Part shown: positions 1 through 62,048 of the stretch, one piece after another
How positions within the stretch are numbered: position 1 is the first letter of the stretch
Layout of the letters: each line of letters opens with the position of its first letter
Source of the DNA: Alphaproteobacteria bacterium
GTDB lineage: Bacteria > Pseudomonadota > Alphaproteobacteria > Paracaedibacterales > CAITNM01
Direction: 5' to 3'
Assembly: GCA_947487955.1 (NCBI GenBank)
Contig: CANKYV010000006.1
Location: forward strand, 1-62,048
Length of the DNA: 62,048 bases
The notes under the pieces: generated by a model
Seen by the model: the letters and a program-made list of their open reading frames with translations, nothing else
Told to the model about the DNA's origin: nothing
Databases searched by the model: none
Position numbers and translations under genes: made by a program

Positions 1-131
1 TTAATGTTCAAAAAATTCGGGTGAAAGACGTGTGGCATTTAACTGCAAAACTATCTCGTAAAATTCTTGCTCACACTGCTGCTTTCTTTATCAAAAAGTC
101 TTTGCAGTTCGATCTAATCTTCTCTTAAAAA
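1..131 (+). pseudogene. C-terminal end of a transposase (cut by window edge)
   Basis: Reading frame 3 is open from the window edge to a TAA at 129-131. It encodes a basic tail with the pattern RVKDVWHLTAKLSRKILAHT near its end, which resembles the C-terminus of DDE transposases of IS982/IS4-like elements. The IS family cannot be fixed from about 42 residues. No terminal inverted repeat was found between the stop and the tRNA. The gene may be intact outside the window. Moderate confidence that it is a transposase, low for the family. Confidence 0.5.
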
Positions 132-266
132 CTCGCACACTGCGTTTTATAACTTAATTTTATTGATATTTATTTTATCTTGCAACGATAGATGATGTTA
201 ATAATTTTCTTAAGGAGCACCAACAATATTGACCCACATATAGATTTAAGGCATATTTCTGGAGTT

Positions 267-343
267 GGGCCTGTAGTTCAGTTGGTTAGAACCCCCCGCT
301 CATAACGGGGATGTCACAGGTTCGAGTCCTGTCGGGCCCACCA
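267..343 (+). tRNA. tRNA with CAT anticodon, probably tRNA-Ile2 (lysidine type)
   Basis: A full 77-nt cloverleaf is visible. The acceptor is GGGCCTG pairing with CGGGCCC, with a T-G wobble. The D stem is GTTC/GAAC, the anticodon stem CCCCG/CGGGG with loop CTCATAA (anticodon 301-303), the T arm ACAGG TTCGAGT CCTGT, discriminator A and an encoded CCA. The GG-CC-rich acceptor resembles bacterial tRNA-Ile(CAT), whose C34 is modified to lysidine by TilS, more than elongator tRNA-Met. It lacks initiator features such as a mismatched first pair. The exact identity is inferred. Confidence 0.93.
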
Positions 344-344
344 T

Positions 345-1307
345 TTATTTTAATCCCTCAATAAATGTATTAACATACGCATTCATAAGCGCTTCATACG
401 CACCCTCTCCCGCTTGAATATCAGCCCCTAGATAATCAACAACAGCAAAAGAAATTTTTAAGGTGTCCGCATAGCTTTTTACAAGCGCTGTACCCATTTG
501 TCGTTCTGCATACAAACATCTAGGGTGAATAACTCCTTTTTGTATTGCTTTGCGGATTTTTAGTATGTGACCCGCACTTGGTGGCACACTTGGATCAATT
601 GAAATTGTAGCAACTGTTTTAACATCATACGCCGCATCAAAATATTGATTGCCATCGTGTTGAATAATATACGATTTACCTTTGTAAGGAGCCATTTTCC
701 ACAATAATTGCTGGTGAAGAACTTGCAAACGTGTCTTATAATCACTTGCATTTTTATTCAATAGATCATGATGGTTTGGATATAATTGCTTAAAACGTTC
801 TAAGACTACATCAACTACTTGCAGCATAATCAAGGGATTTAGCCAAATATGTCCGTCTAAATTCGCTTCTTGGTGGCTGTGATTTTCATGAGAATGTTCA
901 TGTTCATCGTGATGACAACAAGCATGTTCATCCCAAAACCTACCACTTCTAAGTGGTTTTAGCTTAATTAAAGGGCTATTTTGTATACTTAAAACGTTGC
1001 TTTTCAGTGCTTTTATATGTTTGCTAAGCAGTTGCTCGTAAATAGGGCCAATCCAAACAACAACTTTAGCACCTTTCAGTGCTTGCACTTGTGAAGGTTG
1101 AAGCTGAGCATGATGAGGAGAAACATATCCATCTAACAATAATACAGGAGTAGTAATACCTTTGGTAAGCGCACAAACTAAGCTATGCAATGGTTTTATT
1201 GAAACAACAATCTCACTGTGTGTAGTTTTTGCTGAGAACAAACTGAAATACAAAATAGCAAAGACAGCAATCATAGCAGTTGCTACAGATATTATTTTTT
1301 TGAACAC
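345..1307 (-). CDS. znuA: Zinc ABC transporter periplasmic binding protein ZnuA
   Basis: The 320-residue protein is a cluster A-I (TroA/ZnuA) solute-binding protein that delivers Zn2+ to a ZnuBC importer. It has an N-terminal hydrophobic signal segment (residues about 1-30). The metal-site pattern includes the SPHHAQL motif near residue 63 and the GHIWLNP motif near 152. The charged His-rich loop between them (residues about 127-148, ACCHHDEHEHSHENHSHQ) is typical of ZnuA. The late HDGNQYFDAAYD motif supplies another ligand region. No znuB or znuC is adjacent, so the permease and ATPase must be elsewhere. A TATAAT box and a 50-codon open frame lie just upstream. Length is normal for the family. 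Confidence 0.93.
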   Translation of the reverse strand: MFKKIISVATAMIAVFAILYFSLFSAKTTHSEIVVSIKPLHSLVCALTKGITTPVLLLDGYVSPHHAQLQPSQVQALKGAKVVVWIGPIYEQLLSKHIKALKSNVLSIQNSPLIKLKPLRSGRFWDEHACCHHDEHEHSHENHSHQEANLDGHIWLNPLIMLQVVDVVLERFKQLYPNHHDLLNKNASDYKTRLQVLHQQLLWKMAPYKGKSYIIQHDGNQYFDAAYDVKTVATISIDPSVPPSAGHILKIRKAIQKGVIHPRCLYAERQMGTALVKSYADTLKISFAVVDYLGADIQAGEGAYEALMNAYVNTFIEGLK

Positions 1308-1322
1308 GAATATTCTTCCAAA

Positions 1323-1475
1323 TTATAATTTAGGGGATACTAGCACACCTAGCGTTTGAAACAACTGATGTAAGCCTTGCCAAAACCAATCTCTAATTTG
1401 TCCACAAGAGCCATCTTTTTCAAGCATTGCCTCAAGAGCCTTATAACCTTTGGCCTTTATCAAGAATATTTTCAC
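1323..1475 (-). CDS. Possible 50-residue leader peptide upstream of znuA
   Basis: An open frame starts at a GTG (1473-1475), runs 50 codons and stops 15 nt before the znuA start. The predicted peptide is amphipathic with an aromatic patch (DWFWQGLHQLFQ). A TATAAT hexamer (1483-1488) ends about 7 nt upstream of the GTG, so translation would be nearly leaderless. No Shine-Dalgarno sequence is visible. I do not recognise the product. It could be a real small gene, a regulatory upstream frame for znuA, or a relic of a decayed gene. Low confidence. Confidence 0.3.
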   Translation of the reverse strand: MKIFLIKAKGYKALEAMLEKDGSCGQIRDWFWQGLHQLFQTLGVLVSPKL

Positions 1476-1482
1476 GTAGCAG

Positions 1483-1488
1483 ATTATA
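1483..1488 (-). promoter_or_regulatory. Candidate -10 box for the znuA transcript
   Basis: Reading the minus strand there is a perfect TATAAT preceded, at 17 nt, by only a T-rich stretch in place of a clear -35. It is the best promoter-like element upstream of znuA and of the 50-codon frame. No convincing Zur operator was identified by eye. Confidence 0.4.
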
Positions 1489-1776
1489 CTGTTAGTTGCG
1501 ATAAGAAAAAACTATTTTTTAGCCAGTAAAATATTGAGTTTTATTTAGGCCTGCCCACTTAAAAATTTGACAAGCCAAAGAAATAAGAGTATTCTGTCAG
1601 AGTATTTTTAATATAAGCGTTTGTGGAAATGACTTTTCTTTGTTCAAGAAATTCCATATCAGGCAAAATCTCTATTTTGTCAAACGCTTGGCGTTGGCAT
1701 AGCTAAATCTCCATTTTTTTCAAAAAATTAGATTAACTCGACACTGTTCTCAGTGTCTCAGATCATGAGAAATGCT
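1489..1776. other. Intergenic region with gene remnant and inverted repeat
   Basis: Between the znuA leader and the first PvcA-like gene there is no confident gene. On the minus strand 1559-1702 is open without a good start: a TAG precedes it and an internal ATG would give about 32 residues. It may be a gene relic of unknown origin. Just before the PvcA-like gene lies a perfect hairpin, GACACTG-TTCT-CAGTGTC at 1740-1757, discussed separately. Confidence 0.4.
1740..1757. promoter_or_regulatory. Perfect 7-bp inverted repeat ahead of PvcA-like gene
   Basis: GACACTG, a TTCT spacer and CAGTGTC form a compact dyad 19 nt upstream of the preferred start of the first isonitrile-synthase-like gene. 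It could be an operator or an RNA hairpin near the ribosome binding region. No U-tract follows, so a terminator is unlikely. Confidence 0.35.
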
Positions 1777-2793
1777 ATGACATCGCAACATTTTTGTAAA
1801 TTATTTATATCATTGCTTTTACTATGCATCCCCGCACATACGGAAAGTGAATCTTTCGCACAAGCTAAAGCTATATTTGAAATATTAAAACCTAATATTT
1901 TAGATTTTGACATTGATGCAATCTTAGATAATCAACAACCAGTTGAAATTTTATCCATATCCGAAAATAGCAAATACAAGCTAATTAAAAAGCTTGAAAA
2001 TATTATTAATCAAGGACTTTTTATAGACTTTCTTTGTCCTGCATTTCCATTTAAATCAGGGAACCACGATCAAAATACGATTTCAAGTAACGTTGACATG
2101 ACAGAATATCATAGTCTTAAGCACCTAAACCAAATGATTGAGGCCATTAAAACAATATATCCAAAAGTACATTTTACGATTGTAACTGATGGACTATTAT
2201 TTGCTGACTTATTCCATATTCCTGATGAAATTGTTTTAGCTTACGAGCGTGACTTAAAAAGACTCACCAAATTATTACCTCACATAACAATTAAACCAAT
2301 TTTTCAACTACTGTCACATGCAAACCAATCTCTTCAAACAATCAGAGAAGAGATTGGATGTATTGAAAAAACACAATTGATACCCCCCCCTAAAAATAAG
2401 AAACGCTTTGAAATTTTAAAAGCACGCATTCTTCAAGAAATTAATCATTCAAATCACCCTTACTTTCATATGCAAGCTTTTGATCGAGTAATTTATCTGG
2501 AAAAAATTGCTCAAGCAGTTATCGCTAGAGATGAGTTTGTTAAACAATTTATGAAACAATTTGAAACAGCTAATACCATTCGTTTGTCTACCCATTATCA
2601 AAAAGATATAAGTGAAAAAATTGGAATTAGGTTTTCAAATGATTCTTACGTAACACCATGGAATGGTGTTTTTGTACGAAAAGCAGATGGCACAGTTTCT
2701 ATTTTACGAAAACGTGAGATTGATACACATAGATTCAAGCTAGAGCACGAACTTCACAACAACGTAGAGTGCGCTTTCTATAATTGGCGCTAA
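1777..2793 (+). CDS. PvcA/DIT1 (isonitrile synthase)-family protein with signal peptide
   Basis: The 338-residue protein matches the DIT1_PvcA family, whose studied members (PvcA, IsnA) build an isonitrile on Tyr or Trp using ribulose-5-phosphate as carbon donor. Visible landmarks are LCPAFPFKS (about 86-94), the IYPKVHFTIVTDGLLFADLF block (about 127-146), an IPDE-AYERDL stretch after it, and a C-terminal block with TIRLSTHYQ, KIGIRF and TPWNGVF. Unlike PvcA it begins with a hydrophobic signal-like segment (FCKLFISLLLLCIPAHTES), suggesting export. The ATG at 1777 gives the cleanest signal peptide; upstream GTG (1753) and ATG (1765) are alternatives. A frameshifted paralogue follows. Family call is good; substrate and export are inference. 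Confidence 0.75.
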   Translation: MTSQHFCKLFISLLLLCIPAHTESESFAQAKAIFEILKPNILDFDIDAILDNQQPVEILSISENSKYKLIKKLENIINQGLFIDFLCPAFPFKSGNHDQNTISSNVDMTEYHSLKHLNQMIEAIKTIYPKVHFTIVTDGLLFADLFHIPDEIVLAYERDLKRLTKLLPHITIKPIFQLLSHANQSLQTIREEIGCIEKTQLIPPPKNKKRFEILKARILQEINHSNHPYFHMQAFDRVIYLEKIAQAVIARDEFVKQFMKQFETANTIRLSTHYQKDISEKIGIRFSNDSYVTPWNGVFVRKADGTVSILRKREIDTHRFKLEHELHNNVECAFYNWR

Positions 2794-2883
2794 GCGCCTG
2801 ATATTTCTTAATTTTCCCATAACTAATACTCAACTTTTGTTGAGCATACAAAATGTATACTTAAATTTCACAAGGAGAAAAAA

Positions 2884-3928
2884 ATGTTAAAAAAAATATA
2901 CAGCATTATAGCAATAGCATTATACAGCTTTAGCGTTTTAAATGCCATCGATACGACCAGCGAAGATGTTGCAAAAATCATTAAAACATATCGAAAAAGT
3001 CTTCCAAGCATTACAAAAAAAATGCCCGAAAATATTACTCCTGAACAATGTATCATTAGATTTTTAAAACGCTTTCATCCGACCCCTAATACGCTAGAAG
3101 GAGATGAAGTGCTTGCGTTAAATATTAGCAGCATTTTAGCGCAAGGAAATGGGCTAACATTTCTTTTACCAGCTAATCCTTGCAAATCACGTAATACAGA
3201 AAGAAAAGTTCTAGGACTAAATCCTGATTTGGGCGAAGTTTTGGAAATTATTACCCTGAAATATATATGTGATAGCATAGCAGAGCTTTGTCATCAGCCT
3301 GTGAAGTGTGTATTGGTTTCTGATGGCGTAGCTTTTGGAGATATTTTAAGGATTTCTGAAGATGAAGTGCATGATTACGTAAGAAAAGTCAGACACTTAA
3401 TACGTGCTCAAGATGCTGATAATGTAGTTACATTAATGATGTTAGGAGATTTTCCCTGGCACTCCGTTTTTTGAGAAATCATTCAGTGAGATACAAGCAG
3501 GGCTTGATAGCATTGAATGCAAAAAACCCACAGGCATATTAGAACGCTTCGTAAGTGATGAATTTCACTGTAGTTATTATCAAGACATCAAAAAATCTGA
3601 TATCCCCCTTATTGCAAGATCTATTGAAAAAAGAGGAACACAGTTTGGAGTTTACCTAAGAAATTACGTTTTCCAAGAACACATGGTTAGACTTTCAATG
3701 AACATGCATCACACACAAATTTGCGAAGCCCTCCCTATACGATTGGTTTATGGAACAAGTGGCTCTCCATGGCACCATGCTCTAATTGTAGATTCCAAAA
3801 AAAATGTAAAGTTCTCATACAGAGAAAATGAAGAATCTAGTGAACTACGTTCAGGAAAATATAAAGGAATCGATATACAATGGATGAAATATTTAGCAAC
3901 ATCCAGCAGTTATAGTGGATGGAATTAA
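2884..3928 (+). pseudogene. Second PvcA/DIT1-family gene, broken by a +1 frameshift
   Basis: The first frame (2884-3474) encodes a signal peptide (LKKIYSIIAIALYSFSVLNA) and the family motifs FLLPANPCKSRN, KVLGLNPDLGEVL and VLVSDGVAFGDIL, then stops. Shifting frame at the CCC run (3454-3456) restores a continuous protein to 3928, with RLSMNMHHTQ and GSPWHHALIV matching the usual C-terminal RLS-H and TPWHG blocks. Removing one C gives about 347 residues, the length of the upstream paralogue. A good AAGGAG ribosome site precedes 2884. Either a recent loss of function or a sequencing error in the C run. The tandem pair suggests duplication followed by divergence. Confidence 0.75.
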
Positions 3929-3956
3929 AATTCCACACTTGAAATAAGTAAAATAA

Positions 3957-3995
3957 AAGGGAAATAAGTTATTTAAGTAGTAACTAATTTCCCTT
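3957..3995. terminator. Strong hairpin after the PvcA-like pair
   Basis: AAGGGAAAT at 3957-3965 pairs with ATTTCCCTT at 3987-3995. After one mismatch, AGTTA/TAACT extends the stem around a 9-nt loop. It lies between the PvcA-like pseudogene and the mlaD-like gene and may end transcription, though no long T-run follows. Confidence 0.55.
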
Positions 3996-4058
3996 AACAC
4001 TTCCTTAAAACACTCTTGTTAGGCTATAGTAACCCACAATAATAAAATGATTTTTTAG

Positions 4059-4508
4059 ATGCGACACAATTTTTTAGAAACAATCACGGGCGCTATAGTC
4101 TTGCTTGTAGCAGGAATTTTTTTTGCATTTGGATATCAATTCTCAACTTCTACTCATAAAGAAACATTTAGAATTTTTGCGCGTTTTGACAGAGTAGACG
4201 GGGTATCTATTGGTAATGATGTACGCATAGGTGGAGTTATTGTTGGTCATATTAATCACATATCAATTGATAAAAAGAACTTTAAAGCTATTGTAGCAAT
4301 GGATATTGACGCATCTTTAAAACTTCCAAAAGATAGCTCTGCTGAAATCAGCAGCGAAAGTTTAATGGGTGGAAAATACGTTAACCTATCTCCAGGTGGA
4401 GATGACGCATTTTTAAAGCAGGGAGATACTATTTCTTTAACTCAATCATCCGTCAGTCTTGAAAGCTTGCTTAGTAAGTACATTTTCAGCGATAAAGATA
4501 AGAAATAA
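4059..4508 (+). CDS. mlaD: MlaD-like (MCE domain) lipid transport protein
   Basis: At 149 residues this is the size of MlaD, the membrane-anchored MCE subunit that passes phospholipids between outer and inner membrane with the MlaFEB ABC transporter. It has one N-terminal transmembrane anchor (GAIVLLVAGIFFAFGYQF) and a single MCE domain with FDRVDGVSIGNDVRIGGVIVG and the SSESLMGGKYVNLSPGG motif. No mlaE, mlaF or mlaC homologue is adjacent, so this is an isolated subunit gene. It follows a hairpin and precedes uup. Confidence 0.88.
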   Translation: MRHNFLETITGAIVLLVAGIFFAFGYQFSTSTHKETFRIFARFDRVDGVSIGNDVRIGGVIVGHINHISIDKKNFKAIVAMDIDASLKLPKDSSAEISSESLMGGKYVNLSPGGDDAFLKQGDTISLTQSSVSLESLLSKYIFSDKDKK

Positions 4509-4564
4509 GCATATATTGATAGGCTTTGCGATTTAAGCTGAGTCGTTGTAGGGGAAAAGTATTC

Positions 4565-6346
4565 ATGACCACAGTGCAACTGCGCTTGAAAGACGCTTGC
4601 GTTCGCTTTAGCGGTACTCCTGTTTTTGAAAAGTTAACAGCACAAATTTGTGACGGTGATCGCATTTGTTTGGTTGGCCGCAATGGTTGCGGAAAATCAA
4701 CCTTGCTCAAAGCACTTGCAAAAATCTATGAACTTGACGAAGGTGAGTACTTTTTATTATCTAGTCAAAATTTGGTGTATCTTGAACAAGATAAAACCTA
4801 CCCATTAGATGTAACAACCGCTGAATTATTAGAATCCTATGGTGCAAAGCCCCATGAAGCCAGATCAATTCTTGATAAATTAGGGATTGCTGCCAATATC
4901 ACATTAAATAGTGCATCTGGTGGGCAAAGGCGGCGATTTGCGCTAGCTGAGAGTTTAGTAAGAAACCCCACAATCCTTTTACTTGATGAGCCAACCAACC
5001 ATCTTGATTTACCCAGCATTCAATGGCTAGAAGAATACCTTTCCAAGTTCAAAGGCGCAGTAGTCATGATCAGCCATGATCGACGTTTTTTGGAAAAAGC
5101 TTCAAACATGACTTGGTGGCTTGATCGTGGCATATTACACGTGAATAAAAAGGGCTTCAAAGATTTTGATGATTGGTCAGCAATGCTGATAGAAGAGGAA
5201 GAAAGACGTCTGGAAAAACTTAATACGCGCTTACGCCTGGAAACAGATTGGTTGCATTATGGAGTTACCGCGAGACGAAAACGCAATCAAGGACGATTGC
5301 AACGCCTACATGAACTGCGGAGTGAACGCCGTGATATGATGCAAAATAAGACCCGCTCTATTGATGTGAATCCTGTTAACTTGCCACGAGGCAGCAAAAT
5401 TATTATTGAAGCTAAGGACATTCAAAAGTCATATGGTGAAAAAACAGTTGTGCAGCCTTTTTCCTGTCGTATTTTGCATCAGGACAAAATTGGCATTATT
5501 GGTCCAAATGGTGCTGGCAAAAGTACATTAGTAAAAATGTTGGTAGGTGAACTATCACCCGATTCTGGCCATGTGAAGCACGGCACAACATTGAAAGTTA
5601 CTTACATTGATCAGATGCGGTCAGAGCTTAATCCAACCGATACATTATGGCAAACTTTATGCCCAGAAGGCGGTGATCAAGTATGGGTTGGCAACGAAAC
5701 CAAGCACGTGGTTGGATACTTAAAAGAATTTTTATTTAATGAAGACCAAATTCGTGGGCAGGTAAGTATTTTATCGGGCGGTGAAAAAAATCGCCTACTT
5801 CTTGCAAAAGCGCTGGCAAATCCAGGAAATTTACTTGTATTAGATGAGCCTACCAATGATTTGGACATGGATACATTGGATTTGCTGGTAGAATGTTTGC
5901 AACAGTACAATGGTACGTTGATTGTAGTAAGCCATGATCGTGATTTCTTGGATCGCACAGTAACCTCCACCTATGTTACGTCAGATTCAGGTGAGATACA
6001 GGAATACGTAGGCGGATACAGTGATATTGAACATTACTTAAAAGCTGCTCAAAAATCTGTTAGTAAAGTTAAACAAAAAGAAGTGCTGCCTGAGAAAAAT
6101 TCTGCACCTAAGCGCCTGTCATACAATCTTAAGCGTGAGTGGGATGATCTGCCAAAAAAGATAAAAACACTGGAAGTACGCATTGGTGATCTATCTGCCC
6201 TTTTAGAAGATGTGACGTTGTATGAAAAAAATCCGCATCAATTCAAAACTTTAAGCGAAGAATTGCAGCAATGCCAAGAAGCATTAGATTCAGCTGAAAC
6301 CCGCTGGCTTGAATTGGAAATGATGGCTGAAGAATTAAAGGGTTAA
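4565..6346 (+). CDS. uup: ABC-F ATPase Uup
   Basis: A soluble ABC-F protein of 593 residues with two ATPase cassettes and no membrane domain. Walker A motifs are GRNGCGKST (about residue 38) and GPNGAGKST. Signature/Walker B blocks are SGGQRRRFALAE...LLLDEPTNHLD and LSGGEKNRLLLAK...LVLDEPTNDLD. The C-terminal arginine/lysine-rich coiled coil (from about residue 520) is typical of Uup, which binds branched DNA and ribosomes. The GTG/TTG upstream gives a longer frame, but the ATG at 4565 is preceded by a strong AGGGGAAAAG ribosome site (4550-4559), so I chose it. Confidence 0.92.
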   Translation: MTTVQLRLKDACVRFSGTPVFEKLTAQICDGDRICLVGRNGCGKSTLLKALAKIYELDEGEYFLLSSQNLVYLEQDKTYPLDVTTAELLESYGAKPHEARSILDKLGIAANITLNSASGGQRRRFALAESLVRNPTILLLDEPTNHLDLPSIQWLEEYLSKFKGAVVMISHDRRFLEKASNMTWWLDRGILHVNKKGFKDFDDWSAMLIEEEERRLEKLNTRLRLETDWLHYGVTARRKRNQGRLQRLHELRSERRDMMQNKTRSIDVNPVNLPRGSKIIIEAKDIQKSYGEKTVVQPFSCRILHQDKIGIIGPNGAGKSTLVKMLVGELSPDSGHVKHGTTLKVTYIDQMRSELNPTDTLWQTLCPEGGDQVWVGNETKHVVGYLKEFLFNEDQIRGQVSILSGGEKNRLLLAKALANPGNLLVLDEPTNDLDMDTLDLLVECLQQYNGTLIVVSHDRDFLDRTVTSTYVTSDSGEIQEYVGGYSDIEHYLKAAQKSVSKVKQKEVLPEKNSAPKRLSYNLKREWDDLPKKIKTLEVRIGDLSALLEDVTLYEKNPHQFKTLSEELQQCQEALDSAETRWLELEMMAEELKG

Positions 6347-6408
6347 AAATTCAAGCAGAATTGATTATTTTAAGCTTGCATTTTTGGCCTTCATATCTAC
6401 ATATAGTG

Positions 6409-6414
6409 TATAAT
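6409..6414 (+). promoter_or_regulatory. Candidate -10 box for rnc
   Basis: A TATAAT hexamer sits about 120 nt upstream of rnc, with a weak TTGGCC 19 nt earlier. It is the best promoter-like sequence in the uup-rnc gap. Confidence 0.35.
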
Positions 6415-6535
6415 TTAAAATATTAGAGAATACATATTTAAGGTATGGTCTTTTTTTATTTTAGAAATTTTAACGCCTGGGCAAGGCACTTAACATAAGC
6501 ATTAAGATGCAACCTTATTTAATTATTAAAAGCTA

Positions 6536-7189
6536 ATGTTTGAAGATATTTTAGATCATTCTTTTAAAAGAAAAACCTTGCTAGCACAGGCACTTACTCC
6601 GCCAGTTTTGCAACAACGAAAACAAGGGAAAGCTTTTGAACGTTTAGAATTTTTAGGAGATCGAATTCTGGGGTTAGTTATTGCCGAAGCCTTGTACTCG
6701 CATTACACCCATGATGAAGAAGGTAAGCTTGCTAAACGGCTTTCATATCTAACGTCACGAGAGTTTTGTCATATCGTTGCAGAGCGTATTAACCTGGCAC
6801 AATTTTTACCCATTTCGGCAGATGAATTAAAAGGCACATCAATTCTTGCAAATTGCATAGAAGCAATTATTGCGGCTTTATACATTGATGGCAGAATGGA
6901 AGCGGCACAAAGTTTTATTCACAAATATTGGAAAAATGAAATTTATGCGTTGGAGGAATTGCCCAAAGATCCTAAAACTCTTGTACAAGAATGGGCCCAA
7001 AAGCGTGGCATGGATATTCCTGAATACATAGAAATTGAGCGTTCTGGCCCAGATCATGCTCCTACATACACTCTTAAAATTTCTTTAACAAATGGCCTAA
7101 CGGCCGTTGGTGAAGGTAAAAATAAGAAACTCGCAGAACGTAATGCAGCACAAAGACTTTGGAGTATTATTGATTCTGAGATAAAGTGA
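6536..7189 (+). CDS. rnc: Ribonuclease III
   Basis: The 217-residue enzyme cleaves double-stranded RNA in rRNA and mRNA processing. The N-terminal catalytic domain shows the signature FERLEFLGDRILGLVIAEALY (split here around residues 35-55), and the second metal-binding Glu lies in CIEAIIAALYID. The C-terminal dsRNA-binding domain (about residues 150-215) ends with KKLAERNAAQRLW. Length is normal for alphaproteobacteria. It precedes clpX and lon, a gene order that puts RNA and protein quality control side by side. Confidence 0.95.
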   Translation: MFEDILDHSFKRKTLLAQALTPPVLQQRKQGKAFERLEFLGDRILGLVIAEALYSHYTHDEEGKLAKRLSYLTSREFCHIVAERINLAQFLPISADELKGTSILANCIEAIIAALYIDGRMEAAQSFIHKYWKNEIYALEELPKDPKTLVQEWAQKRGMDIPEYIEIERSGPDHAPTYTLKISLTNGLTAVGEGKNKKLAERNAAQRLWSIIDSEIK

Positions 7190-7376
7190 CTAATAATGTT
7201 ATGAAATTTTTTTATTAGCACAAAAAATTAGCTATTGAGCCACCTATTTTATTAGCACTCAATGTTATCCACAAAAAAAGCCACTTTGGTTAACTATTTC
7301 TTGACTTTTGAGACGCATAGTTGAAGTATAGGGTGACGAATTTTGTTGCTGCTAATAAGTTTAATGTGGAGAAAAT

Positions 7377-8642
7377 ATGAGCAAATCTTCTGGTGATAGT
7401 AAAAATACTTTGTATTGCTCTTTTTGTGGAAAAAGTCAGCATGAAGTCCGTAAATTAATTGCAGGACCAACTGTATTCATCTGTGATGAATGCGTTGATC
7501 TTTGTACTGATATCATTCAAGAAGAAAATGCAGTTCCTCGTTTATTAACTGAAGGTGTCCCATCTCCTTTAGAAATTCGTAAGGTTCTTGATGATTATGT
7601 AATTGGACAAGAACATGCAAAAAAAGTTCTCTCAGTTGCTGTACACAATCACTATAAGCGTCTCAACCATAGTGGCCATAATGCCGGAGATGTTGAAATT
7701 GCTAAATCAAACATTATGCTGGTAGGACCTACCGGTAGTGGTAAAACCTTATTAGCACAAACTTTGGCACGTATTATTGATGTTCCTTTTACCATGGCAG
7801 ATGCAACCACACTAACTGAGGCAGGTTATGTAGGCGAAGACGTAGAAAATATTATTCTAAAGCTTCTACAGGCTGCTGATTATAATGTTGAACGAGCACA
7901 ACGCGGTATTGTTTATATCGATGAAGTTGATAAGATTTCCAGAAAATCTGATAATCCTTCAATCACGCGCGATGTTTCTGGTGAAGGAGTACAACAGGCG
8001 CTACTAAAAATTATGGAAGGAACGGTTGCTTCTGTCCCTCCTCAAGGTGGACGCAAGCATCCTCAGCAAGAATTTTTGCAAGTCGATACTACCAATATTT
8101 TATTCATTTGCGGAGGCGCCTTTGCAGGACTAGAAAAAATTATTGCTGGTCGTAAAAAGGGTAGTGGAATAGGATTTGGAGTAGATGTAAAAGGCCCGCA
8201 GGATCATAAAGTGGGCGAACTCTTACGTGATCTTGAACCAGAAGATTTGCTAAAATTTGGTCTCATCCCAGAATTTATTGGCCGTCTCCCAGTAGTTGCA
8301 ACATTGGGCGATTTAGATGAAGCAGCATTAGTTGAAATTTTATCTACACCTAAAAATGCGTTACTAAAACAATATGCACGTTTATTTGAAATGGAAGATG
8401 TAAAACTAACCTTTGAAAATGAAGCTCTTCATTCAGTCGCTCAAAAAGCCATTTTGCGAAAAACTGGCGCCAGAGGACTACGCTCAATTATGGAAAGTAT
8501 TTTACTTGATCCGATGTATGAGTTACCCTCAAGAGAAGATGTGGAAGAAGTTATCATTAATAAAAAAGTAGTGGAAGACAAGGGTGAACCCGTAGTTGTT
8601 CTAAAACAAGAAGAACCAAAACGTAAAGAGAGTGCACGTTAA
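7377..8642 (+). CDS. clpX: ClpX, ATPase subunit of the ClpXP protease
   Basis: A 421-residue AAA+ unfoldase. The N-terminal zinc-binding domain has Cys14, Cys17, Cys36 and Cys39. It is followed by GPTGSGKT (Walker A), [10 protein letters not shown] (Walker B), the pore-region GRKHPQQ loop and the IGFG loop used to dock ClpP. A good GTGGAGAAAAT leader precedes the ATG. The gene overlaps lon by one base (TAATG), implying co-translation. A clpP is not in this window although it usually lies directly upstream; rnc is there instead. The C-terminus is slightly extended and charged. Confidence 0.97.
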
Positions 8643-11074
8643 TGGCTAAGAAAAGCGAATTGCTTTCAATTACTCAAGGAGATCTATTTCCAGTATTGCC
8701 TTTGCGCGATATCGTAGTTTTCCCTCATATGATTGTGCCGCTTTTTGTAGGGCGTGATAAGTCAGTGTTGGCATTAGAAGAAATGATGGTTTCCAACAAA
8801 AAAGAACTTATATTAGTTACGCAAAAAAATCCTTCAGATGACAATCCAGAAGCTAAAGACCTATACTCGGTTGGAACACTTGGCACTTTGTTACAACTTT
8901 TAAAGCTTCCCGATGGCACTGTTAAAGTACTAGTTGAAGGCACTCAGCGTGTACGCCTAAACCAATTTGTTGATGACTCTCCTTTTTTCCAAGCTTATGG
9001 ATCAGTTATTACTGAAGAAGATGGTTCCGAAGAAGAATTAGAAGCACTCATACGTGCTGTGGTTTCACAGTTTGAGCAATACGTTAAACTTAATAGAAAA
9101 ATTCCACCTGAAGTTCTGGTAACTGTTAACCAAATTGCAGATCCAGCAAAACTTGCAGACACAGTTGCTTCTTATTTTAGCTTAAAAATTCCTGACAAGC
9201 AGATCTTACTTGAGACGGCCAATATTAGTAAGCGTTTAGAAAAAGTTCTTGGTTATATTGAAAGTGAAAGTGCTGTTTTACACGTAGAGAAGAAAATTCG
9301 TACTCGCGTTAAAAAGCAAATGGAAAAAACGCAACGTGAATATTACCTTAACGAACAGCTAAAAGCGATCAATCGCGAATTAGGTGAAGGTGAAGAAAGT
9401 AAAGATGAAATTGCTGAGTTAGAAGAAAAAATTAAGAAAGTAAAACTTAGTAAAGAAGCTAAAGAAAAAGCTCTTGCGGAAGTTCGTAAGTTAAAAACCA
9501 TGAATTCTTCGTCTGCAGAGTCCACAGTATTACGCAATTACTTAGATTGGCTTTTAAATTTACCTTGGAAACAGCGTAGTCGCACCAAGAATAATCTAAC
9601 CACAGCGGAAAATATTTTAAACAAAGATCATTATGGTCTTGATAAAGTTAAAGAACGTATCTTAGAGTACCTTGCTGTACAAGCACGAGTTGGAAAAGTT
9701 CGCGGTCAAATTTTGTGCCTAGTAGGCCCTCCAGGTGTAGGAAAAACCAGTCTCGGGAAATCACTAGCTAAAGCTACGGGTAGAAATTTTGTTCGTATCT
9801 CTTTAGGAGGTGTACGCGACGAATCTGAAATTCGAGGACATAGACGTACATATATTGGGTCTATGCCTGGAAAAATTATTCAAGGAATGAAAAAAGCAAA
9901 AGCATCAAATCCTTTATTCCTTCTAGATGAGATTGATAAACTTGGAAGTGACTGGCGAGGAGATCCTGCATCTGCATTGCTGGAAGTGCTAGATCCTGAA
10001 CAAAATTCTACGTTTAATGATCATTACCTGGAGGTTGATTATGACCTTTCTGACGTAATGTTTATTACAACAGCAAATACGCTAAAAATGCCTCAACCAT
10101 TGCTTGATCGTATGGAAATTATTCGTATTCCAGGTTACACAGAGGATGAAAAATTAGTTATAGCTAAACAGCACTTAATTCCAAAGCAGATGGAACAGCA
10201 TGGCTTAAAAGCAACTGAATTTTCGGTCAATGATGAAGCAATATTAACGCTTATTCGCAATTATACTCGTGAAGCAGGTGTACGCAGTCTTGAGCGCGAA
10301 GTTACTAATCTTTGCCGCAAAGTTGTCCGCGAAATTATGAGTGCAAAAGTTAAAAAAATTAAAATTAATAAAGAGAATTTAGGAAAATACGCCGGTATAA
10401 AACGCTTCAGATATGGACTAGCAGAGGAAAAAGATACTATTGGTGTTACAACAGGACTTGCTTGGACAGAATCTGGCGGTGAGTTATTAAGTATTGAAGC
10501 AGTTGTATTACCTGGAAAAGGCAAAACGCTAATTACCGGTAAACTAGGCGATGTAATGCAAGAATCTGTTCAAGCAGCGCTTAGCTACGTTCGTGCACGT
10601 TCAACGCAGTTTGGATTAAAACCAAGCTTGTTTGAACGTAAAGACATACATATTCATGTGCCAGAAGGAGCTATTCCTAAGGATGGTCCATCTGCAGGTA
10701 TTACAATGTGCACTTCAATTGTTTCCGTACTAACGGGCATTCCTGTATCAAAAGATGTTGCGATGACTGGTGAAGTTACATTGCGTGGTAATGTACTACC
10801 TATAGGCGGCTTAAAAGAAAAGCTACTTGCTGCTCACCGTGGAGGCGTTAAGACTGTAATTATTCCTTATGATAATGAAAAAGATCTTGCTGAAATCCCA
10901 GATAACGTCACAAAGGGCTTAACGATTATCCCCGTTAAGCACGTAGATGAAGTGTTACGACTAGCACTCTCTAGTGAGCTACAACCAATTGAATATTCAG
11001 AAGATGAAGAGGGAAATGAAAAAAGATCTGGCCTGACTGATAAAGAAACTTTAGCAAGTCAAACAGTACAGTGA
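8642..11074 (+). CDS. lon: Lon ATP-dependent protease
   Basis: An 810-residue LonA protease. The N-terminal substrate-binding LAN domain begins at [15 protein letters not shown]. The AAA+ module has GPPGVGKT (about residue 361) and FLLDEIDKL. The protease domain has the catalytic Ser in [10 protein letters not shown] and Lys in [10 protein letters not shown]. The start overlaps the clpX stop. Lon removes misfolded proteins and, in alphaproteobacteria, cell-cycle regulators such as CcrM and DnaA. No unusual residues were seen. The C-terminal tail after the protease domain is acidic and low complexity. Confidence 0.97.
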
Positions 11075-11085
11075 TATATGAATGC

Positions 11086-11106
11086 GAAAGTACTTAACGT
11101 ACTTTC
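11086..11106. terminator. Hairpin between the convergent lon and minus-strand gene
   Basis: GAAAGTAC (11086-11093) and GTACTTTC (11099-11106) form an 8-bp perfect stem with a 5-nt loop, 12 nt after the lon stop. It overlaps the last codons of the convergent gene. There is no clean T-run, so its terminator role is uncertain. Confidence 0.4.
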
Positions 11107-12284
11107 ACATAAATCTTTTCTTCGCGTTCACCAAATTTTTCAATATCACGTAACTCAAATCCATACGATTCAAGCTGACTTGTAAGGACTAAATATGTTA
11201 TAAAAATTCCCCCAATGTCTAAGCTATTAGCAATTCGTTCTAATCGATCACTAAGCATATATGCATGATCAATAATACATTTAATAGGACTTCTTCCTTC
11301 ATTTTTTAATTTTATTAATGCATCCCAAAATTCAGGTGTAGTTGCATCTGCATGAATGTCAGCATGAGCAGCTCCATCGTATTCAATCGTAGCCTCAAGT
11401 CTACCGTCAGTTAAAGCAACAGCGATCTGTCTGTTGTGATCACATAAGCAATGCTGACAATCATGAACAAATGTTTTGTTTGTATATTTTTTTAAAAATT
11501 CATCTGCAAAATGATTTAGTGTCTCTGGTACATCAGCAATTAAAGAATGTCCACACCCAATCACTAACGTATCTGAAGGACCTTCTAATTCTATATATTT
11601 AGAAATTGATTGAGCTAATGTATGATTCTCATCTTTTTGCGCGCCAAAAAGATGATCATCACCTGCAACTAAACCCTCGACTAATAAAGTCATACGCATG
11701 CTGATAAGCACATCATCAGTATAGGCATTTGGTGCAAAAAATATTTTACCTAAAAAGTGCTTTAGTAGAGCACTATTGCCTCCTCTTGTTTCTAGGCGAT
11801 GGTTGTAAGCTGCAATGACTCTTTGATACTGACTCATTCTTTGAGTAATACATGCTTCAAAACCAGTAGTAACGGTTTCATCTCCATTTAACAAATTTAG
11901 GATTCCTGCATACATCCCATCGCTATCAACTGTACCGATAAGCGGCGCAGCGTGTCTCTCTCCTTTAAATGATGTGCTATAGTCTTGTCGCATTTGTTCT
12001 TTAAAAAACTCAGTAGCAAACAGCTCGTCTCTTGAAAAAACTAAAGAAGCTAACTGAATAGATTCTAAATTTTTTTTAATAGCCTCAGCTATAGGATGCC
12101 CCGGAAATGCATCAGCAAATCTTTCCCAATGCGTCTTTTCAAATGAGAGAATTTTAAAATATGCGGGTATACTCCGGCCTAGGCTTGCGTCTTGTTCAGC
12201 GATTTCTTGAGTTTCAGCAGCATAAAAAGATGCAATAAAAAAAAGCATCGCTGTAATTTTTTTTAAGTATTTCTTCAAAAACAT
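11094..12284 (-). CDS. Exported protein with methyltransferase-like motif, unknown function
   Basis: The 396-residue protein starts with a Sec-type signal (LKKITAMLFFIASFYAAE). Its middle holds a Rossmann-like motif I candidate, DTLVIGCGHSLIAD (about residues 238-251), then a Cys/His-rich stretch VHDCQHCLCDHNRQIAVAL. Later segments alternate strands and helices as in class I SAM-dependent methyltransferases, including GGIFITYLVL, which resembles the strand after motif III. The presence of a signal peptide is odd for such a fold. Single gene, convergent with lon. Function unproven; it could also be a degenerate fold without catalytic activity. Confidence 0.5.
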   Translation of the reverse strand: MFLKKYLKKITAMLFFIASFYAAETQEIAEQDASLGRSIPAYFKILSFEKTHWERFADAFPGHPIAEAIKKNLESIQLASLVFSRDELFATEFFKEQMRQDYSTSFKGERHAAPLIGTVDSDGMYAGILNLLNGDETVTTGFEACITQRMSQYQRVIAAYNHRLETRGGNSALLKHFLGKIFFAPNAYTDDVLISMRMTLLVEGLVAGDDHLFGAQKDENHTLAQSISKYIELEGPSDTLVIGCGHSLIADVPETLNHFADEFLKKYTNKTFVHDCQHCLCDHNRQIAVALTDGRLEATIEYDGAAHADIHADATTPEFWDALIKLKNEGRSPIKCIIDHAYMLSDRLERIANSLDIGGIFITYLVLTSQLESYGFELRDIEKFGEREEKIYVKVR

Positions 12285-12406
12285 AAGAGTAACTGCAGAG
12301 GTATAAATAACTACAGTTAATATTACGTATGAATAATTTTTAAATAGTTAAATTTAAAAATTTTTATTTTATATTTTAATGAAATTATTTATTTTACAAG
12401 TATGTA

Positions 12407-13312
12407 TTAACCATAAATAGCTCGCTCATGCTCTGGATTTTGAGCTAGCAAAACAGATGCTTGCAGGCGATGAGCCCCATCAAGGTGAGCACCATAAGTA
12501 TAGCGCATAAATTTTTCTACAGCTTGAGCTGAGTGAGCATAATTTTGTGGATCTTTTAACGCTTCTTGGTACAAAAATTGATGCAACAGATATCCCAAAA
12601 ATGTATCATCACTTTGTTTTAATATCTCTTGAATAGATGATTTCAAATCATTCAAATTAGTAATATGTAAGAGCTTTTTAATGGATTGCAACACAGAAGC
12701 CCCACCAGCCACTTGGATTTTTTGGTAAACACCAGGCGCTCCTGCAGCCATGTTAAGAATAGCTGAATCAACTTCGCCTCCTTGCTGCTTAATTACCTCT
12801 TCCATATCCGCATGTGACAACGGCTTAAAATCAACTTTAATACAACGAGAACGAATTGTTGGCAAAACACTTCCAAGGCTATGACAAACAAGTAAAAAGA
12901 ACGTGTCTTGCGGCGGCTCCTCTAAAATTTTTAGTAAAGCGTTTGCTGCCTGTCGGTTCATTTGATCAATAGCATCAATCACCACAATTCTTGGCCCAGA
13001 TATAGCAGCTTTTTGCTTTAAGCTATTTAAAAGGGTGCGCGCCTGTTCAATAGTGATTTCATGCTTTTGCTTTCCATCGTCATCCGTAACTTGAGAAATA
13101 TAGAAATAATTAGGATAAGATCCATTTGCACATTGCTGCTGCACTATATTTGGACTAAATGGACTAAACTTTATCAGCGTGGCAATCGCCAAGTGTTTTG
13201 CGGCTAAAGCTTTCCCAATACCTATAATACCATTTAACAAAAAAGCGTGATGCTGATGGTTTTCAAGAGCTGTTTCTAGAGCAGCGTAAGATGATGCATG
13301 GCCAATAATCAT
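12407..13312 (-). CDS. holB: DNA polymerase III clamp-loader subunit delta prime
   Basis: The 301-residue AAA+ protein shows a loosened P-loop (GIIGIGKALAAKHLA, about residues 28-42), IVVIDAIDQMNRQAANALLKILEEPP (Walker B and following helix, here abbreviated in part) and the SRC motif IRSRCIKVDF. These identify the delta prime subunit that helps load the beta clamp. The tmk gene, often next to holB, is 45 kb away here. Upstream, after a 49-nt gap, come the PAAR gene and rmuC on the same strand. Confidence 0.9.
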   Translation of the reverse strand: MIIGHASSYAALETALENHQHHAFLLNGIIGIGKALAAKHLAIATLIKFSPFSPNIVQQQCANGSYPNYFYISQVTDDDGKQKHEITIEQARTLLNSLKQKAAISGPRIVVIDAIDQMNRQAANALLKILEEPPQDTFFLLVCHSLGSVLPTIRSRCIKVDFKPLSHADMEEVIKQQGGEVDSAILNMAAGAPGVYQKIQVAGGASVLQSIKKLLHITNLNDLKSSIQEILKQSDDTFLGYLLHQFLYQEALKDPQNYAHSAQAVEKFMRYTYGAHLDGAHRLQASVLLAQNPEHERAIYG

Positions 13313-13361
13313 TGTGCTACCCTAGCTTGAAACTAAAAAAAAAGAAACTTTTTAATAATGC

Positions 13362-13652
13362 TTAATCACCCACGATAATTGTTGGCGAGCCAATCACAAT
13401 TTTACCACCGTGCCCACACAAATCTCCCATGCGCACCATTGGTTTTCCTTGCGCCATTACTGTAGCACTTCCCACGGCGACTTTATCAGGAGGGCCAACG
13501 CAGACAGACATATTATTGGTATTGACCGCAGGAGGACCGGCTACTAATACAGTCACAGCCATTCCAATAGTTGGCCCACCCACATGAGGCACCACGCCCG
13601 TTACCTTTGGACAAACATGTAAAGATCCAAGAAATGCTGCTGGTTTTCCCAT
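13362..13652 (-). CDS. PAAR-domain protein (type VI secretion spike tip candidate)
   Basis: This 96-residue protein is all PAAR domain: repeated Gly-Pro-rich short strands such as VPHVGGPTIGMAV, GPPAVNTNNM, VAVGSATVMAQGKPMVRMGDLCGHGG and IGSPTIIVGD (the last three contiguous but split here). PAAR proteins sharpen the VgrG spike of type VI secretion systems or related contractile machines and can carry effectors. No VgrG, Hcp or effector domain is adjacent; it sits between holB and rmuC, 3 nt after the rmuC stop. Orphan PAAR genes are common where the machine is encoded elsewhere. Confidence 0.85.
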   Translation of the reverse strand: MGKPAAFLGSLHVCPKVTGVVPHVGGPTIGMAVTVLVAGPPAVNTNNMSVCVGPPDKVAVGSATVMAQGKPMVRMGDLCGHGGKIVIGSPTIIVGD

Positions 13653-13655
13653 TTA

Positions 13656-14861
13656 CTACCTCGATTTCAATGCTCGCAAAGGCGCTTCAATTTCACTAAG
13701 TTCATCCAACGTGTGAGGATTTGGATCAAGTTCTTGGAATCGCCTTGCACTAACAAGAACTCGCTGTTCAAATGAACCTACTGTATTGTTATACGCTTCC
13801 ACTGCTGTTTCAAGTCCCTTCCCCATTCGTCCTAAGTGCCCTGTCATATCACCTAAGCGTTTGTATAATTCTTGTCCTAAAACAGAAATAGCTTTTGCAT
13901 TTTCTGCAATATTTTCTTGACGCCAACCATAAGCAACAGCCCTAAGCAGCGCTATTAAAGTAGTCGGTGTTGCCATCAGCACTTTTTCATTAACACCTGC
14001 TTCAATTAAACCAGGATCAGCTTGCAAAGCAGCACTAAACATTGCCTCATTTGGAATAAAAAGCACAACAAATTCAGGGCTATTTTCAAACTGTTCAAAG
14101 TAGCTTTTTTGTGAAAGCTGGCGAATATGATTGCGCACATGACGTGCATGATCTTGTAGTTTTAAAGCTTTTTGTGCATCATCTTGAGTTTCTAAAGCAT
14201 CAAGATAAGCAGCAAGTGGGGTTTTTGCATCAATAACAAGGGTTTTACCAGCAGGCAAACGCACAATCATATCAGGCCTCAATTTACCATCACCGCTAGA
14301 AACTTGCTCATAAAAATCAACATGATCAACCATACCAGCCATCTCAATCACGCGTTTAAGCTGCATTTCTCCCCACTGCCCTCTAGCATGTGGCGTTCTC
14401 AATGCTTTTACTAAAGTTGCTGTTTCTTGACGCAAATCTTTTTGGGAAATAACCATGTCTGTTAGTTGACGTCTTAAGTCAGCAAATGCCTCAATACGGT
14501 GTTTTTCAACAGTTTGTACTTGGGTGTTAACCTGCTCTAAAGATTTTGAAATTGGCTCTAGTAAATGCTTAAATTGTTCTTGGCGCTGTTCAAAAGTTAA
14601 ATTTGCTTTTTCCAAAACTCCATCAAATTGCGCTTTAGCAAGTCCAAGAAACTGATTCGACTGATTAATCAAAGCTTGTTGAGTTAAACGCTCAATTTGC
14701 TGCTGCCACATTTGCTGAATCTGTTGATCTGTTTGCGTTTGACTTTTTAATTGAATATTTTCTAAAAGTAATCTTTGTTTTTGCTTCCATACTAAAATTA
14801 AGCAGATTCCCAAAATTATTCCAATTGCAGTAGTTACGCAGATTAAAATTTGATCAAACAC
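13656..14861 (-). CDS. rmuC: RmuC family DNA recombination protein
   Basis: The 401-residue protein has an N-terminal membrane anchor (FDQILICVTTAIGIILGICLIL split by the window of residues 2-23), a long coiled coil (about 25-130) and the RmuC nuclease-fold domain with GQWGEMQLKRVIEMAGM, LRPDMIVRLPAGKTLVIDAKT and later GWRQENIAENAKAI. RmuC limits inversions at short repeats. Its stop is 3 nt before the PAAR start, suggesting a shared transcript. Confidence 0.92.
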   Translation of the reverse strand: MFDQILICVTTAIGIILGICLILVWKQKQRLLLENIQLKSQTQTDQQIQQMWQQQIERLTQQALINQSNQFLGLAKAQFDGVLEKANLTFEQRQEQFKHLLEPISKSLEQVNTQVQTVEKHRIEAFADLRRQLTDMVISQKDLRQETATLVKALRTPHARGQWGEMQLKRVIEMAGMVDHVDFYEQVSSGDGKLRPDMIVRLPAGKTLVIDAKTPLAAYLDALETQDDAQKALKLQDHARHVRNHIRQLSQKSYFEQFENSPEFVVLFIPNEAMFSAALQADPGLIEAGVNEKVLMATPTTLIALLRAVAYGWRQENIAENAKAISVLGQELYKRLGDMTGHLGRMGKGLETAVEAYNNTVGSFEQRVLVSARRFQELDPNPHTLDELSEIEAPLRALKSR

Positions 14862-14996
14862 TTAACACCATCAACAAAAATTTAAAAATTAATTCTTCAT
14901 GTTCACTTCATAATAAAAATTCGAACATTTATGCTTATAATATTTTCTGTTATGATTTTAGCGTATATTATATTAAAACCAAAGGAGAATTAAATA

Positions 14997-15428
14997 ATGA
15001 GGATAGTGAAATATTTGGCCATTTTTTCGATGCTGGCAAGTTTAACCCCAATGGAGAATAACAATGGACCACAAGCACATAACCCAGAGCACAGCACCAA
15101 AAATGTAGGACTTACAATTCGCAATTCTGAACAGAGTCACGATAGAAACCACTTCATTGAAGTTGAAATACGTGGAGGTCCCTCAGGAAATGAGGTTCTT
15201 TTTCGCACTGAATTTCCCGCTGATGCATGTCCCCACAGCCTTGATATTCCAGAAGGAGAAACAAGCATTTCAGCTTCTAACCTCATCGTAAGATTAAAAG
15301 AAAATGGCAGGATTATTTCGGATCAGCCATACTCAGTAGCTTTTTCTCTTGAAAATCTTATTAGTTTAGAAATAAATCTTGCTGGTAACCAAGCTAGAAT
15401 TGAGCCAATTCTTGGAGCACATCACTAA
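14997..15428 (+). CDS. Small exported protein, unknown
   Basis: The 143-residue protein follows a clear AAGGAG ribosome site 9 nt before the ATG and begins with a signal-like segment (RIVKYLAIFSMLASLTP). The mature part is polar, rich in Asn and Glu, and alternates short beta-like stretches (HFIEVEIRGGPSG, EVLFRTEFPAD, ISLEINLAGNQARIEPILG), consistent with a small beta-sandwich. No family recognised. A strong terminator follows, so it is probably monocistronic. Confidence 0.7.
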   Translation: MRIVKYLAIFSMLASLTPMENNNGPQAHNPEHSTKNVGLTIRNSEQSHDRNHFIEVEIRGGPSGNEVLFRTEFPADACPHSLDIPEGETSISASNLIVRLKENGRIISDQPYSVAFSLENLISLEINLAGNQARIEPILGAHH

Positions 15429-15437
15429 ATCCACTAA

Positions 15438-15464
15438 GTGGGTGTAAAGCACCCACTCTTTTAG
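15438..15464 (+). terminator. Rho-independent terminator
   Basis: AGTGGGTG (15438-15445), loop TAAAG and CACCCACT (15451-15458), followed by CTTTT. It ends the small exported protein gene 10 nt after its stop. Confidence 0.85.
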
Positions 15465-15568
15465 TCAGCTCTCTCTAACCCTTGCAACATTGATTGCGCT
15501 TGCATTACAAATTTGATATGTTTGTGGCTTATTGATCCATTTGGCCACTCTCCATTGTTGCTAGCAAT

Positions 15569-16795
15569 ATGTTAAAGATTTTTAAAAGCAAGATTCCCTT
15601 GTCTATCTGGGCTATTGGCTTTGCAAGCATGCTCTTAAACATATCTACAGTTATGATTTTTGGCGTTGCAGCCTTGTATATAAAAGAAATTCTGGGAGTT
15701 GCCACTGGAATCATGCTTCTATTAGAAGGTTTTTTTGAAGCAGTTGCTTATTTAATGAAGCTATTTTCAGGTGTCATTAGCGATTATTTGCGACGCAGAA
15801 AATCTATTATTGTCTGGGGTATAGCTTTAAGCGTTATTGCCAGACCCATATTTGCTTTGTTTTCAAATTTAGCAGCCATACTAACAGCACGTATTCTTGA
15901 CCGTTTGGGAAATGGTATCCACGCAACTCCTCGTGACGCATTGGTTAGTGACCTTGCTCCAGAAGATATAAAAGGTGCGTGTTTTGGCCTTAGGCAAAGT
16001 TTAGCAGTGGCTGGATCATTTATAGGTGGTTTTTTAGGTATTTGGTGCATGACCGCAACAAATACGAATTTTCAAGCTGTCTTTGCTGTTGCTAGCATCC
16101 CTGCGCTTCTTGGACTTTTGCTGGTGATATTTTTTGTAAAAGATCCTAAAGATATGGAAAAAAATGCAACTAAGAAAAAACCTATTCGACACCCTATTCG
16201 TTTTAATGATTTGAAGCGTTTGGGTAAGCCGTACTGGGTTTTGATGCTAATTGTTCTTACTTTCATGAGTGCGCGCGTTGGCGAGTCTGTGTTGGTACTA
16301 CACGCAACAGGTAGCTTTAATCTAGATCAAAATTTTTCTCATGCTGTTATGATTTTATATAACGGTGTAAATACAATGTGCTCTTATCCAGTTGGATATT
16401 TATCCGACCGATTTGGTCGTTATGGCTTTCTGGGCTTAAGCTTTTTTGTATTAATGCTTGCTGATTGTTTCTTAGGTTTTGCACAAAACCTTACCACCAT
16501 GATGGTTGGAGTTGCATTATGGGGCGTTCAAATTGGCATGAGCCAAAGTATGTTTTTAAGTCTGATTGCTGACTATGTACCCGAAGATTTACGTGGAACA
16601 GGCATTGGTTTTTTCTATCTTATTAGTGCTGTAGCTTTGATTCTAGCAGGTGCTATTGGTGGAGCTGCAGCACACATATACAGCCAATTTGCTACATTTA
16701 TTACAAGCGGCATAATAAGCTTAATAGCACTTTTAATGCTTGTAGTTTTCCATAAAACTTTGCAAAATGGGGCGTTCCAGTCAACTCAAAATTGA
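15569..16795 (+). CDS. MFS transporter
   Basis: A 408-residue, 12-helix major facilitator. The loop 2-3 motif appears as FSGVISDYLRRRKSI, and a second copy after helix 8 as YPVGYLSDRFGRYGF. DRLGNGIHATPRDALVSDLA after helix 4 resembles uncharacterised drug/metabolite MFS proteins common in Rickettsiales relatives. The stop overlaps the next MFS gene region (ATTGA), so the two are probably co-expressed. Substrate unknown. Confidence 0.85.
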   Translation: MLKIFKSKIPLSIWAIGFASMLLNISTVMIFGVAALYIKEILGVATGIMLLLEGFFEAVAYLMKLFSGVISDYLRRRKSIIVWGIALSVIARPIFALFSNLAAILTARILDRLGNGIHATPRDALVSDLAPEDIKGACFGLRQSLAVAGSFIGGFLGIWCMTATNTNFQAVFAVASIPALLGLLLVIFFVKDPKDMEKNATKKKPIRHPIRFNDLKRLGKPYWVLMLIVLTFMSARVGESVLVLHATGSFNLDQNFSHAVMILYNGVNTMCSYPVGYLSDRFGRYGFLGLSFFVLMLADCFLGFAQNLTTMMVGVALWGVQIGMSQSMFLSLIADYVPEDLRGTGIGFFYLISAVALILAGAIGGAAAHIYSQFATFITSGIISLIALLMLVVFHKTLQNGAFQSTQN

Positions 16796-16803
16796 GAGCA
16801 GGT

Positions 16804-18063
16804 ATGCTACAACGTATAAAAGTTACTATAGCGATACTGATAGGTAATATTCTTGACTACTATGATTTCTTATTATTCGCCCATTTTGGACCTATTATCA
16901 CACCTTATTTTTTCCTCGAAACCAACTCAAAAGAATCGCACATACTAAGCCTTTTTTTATTCGGCGGTGCATTTGTGATAAGACCTATCGGGGGCATTAT
17001 TTTTGGATATATTTCAGATGTTTTTAATAGAAAAACAGCACTTCTTCGGGCTGTACAATGTGCAATTTTTCCAGCTTTAGCGATCGCTCTTCTGCCTAGT
17101 TATGAATATATTGGTTTTATAGCAAGTTGCCTGTTTGTAATTTTTCGATTGCTTCAAGGATTTTCACTAGGTGGAGAATACACGAACGCAGGAACTTACC
17201 TGATGGAATATCATAAAAAAAGACGCGGACTTATAAGCGGACTTTTATCAGCTTCTGGGACAATTGGTAGTTTAATGGGCCTTGGAGCATCAGCCATTTG
17301 TGTCTTTTATCAAGAGATAATCCCCTGGCTTTGGCGCATTGCATTTTTATTAGGAGGACTTGCTGCTTTCTGGAGCATTAGCATGCGCCGTCTTTTAGTA
17401 GACATTTTGCCAGAAAATCACCATCCAGAATCAAAAATAAAAGATAAATTTGGGTATCTTTGGCTGCGCAGATCATTAGTAATTTTTATTGGAATACTCG
17501 TTGGTACAACAAATTGGTTGCCGGCTACCTACACAAATTTTTATGTTACAAAAATTTTAAATCAGCCAACTACAACCGGATTGCAATGCACTATGATTTC
17601 TCTAGTTGGTTATGTTGTATTATCACCTGTTATGGGACTTATGGCAGACAGAACAAAACGCCATGAGCAATTCATGAGGATTGCAGCTTTACTTGTTGTT
17701 CCTTTAAGCATAGTTGGATTTATGCTGCTAAAACAAGGACACTATTATCTAGCACAAATACTTTTAGTGATTGCATCATCCAGTTTTGGTGCGGCAATTC
17801 ACCCAGTTATGAATAGTTTGTTTCCAGCTTCTGTGCGTGCTAGAAATGTATCATTACTATTTACAATTGGCTTAAGTATTGGAGGCATGACACCCGGCAT
17901 GATGAGCTATTTTGTCGACAAAACAGGATTACACCTTATACCCGCATTTTTTGTTAGTATATTAGCTGCTTGCACGGCTATGTTGTTTTTCATTTATGAA
18001 GAACGAAGCTCAAAAAATTTTTTGCAACCAAATAAAATAAAGTTATTTTCAAGTAACAGTTAA
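16804..18063 (+). CDS. MFS transporter of the ProP/MHS (proline/betaine) type
   Basis: About 419 residues with 12 predicted helices. LDYYDFLLFAHFGPIITPYFF at the N-terminus (given here 21 as LDYYDFLLF and following) and QGFSLGGEYTNAGTYLMEY are hallmarks of the metabolite:H+ symporter family. The motif A loop is IFGYISDVFNRKTAL. A TTG at 16792 overlaps the preceding stop and would add four residues; the ATG at 16804 is preferred. Second of two adjacent MFS genes. Three such ProP-like transporters in this window suggest uptake of host solutes; actual substrate unknown. Confidence 0.88.
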   Translation: MLQRIKVTIAILIGNILDYYDFLLFAHFGPIITPYFFLETNSKESHILSLFLFGGAFVIRPIGGIIFGYISDVFNRKTALLRAVQCAIFPALAIALLPSYEYIGFIASCLFVIFRLLQGFSLGGEYTNAGTYLMEYHKKRRGLISGLLSASGTIGSLMGLGASAICVFYQEIIPWLWRIAFLLGGLAAFWSISMRRLLVDILPENHHPESKIKDKFGYLWLRRSLVIFIGILVGTTNWLPATYTNFYVTKILNQPTTTGLQCTMISLVGYVVLSPVMGLMADRTKRHEQFMRIAALLVVPLSIVGFMLLKQGHYYLAQILLVIASSSFGAAIHPVMNSLFPASVRARNVSLLFTIGLSIGGMTPGMMSYFVDKTGLHLIPAFFVSILAACTAMLFFIYEERSSKNFLQPNKIKLFSSNS

Positions 18064-18079
18064 CACTTTTGAGGTCATT

Positions 18080-19801
18080 ATGGGTCATGTCACCACTGCT
18101 ATAGATCTCACTCGTTCTAAATTTCCTGATACCGACTTTTATAACTTTTGGCAAATAGCAAGTGAAGTAACGAACCAAGATACAGTTGATACGCAATTCG
18201 CAAAAATTATTCAAGTTATTCAAAAGAATCAACAACCATTTCAATGCCATGCAAAAACTTCAGCATATAAACACCTTCATTTTTCAACAGTCTTTTCACT
18301 TAAAAAGCATGCTTTAGAATTTTTCAATCAAGAATTTGTACTAATTTGTGATGACATAACTATTTGGGATCATCTCATTAAAGTTACGGCTGCCAAACAA
18401 ATTAGCATTGCTTTAGACTGGACTTGCAAACTGTACAAGTATGCAACACAAAAAACATTAGTAAATGCACTAGAGATGCTTAAACATCCACATCTTACTC
18501 AAGATGAAGAATTTAATAAAATTATCACAGACTGGGAATATGCTCTTCGTAAAACGCAACAGCAATTACTTGATACTTATTTTCCAGATCATCCCTTATG
18601 CACTTATCTTTTAAAAATTATTCATCAAAATAAATTTATTGATACTTTCAAAGAGATCATTGAAAAATTACCTGAGTCAACTCAAGCACAAACAAATTTT
18701 CTTGCTGAATATATACATCTTCTAGATGGTAAAAACCATTGTGTTGAATGGTTCAAAAAGGCTGTGTATGTAAATACATGCTCTTCACAAATTCGCTTAG
18801 GGCTTCATGAAGCTTTAAAATTCACTCCCACTCAAGTTGTCTTTTGTTTAAGACACAACCAAATTCGACCACAACTAAGTCACCGACTATTTAAAGATAT
18901 TAAAAAAGAAAATTTAGCTGAACAACTTTTACAGTGGAAAGGCAACAACCCTTTAAATATTTTAAGTTATTCACAAGAAGCTGTTTTTTGCCATCCTTTA
19001 GTCAATAGTGATCACCAGCAAAAATACCAAGAAAAACGATTGCTACTGCTAGGTGAAAAACCAATTGCAAACCCTATTACTAGCAGTCGCCCTACTACCA
19101 TTAGCGCAACAGGTTTTAATTTATTAATGCAAGATCCTTATGGGTTTTACGCTCGATACATTTTAAAACTTCGCGCACTTGAGAGACTAACTAATAATAA
19201 CTTCGCAAAAGAATTTGGACTGGCAACGCACAAAACAATAGAACTATATTTAAAAAGCGGATTTGATGCTGCATTACAATATGCACATGCATTAAAATTG
19301 AGTAGTCATGAACTTTTGTGGAAAAATAAACTATTACGCATCTTAAATTGGGTGCATGACCAAATAAATGATTTGAGTCCAAACGAAATTCAAAGCGAAA
19401 AAGATTTTCAGACAATATTAGGTTCAATTACTTTAAAAGCAAGAATTGATGCATTACTCTTCATAACTGTTGGAAACTTGGTTGTAAATTTTAAAACAGG
19501 CATGCCTCCTGGAAAGACAGAAGTAACCAGTGGATATGCTCCTCAATTAGCTGTTGAAATGTTTTTGGGACATAAAGAATATGATCATCGGCCAATTCAA
19601 GCGGAGTTTTGGCAACTTAAAGGTACACAGCCCGTTGGAATCACCTCTTCAAGCCTTGCAATTCCAATGAATACACTGGAAACAGAACTTGAAAAAATCA
19701 TTTCTCATTATTTAGTGAGGAATTCTCAATTTTTAACTTGCCCATGGCCTTCAAAAACGCCAAAGTGTAACGAATATAAAAATTTGGAACGATTGACTTA
19801 A
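18080..19801 (+). CDS. addB: Shortened AddB, helicase-nuclease subunit with altered nuclease site
   Basis: The last third matches alphaproteobacterial AddB: ISATGFNLLMQDPYGFYARY, GLATHKTIE, ARIDALLF, FKTGMPPGKTEV, GYAPQLAVEMFL and the terminal FLTCPWPSKTPKCNEY block. AddB is normally about 1000 residues; this one has 573 and lacks most of the N-terminal helicase-like domain. The PD-(D/E)XK core should read D-[FY]-K-T-G after the second strand, but here it is VVNFKTG, so the Asp is replaced by Asn. Expected partner AddA is 1.3 kb downstream, separated by an MFS gene that overlaps the stop by one base. Likely a reduced structural subunit. Confidence 0.75.
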   Translation: MGHVTTAIDLTRSKFPDTDFYNFWQIASEVTNQDTVDTQFAKIIQVIQKNQQPFQCHAKTSAYKHLHFSTVFSLKKHALEFFNQEFVLICDDITIWDHLIKVTAAKQISIALDWTCKLYKYATQKTLVNALEMLKHPHLTQDEEFNKIITDWEYALRKTQQQLLDTYFPDHPLCTYLLKIIHQNKFIDTFKEIIEKLPESTQAQTNFLAEYIHLLDGKNHCVEWFKKAVYVNTCSSQIRLGLHEALKFTPTQVVFCLRHNQIRPQLSHRLFKDIKKENLAEQLLQWKGNNPLNILSYSQEAVFCHPLVNSDHQQKYQEKRLLLLGEKPIANPITSSRPTTISATGFNLLMQDPYGFYARYILKLRALERLTNNNFAKEFGLATHKTIELYLKSGFDAALQYAHALKLSSHELLWKNKLLRILNWVHDQINDLSPNEIQSEKDFQTILGSITLKARIDALLFITVGNLVVNFKTGMPPGKTEVTSGYAPQLAVEMFLGHKEYDHRPIQAEFWQLKGTQPVGITSSSLAIPMNTLETELEKIISHYLVRNSQFLTCPWPSKTPKCNEYKNLERLT

Positions 19802-21063
19802 TGAATGAAGAGAGAACATCTGCACACGCCTATCTAGCCTGGGGAGGCGTTGCGCTATTTTTTCTATATCAGTATGTGCTTCGCATTGCTCCTGGCCTTG
19901 TGGAGCCAGAACTTCGCAGCGCATTTTTTATGACTGCCAATGACTTTTCAACGCTTGGTTCATTTTTTATGTTTATCTATGCGATAGTGCAAATCCCCTG
20001 TGGCGTACTAATTGATAGAATCGGCGTGAAGCGGGTAGTTTTATCTAGCATTTTATTATGTTTAATTGGAAATGGTTTATTAATCATCGGTAACAACCTA
20101 TGGGAAGCGCAGATTAGTAGGCTATTTATGGGACTCGGATCCGCATCTGGCTATATAGGCTGCATGAAGATTGCCGCAGATAGCTTTCCAAGGTCTAACC
20201 GTGGATTCTTCATGGGAGCAGCGCTGACTCTTGGATTATTTGGACCTCTTTTAGCGGCAAAACCTCTATTAGTTCTTATAGAGGCTACAAGTTGGCGTTA
20301 TGCATTTACTGTGCTATCTGTAATCGGAGTGATTTTATGGTTTTCACTTGTTATTGTGATGCCCAAAGAAGCTATTAATCATCAAGCAGTTCTTAAGTGG
20401 AGTGAAATCAAAAAAAGCATTGCTCATGTATTTAAAACGCGTCCGATTCTAGCATATGCTATTACGACAACATGCTTTTTTTCACCTTTTTCTGTAATTG
20501 CGGATTTGTGGGGGGTATCATTTTTAATGAATCACTTTAATCTGCAACGAATCAATGCAGCTAATATCACAACATTAATTTACGTTGGAGCAGCAGTTAG
20601 CAGTTTAGTCATTCCTTGGCTGTGCGAACGATATAAGGAATATAATCGAGGTATTATTTATAGCTGGCTTGGCATGATAACTTGCTTAATTATTTTGTTG
20701 TACAGCGATTTGTCTGCATTTTCTTTGATTTTCATACTAATCCTTATAGGAATTTTCAGCAGTTCTGAAATTTTGTGTTTTGGTGCCGCTTCTCACTATA
20801 CAACACCAGAAACATCAGGCACCACTCTTGGTGTTATTAATACTTTTTGCGTAATGGGAAGCGCCTGCGTAATGCAAGCTGTAGGCTTTCTATTAGATGT
20901 AAAATGGAGCGGAAATATGGATGAACAAGGTATCAGACTGTACTCTAGCTGTGAGTATATTTTCGCACTCAGTTCAATTCTTGTTTTTGTTGGGATTTTG
21001 GGAGTTCTAGCTTTTTTCCTTTATAGACAAGGCCAAAAGCTCAGTCAAAATGAAATAAAGTAA
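19801..21063 (+). CDS. MFS transporter
   Basis: A 420-residue transporter with 12 predicted helices. The N-terminal LFFLYQYVLRIAPGLVEPEL and the motif PCGVLIDRIGVKRVV place it in the sugar-phosphate/anion or glucarate-like MFS subgroup often seen in intracellular gamma- and alphaproteobacteria. Its ATG overlaps the addB stop (TAATG), an unusual coupling of a membrane transporter to a DNA repair gene. Substrate unknown. Confidence 0.87.
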   Translation: MNEERTSAHAYLAWGGVALFFLYQYVLRIAPGLVEPELRSAFFMTANDFSTLGSFFMFIYAIVQIPCGVLIDRIGVKRVVLSSILLCLIGNGLLIIGNNLWEAQISRLFMGLGSASGYIGCMKIAADSFPRSNRGFFMGAALTLGLFGPLLAAKPLLVLIEATSWRYAFTVLSVIGVILWFSLVIVMPKEAINHQAVLKWSEIKKSIAHVFKTRPILAYAITTTCFFSPFSVIADLWGVSFLMNHFNLQRINAANITTLIYVGAAVSSLVIPWLCERYKEYNRGIIYSWLGMITCLIILLYSDLSAFSLIFILILIGIFSSSEILCFGAASHYTTPETSGTTLGVINTFCVMGSACVMQAVGFLLDVKWSGNMDEQGIRLYSSCEYIFALSSILVFVGILGVLAFFLYRQGQKLSQNEIK

Positions 21064-21086
21064 TGAAATGATTACTTTTATTGGTT

Positions 21087-23516
21087 ATGCGTCTCTCACA
21101 ACAAAAAGCTAGCAATCCAGGTTCCAGCTGTTGGGTAAATGCTTCAGCAGGATCTGGAAAAACCAAAGTACTTATTGATAAAATTATTCGTTTGCTGCTG
21201 CACTCAGCAAAACCAGAGCGCATACTTTGTTTAACTTTTTCAAGAGCCGCAGCAAGTGAAATGCAGCAGCGCCTTATGAAGCGAGTAGAATTACTTGCAA
21301 AAGCCTCTGAATCAGAAATTATAGAAGAATTAGCAAGCCTCGGAGAAACGCCCGATAAAGAACAGATTACAAGAGCAAAAAATCTGTATTTAGTCATACA
21401 ATCTCAGCCAATTTCTATTCAAACCGTACATGGATTTTGCCAAAGTTTACTACAGCGACACATGGGTAAAAGTGTTTTATTCTCACCGCCTAGAATCATG
21501 GAAAACTTTGAGGAGTCTACTTATTTAACGCAAGCCTTTGAAGCATTAGTTGAAAACCAAAAAGCAACCTCTTACTTAGAAGAGTTTCTTACCTTTTATT
21601 CAGACAAAACTCTTTTTGAATATTTAAGTAAAACAACACGTAGCTTTCAAGATTTAAGCTTCGATGATGTTCATAATCGCTTGCATGAACTTTTCGATAT
21701 TCATAACACTCCAGAATTCCCAGAGGCACCTGCAGAAATACACCCATTGCTTAAAGGACTTTTAAATGTTATCCCCCCAAATAATAGCGTTTCTAAGGAC
21801 CATCCTTTTTCTCAATGTTTTTTAACGCAAAAAGGTACAGTACGAGCTAAAATTCTACCAGCAAGCCTTCAAAAAGAATATCCAGACGCTGAAATCCAGC
21901 TAAAAATTTATGCAGAAACACTGGCTCATTACTTTACTCAAAAAACACGTTTTGACCATGTGCAAAAATCACTGCACTTTTGGCAATTACAGCAATTGTT
22001 TGGCAAGCATTATAAAAGCCTAAAAGAAACTCTTAATCTTTGGGATTTTCACGATTTAATTGAAAAAACATTAGAAATATTAAGCATAGATACATTTGAC
22101 CAAATTCTTTTGGATTTAAATTATCGTATTGACCATATTTTGGTGGATGAAGCACAAGATACAAGTATTGATCAATGGCGTGTTATTACTCATCTTGTAA
22201 ATGGCTTATTTGACCAACAAGGTGATAGAAGTCTTTTCGTTGTGGGAGATGAGAAGCAATCAATTTATAGCTTTCAAGGCGCAGATATTCGCATGTATCA
22301 AGATATGCAAAAATATTTTTCGAGGTTCTGCGAACCTTTTGAAAACATCAATCTCACAACTAGTTTTCGCAGTTCAAAAGATATTTTGAAATTAGTAGAT
22401 GCAGTTTTTGAAAAAAATGCCAATGGTCTTGGAAACAATATTTTACCTCACACCGCCTACCATTTATTTCATGGCAATATTGAAGTTTTACCATTTATTG
22501 AGCAGGAAACTGAAACTATTGAACCATGGCCAATTTTTACAACATATCCTGAAGTACATGAGCCAGAAGAGCTACTAGCAGAAACCATCTTGAATCATAT
22601 AGAGCAAACTATTTGTAGTGGTTTATTTTTAGCATCGGAAAAGCGTCAAGCAACTTATAGTGATGTGATGATTTTAATGCGCAAACGAGGAACCCAAATG
22701 CGCGCATTAACTGACATTTGCGAGAAAAAGAAAATCCCTTACTCTGCTTTTGAGCCTAAAAATCTTCTGGAATTCCTGGTTGTACGCGATATTTTAAGTG
22801 CAGTTGAATTTATGTTGATGCCTTTAAATGATCTAAATTTAGCTCAGTTATTAAAAAGCCCATGGATGCGAAATTTTGGAACAATCAGTGAAGAAGATTT
22901 ATTTAATCTTTGCCACAATCGCAAAAAATTTTTATGGAATGAAGTACAAACCCACTACCCTTCTCATGCTAAAGCTTTAAATGAGCTGCTGCAAAACACT
23001 CCAACTAACCCTTATGATTATTTTCAATGCGCTTATGATGCTATGAGTGTTGAGTGTGAGCTCTTGCATAACTTTATGGATGAAGTATTCAAGCGCTTTA
23101 ATTTATTAGACTTAGGCATTCGAGAGCTGCTTGAACATTTATATCGCTACCCTCCTATATTTACCCAAACCAACCATCAAGAAGGAATAAAGCTTTCAAC
23201 AGTACACGGAGCTAAGGGACTAGAAGCACCCATCGTTATTATTCTTGATAATGGTGAAGAGCCAAATATGAAACAAGATATTGTATTATATGATCCAGTT
23301 AAGCAATTTTGGTTTTTAAAACCTTCAATTGCTGCTGATACAGTTTTAACATCAGCACTGAAAGAACACCATCAACAAGCTTTAGAGTTTGAGCATAATC
23401 GGCTCTTTTATGTGGCTTTGACACGAGCAAAAGAGCACTTAATTCTGGCCGGCCTACCCCATGACCCTATTCCTCATTCTTGGTATTGGCGAGTTTGTGA
23501 AGCTATAAAGCTCTAA
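21087..23516 (+). CDS. addA: AddA helicase subunit without the nuclease domain
   Basis: A UvrD-like superfamily 1 helicase of 809 residues. Motifs: NASAGSGKTKVLIDKI (Walker A), ILVDEAQDTSIDQW (motif II), VVGDEKQSIYSFQGAD (III), STVHGAKGLEAPIVII (V) and NRLFYVALTRAKEHLILAG (VI). AddA is usually about 1150 residues and continues into a PD-(D/E)XK nuclease; here the protein ends 22 residues after motif VI with SWYWRVCEAIKL. No continuation in another frame was seen downstream. The ATG at 21087 is preferred over a TTG at 21081. With AddB also altered, the complex may act as a helicase or translocase only. Confidence 0.85.
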   Translation: MRLSQQKASNPGSSCWVNASAGSGKTKVLIDKIIRLLLHSAKPERILCLTFSRAAASEMQQRLMKRVELLAKASESEIIEELASLGETPDKEQITRAKNLYLVIQSQPISIQTVHGFCQSLLQRHMGKSVLFSPPRIMENFEESTYLTQAFEALVENQKATSYLEEFLTFYSDKTLFEYLSKTTRSFQDLSFDDVHNRLHELFDIHNTPEFPEAPAEIHPLLKGLLNVIPPNNSVSKDHPFSQCFLTQKGTVRAKILPASLQKEYPDAEIQLKIYAETLAHYFTQKTRFDHVQKSLHFWQLQQLFGKHYKSLKETLNLWDFHDLIEKTLEILSIDTFDQILLDLNYRIDHILVDEAQDTSIDQWRVITHLVNGLFDQQGDRSLFVVGDEKQSIYSFQGADIRMYQDMQKYFSRFCEPFENINLTTSFRSSKDILKLVDAVFEKNANGLGNNILPHTAYHLFHGNIEVLPFIEQETETIEPWPIFTTYPEVHEPEELLAETILNHIEQTICSGLFLASEKRQATYSDVMILMRKRGTQMRALTDICEKKKIPYSAFEPKNLLEFLVVRDILSAVEFMLMPLNDLNLAQLLKSPWMRNFGTISEEDLFNLCHNRKKFLWNEVQTHYPSHAKALNELLQNTPTNPYDYFQCAYDAMSVECELLHNFMDEVFKRFNLLDLGIRELLEHLYRYPPIFTQTNHQEGIKLSTVHGAKGLEAPIVIILDNGEEPNMKQDIVLYDPVKQFWFLKPSIAADTVLTSALKEHHQQALEFEHNRLFYVALTRAKEHLILAGLPHDPIPHSWYWRVCEAIKL

Positions 23517-23581
23517 AAGTAATTCAGAACCCTTAACTTTTTTTTAAAAATTTAATCGTATTTTATTTATATAAACAGAAT

Positions 23582-24382
23582 ATGAATTTTATTGTGAAAA
23601 AATTATTTACTTTTTTTGCTTTGCTAGTAACTATAATCTTTTCCAATTTAACTAGTGCAGAAAATGCTTTTAATGGCTTTTATTTAGGAGTTCAAACAGG
23701 CTATACACAGCGTGATGTAACAAACAAAGTTGTAGAGGATAGCGTGACCGTTGGCTACAACGGCATTGGTTTTATCAACGGATCTAAAACGAAAAATATT
23801 AAAGGTCTTTTATATGGTCTTCTTGGAGGATGGGGTAAAAGTACGAATGATTTTTACCTAGGGTTAGAAGCCAGCTTACATTACGATAATCTCAATAAAA
23901 CTAAACAATATTCTTTTTATTCACCACTTGATGGTAGTGGTCCTTGGCCATTTCAGGCTCAATACAAGAGAGGTCTTGTCTTTGGCGTAGGACCTCGTTT
24001 TGGAAAAATAATAAATGAGTCTTATTTAATTTATGGGAAATTAGGACTTGAATTAAGCCGAGACAGAGCAATGCATATGGCTTCTTCTTCATCAGTTGCA
24101 AGCCCTCCTGGGGCAGCTACTGCCTCTTATTCAGCTAGCCCAAACTTTAAAAGTGCAGCTAGAATAAAAATAGTTATAGTCCCTGCCATAGGTTTTGAGA
24201 AATCATTCGAAAAATTTTTAACACGCTTAGAATATGGATTCAACCCAGGTGCAACGCTACGTCAGGAACGTTCTTATGTGCAAACACAAAATGCTCCACC
24301 TACTAATTATAACAATACTGACCGCCAGACTATTAAGTATAAACAACACATTATAAAATTCGCAGCGGTGTATAAATTTTAA
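23582..24382 (+). CDS. Outer-membrane beta-barrel protein
   Basis: A 266-residue protein with a signal peptide (FIVKKLFTFFALLVTIIF, cleavage after SNLTSA) and repeated amphipathic beta strands: NGFYLGVQTGYTQRDV, FYLGLEASLHYDNL, GLVFGVGPRFGK, YLIYGKLGLELS. It ends in a strand closing with Phe (IIKFAAVYKF), the usual C-terminal signal for BAM insertion. It resembles 8-stranded surface antigen/OmpA-like barrels of Rickettsiales relatives. It may mediate contact with the host; no specific ligand can be inferred. Confidence 0.8.
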   Translation: MNFIVKKLFTFFALLVTIIFSNLTSAENAFNGFYLGVQTGYTQRDVTNKVVEDSVTVGYNGIGFINGSKTKNIKGLLYGLLGGWGKSTNDFYLGLEASLHYDNLNKTKQYSFYSPLDGSGPWPFQAQYKRGLVFGVGPRFGKIINESYLIYGKLGLELSRDRAMHMASSSSVASPPGAATASYSASPNFKSAARIKIVIVPAIGFEKSFEKFLTRLEYGFNPGATLRQERSYVQTQNAPPTNYNNTDRQTIKYKQHIIKFAAVYKF

Positions 24383-24394
24383 AGCATTTTTACA

Positions 24395-26191
24395 CTATAC
24401 AGTAACTTGCCGACGAATCTTACTAATAGGAAGCGATTCATTAAAAATTATGGAGTCAAGAGATGGAGATCTCCAGTAAAAATCCTTAATACCAAAATAT
24501 TTGTCCAATGGAACGTACGCACTTTTAGGTGTTGTTAAACCTGCCCGCCCTTCATCTATCTCATGAATACGTTCCCGTGCAAGCTGCAAAGGATTTTCTA
24601 AAGACTCAGTTTCTGCGTAAGATGTTGGAATGCGATAAATTCCAGCAAGCTCTGGATTAATATCCCAAAAAATATTCGCAAAACTTCTATCACTTATGGA
24701 AAGAGCCTTATCAAATCTATGTAACTTTATGCTGATTTTCTTTATAAGTGTGTGATTATAAAAAATACCTAACGTGCTTTTGAATAAATCTTCCTTTCTT
24801 AATAAAGATTGCAATTGCCTTTGATATTTATTTTCTACCCAACAGTCACCAATCCATCTCTTTATATTATTTTTAATGCTTTCTCTAGATTTTAATTTAT
24901 GGCTTTTTGAAAATCCTGTATTAACATTTTTTTTAAGAAGTATTTCGTAAAAACATAAAAGTGCACAATGAACACGCGTCTTAATTCTTCCTTCTTCCGG
25001 ATGATCATATTCTATAGATTCGTGTTCACCAAAAGTACGCTCATTGTCAACAAGCACAAATTCGTATTCATCACTACCTTTAATTTTTCTAATAAGATAA
25101 TTTTGAGGACGCCCATCTTCAGGGCTAATAAGAGAAGAGAAATATACTAATTTTTGAAATTTTTCAGCATTGAAAATCCATTCCTTGCCATACTCTGGAT
25201 CTTCTTTCACCTTGTCCAAGACTGCTTCTAAAGTCTCTCCTTCCATATATTCTGAAACCAAAAAAACTTTATCCTTCATCAAAATAGTTCTGGACTTAGG
25301 CAAAGGTAAATTTTCTTGGTCTTCTGGAAAAAGCTGCTGATACAATTTATACACTGCGTACTCGCGCTCTGGCGCTTCTGGCCATTGCTTAAAAAAGAGA
25401 CGTCTTTTTCCAGCAATTGAATAAAATCCTGTTTTTCGTGTTCCACCTAACGGCCTATCTGCAGGGCAAAACTCTTCACCATTCATTAACCTATGGTAAG
25501 GATCATAAACTCTATAATGTTTGAGTTTATTATTTTCTTTTAAAGTTACCGTAATAATATCCGTTTCTCTATAGCCCCGTGGTAAACAAAAAAATGGTTC
25601 TGGATAATAATTATTGTCTAAAAACCCTTCGCATTTTCTCAAAAATGTATCAACACTTACACATTGAATATACTCTTGTACAGCAGGATAAAAATCAGTC
25701 GTCTGGGATTCAAAGAATCTTTCTGTTGCATCAGAAACGCAACGCGCCATTTCGTAGAGGCCTATTTCACTTAATTTACGTTTACGTGGACTTTCCTTTT
25801 CTCTATCATTATCAATTTCACAGCCAAAACTGTCATTGAGCGGAATAGAAATAACTGGCCCTTTTATCGTTAAATCATCAATCTCACTATAGTCTTCTTC
25901 AGCGCTTTCAGAAGTAGTGCTACCACCTTGAAGGCTATCAGATCGATCTTTGCATCCCCAAGGAGTCGTACAACTTATTTCATCACTTGAGTCGTCAATA
26001 TTGCTGGTTTCAGAATCGCTGTTGCTAGTTTCAGATAAAATAGTAAATCTTTCAACTTCTTGATCATATATATCATAATTTATGCCAAAAATATGACCAC
26101 AAGCGCAAAATACAAAAATAAAAATTATGGATTTGAAGGATTTATTTAATAGCAGAATCATTGAGCAGCACAAAAGTCTTTTGCTCATCAT
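24395..26191 (-). CDS. Exported eukaryote-like kinase-fold protein
   Basis: The 598-residue protein has a hydrophobic N-terminal signal (about residues 19-36, ending CGHIFG), an acidic Ser-rich linker (50-110), and a kinase-like core. Candidate elements: ATP-binding Lys268 in RLFFKQ, hinge-like VFLVSEYMEGETL (about 309-321), catalytic-loop candidate SPEDGRPQNYLI (356-367, D359 and N364) and metal-site candidate LVDNERTFG (380-388). The DG-P-NY and DN-FG pattern resembles PI3/4-kinase-like and related atypical kinases rather than Hanks kinases. Export plus this fold suggests a host-directed effector. Kinase activity is inferred, not certain. Confidence 0.55.
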   Translation of the reverse strand: MMSKRLLCCSMILLLNKSFKSIIFIFVFCACGHIFGINYDIYDQEVERFTILSETSNSDSETSNIDDSSDEISCTTPWGCKDRSDSLQGGSTTSESAEEDYSEIDDLTIKGPVISIPLNDSFGCEIDNDREKESPRKRKLSEIGLYEMARCVSDATERFFESQTTDFYPAVQEYIQCVSVDTFLRKCEGFLDNNYYPEPFFCLPRGYRETDIITVTLKENNKLKHYRVYDPYHRLMNGEEFCPADRPLGGTRKTGFYSIAGKRRLFFKQWPEAPEREYAVYKLYQQLFPEDQENLPLPKSRTILMKDKVFLVSEYMEGETLEAVLDKVKEDPEYGKEWIFNAEKFQKLVYFSSLISPEDGRPQNYLIRKIKGSDEYEFVLVDNERTFGEHESIEYDHPEEGRIKTRVHCALLCFYEILLKKNVNTGFSKSHKLKSRESIKNNIKRWIGDCWVENKYQRQLQSLLRKEDLFKSTLGIFYNHTLIKKISIKLHRFDKALSISDRSFANIFWDINPELAGIYRIPTSYAETESLENPLQLARERIHEIDEGRAGLTTPKSAYVPLDKYFGIKDFYWRSPSLDSIIFNESLPISKIRRQVTV

Positions 26192-26505
26192 TTGTTTTTC
26201 TTTTTTAAAAAGTCCTTGGGTTGATGAGATATCAGTTTATACTTTTATTCAAGGACTTATCTACGCATTTTTGAATGCTTTATAAAAAAATACATATTTC
26301 TATCCTTGCTTAATGGCACATTACTTATATATTTTACATGCGCATCAAAAATAGTTAAAAAAATAAAATTTTCACATTTCTGAATAGCAATTTTTTACAA
26401 TCTCAAAAAGAATTAAAACTCTATTCAAAAGAACAGAATAAATCTAATAATAAAATAATAGATCGTGTAGCAAAATGCTTTGCTAGAAATTAATCTCCTA
26501 AAGAA
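26192..26505. other. Intergenic region, no gene seen
   Basis: A very AT-rich stretch between two minus-strand genes. It should contain the promoter of the kinase-like gene, but no convincing -35/-10 pair, hairpin with T-run or RNA gene stood out. Confidence 0.5.
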
Positions 26506-27813
26506 TTACCCTGCAAGTGGCATGGCTGGACTTACTGAACTATCTTCATATGTAAACCCTTCTTCGAGTTTAGAAAAATGGTCTACACCCCATAAAAAGC
26601 CAATACTAATAGGAAAAGCTATGACCCAAATTCCATAAGATCCTAGTAAATTTGTCAAATAAACCACCCCAAAAGACGTTACAACGTACGTAATTGCACG
26701 TGATATAGCATAGAGAACACTGCTGTATGTGAATCGTCGCTGCACCGGAAAATATTTAAAAAATATAGGAATTGTAGGTATGGTTCCTAAAGAAAAAACA
26801 GTCAAAAGAAGTTGCACTGTTGTTAAAGCATAAATATCTGTCAAGGGAAGTAAAGGCATAATTAATAGAACTGCTGAAGACGCAAGAGCTCGCAACTTCA
26901 ATATTTTTAATGGATGAAATTTCTTAGCTAGCAAAATAATGGATATACCTACAATAAAGCTAGAGATAGTTAAGAAAAGATTATGATCAACAATTTGTTC
27001 TGGTGTATAGTGCATAGAATACTTTAGGAAGTCTGCACAATATATAAAAATAATATAAAAACAAAGAGGGAACCCTGAATAAATAAAGAAATATGCTAAA
27101 GAAGTTTTTCTAGAAACTTTTTCTTTTTGCCTATTTTCCTTGTGCTTATTGGCTTGCGCTCTTAAAAAAGCAGGTGTTTCTCGAAGCCTTCGACGTGCTA
27201 CAGCACCTGAAACAGCAATCATTCCACCTAAAATAAATACTGCGCGCCAGTTTGCATTACACTTAAATATTAAGCTTGTTACTAAAAGTGCAACCAAACT
27301 TCCTAGCGTGCATAATTCAGATACCCACGATACTAACTGATATGATGCCGGAGGTGGCAAAAGTTCTGAGAGATAAATTTCTGCCCCAATTACTTCTCCG
27401 GTTGCTGAAAAACTTTGTAAAATACGACATGTAATCATCGCAAAACTTGCAAAAAGTCCAACTTCAGCATAAGTAGGTAAGATGCTCATAAAGAAGCAAC
27501 TCACTGCCATCATCGTTGTTGAAATGATAATTGCTGATTTTCGACCAATGTGGTCACCAATATAGCCAAACATCAGAGCTCCAATAGGTCTAAAGACGTA
27601 AGTAGAACAGAAAGCAAATGCAGCAAGAAGCGCTGCAATACGTTGATCTGTTTTTGGAAAAAATAATTCATTTAATAAAACTGATAGATGCACATAAAGC
27701 ATCAAATCAAAATATTCTAGGAAAGTGCCAATCTGTAAAAGCCCAACAGCTTCTTTTTGATCATGTCTTAGAGTTTTAAAAATGTTCAATTTTTTCCCCT
27801 TTATAAGCATCAT
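26506..27813 (-). CDS. MFS transporter of the ProP/MHS type
   Basis: A 435-residue symporter-like protein: GTFLEYFDLMLYVHLSVLL at the N-terminus, MFGYIGDHIGRKSAI (motif A) and SFSATGEVIGAEIYLSEL typify the metabolite:H+ symporter family. Start choice is not settled: the ATG-ATG at 27813 has no clear ribosome site, whereas a TTG eight codons in (27789) is preceded by AAAGGGGAAAAAA, giving an N-terminus MNIFKTLRHDQ that fits the family. Substrate unknown. Confidence 0.86.
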   Translation of the reverse strand: MMLIKGKKLNIFKTLRHDQKEAVGLLQIGTFLEYFDLMLYVHLSVLLNELFFPKTDQRIAALLAAFAFCSTYVFRPIGALMFGYIGDHIGRKSAIIISTTMMAVSCFFMSILPTYAEVGLFASFAMITCRILQSFSATGEVIGAEIYLSELLPPPASYQLVSWVSELCTLGSLVALLVTSLIFKCNANWRAVFILGGMIAVSGAVARRRLRETPAFLRAQANKHKENRQKEKVSRKTSLAYFFIYSGFPLCFYIIFIYCADFLKYSMHYTPEQIVDHNLFLTISSFIVGISIILLAKKFHPLKILKLRALASSAVLLIMPLLPLTDIYALTTVQLLLTVFSLGTIPTIPIFFKYFPVQRRFTYSSVLYAISRAITYVVTSFGVVYLTNLLGSYGIWVIAFPISIGFLWGVDHFSKLEEGFTYEDSSVSPAMPLAG

Positions 27814-28209
27814 AGGAACACACGGATAGCCTTACGCTAACAAAGATAGTTTGTCTAGCTATTAAAAAGTATAGAACTAGTTTGACAAAAGAATAACAAC
27901 AACCAATTTGGCCAAACAACAAGTGAGAAATCCTTATGAAATAACCTCATTTATACTATTTGGGAATTATTATGTTTTTTTCACTTTGAAAAATTTCACG
28001 ATTCTTTTCGGAATTACTCTAGTTTTTTTAAAAATTCAAAGAAAGATAAAATTATGTATTTACTTCGCCAATTTCATCCTGTTCCATCCAAGGGACAATA
28101 GCCTCTCTTCCACTGGCAGAAAAACATAAGATCCCCATGGTTTGATGACTTATTGGTGACTTCTACTTTGTTATAACTTTCAAAACCACTTTATAATCCG
28201 TGGTTTTCA
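27814..28209. other. Intergenic region, no supported gene
   Basis: Contains the upstream region of the MFS gene and runs to tRNA-Lys. A 73-codon plus-strand frame (27908-28129) has no ribosome site, low-complexity composition and no recognisable features, and I do not call it. No hairpin terminator was identified. Confidence 0.5.
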
Positions 28210-28285
<76 letters not shown>

Positions 28286-28362
28286 GCTTGGCTATATTTT
28301 TAGCCTAAATTAGATTTTCTGTCGACCCTCAAAATAAGGAAGATACAGAGTTAAAGGAGTTT

Positions 28363-28710
28363 CTACTCAGCATCAATCACATCAACTAGTTCAACGTCAA
28401 ATATCAAATTCGCATTTGCTGGAATAATTCTACCAGCGCCTCTTTCCCCATATCCTAGATTTGATGGAATATACAATCGGCGCTTACCACCAACCTTCAT
28501 GGTTGCTAAACCTTCTTCCCAGCCTTGAATAACCATGCCTACGCCATGGGTATATTGCAGCGGCTCACCACGATCTATAGAACTATCAAATTTCTGACCG
28601 TCCTCAAGCGTACCCGTGTAATGCACAAATATCATTTGTCCTTTTTTTGGTGAAAGTCCAGTTCCCTCTATGACATCCTCGTATTGAAGTCCAGTAGCTG
28701 TTGTAATCAT
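28363..28710 (-). CDS. FKBP-type peptidyl-prolyl cis-trans isomerase
   Basis: A 115-residue single-domain FKBP. The signature VHYTGTLEDGQKFDSS, the VIQGWEEGLATMKVGGKRRL block and YGERGAGRIIPANANLIFDV all match the catalytic pocket of small cytosolic FKBPs, including the aromatic residues lining it. It has no signal peptide. It lies directly downstream of the Lon-like protease gene on the same strand (38-nt gap), suggesting a folding/quality-control transcript. Confidence 0.93.
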   Translation of the reverse strand: MITTATGLQYEDVIEGTGLSPKKGQMIFVHYTGTLEDGQKFDSSIDRGEPLQYTHGVGMVIQGWEEGLATMKVGGKRRLYIPSNLGYGERGAGRIIPANANLIFDVELVDVIDAE

Positions 28711-28748
28711 GGATTATACCTTTATGAATAAAAAGTAACTTTAGCTTT

Positions 28749-31112
28749 CTAGTGCCGACTTTTCAAGCGTCGATGGAAAACTTTTAAAGTTTCAGCAGCT
28801 TTATAAAAAATGCTTCCCTTTTTGAAGGATCCTACTATTTGCCCCTCTGCATTAACCTTTATACCAGCAGGAATGCCGGTTATTAATTCTATAGCTTCAT
28901 AAATAGTATCTACTCCCCAAATTTGGAAATTACCTGCAGCTATATCTTCAACAACTTCTGGACGCAACGTTAGGTTTGAAATATTTGCATTAGGTATAAT
29001 CACACCTTGAGTTTTCGTAAAACCTCGTTCTTTGCATAGCCTATGAAAACCTTCAATTTTCATATGAATACCGCCAACAACTTGCGAACCACCAAATTGA
29101 TTAATGGATCCAGTAATCGCAATATCTTGGCGAACTGGCACATTTGCAAGCGAGGACAATATTGCAACCAACTCAGCCATAGAGGCACTATCACCTTCCA
29201 CATCGGTATAATTTTGCTCGAATGTTAGAGAGCAAGAACAAGAAAGAGGATATTTTTGCGCAAAAACACCATTTAAGAATCCTTCCAAAATGAAAGCACC
29301 CTTTTGTTGTATTGGGCCACCTAAGTCAGTAAGCCTTTCAATGTTTACAACACCCTTTTCCCCAACATATGTCCTAGCACTTATACGTGCTGGAATACCA
29401 AAACTACGATCACTGATACTTAAAATAGTTAACCCATTGACCAGTCCAACTTTACGTCCTTGAGTATCTATCAGTACTTGATCTCTTTGAATTTCCTCTA
29501 ACGTACCATCCTCTAGACGTGCATTACGACGACGACGCTGAAAAAATACTTGATCAAGTATTTTTTCATCAATTGGTTTTTTTGGCGATTGTTCGCTAAC
29601 AACTGCATCAGCTTCTGCCAAAATATCACCAATTAATTCAAATTTTGCGGAAAGCTTTTCGCGGTCTTTTGCCCATCTTGAGCTATACCCTGTCAGGTAA
29701 GAAATCGCTCCTGGCGTAATATCACGATTAGTTTCTCTCAAACAAGTTGTTCGAATAAGCTTTTGGTAATTTGTGATGTTTTCAGGCGTAGCTGGTAAAT
29801 CTGAGTCTATTTCAGCACGTATCTTGAAATAGGATGAAAAATCAGGGTCCTGTTGAAAAAAGCTATAATACCATGCGGGAGATGCAACCAAGAATACTTG
29901 TAAATTCAGTGGTATTGAGCGAGGACTTGGGGCATCATCTAACGGAGTTCCACCTTCGCGATAACGCTCGCGAATAGTAATTTTGCTATCTCGAAGAGCG
30001 GACTTTAACATATTCCAAGCATCTTCATCCTGTGCAATTTCATCAGCTCGTAACACCAAAATCCCACCGTTTGCGCGATGCAAAGCACCAGGCCTAATTA
30101 AAGTAAAATTAGTTTCAACACTTCCCGTTGAAGGATTATTGCGATATTTGATAGAACCAAATAAATTTTCATATGTTGGTTTTGATTCTAAAACAGCTTG
30201 AGCCCCAGGCTTTTGAGAATGATCAATAATAACGTTAATGCCATAACGCTCAATTGCTGATTTGCTAAGTTTTGCTTTGGGATTTTCTTCATCAAATAAT
30301 AAATAAAGATTTTGCAATAAATCACGCTTAAAATCGTCAATCCAACTTTTTAAATGAACAGAGAATTCTTCTTTATATTCTTGGAATAATGGCGTAAGCA
30401 CTTTTCTTGCAGTGCTTTGCTTAAGTTGAGATATTTGCTTTTCAATTCTTTGATTTGCCAAATTTGCTGCAATGCTTAGACGTGTTAAAGCATTTCTTAA
30501 TGCAACTAAGTCTTTTGGTGATTTATTTTCGTTGCTAGGTCCTTCTTCACTTTCTTGGAGCTCCAAAGATATGCCGTCAAGACTAGAAATCAATTCAAAA
30601 CCCTTAGCCCTTGCCTGATTGTGTAGATCTTGGGTTTGTTGATCAATTTGTGACTGCTGATAATGTCTCAAATTTTCCATTTGTTTGCGAAATTGACTCG
30701 ATGTAAAAATTTTCCCCAAAATTGTGCTGGCACTTTGCAGCAATTCAATAGTTTTGTCTCGCAGATAAACCCCTTGACCCGAAGGTAACTTAAAAGGAAG
30801 AGGACGATTGCTTTCAACAAAATTATTCACATAAACCCAATCAGGCGGCTGAGGGAGTTTTTTTACATATTCCTGCAAATACCCCATTGTCGTACTCATA
30901 CGGCCACTACGGTCATCACCTATCACAAAAATATGAAATCGCTTATTACGCATTTTAAGGCCAAATTCTATGGCCTCTTTTGCGCGCTCATGAGACGATA
31001 AATCAAACAACGAAATAGCGAATTTGTTAAGGCGGTTTTTTGGTAAAAAAACAGCTGAACTGCATGGATGCAGGGGGATGCCAATTTGTTCAATAGGAAT
31101 AGGTGCTTTCAT
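28749..31112 (-). CDS. Lon-like protease of the AAA_32/LonC-type family
   Basis: A 787-residue protein with an N-terminal ATPase-like region interrupted by a long coiled coil (about residues 130-260) and a C-terminal Lon protease domain. The protease dyad is visible: Ser in DVEGDSASMAELVA and Lys in GGIHMKIEGFHR. The P-loop position reads IGDDRSGRMST with Arg in place of Lys, so ATP hydrolysis may be absent or altered, which may be normal for this subfamily. The ATG at 31112 is preferred over a TTG seven codons upstream. Role unknown beyond proteolysis; distinct from the true Lon at 8642. Confidence 0.82.
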   Translation of the reverse strand: MKAPIPIEQIGIPLHPCSSAVFLPKNRLNKFAISLFDLSSHERAKEAIEFGLKMRNKRFHIFVIGDDRSGRMSTTMGYLQEYVKKLPQPPDWVYVNNFVESNRPLPFKLPSGQGVYLRDKTIELLQSASTILGKIFTSSQFRKQMENLRHYQQSQIDQQTQDLHNQARAKGFELISSLDGISLELQESEEGPSNENKSPKDLVALRNALTRLSIAANLANQRIEKQISQLKQSTARKVLTPLFQEYKEEFSVHLKSWIDDFKRDLLQNLYLLFDEENPKAKLSKSAIERYGINVIIDHSQKPGAQAVLESKPTYENLFGSIKYRNNPSTGSVETNFTLIRPGALHRANGGILVLRADEIAQDEDAWNMLKSALRDSKITIRERYREGGTPLDDAPSPRSIPLNLQVFLVASPAWYYSFFQQDPDFSSYFKIRAEIDSDLPATPENITNYQKLIRTTCLRETNRDITPGAISYLTGYSSRWAKDREKLSAKFELIGDILAEADAVVSEQSPKKPIDEKILDQVFFQRRRRNARLEDGTLEEIQRDQVLIDTQGRKVGLVNGLTILSISDRSFGIPARISARTYVGEKGVVNIERLTDLGGPIQQKGAFILEGFLNGVFAQKYPLSCSCSLTFEQNYTDVEGDSASMAELVAILSSLANVPVRQDIAITGSINQFGGSQVVGGIHMKIEGFHRLCKERGFTKTQGVIIPNANISNLTLRPEVVEDIAAGNFQIWGVDTIYEAIELITGIPAGIKVNAEGQIVGSFKKGSIFYKAAETLKVFHRRLKSRH

Positions 31113-31184
31113 ACATTTATTATGTATCAGCAACGGTTAAGGCATTGTTAATTTAATTATTTAGTACGTCTCCTCTTTTTTAAT

Positions 31185-31213
31185 TATGCCCCCTCAAGTT
31201 TTATGAGGGCATA
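31185..31213. terminator. Hairpin downstream of the NHL-repeat gene
   Basis: TATGCCCCCTCA (31185-31196) pairs with TGAGGGCATA (31204-31213) with a two-base bulge. It lies between the NHL gene end and the Lon-like gene. No T-run follows on the minus strand, so its role as terminator is uncertain. Confidence 0.4.
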
Positions 31214-31236
31214 CCTTCGCCACTTTTTTTTCAAGA

Positions 31237-32721
31237 TTAACCATTCGCCGTTACATCTTGTCTCAAACTGTGCGAACTAAGATTAATAACAGAAGCTTTC
31301 AATATTCCCCCAAATGCCCCTGCTGGAATATCCACTCCAACGACCACCGTATGCGCTGTTGTATCCCCACTTCCATACACATTACTGCCTGGCAATGAAT
31401 CTAAATCTAATTCATTAAACGTACCTGCGTTAGCATTTAAATTTGTTAAATGCACAGGATTGGTAACAGATGATACACCGCCAGTTGAAGCAACCGCATC
31501 CAAGTAAATTTTTTCTGTACCAGCAATACCTACCAATGTTAGCGCACCATTACCGCTTGCTGTTGCTACATGTACATTATCAGCATCTGCTTGAACAGCT
31601 GCAGCATTGGTCATGGTAAGTGCTGGGAGAGTCATCGCAGCGGTTGCTTCTAAACTACCTCCTGTCATATTAACACCATGCGTGCCAAGTGGCGTTGCAC
31701 TAGCAACTTTGACATTACCTTGGTGAATTTCTATAGCAGAAGTTGCACTACCTGAAAACATACAGCTTCCTGATCCTACAAACTTTACTCCACCTGTAAT
31801 TGGCGCTGTGAATTGCCCGCCATCTGTGAAGTCAACTTCGAGAACAGGCTCTGCAGTTGGTGCAGGGGCTGGGAGAACAAGTCTACGGACATTATGATCC
31901 GCTATTTCAGCAAAATAAAGAGTATTTGAGCTATCAATAGCAAGCCCCATTGGACCTCCTAAACCTGTAGCAAGAGTATTCGTAGTTGTATAGCCACCAC
32001 TAGCAAGGATTTCCTTGATGCTGTTGGTTCCATACTCTGAGAAATAAATATTTTTTGAGCTATCAGTGCAAATACCCTGAGGATTACTTAATCCTGTAGC
32101 AATAATATTAACAGTTGTGTATCCACCACTGGCAAGAACCTGCCGAAGACGACCACTGTTATACTCTGTAACATAAAGATTGTTTTCATTATCAACACAA
32201 ATTCCCTGAGGTTTTCCTAAGCCAGTAACAATAGTATTAATAGTTGTGTAGCCACCACTAGCAAGAATTTGCTTAATTCTTCCATCGTAATATTCTGTGG
32301 CATAAAGATTATCCGAGCTATCAACGCCAACAGCAAAACAGCCATTTAAACTTGTAACAAGAGTATTAATAGTTGTGTAACCACTACTAGCAAGAATTTG
32401 CTTGATAGTGTTCCCACCGTCTGCAACGTATATATTTTGCGCACTATCAATACAAATACCCAGAGAGTAAGTTAAACTAGAAGTAATAGTATTCGTTGTT
32501 GTATAACCACTGCTAACAAGTATTTCCTTGAGGTTATGCACATCTACTTCTGAGAAAAATACATTTTTTGAGCTATCAACGCAAACCCCATATGGTTGAC
32601 TTAGTCCACTTGCAATGGTTTCTAATTCATATCCATCATAAGCTGTAGCATCAGCTTTCGTCGACAATCCAAAAACCAAGACGAATGCAGAGCAATATTT
32701 AAAAACTGAATGTATTTTCAT
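31237..32721 (-). CDS. Exported NHL-repeat (beta-propeller) protein
   Basis: A 494-residue protein. The ATG at 32721 gives a signal peptide (KIHSVFKYCSAFVLVFGL, cleavage near ADA). Six to seven repeats of about 45 residues follow (about 30-305), each with a pattern like GLGKPQGICVDNENNLYVTE and ending in K/RQILASGGYTT, building an NHL-type propeller. After a PAPAPTAEP linker, residues about 310-494 are Gly/Thr/Ala-rich short strands like autotransporter passenger or S-layer regions, but no translocator barrel is present. The repeats are also direct repeats of about 135 bp in DNA. Probably an extracellular or surface adhesin; function unproven. Confidence 0.7.
   Translation of the reverse strand: MKIHSVFKYCSAFVLVFGLSTKADATAYDGYELETIASGLSQPYGVCVDSSKNVFFSEVDVHNLKEILVSSGYTTTNTITSSLTYSLGICIDSAQNIYVADGGNTIKQILASSGYTTINTLVTSLNGCFAVGVDSSDNLYATEYYDGRIKQILASGGYTTINTIVTGLGKPQGICVDNENNLYVTEYNSGRLRQVLASGGYTTVNIIATGLSNPQGICTDSSKNIYFSEYGTNSIKEILASGGYTTTNTLATGLGGPMGLAIDSSNTLYFAEIADHNVRRLVLPAPAPTAEPVLEVDFTDGGQFTAPITGGVKFVGSGSCMFSGSATSAIEIHQGNVKVASATPLGTHGVNMTGGSLEATAAMTLPALTMTNAAAVQADADNVHVATASGNGALTLVGIAGTEKIYLDAVASTGGVSSVTNPVHLTNLNANAGTFNELDLDSLPGSNVYGSGDTTAHTVVVGVDIPAGAFGGILKASVINLSSHSLRQDVTANG
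31900..32620 (-). repeat. Tandem 135-bp coding repeats in the NHL gene
   Basis: Blocks recur with period about 135 bp, each carrying on the plus strand variants of GTTGTGTAGCCACCACTAGC and a TTGATT/AATTTGCTT segment. They encode the propeller blades. Near identity of neighbouring units suggests recent recombination and possible copy-number variation. Confidence 0.7.
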
Positions 32722-33128
32722 GATATCTATCCATAATAAAAATTCTATTAGCATTTTTTATATTAAAAGATAGGTATTAAATTAATGTTAATTATTTTTT
32801 AAAAACAAATTAATATTATTTAAATATATTTTATTGTTTTATTAAAATTTTTAATACACTAAGTTATTGAGAGAGAACCTAAGGTAAGTATGTATAGCTT
32901 TCATATGTCTCTCCTGAAGATCCAAATGCAAAAATTTTGTATATTTCTCTTTGAGATATAATCCTACGAAGCAAAATAAAGGCTGTGGTTTTAAACATGA
33001 TTACACAAATTAAGTATAGTTTTCATTTCGCACCTATCAGAGCCTTCCAAAAAAATTAACACAATAGCTAGAGTGTTATTTCTTTTTGCAGTATCTTGGA
33101 GTCTAGAGTTTTAAGTAAAGAAAGCACT
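32722..33128. other. Divergent intergenic region
   Basis: Separates the minus-strand NHL gene from the plus-strand UPF0114 operon. It is strongly AT-rich near 32760-32860. A TATAAT at 32957-32962 could be the -10 for the rightward operon but its -35 is poorly spaced. No RNA gene or additional open frame was supported. Confidence 0.45.
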
Positions 33129-33668
33129 ATGGCATCATCAAAAACATGGTTTGAGCGAGGACTCGTTTTTACTATTTTTTCCAGCCGCTGGCTGCAAGCA
33201 CCCTTATACCTAGGGCTGATTGTTGCTCAGGGTATCTATGTGCACCGATTCATAAAAGAGGTCTGGCATCTTTTAACAAGCTTAAGAGTTTATACAGAAA
33301 CTGAGATTATGTTGGTGGTTTTGAACCTTATTGATGTGGTAATGATTTCAAACCTACTAATTATGGTGATTATTGGTGGTTATGAAACATTTGTAAGTAG
33401 ACTTGGCATGGATACCCACCCTGACCTTCCAGAATGGTTAGATCATGTAAATGCCAATACCATGAAAATTAAACTTTCTATGGCACTCATCGGTATTTCA
33501 TCTATTCATCTTTTAAAAACATTTATTAATGCTCCACAAATGCAAGAAGTAACCATCAAGTGGCAAGTCATTATTCATGTTACTTTTCTTATTTCTTCTA
33601 TAGCTTTAGCGTATACAGCAAAGATTTCTCAGCAACATCTAGAGGCTTTAAGTGCAAATAGACATTAA
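33129..33668 (+). CDS. UPF0114 (YqhA-like) inner-membrane protein
   Basis: The 179-residue protein has the family opening [24 protein letters not shown] (given in part), four predicted transmembrane segments, and the [11 protein letters not shown] and [20 protein letters not shown] motifs of UPF0114/YqhA, a widespread membrane family of unknown function. The ATG at 33129 fits homologues better than the upstream TTG. Its 3' end overlaps the bolA start by 17 nt, tying it to the bolA-regulator-kinase operon. Confidence 0.88.
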
Positions 33669-33939
33669 TGAAATTATTCGGGCCGTAAAAAGTCATTTAG
33701 GCGAGGATGCTATCCTGCAAGTAGTTGATGAATCTAATCAACACAAAGGGCACAAGGGACATAATCCAGAGATTGGTATTACGCATATTGCACTCAATAT
33801 TATTTGGGAGTCTTTTGAAGGATTAACACTAATTGAAAGGCACCGTCTTTTAAACTCATGGTTAGATAGTTTTTTCAAAAAAGGCTTACATGCTGCGAAA
33901 TATAATTTAAAAACACCAAATGAAAGCACTTCATCATGA
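33652..33939 (+). CDS. BolA/IbaG-family protein
   Basis: A 95-residue BolA-fold protein: [29 protein letters not shown] and [11 protein letters not shown] followed by GLHAAKYNL correspond to the family core, including the conserved His of the RHR motif. BolA proteins pair with monothiol glutaredoxins in Fe-S handling. The start is GTG, chosen because no in-frame ATG exists and an AGAGG site lies 8 nt upstream. It overlaps the genes on both sides (UPF0114 and the response regulator, the latter by ATGA). Confidence 0.85.
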
Positions 33940-34619
33940 TGCCACTCGTATTAATTGTCGATGATGACATGCGCCTTCGAGAACTATTGGGGAAGTTCCT
34001 GAGTGATTACAGTTATAGAGTACAAACAGCATCTAATGCCGCTCAAGCACGCGCACAACTTGCTTCACAACATTTTGATATAATGATTTTAGATATTATG
34101 ATGCCAAAAGAATCAGGCCTAGAATTGCTTAGTTCAATACGGAGTCCTCAGTCTTCTTATAAGCAAATCCCTGTTATTTTGCTGTCCGCTCAAGATGGAC
34201 TAGATGAAAAAATTCATGGCTTAACGTCCGGAGCTGATGATTATTTAACAAAACCTTTTGAACCAAAAGAGCTTATAGCTAGAATTGAAACAGTGTTAAG
34301 GCGCACAAATATTAGACAGCAGGTCGGTGTTGATTTGCATTTAGGTCATTACATTTTTAAGGTAGAGAAAGCCTCTCTATTTAGAAACAATGAAGAAGTT
34401 CGCTTAACATCAACAGAACAAATGGTCTTGCGAATTCTTGCACAACATCCTTATCAACCCTTTTCCAGAAGTGATTTAGCGCAACGAATTGGATTTGTTA
34501 TTAGCGATAGAAGTATTGATGTACAAATTAATAGGTTACGGCGCAAACTAGAAGACGAAACAGGAAAATACTTAAAAACTATTAGACATGTAGGGTATGC
34601 TTTATGTCCCGATTCTTAA
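33936..34619 (+). CDS. OmpR-family response regulator
   Basis: A 227-residue regulator. The receiver domain has the acidic pair in LIVDDDMRLREL, the phospho-acceptor Asp in IMILDIMMP, and the TKPFEPKEL Lys. The C-terminal winged helix contains VRLTSTEQMVLRILAQHP and DRSIDVQINRLRRKLED with the closing IRHVGYAL. It overlaps the kinase gene by 16 nt and bolA by four, so a two-component operon is clear. The target genes cannot be inferred. Confidence 0.95.
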   Translation: MMPLVLIVDDDMRLRELLGKFLSDYSYRVQTASNAAQARAQLASQHFDIMILDIMMPKESGLELLSSIRSPQSSYKQIPVILLSAQDGLDEKIHGLTSGADDYLTKPFEPKELIARIETVLRRTNIRQQVGVDLHLGHYIFKVEKASLFRNNEEVRLTSTEQMVLRILAQHPYQPFSRSDLAQRIGFVISDRSIDVQINRLRRKLEDETGKYLKTIRHVGYALCPDS

Positions 34620-35974
34620 ATATAATCATGAACCCTAAAAGGTTGCTGAAAAAAATCCTTCCTACAAGCTTATTCAGTCGCGCATTAATTATATTATTAA
34701 CACCGTTATTATTAGTGCAGATGGTACTCGGTTATATCTTTTTCGATCGACATACCGAAACAATTTTACGGCAATTTTCAAAAACTATTGCCGGTGATGT
34801 TGCATTAGTAATGGATTGGGTAGAACGTGATCCCAAAGCGATAAAATCTATTCAGCGAGCTGCACAAAAATACATGGGGCTTGATGTCAATTTTGTGCCT
34901 AAAAACACCCTTGAAAAATATGGTACTCATAAAACAACTTGGTTATACAGTTTTATGGAAGATGCACTTAATGAAGCCTTACTTTCGGAAGAATTCAACA
35001 AAGGCAATAGCAAAAAGCCCTCTTATTATTTAAGGATGAGTGCCGACAAAATATACATTTCTGTTGAAGCAAAAAAGAAAGGTGTTTTAGAGGTTTCCCT
35101 TCCCCGCAAACGACTATTTAGCAAGACGACACCATTAGTACTAATTTGGACTACATCATCTGCGTTATTGTTGTTTTTAGTGGCATCAATTTTTATGCGT
35201 AATCAGATTAGACCACTGCGAAGACTAGCAGAAGCAGCAGATCGATTTGGCAAAGGTGACGATTTAGGTGAACTAAAAATTGAAGGAGCTAGAGAACTAC
35301 GTATGTTGAGCCGCATTTTCAATATTATGCGCGCTCGCATTCAACGTCACTTGCATGAAAGAACACAAATGCTTGCAAGTGTCTCTCATGATTTAAGAAC
35401 GCCAATTACTCGCATGCAGCTTCAATTAGCAATGATGCAAGAAACAGAAGAAAATCATTTATTACAAGAAGATTTAAAACAAATGCAATTAATGGTTGAA
35501 GGTTTTCTAGCTTACGCAAAAGGCACTGCCAGTGAATCACGTCAAGCAGTGCCCATTGCAAGTTGCATTCAAGAAATTATCGACAATCTACCTGGCAAAA
35601 AAAATCCTATTGAGTTTGTTCCAACTGATAATCCAATCATTCAAATAAAATTGCAACTTTTTAACCGTTGCTTAACTAATTTGTTGTTAAATGCTAATAG
35701 GTACGCATCGCATACTTGGATTAGCCTAACGCTAAATACTCGGCATTGTGAAGTTGTGGTAGATGATGACGGGCCTGGAATTCCTAAAGAAAATAGAGAA
35801 CAGGTCTTTCAGCCCTTTTATAGACAAGACACAGCACGCAATTTAGATGAAGGTGGCACAGGACTTGGTCTTAGTATAGTGAGAGACGCAGTACGTAGCC
35901 ATGGAGGAAAGATTCGTTTGGATCAATCTCCTTATGGAGGGCTTAGGGTAATACTTACTTTCCCTAGATCTTAA
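34604..35974 (+). CDS. EnvZ-like sensor histidine kinase
   Basis: A 456-residue membrane kinase. Two transmembrane helices (about residues 22-44 and 190-210) flank a periplasmic domain. HAMP follows, then the H-box MLASVSHDLRTPITRMQLQL, N-box RCLTNLLLNANRYA, G1 VDDDGPGIP and G2 GGTGLGLSIVRDAV. It partners the preceding OmpR-type regulator. Domain order resembles EnvZ/RstB. The signal is unknown. Confidence 0.95.
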   Translation: MSRFLNIIMNPKRLLKKILPTSLFSRALIILLTPLLLVQMVLGYIFFDRHTETILRQFSKTIAGDVALVMDWVERDPKAIKSIQRAAQKYMGLDVNFVPKNTLEKYGTHKTTWLYSFMEDALNEALLSEEFNKGNSKKPSYYLRMSADKIYISVEAKKKGVLEVSLPRKRLFSKTTPLVLIWTTSSALLLFLVASIFMRNQIRPLRRLAEAADRFGKGDDLGELKIEGARELRMLSRIFNIMRARIQRHLHERTQMLASVSHDLRTPITRMQLQLAMMQETEENHLLQEDLKQMQLMVEGFLAYAKGTASESRQAVPIASCIQEIIDNLPGKKNPIEFVPTDNPIIQIKLQLFNRCLTNLLLNANRYASHTWISLTLNTRHCEVVVDDDGPGIPKENREQVFQPFYRQDTARNLDEGGTGLGLSIVRDAVRSHGGKIRLDQSPYGGLRVILTFPRS

Positions 35975-36041
35975 CCAACTTGGCTTGAATCGAGCGTTGC
36001 GTTACTGAATACAAAATTAAATTAAAGTGAAGGTATTCATT

Positions 36042-36533
36042 ATGGCGCAGCCAAAAAATGCTAAAGGGCAAACAAATAGCAAAGACTGGAAAGAGCAGCA
36101 ACACAAGTATGCTCAAACAGCAAAAGAAATGTTTGAAAAATTTTCAGACTTTGCAAAAGCATCAAAGCCAAATCACGCAAAAATAATGGAGAACCACAAA
36201 AAAAATCTTGAGGCTCTTAGTGATGCCAATAAAATCGCAGCTGATGTCATGAAATCTCTTGCAAAAATGCAAAGTGAATTTGTGAAACAAACATTTGAAG
36301 ATATCAATGCCATGATGCGCAACGCAATGACACAAAAGCCTGGACAACCTATTGATGTATCCAACTACTCAGATGTTATACAGCATTCACTACAACGCAC
36401 TGCTGACCACGCAAAAAATGTAAGAAGTACATTATCAAATTCAGGTAAAGAAATTCATGCAAAAGTGAAAGATCGCCTTGAAGAAGTAAGCGAAGACATA
36501 AAAGCGCATGTATCAAAGTATGGGAAGCACTAG
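36042..36533 (+). CDS. Phasin family protein
   Basis: A 163-residue, helix-rich, Lys/Ala-rich protein with the phasin pattern NLEALSDANKIAADVMKSLA and FVKQTFEDINAMM. Phasins coat polyhydroxyalkanoate granules; some relatives in symbionts may bind other hydrophobic surfaces. No PHA synthase is near. The ATG at 36042 is preferred (GAAGG ribosome site); the upstream GTG would add five residues. Single gene between the two-component operon and an MFS gene. Confidence 0.85.
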   Translation: MAQPKNAKGQTNSKDWKEQQHKYAQTAKEMFEKFSDFAKASKPNHAKIMENHKKNLEALSDANKIAADVMKSLAKMQSEFVKQTFEDINAMMRNAMTQKPGQPIDVSNYSDVIQHSLQRTADHAKNVRSTLSNSGKEIHAKVKDRLEEVSEDIKAHVSKYGKH

Positions 36534-36711
36534 TTTCAAATCGAACAGTGAAAAATAAATATTTTTTAACGGAGATTTTTTCATATACCTATAAAATGTT
36601 GCAGTATACATCCGCATTTCTTTCTTTACTTAAAAATCTATTGATATTTAAAAATCTTGTGACTATATTCAGCGTACATGATCCTGACAAAAAAATAACG
36701 GGAGAAACATC

Positions 36712-38001
36712 GTGCCTGTAGATGCAAAAGATTTAAGAAGAAAAATTTTGTTTCCCTGTCTAATAGGTAATGCTTTAGAATTTTACGATTTTACACTTTG
36801 TGGAGTTTTCATCGCAATTTTAGGTAAAAATTTTTTCCCCTCAGAAAATGATTTTGCTACTTTGCTGGGTGGAATTTTTGCTTTTTCAGCAGCTTTTTGG
36901 ACCAGACCATTAGGTGCTCTTTTATTTGGCTATATAGGCGATAAATACGGCAGAAAACAAGCTCTTACTTTGTCAGTTTTATTGATGGGACTCCCAACAC
37001 TTATTATTGGCCTTTTACCTTCATACGCAGCCATCGGAGTAGCTGCTCCCTGTATTTTGCTCAGTTGCCGCTTAATACAAGGTTTGTGTACTGGTGGAGA
37101 ATATAATGGCGCTGCAGTTTTTGCTCTTGAACATATGAAAGCAAAGCCAGGAATGATTAGCGGCCTAATTTCCGCTTCCTGTGTTGTTGGTGCAGTTAGC
37201 GCAACTTTAATTGCATATCTTGTAACAAACTATTTACCTTTTGAACAAGCATGGAGAATCCCCTTTTATCTAGGCGCATGCATAGCTGTTGTTGGATTTA
37301 TCCTACGCAAAAAAGCAATGGAAACAACGGAATTTATCAAACGAAAGCCGATAAAAGGATTACCGATTGTTGAAATCATAAAGAAATACCCGAAACAATA
37401 CATATTAGTAATCGCTTCAGGGGCGTTTAATGGTGTCTTAAGCTATACCTTATTTGGCTTTTTAAATTTGTATGTCACTCAATACCTAGGCGTTAAACTA
37501 GCAACCAGCTTATTTTTCAATATTTTTGGTATGCTTGCTTTTATGCTCAGTTGCCCTATTTTCGGGCGAATTTCAGATAAAATTACTCCTTATCGCTCAA
37601 TGATTTTAGCCGCAGCTATTGCTATTCTTTCAAGTTGGCTTGGATTTATTCTTTTGCAACAAAGAACTACCGAAGAGATTATTATTGGCCAAATATTTAT
37701 AGGCATTGGTGTTGGAAGTTTCGTGGGTCCTTCACATGTATTCCTTCAACAGCAATTTCTCCCAGAGGTTCGTTATACAGGTGTAGCATCTGGATTTTCA
37801 ATAGGAATGGCCCTAACAGGTGGAACAACTGCACTAGTAATGACATACATACTCAAACAAACTCATATGCTTTTAGCGCCTGCTATGTACATAACAGCTG
37901 CTGCCATAATTTGGTTACTTGTTTTACCTTTCCTTAGTGTAAGAAAAGAGAAACCCAGCGATCAAGAAAAAGAGAAAATTGCTTTAAGCGCAACTACTTG
38001 A
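36712..38001 (+). CDS. MFS transporter of the ProP/MHS type
   Basis: A 429-residue symporter-like protein starting with GTG, supported by GGGAGA 6 nt upstream. Hallmarks: GNALEFYDFTLCGVFIAILG, LFGYIGDKYGRKQAL (motif A) and QGLCTGGEYNGAAVFALEH. The fifth MFS and third ProP-like transporter of the window. Convergent with the oxygenase-like gene, stops 2 nt apart. Confidence 0.88.
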   Translation: MPVDAKDLRRKILFPCLIGNALEFYDFTLCGVFIAILGKNFFPSENDFATLLGGIFAFSAAFWTRPLGALLFGYIGDKYGRKQALTLSVLLMGLPTLIIGLLPSYAAIGVAAPCILLSCRLIQGLCTGGEYNGAAVFALEHMKAKPGMISGLISASCVVGAVSATLIAYLVTNYLPFEQAWRIPFYLGACIAVVGFILRKKAMETTEFIKRKPIKGLPIVEIIKKYPKQYILVIASGAFNGVLSYTLFGFLNLYVTQYLGVKLATSLFFNIFGMLAFMLSCPIFGRISDKITPYRSMILAAAIAILSSWLGFILLQQRTTEEIIIGQIFIGIGVGSFVGPSHVFLQQQFLPEVRYTGVASGFSIGMALTGGTTALVMTYILKQTHMLLAPAMYITAAAIIWLLVLPFLSVRKEKPSDQEKEKIALSATT

Positions 38002-38003
38002 GG

Positions 38004-38816
38004 CTATATAAGCTCAAGATGCCTAAACCATTTATGAGTTTCTGATCTGGGCAAAGCCTCTACATTATGCGCATCTATAAATGCGACAATTGCCCATCTG
38101 GCATATGATTTTCCAATTAATGTTTTATCTAGCTGAATAACGTCGTGCCACCCAGGAGAAAACAGAGTTGTGTTCATTGTCTTTTGAAAATTACTTGATA
38201 TCATAAATACGGCATTCCTTAGCTTATAAGGCACAAGCTGAAGATTGTCTGGGCAACTTCCTATTCTAAGGCCTGGACAGCTCTCAGCAATTGCCAGTGT
38301 ATAAGAACCAGCATCAAAATGCGGCTTCGCCAAATACTCTCTCGATTCATCCCATTCATATCTTAAAAATCTTAAAAGAATATGCGGATGCTTTGTGTTA
38401 AAAACCTTATCGACAATACCAGGAATTTCTGGTTCAAGTGTTACCAAAACCTCCTTCACTGTGCTATATACCATGTCCCATATAGGCTTTGCTTGTTTCA
38501 CAAAATCGTTAACCACTGGGTGAGTTTTTAAGAAATCAGCATATTTTTCAAAAAGTGCTGGATGAAAATGAAAAAAATCTTTGCTGTCATTATAAACATG
38601 ATCGCTTGAATCACGATGTTTAAATCCAACATCTCCACGGCGGTGCTTGGGAGCAATTGAGAAATCAATATGTTTTTTTATCTCATCAGGTTCCTGTAAA
38701 AATTTGAAAAATGCTTGAATAGCGTCATTAATAACATCAGGAGAAATTGCAAATGAAACATGCACATAAAACTGTCGTTGCAAATCTGTACAAATATCTT
38801 CATAGCCCATCATCAC
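38004..38816 (-). CDS. 2-Oxoglutarate/Fe(II) oxygenase-like protein (IPNS/PvcB fold)
   Basis: A 270-residue protein with the double-stranded beta-helix pattern. The metal facial triad is visible as H-x-D in KPHFDAGSYTLAI and a later His in FSPGWHDVIQL; the 2-oxoglutarate-binding Arg candidate is in YARWAIVAFIDAH. Members oxidise diverse small molecules, and PvcB/IsnB of this superfamily act on PvcA products. It starts 17 nt inside the 3' end of the exported Rpe paralogue, implying translational coupling. It has no signal peptide. Fold call is fair; substrate unknown. Confidence 0.65.
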   Translation of the reverse strand: MMMGYEDICTDLQRQFYVHVSFAISPDVINDAIQAFFKFLQEPDEIKKHIDFSIAPKHRRGDVGFKHRDSSDHVYNDSKDFFHFHPALFEKYADFLKTHPVVNDFVKQAKPIWDMVYSTVKEVLVTLEPEIPGIVDKVFNTKHPHILLRFLRYEWDESREYLAKPHFDAGSYTLAIAESCPGLRIGSCPDNLQLVPYKLRNAVFMISSNFQKTMNTTLFSPGWHDVIQLDKTLIGKSYARWAIVAFIDAHNVEALPRSETHKWFRHLELI

Positions 38817-39540
38817 ACCCGAATCTCAAATCAAGAATTGCTTGCCTGTAGTCTGATTTTTTAAAAATACTACTGCAAGCTATCAGTACATCTACCTTTA
38901 AATCCATAAAAAGAGAAGAAAATTCTGGCTTAACTCCCCCATCTACCATAATCAAAAAGTTTAAACGTAGAGATCTCCTTCTCATTGTTAATTCCATAAT
39001 TTTACCTAAAGTTGCAGGAATAAAAGATTGACCACAGGCTCCAGGCTTTACACCCATTACTATAACGTGGTCCACTATAGATAATACACCAGCAATGCTA
39101 TCAATAGGCTGGTCTGGATTAAGTACCACCCCTGCTTTACACCGAAGTGCTTTTATAAACAAAAGCTTTTTTTTTAACTCTTTAACGGGAGCTATTGGAA
39201 TCGATATTGTTGTGGCAGCTTCATACAACTTTATGTGATTTTTAGGCAAATTTCGAAGCAGATGAACATCAAGCGGCAAAAAACCACAAACTGATCGTAA
39301 TCCATTAAAATTAATGTCTGATGTAGGAGCATCAATATCAATATGTATTCGATCTGCTCCAGCCTTTATAACAGCTTTTGCGGCGTCCTCTAGAGAGATC
39401 TCTCTCATTACTACTAAAGACGGTGCTATCATCAATGCTCTAAGAGCAGGTTTTTTTTCCGGCTCCTTAAATTCACTTACTGCGTATATAGCATTTACAA
39501 AAAAAATTACTGTTAAGAATGATTTTAAAAGATGTTTCAT
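38800..39540 (-). CDS. Ribulose-phosphate 3-epimerase paralogue with signal peptide
   Basis: A 246-residue Rpe-like barrel. It opens with a signal-like segment (KHLLKSFLTVIFFVNAIYAV) absent from true Rpe. The four metal/catalytic positions look retained: H and D in RIHIDIDAP, H in DVHLL, D in IMVDGGV, plus APSL at the start. Yet the MDG-x-FVPN substrate loop and the later IHIE motif are replaced, and VKPGACGQSF differs from VNPGFYGQAF. It lies just downstream of a normal rpe and is probably an old duplication. Export and altered loops suggest a changed role. Function unproven. Confidence 0.7.
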   Translation of the reverse strand: MKHLLKSFLTVIFFVNAIYAVSEFKEPEKKPALRALMIAPSLVVMREISLEDAAKAVIKAGADRIHIDIDAPTSDINFNGLRSVCGFLPLDVHLLRNLPKNHIKLYEAATTISIPIAPVKELKKKLLFIKALRCKAGVVLNPDQPIDSIAGVLSIVDHVIVMGVKPGACGQSFIPATLGKIMELTMRRRSLRLNFLIMVDGGVKPEFSSLFMDLKVDVLIACSSIFKKSDYRQAILDLRFGCDDGL

Positions 39541-39570
39541 ACGCGCACCTCAACTAATTAATTCTATAAT

Positions 39571-40233
39571 TCAGCCTCTCAAGCTATTAATAGCTTTTTT
39601 GTAATCTGGTTGTTTAAATACGCTGCTTCCTGCCACCAACACATCAGCTCCTGCTTCAATAATACTTGAAGCATTTTGCACATTAATCCCACCATCAACA
39701 ACAATATCAAAACTCAGTCCCTGCTCTTCTCTAATTCTTTTTAAAACAGTAATTTTTTCCAATACAGATGGTATAAAAGCTTGTCCATAAAATCCAGGAT
39801 TAACACTCATTACAAGCACTTGATCCACTGCATTAAGGAAATCTTTAATTTGATTTACCGATGTTTCAGGTTTTATCGAAACTCCAGCCCTGCAACCAAG
39901 CTTTTTGATTGTATTCAAATTTTTACGTAAATCTGTGGTTGCTTCAATGTGGATAGTAATGTGGTCAGCTCCTGCTTTTTGATACAAATCTATGCATAGC
40001 TCAACAGGCTCTACCATCAAGTGCACATCAAAAGGCAAAGAGCAAATAGGTCTTAATTGACTGATAATATCAGGGCCAAAAGTTAAGTTGGGGACAAAGT
40101 GTCCATCCATAATATCTAAGTGAAGCCAATCAGCACCAGCAACCTCTACTGCCTGCACTTCATCTTTTAAATATAACATGTTTGCTGCCATTAATGACGG
40201 CGCGATAAGGGTAGAATTTCTAACACGTAACAT
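39571..40233 (-). CDS. rpe: Ribulose-phosphate 3-epimerase
   Basis: The 220-residue cytosolic enzyme interconverts ribulose-5-phosphate and xylulose-5-phosphate. It has all family motifs: IAPSLMAANML, WLHLDIMDGHFVPNLTFGP, FDVHLMVEP, ITIHIEA, VLVMSVNPGFYGQAFIPS and IVVDGGI. The start codon overlaps the dapB stop, so the two are co-translated. Standard length. Confidence 0.96.
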   Translation of the reverse strand: MLRVRNSTLIAPSLMAANMLYLKDEVQAVEVAGADWLHLDIMDGHFVPNLTFGPDIISQLRPICSLPFDVHLMVEPVELCIDLYQKAGADHITIHIEATTDLRKNLNTIKKLGCRAGVSIKPETSVNQIKDFLNAVDQVLVMSVNPGFYGQAFIPSVLEKITVLKRIREEQGLSFDIVVDGGINVQNASSIIEAGADVLVAGSSVFKQPDYKKAINSLRG

Positions 40234-40913
40234 TACAACTCCAACATATCATTTAAGCTATAAAAGCCCGGTGACTGATTAAATAACCACTCGGCTACTC
40301 TAATCGCTCCTTTAGCAAATACATCACGATTTAAACATTCATGGCTTAAACGAATAATCTCATCTCCTTGAAAAAAGTGCACGGTGTGTTCACCCACAAC
40401 ATTACCGCCACGAAGGCTTGTATAATTAATAGAATTTTCTGGATATCCAGATTGCGCAATGATTTTACCTAGCTCCAATGCAGTACCAGATGGAGCATCT
40501 TTTTTTAAACGATGGTGCGTTTCGTTAATTGTAATATCTACATGTTGACCCAGAGCTTTAGCAACAATAGCCACAGCTCTTTTCAAAACGGCAATCCCAA
40601 AACTTGTATTAGCTGCGTAAAGCACAGGAATATTTTTTCCTGCTGTCTTTAAAAGATTAAAATGAGATTCTTCAAGGCCTGTTGTACAACATAAATAAGG
40701 CTTTTTAAAATTCAAACAAGCTTCTAAAGCTGGCTGAATATTATTTGCATGGCTTATATCAATAACTCCATCACAAGCCTGCAAATCCTTGGCAAACAAT
40801 TCAAGATTTTGTGTATCTAAACGAGAATATTTGTGCGTTTTAACTCCACTTGGAAGCAGTGTAACTACTGCATTTCCCATGCGTCCACTACCTATAATAC
40901 AAACGTTTTTCAA
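40233..40913 (-). CDS. dapB: 4-Hydroxy-tetrahydrodipicolinate reductase
   Basis: The 226-residue enzyme of the lysine/diaminopimelate pathway. The N-terminal Rossmann motif is IIGSGRMGNAVV. The catalytic region ETHHRLKKDAPSGTALELG (part) carries the His pair and the Lys/substrate loop. It is shorter than E. coli DapB (about 273 residues), in line with compact alphaproteobacterial versions. A functional gene implies peptidoglycan precursor synthesis. Co-transcribed with rpe. Confidence 0.92.
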   Translation of the reverse strand: MKNVCIIGSGRMGNAVVTLLPSGVKTHKYSRLDTQNLELFAKDLQACDGVIDISHANNIQPALEACLNFKKPYLCCTTGLEESHFNLLKTAGKNIPVLYAANTSFGIAVLKRAVAIVAKALGQHVDITINETHHRLKKDAPSGTALELGKIIAQSGYPENSINYTSLRGGNVVGEHTVHFFQGDEIIRLSHECLNRDVFAKGAIRVAEWLFNQSPGFYSLNDMLEL

Positions 40914-40974
40914 ACAGCCGTCCTTTTTTGCTTTTTTAAATAATAAGCGATCTTATAGACGGTGGCCAGATCTT

Positions 40975-41487
40975 CTAATGAAATGTTCTATTTGTCGATA
41001 ATTTTTTACAATTATACAGCCCTAATTGGTAAGGAGTATCCTCTATTTTCTCCCATATAGTTTGCAAGTATATGAGCGTTTTTTTAATGTTACTTAGTGC
41101 GTGCAGTTTTGTAGGCGGAACAAGCACTAGACTAAAAGCAATTTCTTGCATTGCTATACCTTCATGATAAATAGGATTCAACGCTTTTAAAATGTATCTC
41201 CACAACCCTTCAATTTTTTGATTACTAAACTTGTCATAAGTAATGCCATAAAGTTGATCCCAATTTTGACTGGCTGTACGCACACGATTGCAAATTCCAA
41301 AGCTTCGCATAGCTAAACTATACAATTTCGCAAAAGCTAAACCTGCATGAAATAAGGATTCATCAATCGACTCATCTAAATATAATTGATGCAATAAGCA
41401 ACCTTCCCTTGCTGCGTGATGAATACTCTGTATAAAGGTTTGTATATCCTGCGAATCCTCATTTCTTTTTTGGACAATTTTTACCAT
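40975..41487 (-). CDS. DUF6456-like protein, unknown
   Basis: The 170-residue protein matches, from memory, the DUF6456 pattern of alphaproteobacteria: FHAGLAFAKLYSLAMRS, then RVRTASQNWDQ, a helix ending LWRYILKALNP, and LVLVPPTKLHALSNIKKTL. Those proteins are usually longer with an N-terminal HTH part. Here an HTH-bearing gene overlaps it upstream by 7 nt, as if one regulator were split into two. Function unknown; family call moderate. Confidence 0.5.
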   Translation of the reverse strand: MVKIVQKRNEDSQDIQTFIQSIHHAAREGCLLHQLYLDESIDESLFHAGLAFAKLYSLAMRSFGICNRVRTASQNWDQLYGITYDKFSNQKIEGLWRYILKALNPIYHEGIAMQEIAFSLVLVPPTKLHALSNIKKTLIYLQTIWEKIEDTPYQLGLYNCKKLSTNRTFH

Positions 41488-41945
41488 GAGAGCCCTCTTA
41501 CAAAAAATGGTTTCAAATTATTTTCCATACGCATTTTATTTGCCAGCATTAATAACTGCCGAGCACTCAAAATTTTTGCACCAGCTCTAAATTGGCGGCG
41601 ATCTATTGAAGTACCAGGAGCCGACACCTCATAAAAGCAAACTTTTTGTTGACCAAGATAATCACACAATTTCCAAAAACCTACCCAATTATCAAACTCT
41701 TCTTGCAATGCTTTCCTTCCAAAAGAAGGAGGTTTTAGTGAACATTGGATATCTCTTTTTGTTCGAAACATGCTTACAATTTTTTGTCTAGGCAATTCCG
41801 GACGTATACCAAATCGACTAAGAGCCTTATTGATGGCTGTTGTTGATCGACTCAGTTTGCTGGCAATATCTTTCATTGACAAACCGGCAAGAAAATAACT
41901 GCGCATTTTGCTAATTTCGGTAGCTGACCATTCTTGTGTATTCAT
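41481..41945 (-). CDS. Helix-turn-helix protein (GcrA/Myb-like N-terminus)
   Basis: A 154-residue protein whose N-terminal 50 residues form an HTH: EWSATEISKMRSYFLAGLS then MKDIASKLSRSTTAINKALS, similar in layout to GcrA or Myb/SANT-like domains. The remainder is basic without a known domain. The ATG at 41945 is chosen because GGAGAAG lies 4 nt before it; an upstream ATG (41957) lacks such a site. Overlaps the DUF6456-like gene. Could be a GcrA relative or the detached N-terminus of a DUF6456 regulator. Confidence 0.55.
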   Translation of the reverse strand: MNTQEWSATEISKMRSYFLAGLSMKDIASKLSRSTTAINKALSRFGIRPELPRQKIVSMFRTKRDIQCSLKPPSFGRKALQEEFDNWVGFWKLCDYLGQQKVCFYEVSAPGTSIDRRQFRAGAKILSARQLLMLANKMRMENNLKPFFVRGLSW

Positions 41946-42095
41946 GCACTTCTCCATGCTAAAAAATTATTCCTGATATGCAATATTTGCATGTCTAGTG
42001 TTATAAAAACTTATATGTTTGGTCAATACGTTAAAATTTTCAAAAGAAATTTTGATAAAGTTTTAAAAATAAATGTTATAAAGTAAGATTTGAGA

Positions 42096-42620
42096 TTATT
42101 TTTTAAACACAAAAAATGTATAGGAAAGAGTAATCTCGCTCACGCCTTTCAACAAAGGATCATCAGCAAAAGCAGGGTCCATAAAAAACTGAACAGGCAT
42201 TTCCATTTCTTCACCGGGATCAAGTTTTTGTTGCTCAAAACAAAAGCAAAATACTTTATTAAAATATTGCCCCGCAGTGTCTGGTGAAACATTATAGGTT
42301 GCCATTCCTATAATAGGCTTATCCGAGCAATTTTTAGCTTTATAAAACGCCAGTCCATTTTCCCCGATTTTTAAACGAAGAGTATGTTGTAAAGGCGTAA
42401 ATTCCCAGGGTAGATCACGATGAATATTAGCGACAAACCGAACAGTAATTTCACGATTGATAACTTTTGTTGAGGCGTCTCGGCTAATTTTAGGAGTGCC
42501 ACCAAACCCTGTTTTTTGGCAAAATATTCTATATAAAGGAACAGATGCAAAAGCCAGCGCAAGCATGGCAAAAAATCCAAAAACTAATAAAATTGCAACT
42601 GTGCGATCACGTTTTTGCAC
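42096..42620 (-). CDS. ctaG: Cytochrome c oxidase assembly protein CtaG (Cox11)
   Basis: The 174-residue protein delivers copper to the CuB site of aa3-type oxidase. It has one N-terminal membrane helix (VAILLVFGFFAMLALAFASV) and the copper-binding CFCF motif at Cys125/Cys127, within YFNKVFCFCFEQQ. FVANIHRDLPWEFTPLQ is another family block. Its start overlaps the acs 3' end by 14 nt. Oxidase structural genes are not in this window. Confidence 0.95.
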   Translation of the reverse strand: MQKRDRTVAILLVFGFFAMLALAFASVPLYRIFCQKTGFGGTPKISRDASTKVINREITVRFVANIHRDLPWEFTPLQHTLRLKIGENGLAFYKAKNCSDKPIIGMATYNVSPDTAGQYFNKVFCFCFEQQKLDPGEEMEMPVQFFMDPAFADDPLLKGVSEITLSYTFFVFKK

Positions 42621-44529
42621 AAACTATCCCAATAATATGATCAACAACACTTGGCTCAGCAAGAGTACTAACATCACCGATTTTTTCAAATTCAGATCTT
42701 GCAATACAGCGTAAAATTCGTCGCATAATTTTTCCTGAGCGTGTTTTTGGCAAGCCTTTAACGATATAAATCTCATCAGGACTTGCAATAGGGCCAATTT
42801 GGGAACGAATTGTATTTTTAATGATAGCTTTTAATTCCTCTAGATTATGCGTTGTATGGCTTGCGGAAATTGCAAAAACCATAATTCCTTCACCTTTAAT
42901 AGCATGTGGAAAACCCACCACTGCAGTTTCAATAATTGAGTGATCTAGCGTTGCTGCAGTTTCAATTTCAGCTGTTCCCAAACGATGACCAGAAACATTT
43001 AAGACATCATCAACACGACCGGTAAGCCAGTAATCGCCATCATCATCTCGTCTGGCTCCATCACCACTGAAATAATATCCAGGAAATTGACTAAAATATG
43101 TTTCTTCAAAGCGACCATGATCACCATAGACTGTGCGCATCTGTCCAGGCCATGAAGCCTTTAGCGCTAATCTTCCTTCTGCAGAATTATCATTAATTTC
43201 ATGGCCTTGCTCGTCTAATAAAACTGGCTGAATTCCAAAAAAAGGTTGAGTTGCTGAACTTGGTTTTAAATCATGTACCCCAGGAAGAGGTGTAATCAAA
43301 ATTCCTCCTGTTTCTGTTTGCCACCAAGTATCCACAATCGGGCACTGCGCTTTACCAACTTGATGGTAATACCATTCCCAAGCTTCTTGATTAATAGGCT
43401 CCCCTACAGATCCTAATACTCTTAAAGACTGTCGTGATGTCGTTTGTAACCACTCATCACCTGCTTGCATAAGACTACGTATTGCCGTAGGTGCTGTATA
43501 GAAAATACTAACTTTTAAATCATCTATAATTTTCCATAAACGATCTGGATTTGGATAATTTGGAACCCCTTCAAACATCACGGTTGTTGCGCCATTAGCA
43601 AGCGGACCGTAAATCACATATGAATGCCCAGTAATCCAACCAGCATCAGCTGTGCACCAATAAATATCATCATATTTACAATCAAATATCCACTGGTGCG
43701 TTAAACTTGCATAAGTTAAATAACCACCACTAGTATGTAACACTCCTTTAGGCTTACCTGTTGAACCCGACGTATAGAGAATAAACAAAGGGTCTTCAGC
43801 ATTTATAGGTTCTGGAACAACGGCTTGATTATAATTCGGTGCATATACAACATCACGACCTTCTACCATGGGAACGTTTGTACTTGTATGATTAACCACT
43901 AACACTTTTTTAACTTGAGCTACTTGTAAAAGAGCCTTATCAACATTGGCTTTTAAAGGAATCAATTTACCTCCTCGTATTCCCTCATTTGCCGTAACAA
44001 CCACTTTCGCACCACAATCTTGAATACGACCAGCTAAACTTTCTGGAGAAAATCCACCAAACACTACGGAATGAATCGCCCCAATTCTGGCACACGCTAA
44101 CATTGCATAGGCGATTTCAGGAATCATCGGCATGTAAATAATGACGCGATCACCTTTTTGCACCCCAAGATTTTGTAAAGAGAATGCCATTGCATTCACT
44201 TCTTTGAGTAATGTTGCGTAAGAAATATAGGTCGTTATTGTTCCTTGATCGTTCACCCAAATAATAGCTGTTTTATCAGGTGTGCTGTCGGCATGACGAT
44301 CAACACAATTAGCACATATATTTAAAACACCATCTTCAAACCACTTAATAGATACCGGCTTTTGAAACTGCCAATTACCAGATTTTGTTGGAAATTGCAT
44401 CCAATCTAAGCGTTTGGCCATATCTAGCCAAAAAGCATTCGGCTCCACCTCTGCCACTTGATGCAACTGCCGATAATTATTTGAATTAATTAGATAAGAT
44501 TGGCCATCGGCAGGTTTTGGATAGATCAT
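42607..44529 (-). CDS. acs: Acetyl-CoA synthetase
   Basis: A 640-residue adenylate-forming enzyme making acetyl-CoA from acetate, ATP and CoA. Motifs: YTSGSTGKPKGVLHT (P-loop), YWCTADAGWITGHSYVIYGP, TWWQTETGG, GRVDDVLNVSGHRLGTAEIE and the acetylation-regulated Lys in LPKTRSGKIMRR. Length matches Acs. The N-terminus is standard. Could let the bacterium use host-derived acetate. Confidence 0.97.
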   Translation of the reverse strand: MIYPKPADGQSYLINSNNYRQLHQVAEVEPNAFWLDMAKRLDWMQFPTKSGNWQFQKPVSIKWFEDGVLNICANCVDRHADSTPDKTAIIWVNDQGTITTYISYATLLKEVNAMAFSLQNLGVQKGDRVIIYMPMIPEIAYAMLACARIGAIHSVVFGGFSPESLAGRIQDCGAKVVVTANEGIRGGKLIPLKANVDKALLQVAQVKKVLVVNHTSTNVPMVEGRDVVYAPNYNQAVVPEPINAEDPLFILYTSGSTGKPKGVLHTSGGYLTYASLTHQWIFDCKYDDIYWCTADAGWITGHSYVIYGPLANGATTVMFEGVPNYPNPDRLWKIIDDLKVSIFYTAPTAIRSLMQAGDEWLQTTSRQSLRVLGSVGEPINQEAWEWYYHQVGKAQCPIVDTWWQTETGGILITPLPGVHDLKPSSATQPFFGIQPVLLDEQGHEINDNSAEGRLALKASWPGQMRTVYGDHGRFEETYFSQFPGYYFSGDGARRDDDGDYWLTGRVDDVLNVSGHRLGTAEIETAATLDHSIIETAVVGFPHAIKGEGIMVFAISASHTTHNLEELKAIIKNTIRSQIGPIASPDEIYIVKGLPKTRSGKIMRRILRCIARSEFEKIGDVSTLAEPSVVDHIIGIVCAKT

Positions 44530-44739
44530 TTCTTAAAAATTTATGTTACTTGAAACATCCTACCCTGTGGCAACACACCTGCAAAGGCACTATCAAAAGT
44601 CATTTTTATTAAAAATTTTAAATAATATTACTAATAAATTTCAATATTATTAAATAAAAAATCATCATTAACTATATTTTAATTATACACCAATAAAATA
44701 AATCCTGAATATTTTCACACTCAAATGTAATCAAGGTCA

Positions 44740-47448
44740 ATGATGTTTAATTTTATTCATTATATACTTATATTAATTTTCATCAATTATTCTTATGCTA
44801 CACACCTTGATGAGTTTATTTTACGTAATAATGCTCCAACTGAGCAAAAAGTTGTATTACGTTTTCAATCACGACTACTCTTAAAAAGTAATGACGAGAT
44901 AGTCGCACCTTTTAGCTTGGTATTTTTAAATGAAAAAGGAGAAAAAGTATCATCAATAACTCCTTACCTAGATGAGTTTATCGAATTTCAACGCAAAAAT
45001 TTTGATGTAGAAACAGAGCAAGAAATAACACTACCTGCAGGCGCAGAACAAACAATCACCTCACCTTATTTTCTCACTCGCAATGTCAGTATTTTAAGCT
45101 CAGATAATTGGGGCTTTTTTGATTTAGATAATCTTTTCTATACTGGCTCTTTAGCTTTTCCCAAGTCTTGCCTCGAGATAATCCAGCCAAATAATTTAAA
45201 AAAAATAGAAAAATATATCAGAGATAGTTTTTCTTTCTCAAGACGAAATAACACCCCTGATCCAGAGCATGAAATCAAAAAGCCATCAAATTTAAGATGC
45301 CCCGCTCCACTCATTCGTAAAAGCTATGGAAAAACGAATGAAGAGGCTTTACTTGGAATAGATTATTTAGAAGCTCAGTCACTAGACATTCTTCACTCCG
45401 CCTCTACTGCAATTATATATTCAGAACCAGAAACACCTATTGCACCTCCTTCTTCACCTGTTGAAGAAGAGGAATTGTTTGAAGAAGAACAGCTTGGATA
45501 CGACTATTGCGATACCCCTCTCATTCGTAAAAACTATAGAAAAATCAATAGTAAAGAAGAAGAATTATTTGCAGAAACAAACCTTGAGTATTATTACTGC
45601 AACAATACTCTGATTCGTAGAAATTATAGAAAAACCAACGAAAAAGCTTTACGAGGCATTGATTACTTGGAAGCTCAGTCACTAGACATTCTTCACTCCG
45701 CCTCCATTACAATTTCTACAACTCCTTCAGAGTTAGTAACATTTAAAAAAACTCATCGTATGTGGATTACATCTTCTGATTCACCTGTTGAGCCACCAGA
45801 AGAGCAGCTTGAACATTACATCAACTCAGTAGCAAGGCTTAACCTTGGTGATGGCTGGACTCACAAATTCTGGTGTTGGGATAAACTGTCCTTACCAAGA
45901 ACGTGTAAAATTCTAGAAGGCTCTGGACAAAATATTGAAATTGTTGAATTTCGCCATCCTAATATCTTAGAAAAGATTATAGCAAAACACTTTGTTTTTG
46001 CTGCCATTGATCATGGATTATTTACTGTTGCCGGAAATATCTTACGAAATAATGTGATATTAGATGAAGGAGGTTTTTACAGTGATATTGGCGCACAAAT
46101 CAAACGTGACCCATCTCCTTTATTAAAGAATAGTGATATCATCGCCCATCATAGAATCGGCAGGGTAGATCGCAGAGCCTGGTGGATTGATCATGATTTC
46201 ATGGCAGCAAAAGCTGGAAATCCAATTATTAAAGAATTTCTTAATAGAGTTAATACCCTGCATGAACTAGCTAGTAATCCTGAAATTGTTGAGTTTTTTA
46301 GAGACCCCAAACTAGCGCATTCTTGGACTAATGCGCGACTTTTAACAGAAGTCTTTACTTTTTTTAGTGAACCGAATGCCATAAAAACCTTAATTCTACC
46401 AAACGACGAGAGTATTATTGCAGCTCATCATCAAACATCTTGGTACGGTGGCGACGGGAAAAGCTGTAAAGACATAGACAAAACAACAATGAGCTGGTTT
46501 AAAGTTACCCCTAATTATCAATCAGTACGTGATTCTTTAATAGAAGATGGTTTTGATTTAGCGCGTTACAGAGAACATTTTGCTCCAACTCTTAGCAACC
46601 CTGGTGAATTAACCCATCACTTCCTTACCCAACAAAAATTAGGCATCATACCTTTTATTGCTTCAGAAGAGCGCCCGCTGCCCTTAACCGTTACACTGAC
46701 CTCATGGCAAGGAAAAATTCGTGAAGCACATATTGCTATTTTGTCGTTGTTTAGCCAGACTCTTAAACCAAATAAAATTGTATTATGGTTAGCCGATGAA
46801 GAGTTTTCAGACAGGAAAGTACCATCAACTATTTCACATCTTCTACCCAGAGGTCTTGAAATTAAATGGTGTGAAAACATCAGATCTGCAAAAAAGCTTA
46901 TTCCATCATTACGTGATTCAGAATTGAACCAAACAATCTTAGTAACAGCAGATGATGATGTTAAATATCAACCTAATTGGCTTGAAGATTTATATCTTGA
47001 GCATTGCAAACATCCAACGGCTATCATCGCACACCGTGCTCGCGCAATGAAATTTAATGAAGATTCAATGCCTACAAATTATAATTCATGGCGTTTGCAA
47101 ATAGACCCTAGCACAGCTGAAAGCAAAATACTTTTTCCAACCGGCAGTGGAGGTATTCTTTTCCCTCCAGGTTCATTACATTCAGAGGCCTCAAACGCTG
47201 CTCAATTTATGAAATTGTGCCAAACTGGAGATGATATATTCTGGTTTGCCATGGCTGTATTACAAGGCACAAAGATTCGGATACCGCCTTCCCCGCAAAC
47301 GACTCTTTGCGACCTTAATGATACCAAAGCAGAGGAATTGTCTCTATGGACAACAAATAAAACCGGAAAAAATGATGAGATGATTAAATCAGTATTCACA
47401 GAATACGGTATTTACGATCTTTTAAAAAGAAATCTTGGAAGGTGCTAA
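44740..47448 (+). CDS. Exported protein with two glycosyltransferase-like domains
   Basis: A 902-residue protein. Residues 1-20 form a signal segment (NFIHYILILIFINYSYA). Residues about 185-330 contain repeats (LIR[KR]-x-Y-[GR]-K and GIDYLEAQSLDILHSAS twice). Residues about 365-560 resemble DXD sugar-binding glycosyltransferases (GDGWTHKFWCWD, then VILDEGGFYSDIGAQIK). Residues about 645-870 resemble a GT2-like family: TVTLTSWQGKIREAHIAILS, VTADDDVKYQPNWLEDLYLE, FPTGSGGILFPPGSL and TGDDIFWFAMAVLQG. Bacterial glycosyltransferases of this kind are cytoplasmic; a signal peptide suggests a host-directed or periplasmic role. Domain calls moderate, function inferred. Confidence 0.65.
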   Translation: MMFNFIHYILILIFINYSYATHLDEFILRNNAPTEQKVVLRFQSRLLLKSNDEIVAPFSLVFLNEKGEKVSSITPYLDEFIEFQRKNFDVETEQEITLPAGAEQTITSPYFLTRNVSILSSDNWGFFDLDNLFYTGSLAFPKSCLEIIQPNNLKKIEKYIRDSFSFSRRNNTPDPEHEIKKPSNLRCPAPLIRKSYGKTNEEALLGIDYLEAQSLDILHSASTAIIYSEPETPIAPPSSPVEEEELFEEEQLGYDYCDTPLIRKNYRKINSKEEELFAETNLEYYYCNNTLIRRNYRKTNEKALRGIDYLEAQSLDILHSASITISTTPSELVTFKKTHRMWITSSDSPVEPPEEQLEHYINSVARLNLGDGWTHKFWCWDKLSLPRTCKILEGSGQNIEIVEFRHPNILEKIIAKHFVFAAIDHGLFTVAGNILRNNVILDEGGFYSDIGAQIKRDPSPLLKNSDIIAHHRIGRVDRRAWWIDHDFMAAKAGNPIIKEFLNRVNTLHELASNPEIVEFFRDPKLAHSWTNARLLTEVFTFFSEPNAIKTLILPNDESIIAAHHQTSWYGGDGKSCKDIDKTTMSWFKVTPNYQSVRDSLIEDGFDLARYREHFAPTLSNPGELTHHFLTQQKLGIIPFIASEERPLPLTVTLTSWQGKIREAHIAILSLFSQTLKPNKIVLWLADEEFSDRKVPSTISHLLPRGLEIKWCENIRSAKKLIPSLRDSELNQTILVTADDDVKYQPNWLEDLYLEHCKHPTAIIAHRARAMKFNEDSMPTNYNSWRLQIDPSTAESKILFPTGSGGILFPPGSLHSEASNAAQFMKLCQTGDDIFWFAMAVLQGTKIRIPPSPQTTLCDLNDTKAEELSLWTTNKTGKNDEMIKSVFTEYGIYDLLKRNLGRC
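45371..45703 (+). repeat. 300-bp-spaced direct repeat inside the glycosyltransferase gene
   Basis: The stretch 45371-45403 recurs unchanged at 45671-45703, exactly 300 bp later (begins AAGCTCAGTCACTAGACATT). It corresponds to a duplicated block of about 100 codons, with partial copies of the LIR-Y-K motif near 45314, 45521 and 45611. Confidence 0.8.
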
Positions 47449-47472
47449 CTTTATAACAGCTTCTCTCTTTAC

Positions 47473-48324
47473 TTATGCTCTAAGCACTCCTCGCTTCTTG
47501 ACATAACTTTTTTTACCACCTTTTCCGGTATCTTTTTGAAGCTTACTTAAAAGATAAGATTCGTCTTCATCTTCTTCATCATTTTCTTCCTCTTCTTCAG
47601 AGTCTTTGCTTTCTTCATCATCAGTTGATTGATATATTTTTTCTAAATCACGAGTTTCTTTTTGTTTCAAAGGCTTTAATAAAAAACTTTTATCAGCCTC
47701 AGACTCTTCTGTTTTAGGAGAAAAAACCACATCTCTATCAACAGGATTTTTTTCTAATACCTCTGTTTCCAGTTCTGCAGTATTGAAATTTTCAGAACTG
47801 CCTTCTGAAAAAGGTGAACGCCAATCCTGTTCTGTTGGCTCTTTAATTTCTTCAAGAGAAGCACTTAATTCTTTAGCGGTAGCACTTGAATTATGTTGCT
47901 CTGGCATAGGCTCGCCTTTATCATTCTCAATAGCCAATGAAGTAGCAACACCAACACTAGACGAAATAGTTTCTAAATTAACTCTAGAAGAAACACTTTC
48001 TACGTCAGCACTTGTCTTCAAAAATTCAGGCATTGGCACAGAATCTTTTTCATATACTGAGAGTAAATTCACTGCAGCACCATGTTCATTTGATAGCGCT
48101 GTTGGCGTTGCTTCTAAAGATTTTTCCTTTATTTCAACTAAATGTGTTTTTTTAGAAGACTCAAATCTTTTGCACCGCCCATTGGAAGGCTGTGGAATCT
48201 CAGAACAGTACGTATGAGCATAAGGACATTTACATGCAGAACCACAAGGCTTCTCAGCATCATCCATCGCCCTAACATTCGTAACTAGCAGCGCAAATAA
48301 AATTAAAAAACTTTTATAAATCAC
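47473..48324 (-). CDS. Exported acidic low-complexity protein with Cys-rich N-terminus
   Basis: About 283 residues. No ATG is available; a GTG at 48324 gives a clean signal peptide (IYKSFLILFALLVTNVRA), and a TTG seven codons upstream is the alternative. Right after cleavage comes a Cys/His cluster (PCGSACKCPYAHTYC, then a fourth Cys-rich segment), reminiscent of a small zinc-binding motif. The rest is Ser/Glu-rich and disordered, with an acidic run around residues 240-262 and a basic tail. No family recognised. Convergent with the glycosyltransferase gene. Confidence 0.6.
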   Translation of the reverse strand: MIYKSFLILFALLVTNVRAMDDAEKPCGSACKCPYAHTYCSEIPQPSNGRCKRFESSKKTHLVEIKEKSLEATPTALSNEHGAAVNLLSVYEKDSVPMPEFLKTSADVESVSSRVNLETISSSVGVATSLAIENDKGEPMPEQHNSSATAKELSASLEEIKEPTEQDWRSPFSEGSSENFNTAELETEVLEKNPVDRDVVFSPKTEESEADKSFLLKPLKQKETRDLEKIYQSTDDEESKDSEEEEENDEEDEDESYLLSKLQKDTGKGGKKSYVKKRGVLRA

Positions 48325-48501
48325 GTTGTTTAAGATCAGATCCAATCTTACGTTTCTAGCATGAAATTCATAAAAAGAGAATTTTATTCAAAGAACATAA
48401 TCTTTAAAATCGACGAGCTCAATTCTCAGCATGTTAATTATCTATTAATATATTTCATTTACAATGCAAATATTGATTGATTTTACTTAAAGGATATTAT
48501 T

Positions 48502-48696
48502 ATGAAACTTTTAGTATTAGCTTTTCTATTGACTGGTTTCAGTGTTTGTACTTTACAAGCATACACTGAAAAAGAAGCACGTAAAAAATGTTCTGAAGTA
48601 GGTGGCAGTATAAAATCTGGCGATAAAGAAGGACAATGCTGGGGATATAAAAAAGGTCGATCATTGCACTATCAATCATATGATCTTCCCCGTTAA
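48502..48696 (+). CDS. Small secreted Cys-containing peptide (copy 1)
   Basis: A 64-residue precursor: signal peptide KLLVLAFLLTGFSVCTLQA, then a basic mature part of about 44 residues with two Cys, the motif GGSIKSG and a C-terminal YQSY. The leader AAAGGATATTATT before the ATG is shared with the next gene, and the first 19 residues are nearly identical to it. Tandem paralogue of the gene at 48750. Could be a secreted bioactive or structural peptide; function unknown. Confidence 0.75.
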   Translation: MKLLVLAFLLTGFSVCTLQAYTEKEARKKCSEVGGSIKSGDKEGQCWGYKKGRSLHYQSYDLPR

Positions 48697-48749
48697 CACT
48701 TAAATTTATTTAATACATTTTTATAAAAAACCATAAAAAGGATATTATT

Positions 48750-48959
48750 ATGAAATTTCTAACATTAGCACTTTTATTGGCTGGTTTCAGCGTTTGCACT
48801 TTACAAGCTGCTGAGCAACAAACTCAAGCAGCTGTTGAGCAAGATGATGCAGCAGCAAAAGACAAAAAACTTAGAAAATGCGTTAGCTCAAAAGGTAGTA
48901 TAAAAAACGGGAAATGCATGAGAAAAGGTCAAGAATTGCAAGCATATTCTTACAAATAA
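48750..48959 (+). CDS. Small secreted Cys-containing peptide (copy 2)
   Basis: A 69-residue precursor with signal peptide KFLTLALLLAGFSVCTLQA, an Ala/Gln/Asp-rich spacer, then KCVSSKGSIKNGKCMRKG with two Cys and a C-terminal QAYSYK. The same ribosome site (AAAGGATATTATT) and the SIK-G core mark it as a duplication of 48502-48696. A strong terminator follows 7 nt after the stop. Confidence 0.75.
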   Translation: MKFLTLALLLAGFSVCTLQAAEQQTQAAVEQDDAAAKDKKLRKCVSSKGSIKNGKCMRKGQELQAYSYK

Positions 48960-48966
48960 TATACAG

Positions 48967-48997
48967 AAGCCTCTCTATGAAGAGAGGCTTTCTTTCT
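48967..48997 (+). terminator. Rho-independent terminator
   Basis: AAGCCTCTCT (48967-48976), loop ATGA, AGAGAGGCTT (48981-48990), then a T-rich tail. A perfect 10-bp stem closing the small secreted peptide pair. Confidence 0.95.
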
Positions 48998-49001
48998 CCA
49001 A

Positions 49002-50387
49002 TTAATAATGGATTACACGTCCATACGCATCTAGCGTTGACTCATGCATCATTTCTGAAAGAGTTGGGTGTGGGAAAATAGTATGCATTAATTCTGCTTC
49101 TGTTGTTTCCAATGTTTTACCAATAGCAAAGCCATGTATTAACTCAGTAACTTCTGCACCAATCATGTGCGCACCTAATAGCTCACCTGTTTTAGCATCA
49201 AATATTGTCTTCACAAGACCTTCTGCGTCACCCAAAGCAATAGCTTTTCCATTACCACGATAAGGAAATCTACCAACTTTAAGCTGGTGGCCTTCCGCTT
49301 TAGCTTTTTCCTCAGTTAAACCAATGCTTGCAATTTGTGGATGACTATAGGTACAGCCAGGAATATTTGATTTTTTCATCGGATGCAGGCCTTTAACGCC
49401 GCATATGTACTCAACTGCCAATATACCTTCATGACTAGCTTTATGTGCAAGCCATGGAGCGCCAGCAACATCCCCAATAGCATATACGCCCTTTTCGGCC
49501 GTTTCACACCATTCATTCACTAATATTTGGCCTTTTTCTGTTTTTATTTTAGTTTTTTCTAAACCAAGATTTTCGGTATTGCCTGAAATTCCAATTGCCA
49601 CAATCACCGCATCTACTTTTAATTCTTCAATTTTTTTATCATCTTTTGAAATCACAGCACTTACATGGTCTTTAGCAGGAGTGATTTTGCTTACAGAACT
49701 TAAATGAAATTTGATTCCCTGTGTTTCAAATTGCTTTTGCGCCAAAGTAGAAATTTCCGCATCTTCATTAGGTAAGATTCGTGATTGCATCTCAACAACC
49801 GTAACATCAACGCCAAGAGTACGATAAAAACTTGCAAATTCTATCCCTATCGCACCTGAACCAATCACCAAAAGTGACTTTGGTGTAAATTCCGGAGTCA
49901 TTGCTTGCTTTGCTGTCCAAATCCGTGAGTGAGCATCAACACCAGGCAACATACGCGCTTTAGAACCGGTCGCTATAATGATATTTTTTGCTTCTATAGT
50001 TTCTTCTTTTTCGCCTTTTATTTTTAAAGTTTTAGCGTTTTCAAAACTGGCAGTTCCACTGAAAATAGTTACCTTATTTTTAGCCAATAGCCCCTTAATA
50101 CCTGTAGACAGTTGACCAGCAATTTTGCGTGACCGCTCAACCATTTTTGCAAGGTTAATCTTTACCTGGCCTACTTCAATGCCAAACTCATTCGCATGAT
50201 TAATAAGGTGCAGTACTTCAGCAGAACGCAATAGTGCTTTTGTTGGAATACATCCCCAATTTAAGCACACGCCACCAAGATGTTCTTTTTCAATAATAGC
50301 AACTTTTTTACCAAGTTGACTCGCCCTAATGGCCGCAACATACCCACCTGGGCCAGCCCCTATAATAACCACATCAAAACTTTGCAT
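49002..50387 (-). CDS. lpdA: Dihydrolipoyl dehydrogenase
   Basis: The 461-residue flavoprotein (E3) of pyruvate/2-oxoglutarate dehydrogenase. FAD motif IIGAGPGGYVAAIRASQLG; redox disulfide in GGVCLNWGCIPTKALL; NAD motif VIGSGAIGIEFASFY; second FAD motif YAIGDVAGAPWLAHKA; active-site His in HTIFPHPTLSEMMHE. Standard length, no neighbours of the complex adjacent. Confidence 0.97.
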   Translation of the reverse strand: MQSFDVVIIGAGPGGYVAAIRASQLGKKVAIIEKEHLGGVCLNWGCIPTKALLRSAEVLHLINHANEFGIEVGQVKINLAKMVERSRKIAGQLSTGIKGLLAKNKVTIFSGTASFENAKTLKIKGEKEETIEAKNIIIATGSKARMLPGVDAHSRIWTAKQAMTPEFTPKSLLVIGSGAIGIEFASFYRTLGVDVTVVEMQSRILPNEDAEISTLAQKQFETQGIKFHLSSVSKITPAKDHVSAVISKDDKKIEELKVDAVIVAIGISGNTENLGLEKTKIKTEKGQILVNEWCETAEKGVYAIGDVAGAPWLAHKASHEGILAVEYICGVKGLHPMKKSNIPGCTYSHPQIASIGLTEEKAKAEGHQLKVGRFPYRGNGKAIALGDAEGLVKTIFDAKTGELLGAHMIGAEVTELIHGFAIGKTLETTEAELMHTIFPHPTLSEMMHESTLDAYGRVIHY

Positions 50388-50498
50388 ATTTTTCCCTGTA
50401 ATTTCTACATTTCACTAAGATAACTTAAGTTAAGTAATGATGCTATTTTCTTTTTGTTATGGCATAATGTAGCTGGATACGGGAAAGTTTTTAACAAA

Positions 50499-50753
50499 AT
50501 GGCAGAAATTATCATTTATACAACAAATTATTGCCCATATTGTGTTAAAGCAAAACAATTACTACACAACAAAGGTGTTACCTTTGAAGAAATTGATCTC
50601 ACCAATGATGATGCTGGCCGTATAGAATTAGTTAAAAAATCTGGCGGTCGGAAAACAGTTCCCCAGATCTTCATCAATGATCAACATATAGGCGGATGTG
50701 ATGATTTGTATGCTCTAGAAGCCAAGAAAGAGCTTGATCCTTTATTAACATGA
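50499..50753 (+). CDS. grxC: Glutaredoxin 3 (dithiol)
   Basis: An 84-residue glutaredoxin with CPYC at residues about 11-14, the cis-proline stretch TVPQIFIN and the glutathione-binding GGCDDLYAL. Upstream in-frame TTG would add 15 residues with no family counterpart, so the ATG at 50499 is chosen. The stop overlaps the ftsA start (ATGA). Confidence 0.93.
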   Translation: MAEIIIYTTNYCPYCVKAKQLLHNKGVTFEEIDLTNDDAGRIELVKKSGGRKTVPQIFINDQHIGGCDDLYALEAKKELDPLLT

Positions 50754-52024
50754 GCCTGTTTAAAACAAAATCGCAGAGTATACCCTCAGAAACTTTTGCT
50801 GCTCTTGATATTGGCTCAAGCAAGGTCTGCTGTGCTATTGCAAAAATGAACCGCGATATCATTCCTGAAAAAGGAGTTACTGTTAAAATTTTGGGGGTAG
50901 CTTCTCATGCAGCAAAAGGCATTCGCGGCGCTTCTATTATTAACTTAGAAGAACTTGAAGACTCAATCTTAAATGGTATTCATTCAGCAGAACAACTTGC
51001 AAAGCAAACTATTCATAACGTATACGTTAATCTTCCAGCAGAAGCACTACAATCACATTTTATTACCACAAAAATCTCTCTTTATGGACAACCAGTAAAA
51101 GAATCACACCTTCAAAAAGCTTTAGATGTCAGCAGAGATCAAAGCATTGGCATTGCTAGGAAAATTATTCATATTTTTCCAATTTCATACGATATAGATG
51201 ACAGTACTAATATTCAAGATCCAAAAGGAATGCTAGGCGACACTCTCACAACAAGGCTACATGTAATAACATCTCCATCTAACCTTATTGCAAATCTAAG
51301 CACGTGCCTTGGAAGATGCCACTTAGACGTGAATGCTTTTGTAGCAGGCCCTTATGCTGCTGCACTTGCTTGCCTGACTGAAGATGAAAAAGAAATGGGT
51401 GTGACGTTACTTGATATTGGTAGTCACAGTATTTCCATAATGAGTTTTTATAATGGCAATCCTATCTATCTGGGGTGCTTACCTATGGGCGGAAACCATA
51501 TTACTCATGATATTGCACAAGGGTTAAACACAAATCTTAGCCAAGCTGAGCGCCTTAAAACTTTATACGGCAGCTTATTTGGCGCAATTGATGATCGAGA
51601 GACAATTTTAGTGACTCAACTTGGAGATGATAATACAACTTTTGCTAATCCTGTCTCTAAAAGCTTTTTAATGCATATCATTAAAGCAAGAGCCGAAGAA
51701 ATTATTGAAGCGATTGAGCGAATGCTTACTTCACAGCCTATTGATCCAATAGCACTGCAGCGATTTGTAATTACTGGAGGATCTAGCCAATTGCAAGGCT
51801 TTCGCGATGTTATGCAGTCTCACCTTAATAAAATTGTACGTGTGGCAACACCTCAAGGATTACAAGGAATTGGTGATGTTATTCATACTCCAGCATTTTC
51901 ATTATGTGCAGGGCTTTTACAATATGCACTGCGTGATCATCAAGGATTACAAATAAACAATGCCTTAGGAAAACAAAAAAGTATTGTAATGCGAGCTTGG
52001 AACTGGGTTCGTAACCATGTATAG
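50750..52024 (+). CDS. ftsA: Cell division protein FtsA
   Basis: A 424-residue actin-like protein that tethers FtsZ to the membrane. Phosphate-binding ALDIGSSKVCCAIAK at the N-terminus, 1C-domain region near residues 85-165, second phosphate block VTLLDIGSHSISI, FVITGGSSQL and a C-terminal amphipathic helix (SIVMRAWNWVRNHV) for membrane binding. FtsQ and FtsZ genes normally flank ftsA but do not here; instead it overlaps grxC. A small basic protein gene follows 5 nt later. Confidence 0.93.
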   Translation: MSLFKTKSQSIPSETFAALDIGSSKVCCAIAKMNRDIIPEKGVTVKILGVASHAAKGIRGASIINLEELEDSILNGIHSAEQLAKQTIHNVYVNLPAEALQSHFITTKISLYGQPVKESHLQKALDVSRDQSIGIARKIIHIFPISYDIDDSTNIQDPKGMLGDTLTTRLHVITSPSNLIANLSTCLGRCHLDVNAFVAGPYAAALACLTEDEKEMGVTLLDIGSHSISIMSFYNGNPIYLGCLPMGGNHITHDIAQGLNTNLSQAERLKTLYGSLFGAIDDRETILVTQLGDDNTTFANPVSKSFLMHIIKARAEEIIEAIERMLTSQPIDPIALQRFVITGGSSQLQGFRDVMQSHLNKIVRVATPQGLQGIGDVIHTPAFSLCAGLLQYALRDHQGLQINNALGKQKSIVMRAWNWVRNHV

Positions 52025-52029
52025 ATCAA

Positions 52030-52179
52030 ATGAACGATAAATCAAAAATTCAATTAGAAAAGCAAAAACGGCTTGAAAAAGCATTACGTGAAAATTTACG
52101 CAAACGCAAACTTCAGCAACGCGAAAGAGAAGATAAAAAGAGCCAAGACTCAGAACAAAAGAAGCCAGAAGAAGCGTAA
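52030..52179 (+). CDS. Small basic conserved-type protein (49 residues)
   Basis: The protein is highly charged and helical: LEKQKRLEKALRENLRKRKL followed by a Gln/Lys/Glu tail. The ALRENLRKRK core resembles short alphaproteobacterial proteins that are often annotated as hypothetical. It begins 5 nt after ftsA and reads in the same direction, so it is likely co-transcribed. Function unknown. Confidence 0.65.
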   Translation: MNDKSKIQLEKQKRLEKALRENLRKRKLQQREREDKKSQDSEQKKPEEA

Positions 52180-52181
52180 AT

Positions 52182-52883
52182 TTATTGACTCATCATTGAG
52201 GTAAATTTTGAAACAGCATGTTCAGTCGTTTGCGCATTTAATTTTTTGCGGATGTTAGCTAAATGAAAGGCTGCAGTAGATCCAGAAATATTTAAGTTGT
52301 GACTTACTACTTTAATAGTTAATCCTTGCGCTTTTTGAGTAAGAAGTTCAATTTCACGGTCTGTTAAACACTCCAACGCTTGACTATCTTTTATAGTCGC
52401 TATCTTATTTGCACAAACGTTTGCCACTAAAGAAAGGGTATATAAAACTTCTGGGTGTAAAAATGCCTGATTCAGAACTGTTGTAAAACCGTGAAAAGTA
52501 GCATGAGGAATCAAAGGAATGGTAATTCCAGATTTTATACCAAAATCAAATGATTCTTCCATTAAAGTTTGCTGTATTGGCAAAAGATTATCAAAACCGT
52601 CAACGCTCCATTCAAATGGAACCGCTACTTTCTTTAGTGTACTGAACACAGGGTCACACAAATAATATCGTTCTTTTGTATAACGTTTTTCCCATTCTTT
52701 TGAGTACGTGTTGTGCACACAAAAAGATTCCGTAATTTTCTTCTTGCCTGAAAACACAGCAAGTGCAAACTGTTCAACATTAAAGTCATTACAAATGTTC
52801 TGAAAAATTTCAAAAACACCCTCATCAGACTGTGTAATGCTATTTATTTGCTCAATCGCAGCATTTATTCGCTTATTCAGCAT
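52182..52883 (-). CDS. LuxR-family quorum-sensing regulator (full length)
   Basis: A 233-residue protein with an autoinducer-binding domain and a C-terminal LuxR HTH. Ligand-pocket landmarks of LuxR/TraR are present: W64, Y68, D77-P78, W92 and the FDFGIKSG glycines (about 112-119). The HTH begins at LTDREIELLTQKAQGLTIK (about 173-191) and continues VSHNLNISGSTAAFHLANIR. A good AAAGGA site precedes the ATG. It lies at the end of the luxI-containing cluster, without a lux box directly ahead. It probably activates the three boxes in this island. Confidence 0.9.
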   Translation of the reverse strand: MLNKRINAAIEQINSITQSDEGVFEIFQNICNDFNVEQFALAVFSGKKKITESFCVHNTYSKEWEKRYTKERYYLCDPVFSTLKKVAVPFEWSVDGFDNLLPIQQTLMEESFDFGIKSGITIPLIPHATFHGFTTVLNQAFLHPEVLYTLSLVANVCANKIATIKDSQALECLTDREIELLTQKAQGLTIKVVSHNLNISGSTAAFHLANIRKKLNAQTTEHAVSKFTSMMSQ

Positions 52884-52976
52884 TTTTAATCCTTTATCTT
52901 ACAACTAGTACTAATTTTAAAAAAACTACTATAAGAAAATATTGCTAAGCTTTTATCGCTCCATACAAAAAAAATG

Positions 52977-53525
52977 TCAATCAGGTCTTCTTGAAAAATT
53001 TCGTTTGTCTTGCAAGGATATAATTTTGTTTGAGCAAACATTACCCACCAGAGAAAGCGTATACAAAACATCATGGTGTAATGATGATTGATTGAGCACG
53101 GTCACAAAACCATGAAAAGTAGCATAAGGAATCAAAGGAATTGTAATGCCAGATTTTATACCAAAATCAAATGATTCTTCCATTAAGGTTTGTTGTGTTG
53201 GCAAGAGACCATCAAAACTTTTAGTATCCCATTCAAAAGGAACAGCAACTTTCCGCAATGAACTAAAAACAGGATCGCATAAATGATATTGTTTCTCTTT
53301 ATAATGCTGTATCCACTCTTTTGAGTAAGTATTGTATATAGAAAATGATTCTGTGATATCTTTTCTACCTGAAAAGATTGCTAATGCAAATTTTTCAAAA
53401 TTTAAATCTAGGCAAATACCTTTAAACACAGCAAACACATCTTCTTCAAAATATTTCACAGCATCTATTCTCTCTAATGCGCTTTTTATTTTCTTATCAG
53501 CTAGCAGTTTTGTACCAGAGATCAT
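52977..53525 (-). CDS. LuxR-like autoinducer-binding protein lacking the HTH
   Basis: About 182 residues, closely similar over its length to the ligand-binding part of the adjacent LuxR: YSKEWIQHYKEKQYHLCDPVF, VPFEW, LMEESFDFGIKSGITIPLIP (motifs shown in part). It ends just where the other protein enters its HTH (KRNFSRRPD, stop). ATG at 53525 is preferred: GAGGTGAGTGAA precedes it; a GTG at 53534 is the alternative. A lux box lies 68 nt upstream. By analogy to TrlR/TraS-like truncated TraR it may form inactive heterodimers, but this is inference. No HTH remnant in another frame was evident. Confidence 0.85.
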   Translation of the reverse strand: MISGTKLLADKKIKSALERIDAVKYFEEDVFAVFKGICLDLNFEKFALAIFSGRKDITESFSIYNTYSKEWIQHYKEKQYHLCDPVFSSLRKVAVPFEWDTKSFDGLLPTQQTLMEESFDFGIKSGITIPLIPYATFHGFVTVLNQSSLHHDVLYTLSLVGNVCSNKIISLQDKRNFSRRPD

Positions 53526-53592
53526 TTCACTCACCTCTCACATAAGTACATTATGATTATCGGTAATCTAAAACGATTTTTAGGTTTTCTAA

Positions 53593-53612
53593 ACCTGTTA
53601 GATTATACAGGT
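53593..53612 (-). promoter_or_regulatory. lux box 1, upstream of the HTH-less luxR
   Basis: On the minus strand the 20-bp dyad reads ACCTGTATAATCTAACAGGT, with perfect 6-bp arms, extremely close to the canonical V. fischeri lux box (ACCTGT-N8-ACAGGT). Roughly 20 nt further on a TTTAGA/TTAGAT sequence sits where a -10 would be if the box overlaps the -35, as in LuxR-activated promoters. Confidence 0.88.
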
Positions 53613-53666
53613 AAAATGTTTTTAATTTGATGCTAACAAGAGTTGCACCAGTTTTTTCTAACATCA

Positions 53667-53798
53667 TATAGCCAGACTCATATAAATTGAGCACATAAAT
53701 TTAGATTGCTCGCAAAGACGTTAAATACTTAATTTTTGTCTTCGCGAGGAGCATAAGCGACGTGGCGATCTTATAATTAAATTGTAGTTCTGGCTATA
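53667..53798. repeat. Palindromic, MITE-like element
   Basis: TATAGCCAGA (53667-53676) and TCTGGCTATA (53789-53798) form 10-bp terminal inverted repeats around a 132-bp element. Inside are AGATTGCTCGCAAAGACG (53703-53720) and an inverted partner from 53738 to 53771, containing GCGAGGAGCATAAGCGACGT. Similar GC-rich palindromes are scattered in Rickettsiales and related genomes. No coding capacity. Confidence 0.65.
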
Positions 53799-53880
53799 CT
53801 CTAGGCTTCTAAATCATCATCTTGAGCCCTTAAGAAGGCGTGAAAATCCAGTAAGTAATTTCAATGTTGAAATAATAAAA

Positions 53881-53920
53881 CTGGACCCTCACGAGAGCTA
53901 TGCTCCCTCAGGGTGACGAG
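53881..53920. repeat. Palindromic repeat with GGACCCT/AGGGT arms
   Basis: GGACCCTCACGAGAGCTATG followed by CTCCCTCAGGGTGACGAG forms an imperfect dyad of the dispersed type found in obligate intracellular alphaproteobacteria. It sits between box 1 and the small coiled-protein gene. Confidence 0.55.
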
Positions 53921-53970
53921 TTTCTAAGCAACTTTATTCCGGACAGCAGTGCAGACACGCCAGTGACAAA

Positions 53971-53994
53971 CTCTGCCGAGGATTTTAGGCAGAG
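53971..53994. repeat. Short hairpin CTCTGCC/GGCAGAG
   Basis: A 7-bp perfect stem around GAGGATTTTA. It lies 88 nt beyond the small gene's stop in transcription order and may be part of a third dispersed palindrome; no T-run. Confidence 0.4.
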
Positions 53995-54081
53995 CACGTA
54001 AATCTATTCAAAAATATTTATTGGAAAGGGATCAAGAAACAAATGCAAACTCATTCCCCGTATTTTTTTTATAAGCAAGTC

Positions 54082-54267
54082 TTACTGAAGCTCTTCCTTA
54101 AAAAGCTCATCCATCATTTTACTTTGAGCATCTAAAATTCTTATTTCTTTCAAAACTATTTCTGTTTTTTGAAGTTCGTTTATATTCATTTTCTTCATCC
54201 CCTTACTCTGCTGACTATCTTCAGTTTTTTGCTGACTATTTTCGATATTTTGCACTGCATCCACCAT
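54082..54267 (-). CDS. Small coiled protein in the lux cluster
   Basis: A 61-residue protein, Gln/Ser/Lys-rich at the N-terminus and helical at the C-terminus (ELQKTEIVLKEIRILDAQSK). A strong AAGGAG site precedes the ATG-GTG start (AAAAGGAGAAAAAAGTCC). It follows the lux-box-controlled membrane gene on the same strand by 93 nt, so it may belong to the same regulon. Function unknown. Confidence 0.6.
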   Translation of the reverse strand: MVDAVQNIENSQQKTEDSQQSKGMKKMNINELQKTEIVLKEIRILDAQSKMMDELFKEELQ

Positions 54268-54360
54268 GGACTTTTTTCTCCTTTTGATTCCAATAACCTA
54301 TTGATATCAAGTATTTTTATAATTTTTATCCAATAAAAAATTGTTATTTATACTTATACT

Positions 54361-54885
54361 CTAATTCGAATAAGATAGGAAATAATTTTTTTGTCTTACA
54401 AATTGCAAAAATTCTACCCCCAGTTTAGTTAAACAAATTTTTCCAGCTTGTACTTGAATAAAATTTGAATTTTTTAAAAAATTAAGCCATGTAAAAAATG
54501 CTGGCATATTTTTATGAGCAGTTGAAACATTTTTTGCAAATATCTGGTAGATATCTTTCTCAGAAAAAGCAACTCCGTAATGAAATTCAAGGTATTCTAA
54601 TAATTTAATATGACTTCTAGAAACACGCTTATACGTATTTTCATAATAAGCCACTTTCTGCAATACGCATTCTTTATCTCCAGTCTTGCCATTTAGAGAA
54701 ACAGCCTTTAAATGCGGACTGACTAAATTTATCTTGTTAGCGTTGGCTTTTTTTTCATTGAACTGCACCTGCATTTTGCATACCAGAGGCCAAGCAATCT
54801 GCGTTATACAATAGAAGCAAGCTATAACAACACATCCACCTGCAATAAAACGTAGCAAGAAAATTTTCAAGGTTTTTGCCATCAT
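54361..54885 (-). CDS. Membrane protein with winged-helix-like C-terminus, lux-box controlled
   Basis: A 174-residue protein: one N-terminal transmembrane segment (FIAGGCVVIACFYCITQIAW, residues about 13-32), a Lys/Asn-rich linker, and a C-terminal domain (about 85-165) whose helices plus strand pair (NFIQVQAGKICLTKLGVEFL) look like a winged helix. Two ATGs are adjacent; GGAGATGA makes the second (54882) equally good. Lux box 2 lies 58 nt upstream. No family recognised; perhaps a membrane-tethered regulator or effector of quorum sensing. Confidence 0.6.
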   Translation of the reverse strand: MMAKTLKIFLLRFIAGGCVVIACFYCITQIAWPLVCKMQVQFNEKKANANKINLVSPHLKAVSLNGKTGDKECVLQKVAYYENTYKRVSRSHIKLLEYLEFHYGVAFSEKDIYQIFAKNVSTAHKNMPAFFTWLNFLKNSNFIQVQAGKICLTKLGVEFLQFVRQKNYFLSYSN

Positions 54886-54943
54886 TCATCTCCGTTTCTA
54901 AAGTTCCGTGATGAGTTTTAGCTTGAATTGACTAATATTTAAA

Positions 54944-54963
54944 CCTGTTACTTTATACAGTTA
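54944..54963 (-). promoter_or_regulatory. lux box 2, upstream of the membrane-protein gene
   Basis: On the minus strand: AACTGTATAAAGTAACAGGT. It matches boxes 1 and 3 at 15 or more of 20 positions, sits in the gap between luxI and the next gene, and has CTAAAA about 20 nt downstream as a weak -10 candidate. Confidence 0.85.
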
Positions 54964-54978
54964 TTTCTAGAATTATAG

Positions 54979-55602
54979 CTAACCTTGACCTTGTAAAATA
55001 TAAACAGGTTCGTTGGCAGGAAGATTTATTTTATCTAATAGCTTAGAATATGACTCGGCTAGCGGTGAATATTCCGTTACGTGTATTTCTTCATTATTAA
55101 CAACGCTACGAGCTAAAAGTGATGTTGAAAAAAACTGGGAAAGAATCCTCGCTGGAGAGGGATAAGAAAGTGTCACAAAGCTTTTAATCTCTGCGTCTAA
55201 ACCAAACAAAACTGAAGCCGCTAATATTCTACAGCACACATTCTTTGCATCTTCTTTTGTATAACCTTCAGCAAAATCGTAGTCAACAGCCATACGACTC
55301 GCTTCCCAATGCTGCGCGTTCTTATAGTCTTTTAAATTTGATAATACAAAATCAAAAGGACCATCAAACATACAAGGGTTATTCATAGGAATATAACGCT
55401 GACACCCCCTAACAATGTTATTTTTGTCCTTAAAAATTAAATAATATGTATTATTTTCATCATACTCATCTTTTTCCATACCATCTTCACTGTTAACCTG
55501 CCACTTCAATTTTTCAAAAAATACCTTATGACGAAGCCTGTACATTGCATCTAGATCATCGCGGTGTGTAGAATACTCATTGGGTGTAATTAGATAAACC
55601 AT
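54979..55602 (-). CDS. LuxI-family autoinducer synthase
   Basis: A 207-residue acyl-homoserine-lactone-synthase-type protein. All diagnostic residues occur at near-canonical numbers: R24, F28, W34, D45, D48, R69, F83, E100 and R103 (motifs RLRHKVFFEKLKW, GMEKDEYDEN, GCQRY and WEASRMAVD). These synthases join SAM with an acyl-ACP or acyl-CoA. The acyl side chain cannot be predicted. Lux box 3 lies 240 nt upstream, so autoinduction is likely. First gene of the minus-strand quorum-sensing cluster. Confidence 0.92.
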   Translation of the reverse strand: MVYLITPNEYSTHRDDLDAMYRLRHKVFFEKLKWQVNSEDGMEKDEYDENNTYYLIFKDKNNIVRGCQRYIPMNNPCMFDGPFDFVLSNLKDYKNAQHWEASRMAVDYDFAEGYTKEDAKNVCCRILAASVLFGLDAEIKSFVTLSYPSPARILSQFFSTSLLARSVVNNEEIHVTEYSPLAESYSKLLDKINLPANEPVYILQGQG

Positions 55603-55925
55603 AAAAATACCTGTTATCGTTAGATGAGCTATATTTAGTGATAGTTATTTGTAATTTCAACTGTTTAAATAAATAGGAAAAAACAAAATAAACATTTTTT
55701 ACACTATAAAATATATAAAATTGAACTAAATAATTTTAAAAAAAATATAATAAAATAAATTACGAAAATATTAACACTAAAGATATAAGAATTTTTTTAC
55801 TTTTTTAGAAAATCTATATAATCAACTAAAAAATTTTTAACTACCTGTATAATTATACAGTTCAGATCTGCTTATGGGGTATAATTAAACAGAAGGCTAA
55901 AAACTTAAGATGCATTCTTAAAATT
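55603..55925. other. Long AT-rich leader region of luxI
   Basis: No gene is present. It contains lux box 3 and about 180 nt of extremely AT-rich sequence between the predicted promoter and the luxI start, so luxI mRNA would have an unusually long 5' leader. The luxI ribosome site (AACAGGTATTTTT) includes a lux half-site-like ACAGGT, probably by chance. Confidence 0.6.
55843..55862 (-). promoter_or_regulatory. lux box 3, upstream of luxI
   Basis: On the minus strand: AACTGTATAATTATACAGGT, with a perfect 16-bp inner palindrome CTGTATAATTATACAG. Twenty nt downstream is ATTATATAG, a good -10 position for a LuxR-type promoter whose box overlaps the -35. Confidence 0.88.
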
Positions 55926-56729
55926 TTAGCGCCAGTGGCGGCCGTGCCAACCTTCTCTACGCCCCCAGCCTCCTCCAAGCCAAATGCCAGGACCACCCCA
56001 ATAAGGATAACCATAATAAGGCGCACGATGTTCTTCTATAATAATCGGTTGAACAGGTTGCACAGGAGGACCATAGGCTGGAGGAACTTGTTTAACGCTT
56101 GCTGCTGGTGTTGCTACGGAAGCTGATTTCTCATGTTTCGCTGCGTGATGGATATTTTTTGCCCGATCAATCACACCTTGTAAAAATGCCCCAACCTCAC
56201 TGGTTGGATCTTTGATAGTTATATCAACAGTAATCTTTATTGATTTACCTTTTTCTTTATCACCTGGCCAACGATAGGTGTACTCAAAAGCATGACCATT
56301 CCAATGACCCTTCTCTAATAATAGCCTTTCACCACTTTTAAAATATCCCATTTCTGTTTCGTCATTTTTAGACTTTTCTCTAGCGTCGCTTTCCCCATCA
56401 ATCTCATTTGCCCAACACAATGCAATGTGTTTTTCATCTTCATGCCGTTCTTCAGGTGTTAAGCGAATTTTTATCGAAGTCCAAGGACCATCAAATGTTA
56501 ATTCTTCATTTTTTACAAGCTGAATAATTTCATCTTTGCCTAATTCATATCCTGGACATAATGCCCAAGTGATAATTTTTTCATCAGATAAAGTTCTTAA
56601 TTTTTCAAGGTCATAACTTTCTACTTTTTTGACGGCTTCTGCATGTGCTGACTCATTTTGCATGGGATCTCCGCCAGCAAAAGCAAACACACAAAAGCAA
56701 GTAAATAGAAATAAATTAAGAATTTTCAT
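55926..56729 (-). CDS. Exported protein with Gly/Trp/Arg-rich tail, unknown
   Basis: A 267-residue protein (ATG at 56729; the upstream TTG is weaker). Signal peptide KILNLFLFTCFCVFAFAGG. The middle is polar with predicted mixed alpha/beta content (GHAFEYTYRWPGDKE, IKITVDITIKD). A Pro/Val linker precedes a tail of Gly, Trp, Tyr and Arg (APYYGYPYWGGPGIWLGGG) that may interact with surfaces or membranes. No family recognised. Convergent with nothing; followed downstream by the luxI promoter region. Confidence 0.6.
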   Translation of the reverse strand: MKILNLFLFTCFCVFAFAGGDPMQNESAHAEAVKKVESYDLEKLRTLSDEKIITWALCPGYELGKDEIIQLVKNEELTFDGPWTSIKIRLTPEERHEDEKHIALCWANEIDGESDAREKSKNDETEMGYFKSGERLLLEKGHWNGHAFEYTYRWPGDKEKGKSIKITVDITIKDPTSEVGAFLQGVIDRAKNIHHAAKHEKSASVATPAASVKQVPPAYGPPVQPVQPIIIEEHRAPYYGYPYWGGPGIWLGGGWGRREGWHGRHWR

Positions 56730-56785
56730 ATTAAACAATATTTATTATATAGTTATATATATGTTAACATTGGCATTACTAATAA

Positions 56786-57214
56786 TTAATTAATAAAGAC
56801 TCCTGTACAATATGTTCCCCAAAAACCTATAGCCCACGCAACCACAAATGGCAATTTTTGCGTTTGTGTAGTTTTAAAAATAACAACAAGAACACCAGCC
56901 GTAATCATGCAATAAACAGGCAAAAAGTTAATAGCAAAACACCCTGCACCAAAACTAAAAAGCACAATATCAACCAGCTGAATGCTATTTTTTCTAAAGT
57001 ATCGATATCCCCATAAAAAACAAAAAATCCCTAAAACATGAAAAGGATAGTGAAGGTTTAAAGTTAAAGCGATTAGAGTTGCAAGAATAGTTCCTACATT
57101 CAACAATCGCTTTTTCCAGTCTTGCCATGCAAGAAGAACGGTCAACGGGAGAAGTAAAAATAAAAAAGGAAACACATAACAAATACCAAATACTGAAAAG
57201 CTGATATTATTCAT
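56786..57214 (-). CDS. Small integral membrane protein, peptidase A24-like
   Basis: A 142-residue protein with about five membrane segments. AWQDWKKRLLNV (Asp32) after the first helix and QLVDIVLFSFGAG (Asp82) occupy the positions of the two catalytic Asp of type IV prepilin peptidases of the TadV/CpaA size, and KLPFVVAWAIGF resembles their C-terminal block. However the usual GxGD glycines are absent. It could be a divergent prepilin peptidase or a derivative. Low-moderate confidence. Confidence 0.45.
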   Translation of the reverse strand: MNNISFSVFGICYVFPFLFLLLPLTVLLAWQDWKKRLLNVGTILATLIALTLNLHYPFHVLGIFCFLWGYRYFRKNSIQLVDIVLFSFGAGCFAINFLPVYCMITAGVLVVIFKTTQTQKLPFVVAWAIGFWGTYCTGVFIN

Positions 57215-57274
57215 AGTACCATGTCTTTCGAAGAAAAAGCTGAAGTATGCTACCAGACCAAAAGTCTAGATAGA

Positions 57275-57469
57275 TCAATCATTTTCTTTATTTTTACGCA
57301 AATCAGTTAGCATTACCGCTAATCTATCCGATAATTTCGACTTCACAGCTTTTTTAATTTCATCTGAGAAGTTTATCCAATTTTGTACTTCATACGCATT
57401 ACGTCCACAGCCAATACAAACCTTATCAGCGTTAAGCACACAAATTCTTACGCAGGGAGATTTTTCCAA
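57275..57469 (-). CDS. DUF1289 protein
   Basis: A 64-residue protein with the DUF1289 Cys pattern SPCVRICVLNADKVCIGCGR followed by a W and a helical tail, suggesting a metal or cluster ligand set of four Cys. Widely found in proteobacteria, function unknown. It overlaps tmk by 22 nt. Confidence 0.88.
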   Translation of the reverse strand: MEKSPCVRICVLNADKVCIGCGRNAYEVQNWINFSDEIKKAVKSKLSDRLAVMLTDLRKNKEND

Positions 57470-58098
57470 CTTAAACCCTTCCTTTCTTGTAAAATGTCAA
57501 TAATTTGGCGGTGAATAACCTTTGGGTGAGAATCTGCTTGCATCACTACGCAACGGCTAGGATTATCTTTAGCAATTTCTAAAAATCCAGCTCTTATTCG
57601 CTTATGAAATTCCATATCCATTGCTTCAAAGCGCCCTTCAACAACTACATTACCTTCCATACGGGTTGTTGCACGCTTAATCCCTTCATACACATCAAGA
57701 TCAAATACAAAGGTGATGTCTGGCTCGATATCACCAACAACGTAGTTATATAATAATTGCAAAAATTCTCGATTAACTCCTCTACCGTACCCTTGATAAG
57801 CAACTGTTGAGTCCGCAAATCTGTCACACAAAACCCAACTACCATTATCAAGAGCCGGCTTAATTGTATTTTGCCAATGATCAGCACGAGCCGCATACAT
57901 TAACAAAACCTCGCTCATGTTTGACCAACGATCTACAGATCCTGTTACAAGCAAATTTCGAATAATCTCAGCCCCTGGGCTTCCGCCTGGTTCTCGAGTT
58001 AAAACAACATCAACGTCATTTTTTTTTAAAATATCAGCCAAGATCAAAGCTTGCGTGCTTTTTCCTGTACCTTCTCCGCCTTCAAAAGTAATAAACAT
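57448..58098 (-). CDS. tmk: Thymidylate kinase
   Basis: A 216-residue dTMP kinase. P-loop FEGGEGTGKSTQ, the TREPGGSPGAE loop, DRF in VLCDRFADSTVAYQGYGRGV, and the lid region typical of the family. It makes dTDP from dTMP. Upstream overlap with DUF1289 suggests co-expression. No unusual features. Confidence 0.96.
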   Translation of the reverse strand: MFITFEGGEGTGKSTQALILADILKKNDVDVVLTREPGGSPGAEIIRNLLVTGSVDRWSNMSEVLLMYAARADHWQNTIKPALDNGSWVLCDRFADSTVAYQGYGRGVNREFLQLLYNYVVGDIEPDITFVFDLDVYEGIKRATTRMEGNVVVEGRFEAMDMEFHKRIRAGFLEIAKDNPSRCVVMQADSHPKVIHRQIIDILQERKGLSWKNLPA

Positions 58099-58241
58099 AA
58101 CCTCTCCACCCTATTAACTGTATAGATTTTACTTATAATTTTCCAGGTGAACTTAAGGATAAAAATAAAAATTTTCCGTTAACTATCTCTTAGGTATTTG
58201 CATGGCAGAGTTGAATGAGACAAAAAACTAACGAGGACTTA

Positions 58242-58400
58242 ATGCTACAATTTATTACTATTCTAGGCATTTCAACTGTTTTATCTATTGCGGCTTACAA
58301 AATTCAACACGAAGAAATACAAGAAAGTAAAAAACTAATGCTAAATTCAGATATCACTGCCTCTGAATTAGCTCAATTATGCTCTTTCGCAACCGACTGA
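58242..58400 (+). CDS. Small membrane-anchored protein (52 residues)
   Basis: ATG at 58242 with a GAGG ribosome site 5 nt upstream. One hydrophobic segment (LQFITILGISTVLSIAAYKI) followed by a charged tail. Its 3' end overlaps the convergent CNNM/CBS gene by 28 nt. No family recognised; it could be a real small membrane protein. Confidence 0.5.
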   Translation: MLQFITILGISTVLSIAAYKIQHEEIQESKKLMLNSDITASELAQLCSFATD

Positions 58401-59659
58401 GAAAGAGGGGGAGTCACTTTGACTAACGTAATTTGGTTGCGTTGACGCCTTAATATTTCAAAGCGGAAGCCTCTCCAATTAAATATTTGACCAACTGTTG
58501 GAAGCACTCGAAATTGAATAATTAAAAGCCCAGCAAGAGTTGCAGCAACATCGTTAGGCAATTCCCAGTCAAATTGACGATTCAAATCACGAATTGTTAC
58601 GTTACCATAAATAACAAAACTTCCATCTAACTGAGGACGTACACCACGCACATTTACGTCATGCTCGTCAGCAATGTCCCCCACAATTTCTTCTAAAACA
58701 TCCTCTAGCGTTACAATTCCCATAAGCGCTCCATACTCATCAACAACCAAAGCAAAGTGCTCGCGTCGTTGACGAAAAGCGTGAAGCTGTTCTAAAAGAT
58801 CAGTACTTTCAGGAGTAAACCAAGGTTTATGCGCAATATCGACAATATTTAGATCATCCAATGATCCAGAATGGGCACGCACCGCACGCAATAGTGCTTT
58901 TGTATTAATAATACCCACAATATTATCAGGATTGCCTTGCCATAAAGGCAAGCGCGTAAAAGGGCATGCTAGAACTTGATCAACAATTTCAGTTGGTGAA
59001 TCATCTGCATTAACCATTGTAACATTTTGGCGATGCACCATAATTTCAGAAACTTGCACCGTTCCTAAGTCCAAAATACTTTTTAGCATAGCCTTTTCAT
59101 GAGGCGTATCCTGACCAGGCCCATCGTGCATATCAATAGCGCCACGCAGCTCTTCCATTTTAGCGTGATGATCCTCTGCTTTTACCTTAAAACCAAACAC
59201 TCTTAATAAAGAGGTGACAAAAAAGGACAAAGCTTTGTTAATAGGTAAAAACAAATTGTAGCTAAAACGAATTGCAGGAGCTGCAAACATTAAAAACCGG
59301 ATGGTGTCTTGTATTGCAAGCGTTTTGGGTAACATTTCCGCAAACACCAAAACAATTGCACCTGTCAAAACAGAAGCAATAACAGCAGCAATAGTTGAAT
59401 TATCCCCCACCAGATCAAAGGATAAACTAGCTAAAACCGAAGCTATAGCAGCATTTAAGAGTGTATTGTAAGCTAAAATTGAGCTCACAACCATGCTCAG
59501 GTGCTGCTGCAAATCACGAATAGTTATAGCTGATTTATTACCAGCTTTTGCAAGTTGATGCAGCTTTGGACGAGAAGCAAATGTAATTGCTGTTTCAGAA
59601 GCAGAAAAGAAAGAGGAGATCAATAACAAGACGACGGAAAAGATACAAAGAGTAATCAT
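58373..59659 (-). CDS. CNNM/CBS-domain (CorC/HlyC-type) membrane protein
   Basis: A 428-residue protein with an N-terminal CNNM transmembrane domain (three to four helices, residues about 1-190), two CBS domains (about 205-330, with MVHRQNVTMVNADDSPTEI and FALVVDEYGALMGIVTLEDV), and a C-terminal CorC_HlyC domain ending near RRQRNQITLVKV. Family members are linked to Mg/Co efflux or magnesium homeostasis; 'hemolysin' labels are historical. Its start overlaps the next upstream gene's stop. Confidence 0.9.
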   Translation of the reverse strand: MITLCIFSVVLLLISSFFSASETAITFASRPKLHQLAKAGNKSAITIRDLQQHLSMVVSSILAYNTLLNAAIASVLASLSFDLVGDNSTIAAVIASVLTGAIVLVFAEMLPKTLAIQDTIRFLMFAAPAIRFSYNLFLPINKALSFFVTSLLRVFGFKVKAEDHHAKMEELRGAIDMHDGPGQDTPHEKAMLKSILDLGTVQVSEIMVHRQNVTMVNADDSPTEIVDQVLACPFTRLPLWQGNPDNIVGIINTKALLRAVRAHSGSLDDLNIVDIAHKPWFTPESTDLLEQLHAFRQRREHFALVVDEYGALMGIVTLEDVLEEIVGDIADEHDVNVRGVRPQLDGSFVIYGNVTIRDLNRQFDWELPNDVAATLAGLLIIQFRVLPTVGQIFNWRGFRFEILRRQRNQITLVKVTPPLSQSVAKEHN

Positions 59660-60189
59660 TAATTCCCCTGATTAGTTTGAATTTCATCAGAATCTGCATA
59701 GCGAATTTTGGCATGCTGCATATTCTCATGATCATGATCATTTTTTTTGACAAGAGGATCAATTTCTTGCCTAAAAACACGTTTTACTGGACGATCCCCG
59801 CACAAACTACCCCACAAAACATCACTGCGCTGATAATTACAAAAGGATTCAAGAGGTTTTGGCTCATTACTGCTCATAATTGCCAAAAGCTTTTGCAAAA
59901 CTGCCATATAGTGAGCGATTTGTTTTACAGTATCTTCCTTTTTCATACCTTGCTGATCAGAAGTATTTTGATTATCACAACTCTCTAGTAATTTTCTAGC
60001 ATCATCTACATATTCATCAAATAAAATCTCTAACTGAAGCCCTGCTCCAGCTGATTTCTTCTTCTCTATAAGCTGATTTAACTGTTTAAGATTTTCAAAA
60101 ACATATCTTCTCGTAATAGAAGAAGGAGGTACTCCGCCATAAACGACAGCCATCAGCGCAACGACACAAGATATCTTTCTCAAGAACAT
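59659..60189 (-). CDS. Exported helical protein, unknown
   Basis: A 176-residue protein. ATG at 60189 is chosen because GGGGGAGAAGG precedes it by one to two bases more than usual; the upstream TTG would place that sequence inside the gene. Signal segment FLRKISCVVALMAVVYGG. The mature part has two long helices (about 35-70 and 95-120) with paired Cys. No family recognised. Its stop overlaps the CNNM gene start, implying coupling. Confidence 0.6.
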   Translation of the reverse strand: MFLRKISCVVALMAVVYGGVPPSSITRRYVFENLKQLNQLIEKKKSAGAGLQLEILFDEYVDDARKLLESCDNQNTSDQQGMKKEDTVKQIAHYMAVLQKLLAIMSSNEPKPLESFCNYQRSDVLWGSLCGDRPVKRVFRQEIDPLVKKNDHDHENMQHAKIRYADSDEIQTNQGN

Positions 60190-60224
60190 GCCCTTCTCCC
60201 CCAAATCATGAAAGGATTATTTGG

Positions 60225-60830
60225 CTATACAGACTTCAACACATAATAATTCGGATATTTTGCCCGAATAAAATCACTCATTGCCTGAATAACTCGATCA
60301 ACTGTCGCATTAGTCGGCTCATCTAATGTTTGAACATGTACATCAGCTTCCTCAAATATTGGATAACGCTCTTCAATGAGTTTATCTAAAACTTCACGGT
60401 GATTTGAATCAGTAAACATCGGTCGATCTGTACGTCTTGAAACTCTCGCAACTAACGTATCAATATCTGCTTTTAGCCAAACAGAAATTGCTTTTTCTTT
60501 TACAATCTTTCTTGTTTGCTCGTAAGCAAATGACCCCCCACCTGTTGCTAAAACATGCGTAGGCTGATCAAGCAAACGCTTAATCACTCGCTGCTCTCCA
60601 TCAAGAAAAGATTGCTCCCCAAAAATTTCATAGATTTCTTTAATAGGGTAACCAGCTGCCTGTTCAACCTCAATATCTGAGTCAAAAAAAGAAAGCTCCA
60701 GTCTGTTTGCCAAACGCTTTCCTATACTTGTTTTTCCGCTACCCATCAACCCAACCAAAACAATTGTTTTTGGAGGCATAAAACTCACTGTTATTTGTGA
60801 TCGATTAGCTTGACTAAAATCGTCTCTCAT
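60225..60830 (-). CDS. aroK: Shikimate kinase
   Basis: A 201-residue kinase phosphorylating shikimate with ATP. Walker A GLMGSGKTSIGKRLA, shikimate-binding DSD, GGGSFA, and RTDRPMF lid region. The N-terminal 17 residues may be an extension; an internal ATG at 60779 is an alternative start. Its presence supports a functional shikimate pathway. Normal gene length. Confidence 0.94.
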   Translation of the reverse strand: MRDDFSQANRSQITVSFMPPKTIVLVGLMGSGKTSIGKRLANRLELSFFDSDIEVEQAAGYPIKEIYEIFGEQSFLDGEQRVIKRLLDQPTHVLATGGGSFAYEQTRKIVKEKAISVWLKADIDTLVARVSRRTDRPMFTDSNHREVLDKLIEERYPIFEEADVHVQTLDEPTNATVDRVIQAMSDFIRAKYPNYYVLKSV

Positions 60831-60972
60831 GAACCTAACGTAACCATTATCTCTAAGTTAAATACAACACTGGAACCCTTTAGGGCCCATGTACAATATA
60901 CCCTAAACACGCTCAAGATACAAGTATTTGTGAACTGTTGACTGCTTAATTTGAAAGTATTAGCTTATGACT

Positions 60973-61167
60973 TCAATTAATTTTCCAACGCTCAAGCAAA
61001 CGCCTTACAACTGTTTCTACTAATTCTTTAACAGATTCCCTGGCATTGAACTTTTCATAAAGTGGTAATACTAGCGGGTAAAGATGTTCTGCAAGCTTCG
61101 CTGAAACATCATGAGCTGGCACCACTATTATTTCAATTTGGCATAAATTTTGCACTATAAAAATCAC
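60973..61167 (-). CDS. Possible small protein (64 residues), unknown
   Basis: An open frame starting at GTG without a clear ribosome site. The C-terminal part is a basic helix (ARESVKELVETVVRRLLERW), the N-terminal part hydrophobic. It could be a real small DNA- or membrane-associated protein or a fragment of a lost gene. Low confidence. Confidence 0.3.
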   Translation of the reverse strand: MIFIVQNLCQIEIIVVPAHDVSAKLAEHLYPLVLPLYEKFNARESVKELVETVVRRLLERWKIN

Positions 61168-61261
61168 ACAAAAGGGAAAGAAGATAAATGGATTTTAATG
61201 TTTTTTCACTGTGTCATATTTAATGGCTTATAAAAGAAATAAATTTTTCAGGAGAACAATA

Positions 61262-61918
61262 ATGCTAAATTTTAAATGTTTAAAATTCATGTATGTTTCC
61301 ATTTTGACATGTATAAGCATCTTCCCAATTATGGTTGGGGAATCTTCCCTGGAAGGTAAAGATTACGATTTTCAACTTAGTGGTAAAAAAGTTTTTGTTG
61401 CTGGCCACAATGGCATGGTAGGTTCCGCTCTAGTTCGTAGGCTCGCTTCTGAGTCTTGTTCAATTCTTACAGCTTCTCGTGCAGAACTTGATTTACGGCA
61501 GCAAGCTGATGTGGAGAGCTGGTTCAGCATCAACAAACCAGATGTGGTTTTTTTAGCAGCTGCTAAAGTTGGCGGGATTGGCGCAAATAGTACTTATCCT
61601 GCTGATTTTCTTTACGATAATCTTATGATAGAGGTGAATGTCATCCGTTCTGCGTATTTATCCGGTGTTAAACGTTTAGTCTTCTTAGGTTCATCCTGTA
61701 TTTATCCTAAATTTGCAGCACAACCTATTAAAGAAAATGAATTATTAAGTGGCTATCTTGAGCCAACTAACGAGCCTTACGCCATTGCTAAAATAGCTGG
61801 TCTCAAAATGGTTGAAAGCTACAGAAAGCAATATGGTGTCGACTATATATCCGTAATGCCAACAAATCTATACGGTGCTGGTGACACATATCATTTAGAA
61901 ACCCTAATTCGGGATTAG
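61262..61918 (+). pseudogene. GDP-L-fucose-synthase-like gene with signal peptide, truncated
   Basis: ATG at 61262 has a strong AGGAGA site 7 nt upstream. A signal-like segment (residues about 7-24) precedes a normal GDP-fucose synthetase N-terminus: [18 protein letters not shown] (NAD motif), FLGSSCIYP, and catalytic Y173-x3-K177 in [10 protein letters not shown]. The protein stops after 218 residues at [12 protein letters not shown], whereas family members continue about 100 residues after GD-x-HPENSH. The break coincides with sequence resembling an IS end. Catalytic residues are present, so it was once intact. Signal peptide plus this cytosolic enzyme is unusual. Confidence 0.65.
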
Positions 61919-62008
61919 ATGGTTAAATTTGATACAAGGTTTTTTTGATTTCAAGGTATAAGCGACAAGGGTTGAAAAGATGTGAATAAAGCCATTAATG
62001 GGAGATCG

Positions 62009-62048
62009 ATGGCGAGTGTGAGAAATTTGAAAGTCCTTTTTAATCACA
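62009..62048 (+). CDS. Possible start of an IS transposase (cut by window edge)
   Basis: An ATG with GGAG five bases upstream opens a frame (MASVRNLKVLFNH) that runs off the window. It directly follows the truncated GDP-fucose-synthase-like gene, and the intervening sequence begins with a CTAATTCGGGATTAG palindrome like an IS end. Most likely the insertion sequence that interrupted that gene. Low confidence. Confidence 0.3.
   Translation, partial: MASVRNLKVLFNH

Follow-up and report, generated by a model that had tools for sequence, protein, structure and literature searches.

The window, as we call the whole stretch of 62,048 nt analysed here, comprises positions 1 to 62,048 (forward strand) of contig CANKYV010000006.1 in assembly GCA_947487955.1, from an Alphaproteobacteria bacterium with the GTDB lineage Pseudomonadota; Alphaproteobacteria; Paracaedibacterales; CAITNM01. 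Positions 52182-55862 hold an island that encodes a LuxI synthase and two LuxR proteins, one full-length and one lacking the HTH, together with three 20-bp dyads, referred to below as class A boxes:

52182..52883, minus strand, LuxR1, full-length LuxR, predicted reader of class A boxes (PF03472, 70.9 bits; PF00196, 42.9 bits)
52977..53534, minus strand, HTH-less LuxR, autoinducer-binding domain alone (PF03472, 75.5 bits; GerE not found)
53593..53612, minus strand, class A box upstream of the HTH-less luxR, 58 nt before its GTG start
54082..54267, minus strand, small ORF of 61 aa, 3' of the membrane-protein gene
54361..54885, minus strand, 174-aa protein with a predicted N-terminal membrane anchor (hydrophobic helix) and a winged-helix-like C-terminal part
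54943..54962, minus strand, class A box upstream of the membrane-protein gene, 57 nt before its start
54979..55602, minus strand, luxI, predicted AHL synthase of 207 aa (PF00765, 98.5 bits; cut-off 24)
55632..55660, minus strand, promoter-like element TTGAAA-N17-TAAATA near luxI, similar in G005 and G009, found by a regular expression chosen post hoc and carrying no statistics
55843..55862, minus strand, class A lux-type box upstream of luxI, AACTGTATAATTATACAGGT, 240 nt 5' of the start codon

The first-pass annotation had put luxI and both luxR genes on one strand and the dyads ahead of the HTH-less luxR, the membrane-protein gene and luxI; ORF and domain searches, which place all three genes on the minus strand, and the positions of the dyads agree with it. 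Its description of the island as complete holds for the LuxI/LuxR genes with their lux-type boxes but was an understatement, since it overlooked the small ORF at 54082-54267, full receptors encoded away from the island, another class of box and additional predicted targets. An RNA-family search of the window returned two tRNAs and nothing else, and the names tmk, prepilin-peptidase-like, grx and lpd come from reading translations by eye, without a family search.

The genus comparison covered 11 genomes, every one a draft in at least 30 contigs. Three of these carry luxI (the window's own genome and the congeners G005 and G009), and a genus-wide search found no luxI in the other eight. Synteny of the island extends to G005 and G009, and in four of the luxI-less congeners an island-free site was found, at which the ftsA-side neighbour meets the next neighbour. 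The three luxI genomes form one clade in the genus tree, which was built without G008, where ftsA had no match. Reading frames are intact in all three, and dN/dS is low for luxI, luxR1 and the HTH-less luxR (0.15-0.18 for the last against G009), with synonymous sites close to saturation (dS >1). Among viruses, one contig contained a 34% match to luxI over 78 residues.

The synthase has the autoinducer-synthase domain of LuxI proteins, with PF00765 over cut-off and the residues listed in the first-pass annotation in place: R24, F28, D45, D48, R69, E100 and R103 are invariant among 13 sequences from the order, and W34 is nearly so. Its profile matches the LasI structure 1ro5 (5.1e-19). LuxR1 combines Autoind_bind with a GerE HTH, both over cut-off, as a full receptor should, and the HTH-less protein (182 aa from an ATG at 53525, or 185 aa from the GTG at 53534) has the signal-binding domain without HTH that defines the TrlR/CerN type. 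The two are 64% identical (P0006). Six signal-pocket residues are kept in 9/10 HTH-less LuxRs (6/6 aligned, four more read by eye), the exception being P0003, in which, again by eye, Arg replaces the pocket Trp85. In the receptor tree the HTH-less proteins form two groups, one of 8 rows and one of 2, and by this tree they arose at least twice. It leaves out the receptor of L080, the weak matches in G001, G002 and G004 and, as partial, G000 C43, the split receptor of G005 C27 and G005 C20:104428. One G005 LuxR relative is broken into two ORFs. A further full receptor, LuxR2, is unlinked to the island and present in all three luxI genomes, and its recognition helix (ATITFHLKNI in 3/3) differs from that of LuxR1 (STAAFHLANI in G000).

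For the 174-aa membrane protein no family match was found in Pfam or NCBIfam, and its homologues are those of G005 and G009 and three proteins besides its own record. MarR-type regulators give the best PDB matches to its model (pLDDT 73.4), at E 2.6e-3, and no PDB match reaches 1e-3 or better; the winged-helix likeness suggested by the model is weak. At the position of the small ORF, G005 and G009 carry 60-aa ORFs whose C-terminal ends look similar by eye.

The arms of the class A dyads are identical to those of the lux box ACCTGTAGGATCGTACAGGT, a string that turns up in three papers; the first-pass annotation had likewise matched the arms to the classical V. fischeri lux box. At up to 3 mismatches the window contains 6 matches against 0.32 expected, and none of 100 shuffles reaches 6, a statistic that is partly circular because the pattern was built from the same three sites. 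Across the genus, 7, 6 and 2 places with at most one mismatch occur in the three luxI genomes (15 places, the window's own three included), and none in the eight luxI-less congeners; in the window's own genome 25 strand matches stand against 3 for the reversed pattern. The genome-wide scan that had been suggested beforehand thus contradicts the view that the dyads are random AT-rich palindromes equally frequent throughout the genome. In G005 the excess at 3 mismatches is weak (14 vs 9 for the control). These sites behave as lux boxes in being 20-bp dyads upstream of genes and confined to luxI genomes, a co-occurrence that rests on one clade and may for that reason represent a single evolutionary event; the Fisher test (0.006) ignores this kinship. 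All 15 places are intergenic, vs 9.8% of random positions, and a start codon lies 40-75 nt beyond the site in 8/15, vs 19.7% (p 0.004). Site statistics for both classes used only sites with at most one mismatch, and no such site lies in stretches L061, L064, L154, L156, L158, L159, L161 and L162, which do not enter them; at 2 mismatches some box sites fall within genes. The proposal that each box precedes a plausible -10 by about 20 nt found no clear support: the TATAAT-like excess at +22 is not above those at +1 and +3, and 52/500 shuffles equal it.

Boxes are retained at orthologous places although the adjoining DNA diverges. That of the HTH-less luxR is present in both G005 and G009, and that of the membrane-protein gene lies 57 nt before the start in G005 too, with a degenerate site (4 mismatches) in G009. 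Upstream of luxI, G005 has a box with class-B-type arms 244 nt before the start, and G009 has two boxes, one at 246 nt and one of class B at 277 nt. In nine luxI loci sampled elsewhere in the order, outside the genus, neither a class A box (0/9) nor a full-length HTH-less LuxR (0/9) was found. Among these nine, L080 carries an ORF of 88 aa that matches the signal domain in part.

The second dyad, class B (ACCTATA-N6-TATAGGT), occurs in 6, 8 and 6 places in the three luxI genomes vs 1 in the eight luxI-less congeners, and its reversed pattern in 1 place across all 11 genomes. It is intergenic in 19/20 places (vs 9.8% of random positions) and is followed by a start codon at 40-75 nt in 9/19 (vs 19.7%, p 0.006); a start codon within 350 nt (16/19) is no commoner than at random intergenic positions (81.6%), and a -10 element was not significant for this class, 464/500 shuffles doing as well. 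A class B box lies upstream of LuxR2 in 3/3 luxI genomes, 79-94 nt from the divergent gene and 151-286 nt from LuxR2. Both classes share the 20-bp length and the outer ACCT/AGGT, and G009 has a site combining one arm of each.

Predicted box targets include genes for DksA-like proteins, an HD-only RelA/SpoT-like protein, a methyltransferase and giant proteins. Of these, the DksA-like proteins score above the PF01258 cut-off and below that of the DksA equivalog (a partial match), and the HD-only protein covers 146/687 positions of TIGR00691, likewise a partial match. The idea that these two genes are quorum-specific was dropped because luxI-less congeners carry both; it is the boxes alone that go with luxI genomes. 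In G009 no box at up to 3 mismatches was found near the DksA-like gene, and the HD-only gene is absent. Control of the secretome was also considered, and is unproven for class B (8/25 targets signal-peptide-like vs 58/342 other genes, p 0.10) and for class A (2/20, p 0.55), the calls coming from a crude custom predictor.

The host-dwelling life of the organism, called likely in the first-pass annotation, draws indirect support from its relatives within the order, whose record titles read Holosporales and Candidatus Paracaedibacteraceae, from the 1.55-Mb genome and from the ADP/ATP-translocase family (PF03219), over cut-off in 11/11 genus genomes; 8/11 have copies of 467-577 bits, and the window's own genome a weak one of 66 bits. 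The bacterium likely lives within other cells.

Taking these observations together, we think it probable, from sequence comparison, that the locus is a chromosomal AHL-LuxR feedback island in which LuxR1 activates through the three boxes and the HTH-less LuxR is a dominant-negative brake. LuxI would make the predicted acyl-homoserine lactone, and AHL-bound LuxR1 would occupy the three lux-type boxes and turn on luxI, the membrane-protein gene and the HTH-less luxR. Expression of luxI would provide positive feedback, and the HTH-less LuxR, pairing with LuxR1 as inactive dimers, a built-in negative feedback. This protein retains the pocket residues and is preceded by a box of its own, and TrlR and CerN offer precedents for such a brake. 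In a second branch, the unlinked LuxR2 may read the class B boxes, and outputs may include the DksA-like proteins, the HD-only enzyme, the methyltransferase and the giant proteins.

The HTH-less protein could instead be an AHL sponge, or could act like CerN to free a LuxR able to bind DNA in the absence of signal, in which case the boxes would serve for repression that is lifted at high density. The pocket residues kept in all six aligned HTH-less sequences are compatible with this, and two papers offer precedents: in an alphaproteobacterium, CerN-AHL antagonises CerM binding (PMC11655674), and according to a survey stand-alone domains may sequester ligand (PMC4338825). However, the 64% identity of the present pair is nearer to that of TrlR/TraR (88%) than to that of CerN/CerM (31%), both as given in PMC11655674, and we regard the sponge or CerN-like alternative as possible but doubtful.

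It is unlikely, in our judgement, that the class B dyads serve an unrelated clade-specific regulator outside the quorum system. Any clade-specific motif would co-occur with luxI, since the luxI genomes form one clade; moreover, the searched class B targets had no family in common, and at the LuxR2 locus the box is closer to the divergent gene. Yet a class B box precedes LuxR2 in every luxI genome and B-type arms precede luxI in two of the three, and the common length, common outer bases and mixed-arm site count against an unrelated regulator. We consider it very improbable that the island is a functionless relic in decay: the small genome and the split G005 relative might suggest it, but the intact frames, the low dN/dS of luxI, luxR1 and HTH-less luxR, and boxes kept in place while the surrounding DNA diverged all argue against it.

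The feedback island favoured here shares with the V. fischeri-type LuxI/LuxR system the synthase, the receptor and a 20-bp box with identical arms before luxI; it differs in the extra box-preceded HTH-less receptor and membrane-protein gene, in the 240-246 nt between luxI box and start, and in having another class of box next to another receptor. TrlR of Agrobacterium, described in PMC13043044 as an HTH-less TraR that forms inactive dimers, is likewise a signal-binding domain alone, similar in sequence to its full receptor, whereas here the HTH-less gene lies within the luxI/luxR island behind a lux-type box of its own, and the form is kept in three species and has at least two origins in the tree. 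CerN/CerM of Cereibacter sphaeroides also pairs an alphaproteobacterial HTH-less LuxR with a full LuxR on which it acts (here as a prediction), although CerM binds DNA without AHL (PMC11655674). Quorum sensing is discussed for Sodalis praecaptivus in tsetse (PMC7449468) and for the symbiont Burkholderia rhizoxinica (PMC3102044); both are host-dwelling symbionts too, but of other lineages.

The system matters because a literature search for Holosporales, Paracaedibacter and Odyssella, covering titles and abstract openings and few subscription papers, found no report of quorum sensing in the order. Tentatively, a single LuxI might signal to two receptors, each with a DNA code of its own (CTGT/ACAG and CTAT/ATAG). 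In an intracellular symbiont such a circuit would tie crowding in the host cell to transcription control of the DksA and alarmone-hydrolase kinds, and HTH-less receptors that evolved repeatedly next to luxI would limit the response. The three-genome comparison gives a predicted regulon and two receptor/box pairs testable in E. coli, as well as a natural example in which HTH-less receptors have more than one origin, and a density signal within the host cell would turn symbiont load into a measurable, perturbable input.

The window, contig C6 of a 1,548,166-base draft genome (completeness 98.4%), carries LuxI, a full LuxR and an HTH-less LuxR on one strand, as the first-pass annotation had claimed, and all of the LuxI residues it had listed (R24, F28, W34, D45, D48, R69, E100 and R103) are kept. 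The three lux-type dyads (class A boxes) were likewise found at the positions claimed; the -10 element placed about 20 nt beyond each dyad was not confirmed. The genes considered here are:

52182-52883, minus strand: full LuxR (LuxR1)
52977-53534, minus strand: HTH-less LuxR
54082-54267: 61-aa ORF, overlooked earlier, with same-place counterparts in two relatives
54979-55602, minus strand: LuxI

Elsewhere in the window (48502-48959), two adjoining small ORFs (64 and 69 aa) have signal-peptide-like N-termini that are alike.

The genome-wide motif scan that the same annotation had suggested gave 25 strand matches to the class A pattern, built from the window's three boxes, at up to three mismatches in the own genome, G000, against 3 for the reversed pattern. 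With at most one mismatch, class A boxes occur at 7, 6 and 2 places in the three luxI genomes of the genus (G000, G009 and G005, respectively) and at none across its eight luxI-less genomes, of which G008 and G010 are less complete (76% and 89%). At three mismatches the pattern stands out from its control in G009 (22 vs 1) and hardly in G005 (14 vs 9), while the luxI-less genomes gave 0-8 matches against 2-16. All 15 places in the fetched stretches are intergenic, compared with 9.8% of random positions, and a start codon follows the box by 40-75 nt in 8 of the 15, against 19.7%; for five class A genes, from two genomes, 57-58 nt separate the box from the start.

The gene order luxI, membrane protein, 60-aa ORF, HTH-less luxR, luxR is shared by G009 and G005, the HTH-less gene being present in two copies in the G005 island. 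In both, the island is flanked by ftsA at its receptor end and by tmk-like genes beyond luxI. In the island-free G001, G003 and G004, ftsA adjoins a prepilin-peptidase-like gene followed by tmk, G001 and G004 each having an additional gene; in G002 it adjoins the same gene, where the contig ends. Since the three luxI genomes form one clade (support 100/99; FtsA+Lpd tree, 10 genomes), the simplest reading is that the island would have been gained once, in their common ancestor. Within the G009 island (L073, contig C6, 3408-4572), a GIY-YIG-like ORF, recognized by eye, and repeated MELDPDLRRGDDLALCRP-type frames separate the small ORF from the HTH-less luxR. Beyond the genus, luxI was present in 13 of 31 sampled genomes of the order. 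Five of nine luxI loci examined from these other genera have a convergent luxR; class A boxes and full-length HTH-less luxR genes are absent from all nine, and in one (L080) an 88-aa ORF matches the signal domain in part. At three loci from other genera (L078, L079 and L080) luxI genes stand in tandem pairs.

The HTH-less LuxR is under purifying selection (dN/dS 0.15-0.18 vs G009). Residues W57, Y61, D70, P71, W85 and G113 (TraR numbering, according to an excerpt of PMC4338825) are kept in all six aligned HTH-less sequences, and in 9 of 10 when four read by eye are included, the HTH-less relative P0003 having Arg at W85. GerE is absent from 7 of the 17 proteins found with the HTH-less LuxR; these seven, which include the window's own, are 167-187 aa long. 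In a 34-row tree the HTH-less proteins make up one group of 8 rows (91/93) and another of 2 rows (93/87), the smaller within a starred fork together with a full receptor; given the starred branches, the change between full and HTH-less forms must have happened at least twice. The protein may act as a brake by pairing with the full LuxR, because TrlR and CerN (excerpts of PMC13043044 and PMC11655674, respectively) demonstrate that HTH-less proteins can pair with full LuxRs. It could possibly serve instead as an AHL sponge. In G005 (L161, contig C27, 4404-5119, minus strand), a LuxR relative is broken into separate ORFs for the signal domain (154 aa) and the HTH (75 aa), with an intact copy next to it.

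A second box (class B, ACCTATA-N6-TATAGGT) occurs, with at most one mismatch, at 6 places in G000, 8 in G009 and 6 in G005, compared with one in the other eight genomes combined; the reversed control occurs at one place across all 11. Allowing two mismatches gives 28 strand matches in the own genome, compared with 12. In each luxI genome the box lies upstream of an unlinked full receptor, LuxR2 (71-83% identity across the three), yet closer to the divergent gene. The LuxR2 recognition helix is ATITFHLKNI in all three, unlike those of LuxR1 (STAAFHLANI, STVAFHLDSV and STAAFHLSNV), and we infer that class B is read by LuxR2. B-type arms precede luxI in G005, and both kinds do in G009. An identical class B 20-mer, ACCTATAACATTTTATAGGT, is found in L163 (G009:C16:91819), L168 (G005:C11:1118) and L058 (G000:C1:71012), beside genes not shown to be orthologous.

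Predicted targets of the two box classes
Class A, island: HTH-less luxR, membrane protein, luxI
Class A: DksA-like genes (two in G000, one in G005)
Class A: methyltransferase gene (G005, G009)
Class A: giant gene in G000 (DUF637 match; 2218 aa or more within the stretch fetched)
Class A: two giant genes in G009, homology to the G000 giant gene not shown
Class A: phosphatidylethanolamine-binding-protein gene
Class B: LuxR2
Class B: HD-only RelA/SpoT-like gene, divergent from LuxR2 (G000, G005)
Class B: PLD-like gene (G000, G009)
Class B: Sel1-repeat gene (G000)
Class B: transporter-like gene (G005)

All three giant genes are 320-321 nt away from a box. Because the luxI-less congeners also have DksA-like and HD-only genes, only the boxes of these genes are tied to the quorum genomes. 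In L055 (G000, contig C24), a third full LuxR (10228-10971, plus strand) is divergent from the gene for an effector-like 1136-aa protein (6382-9792, minus strand) that has leucine-rich repeats and a match to a Ulp1-type (C48) peptidase; the interval between the two holds a class A site, a weak one with 3 mismatches.

Relatives in the order carry the names Holosporales or Candidatus Paracaedibacteraceae, and known members are intracellular protist symbionts. An ADP/ATP-translocase-family match is present in all 11 genomes of the genus (66 bits for the G000 copy, cut-off 21). Our literature search found no report on quorum sensing in this lineage. The LuxI/LuxR gene set is well conserved and of a known kind, with function predicted throughout; two traits are unusual: the island that bears the boxes includes an HTH-less receptor, and a second receptor has boxes of another class next to it.
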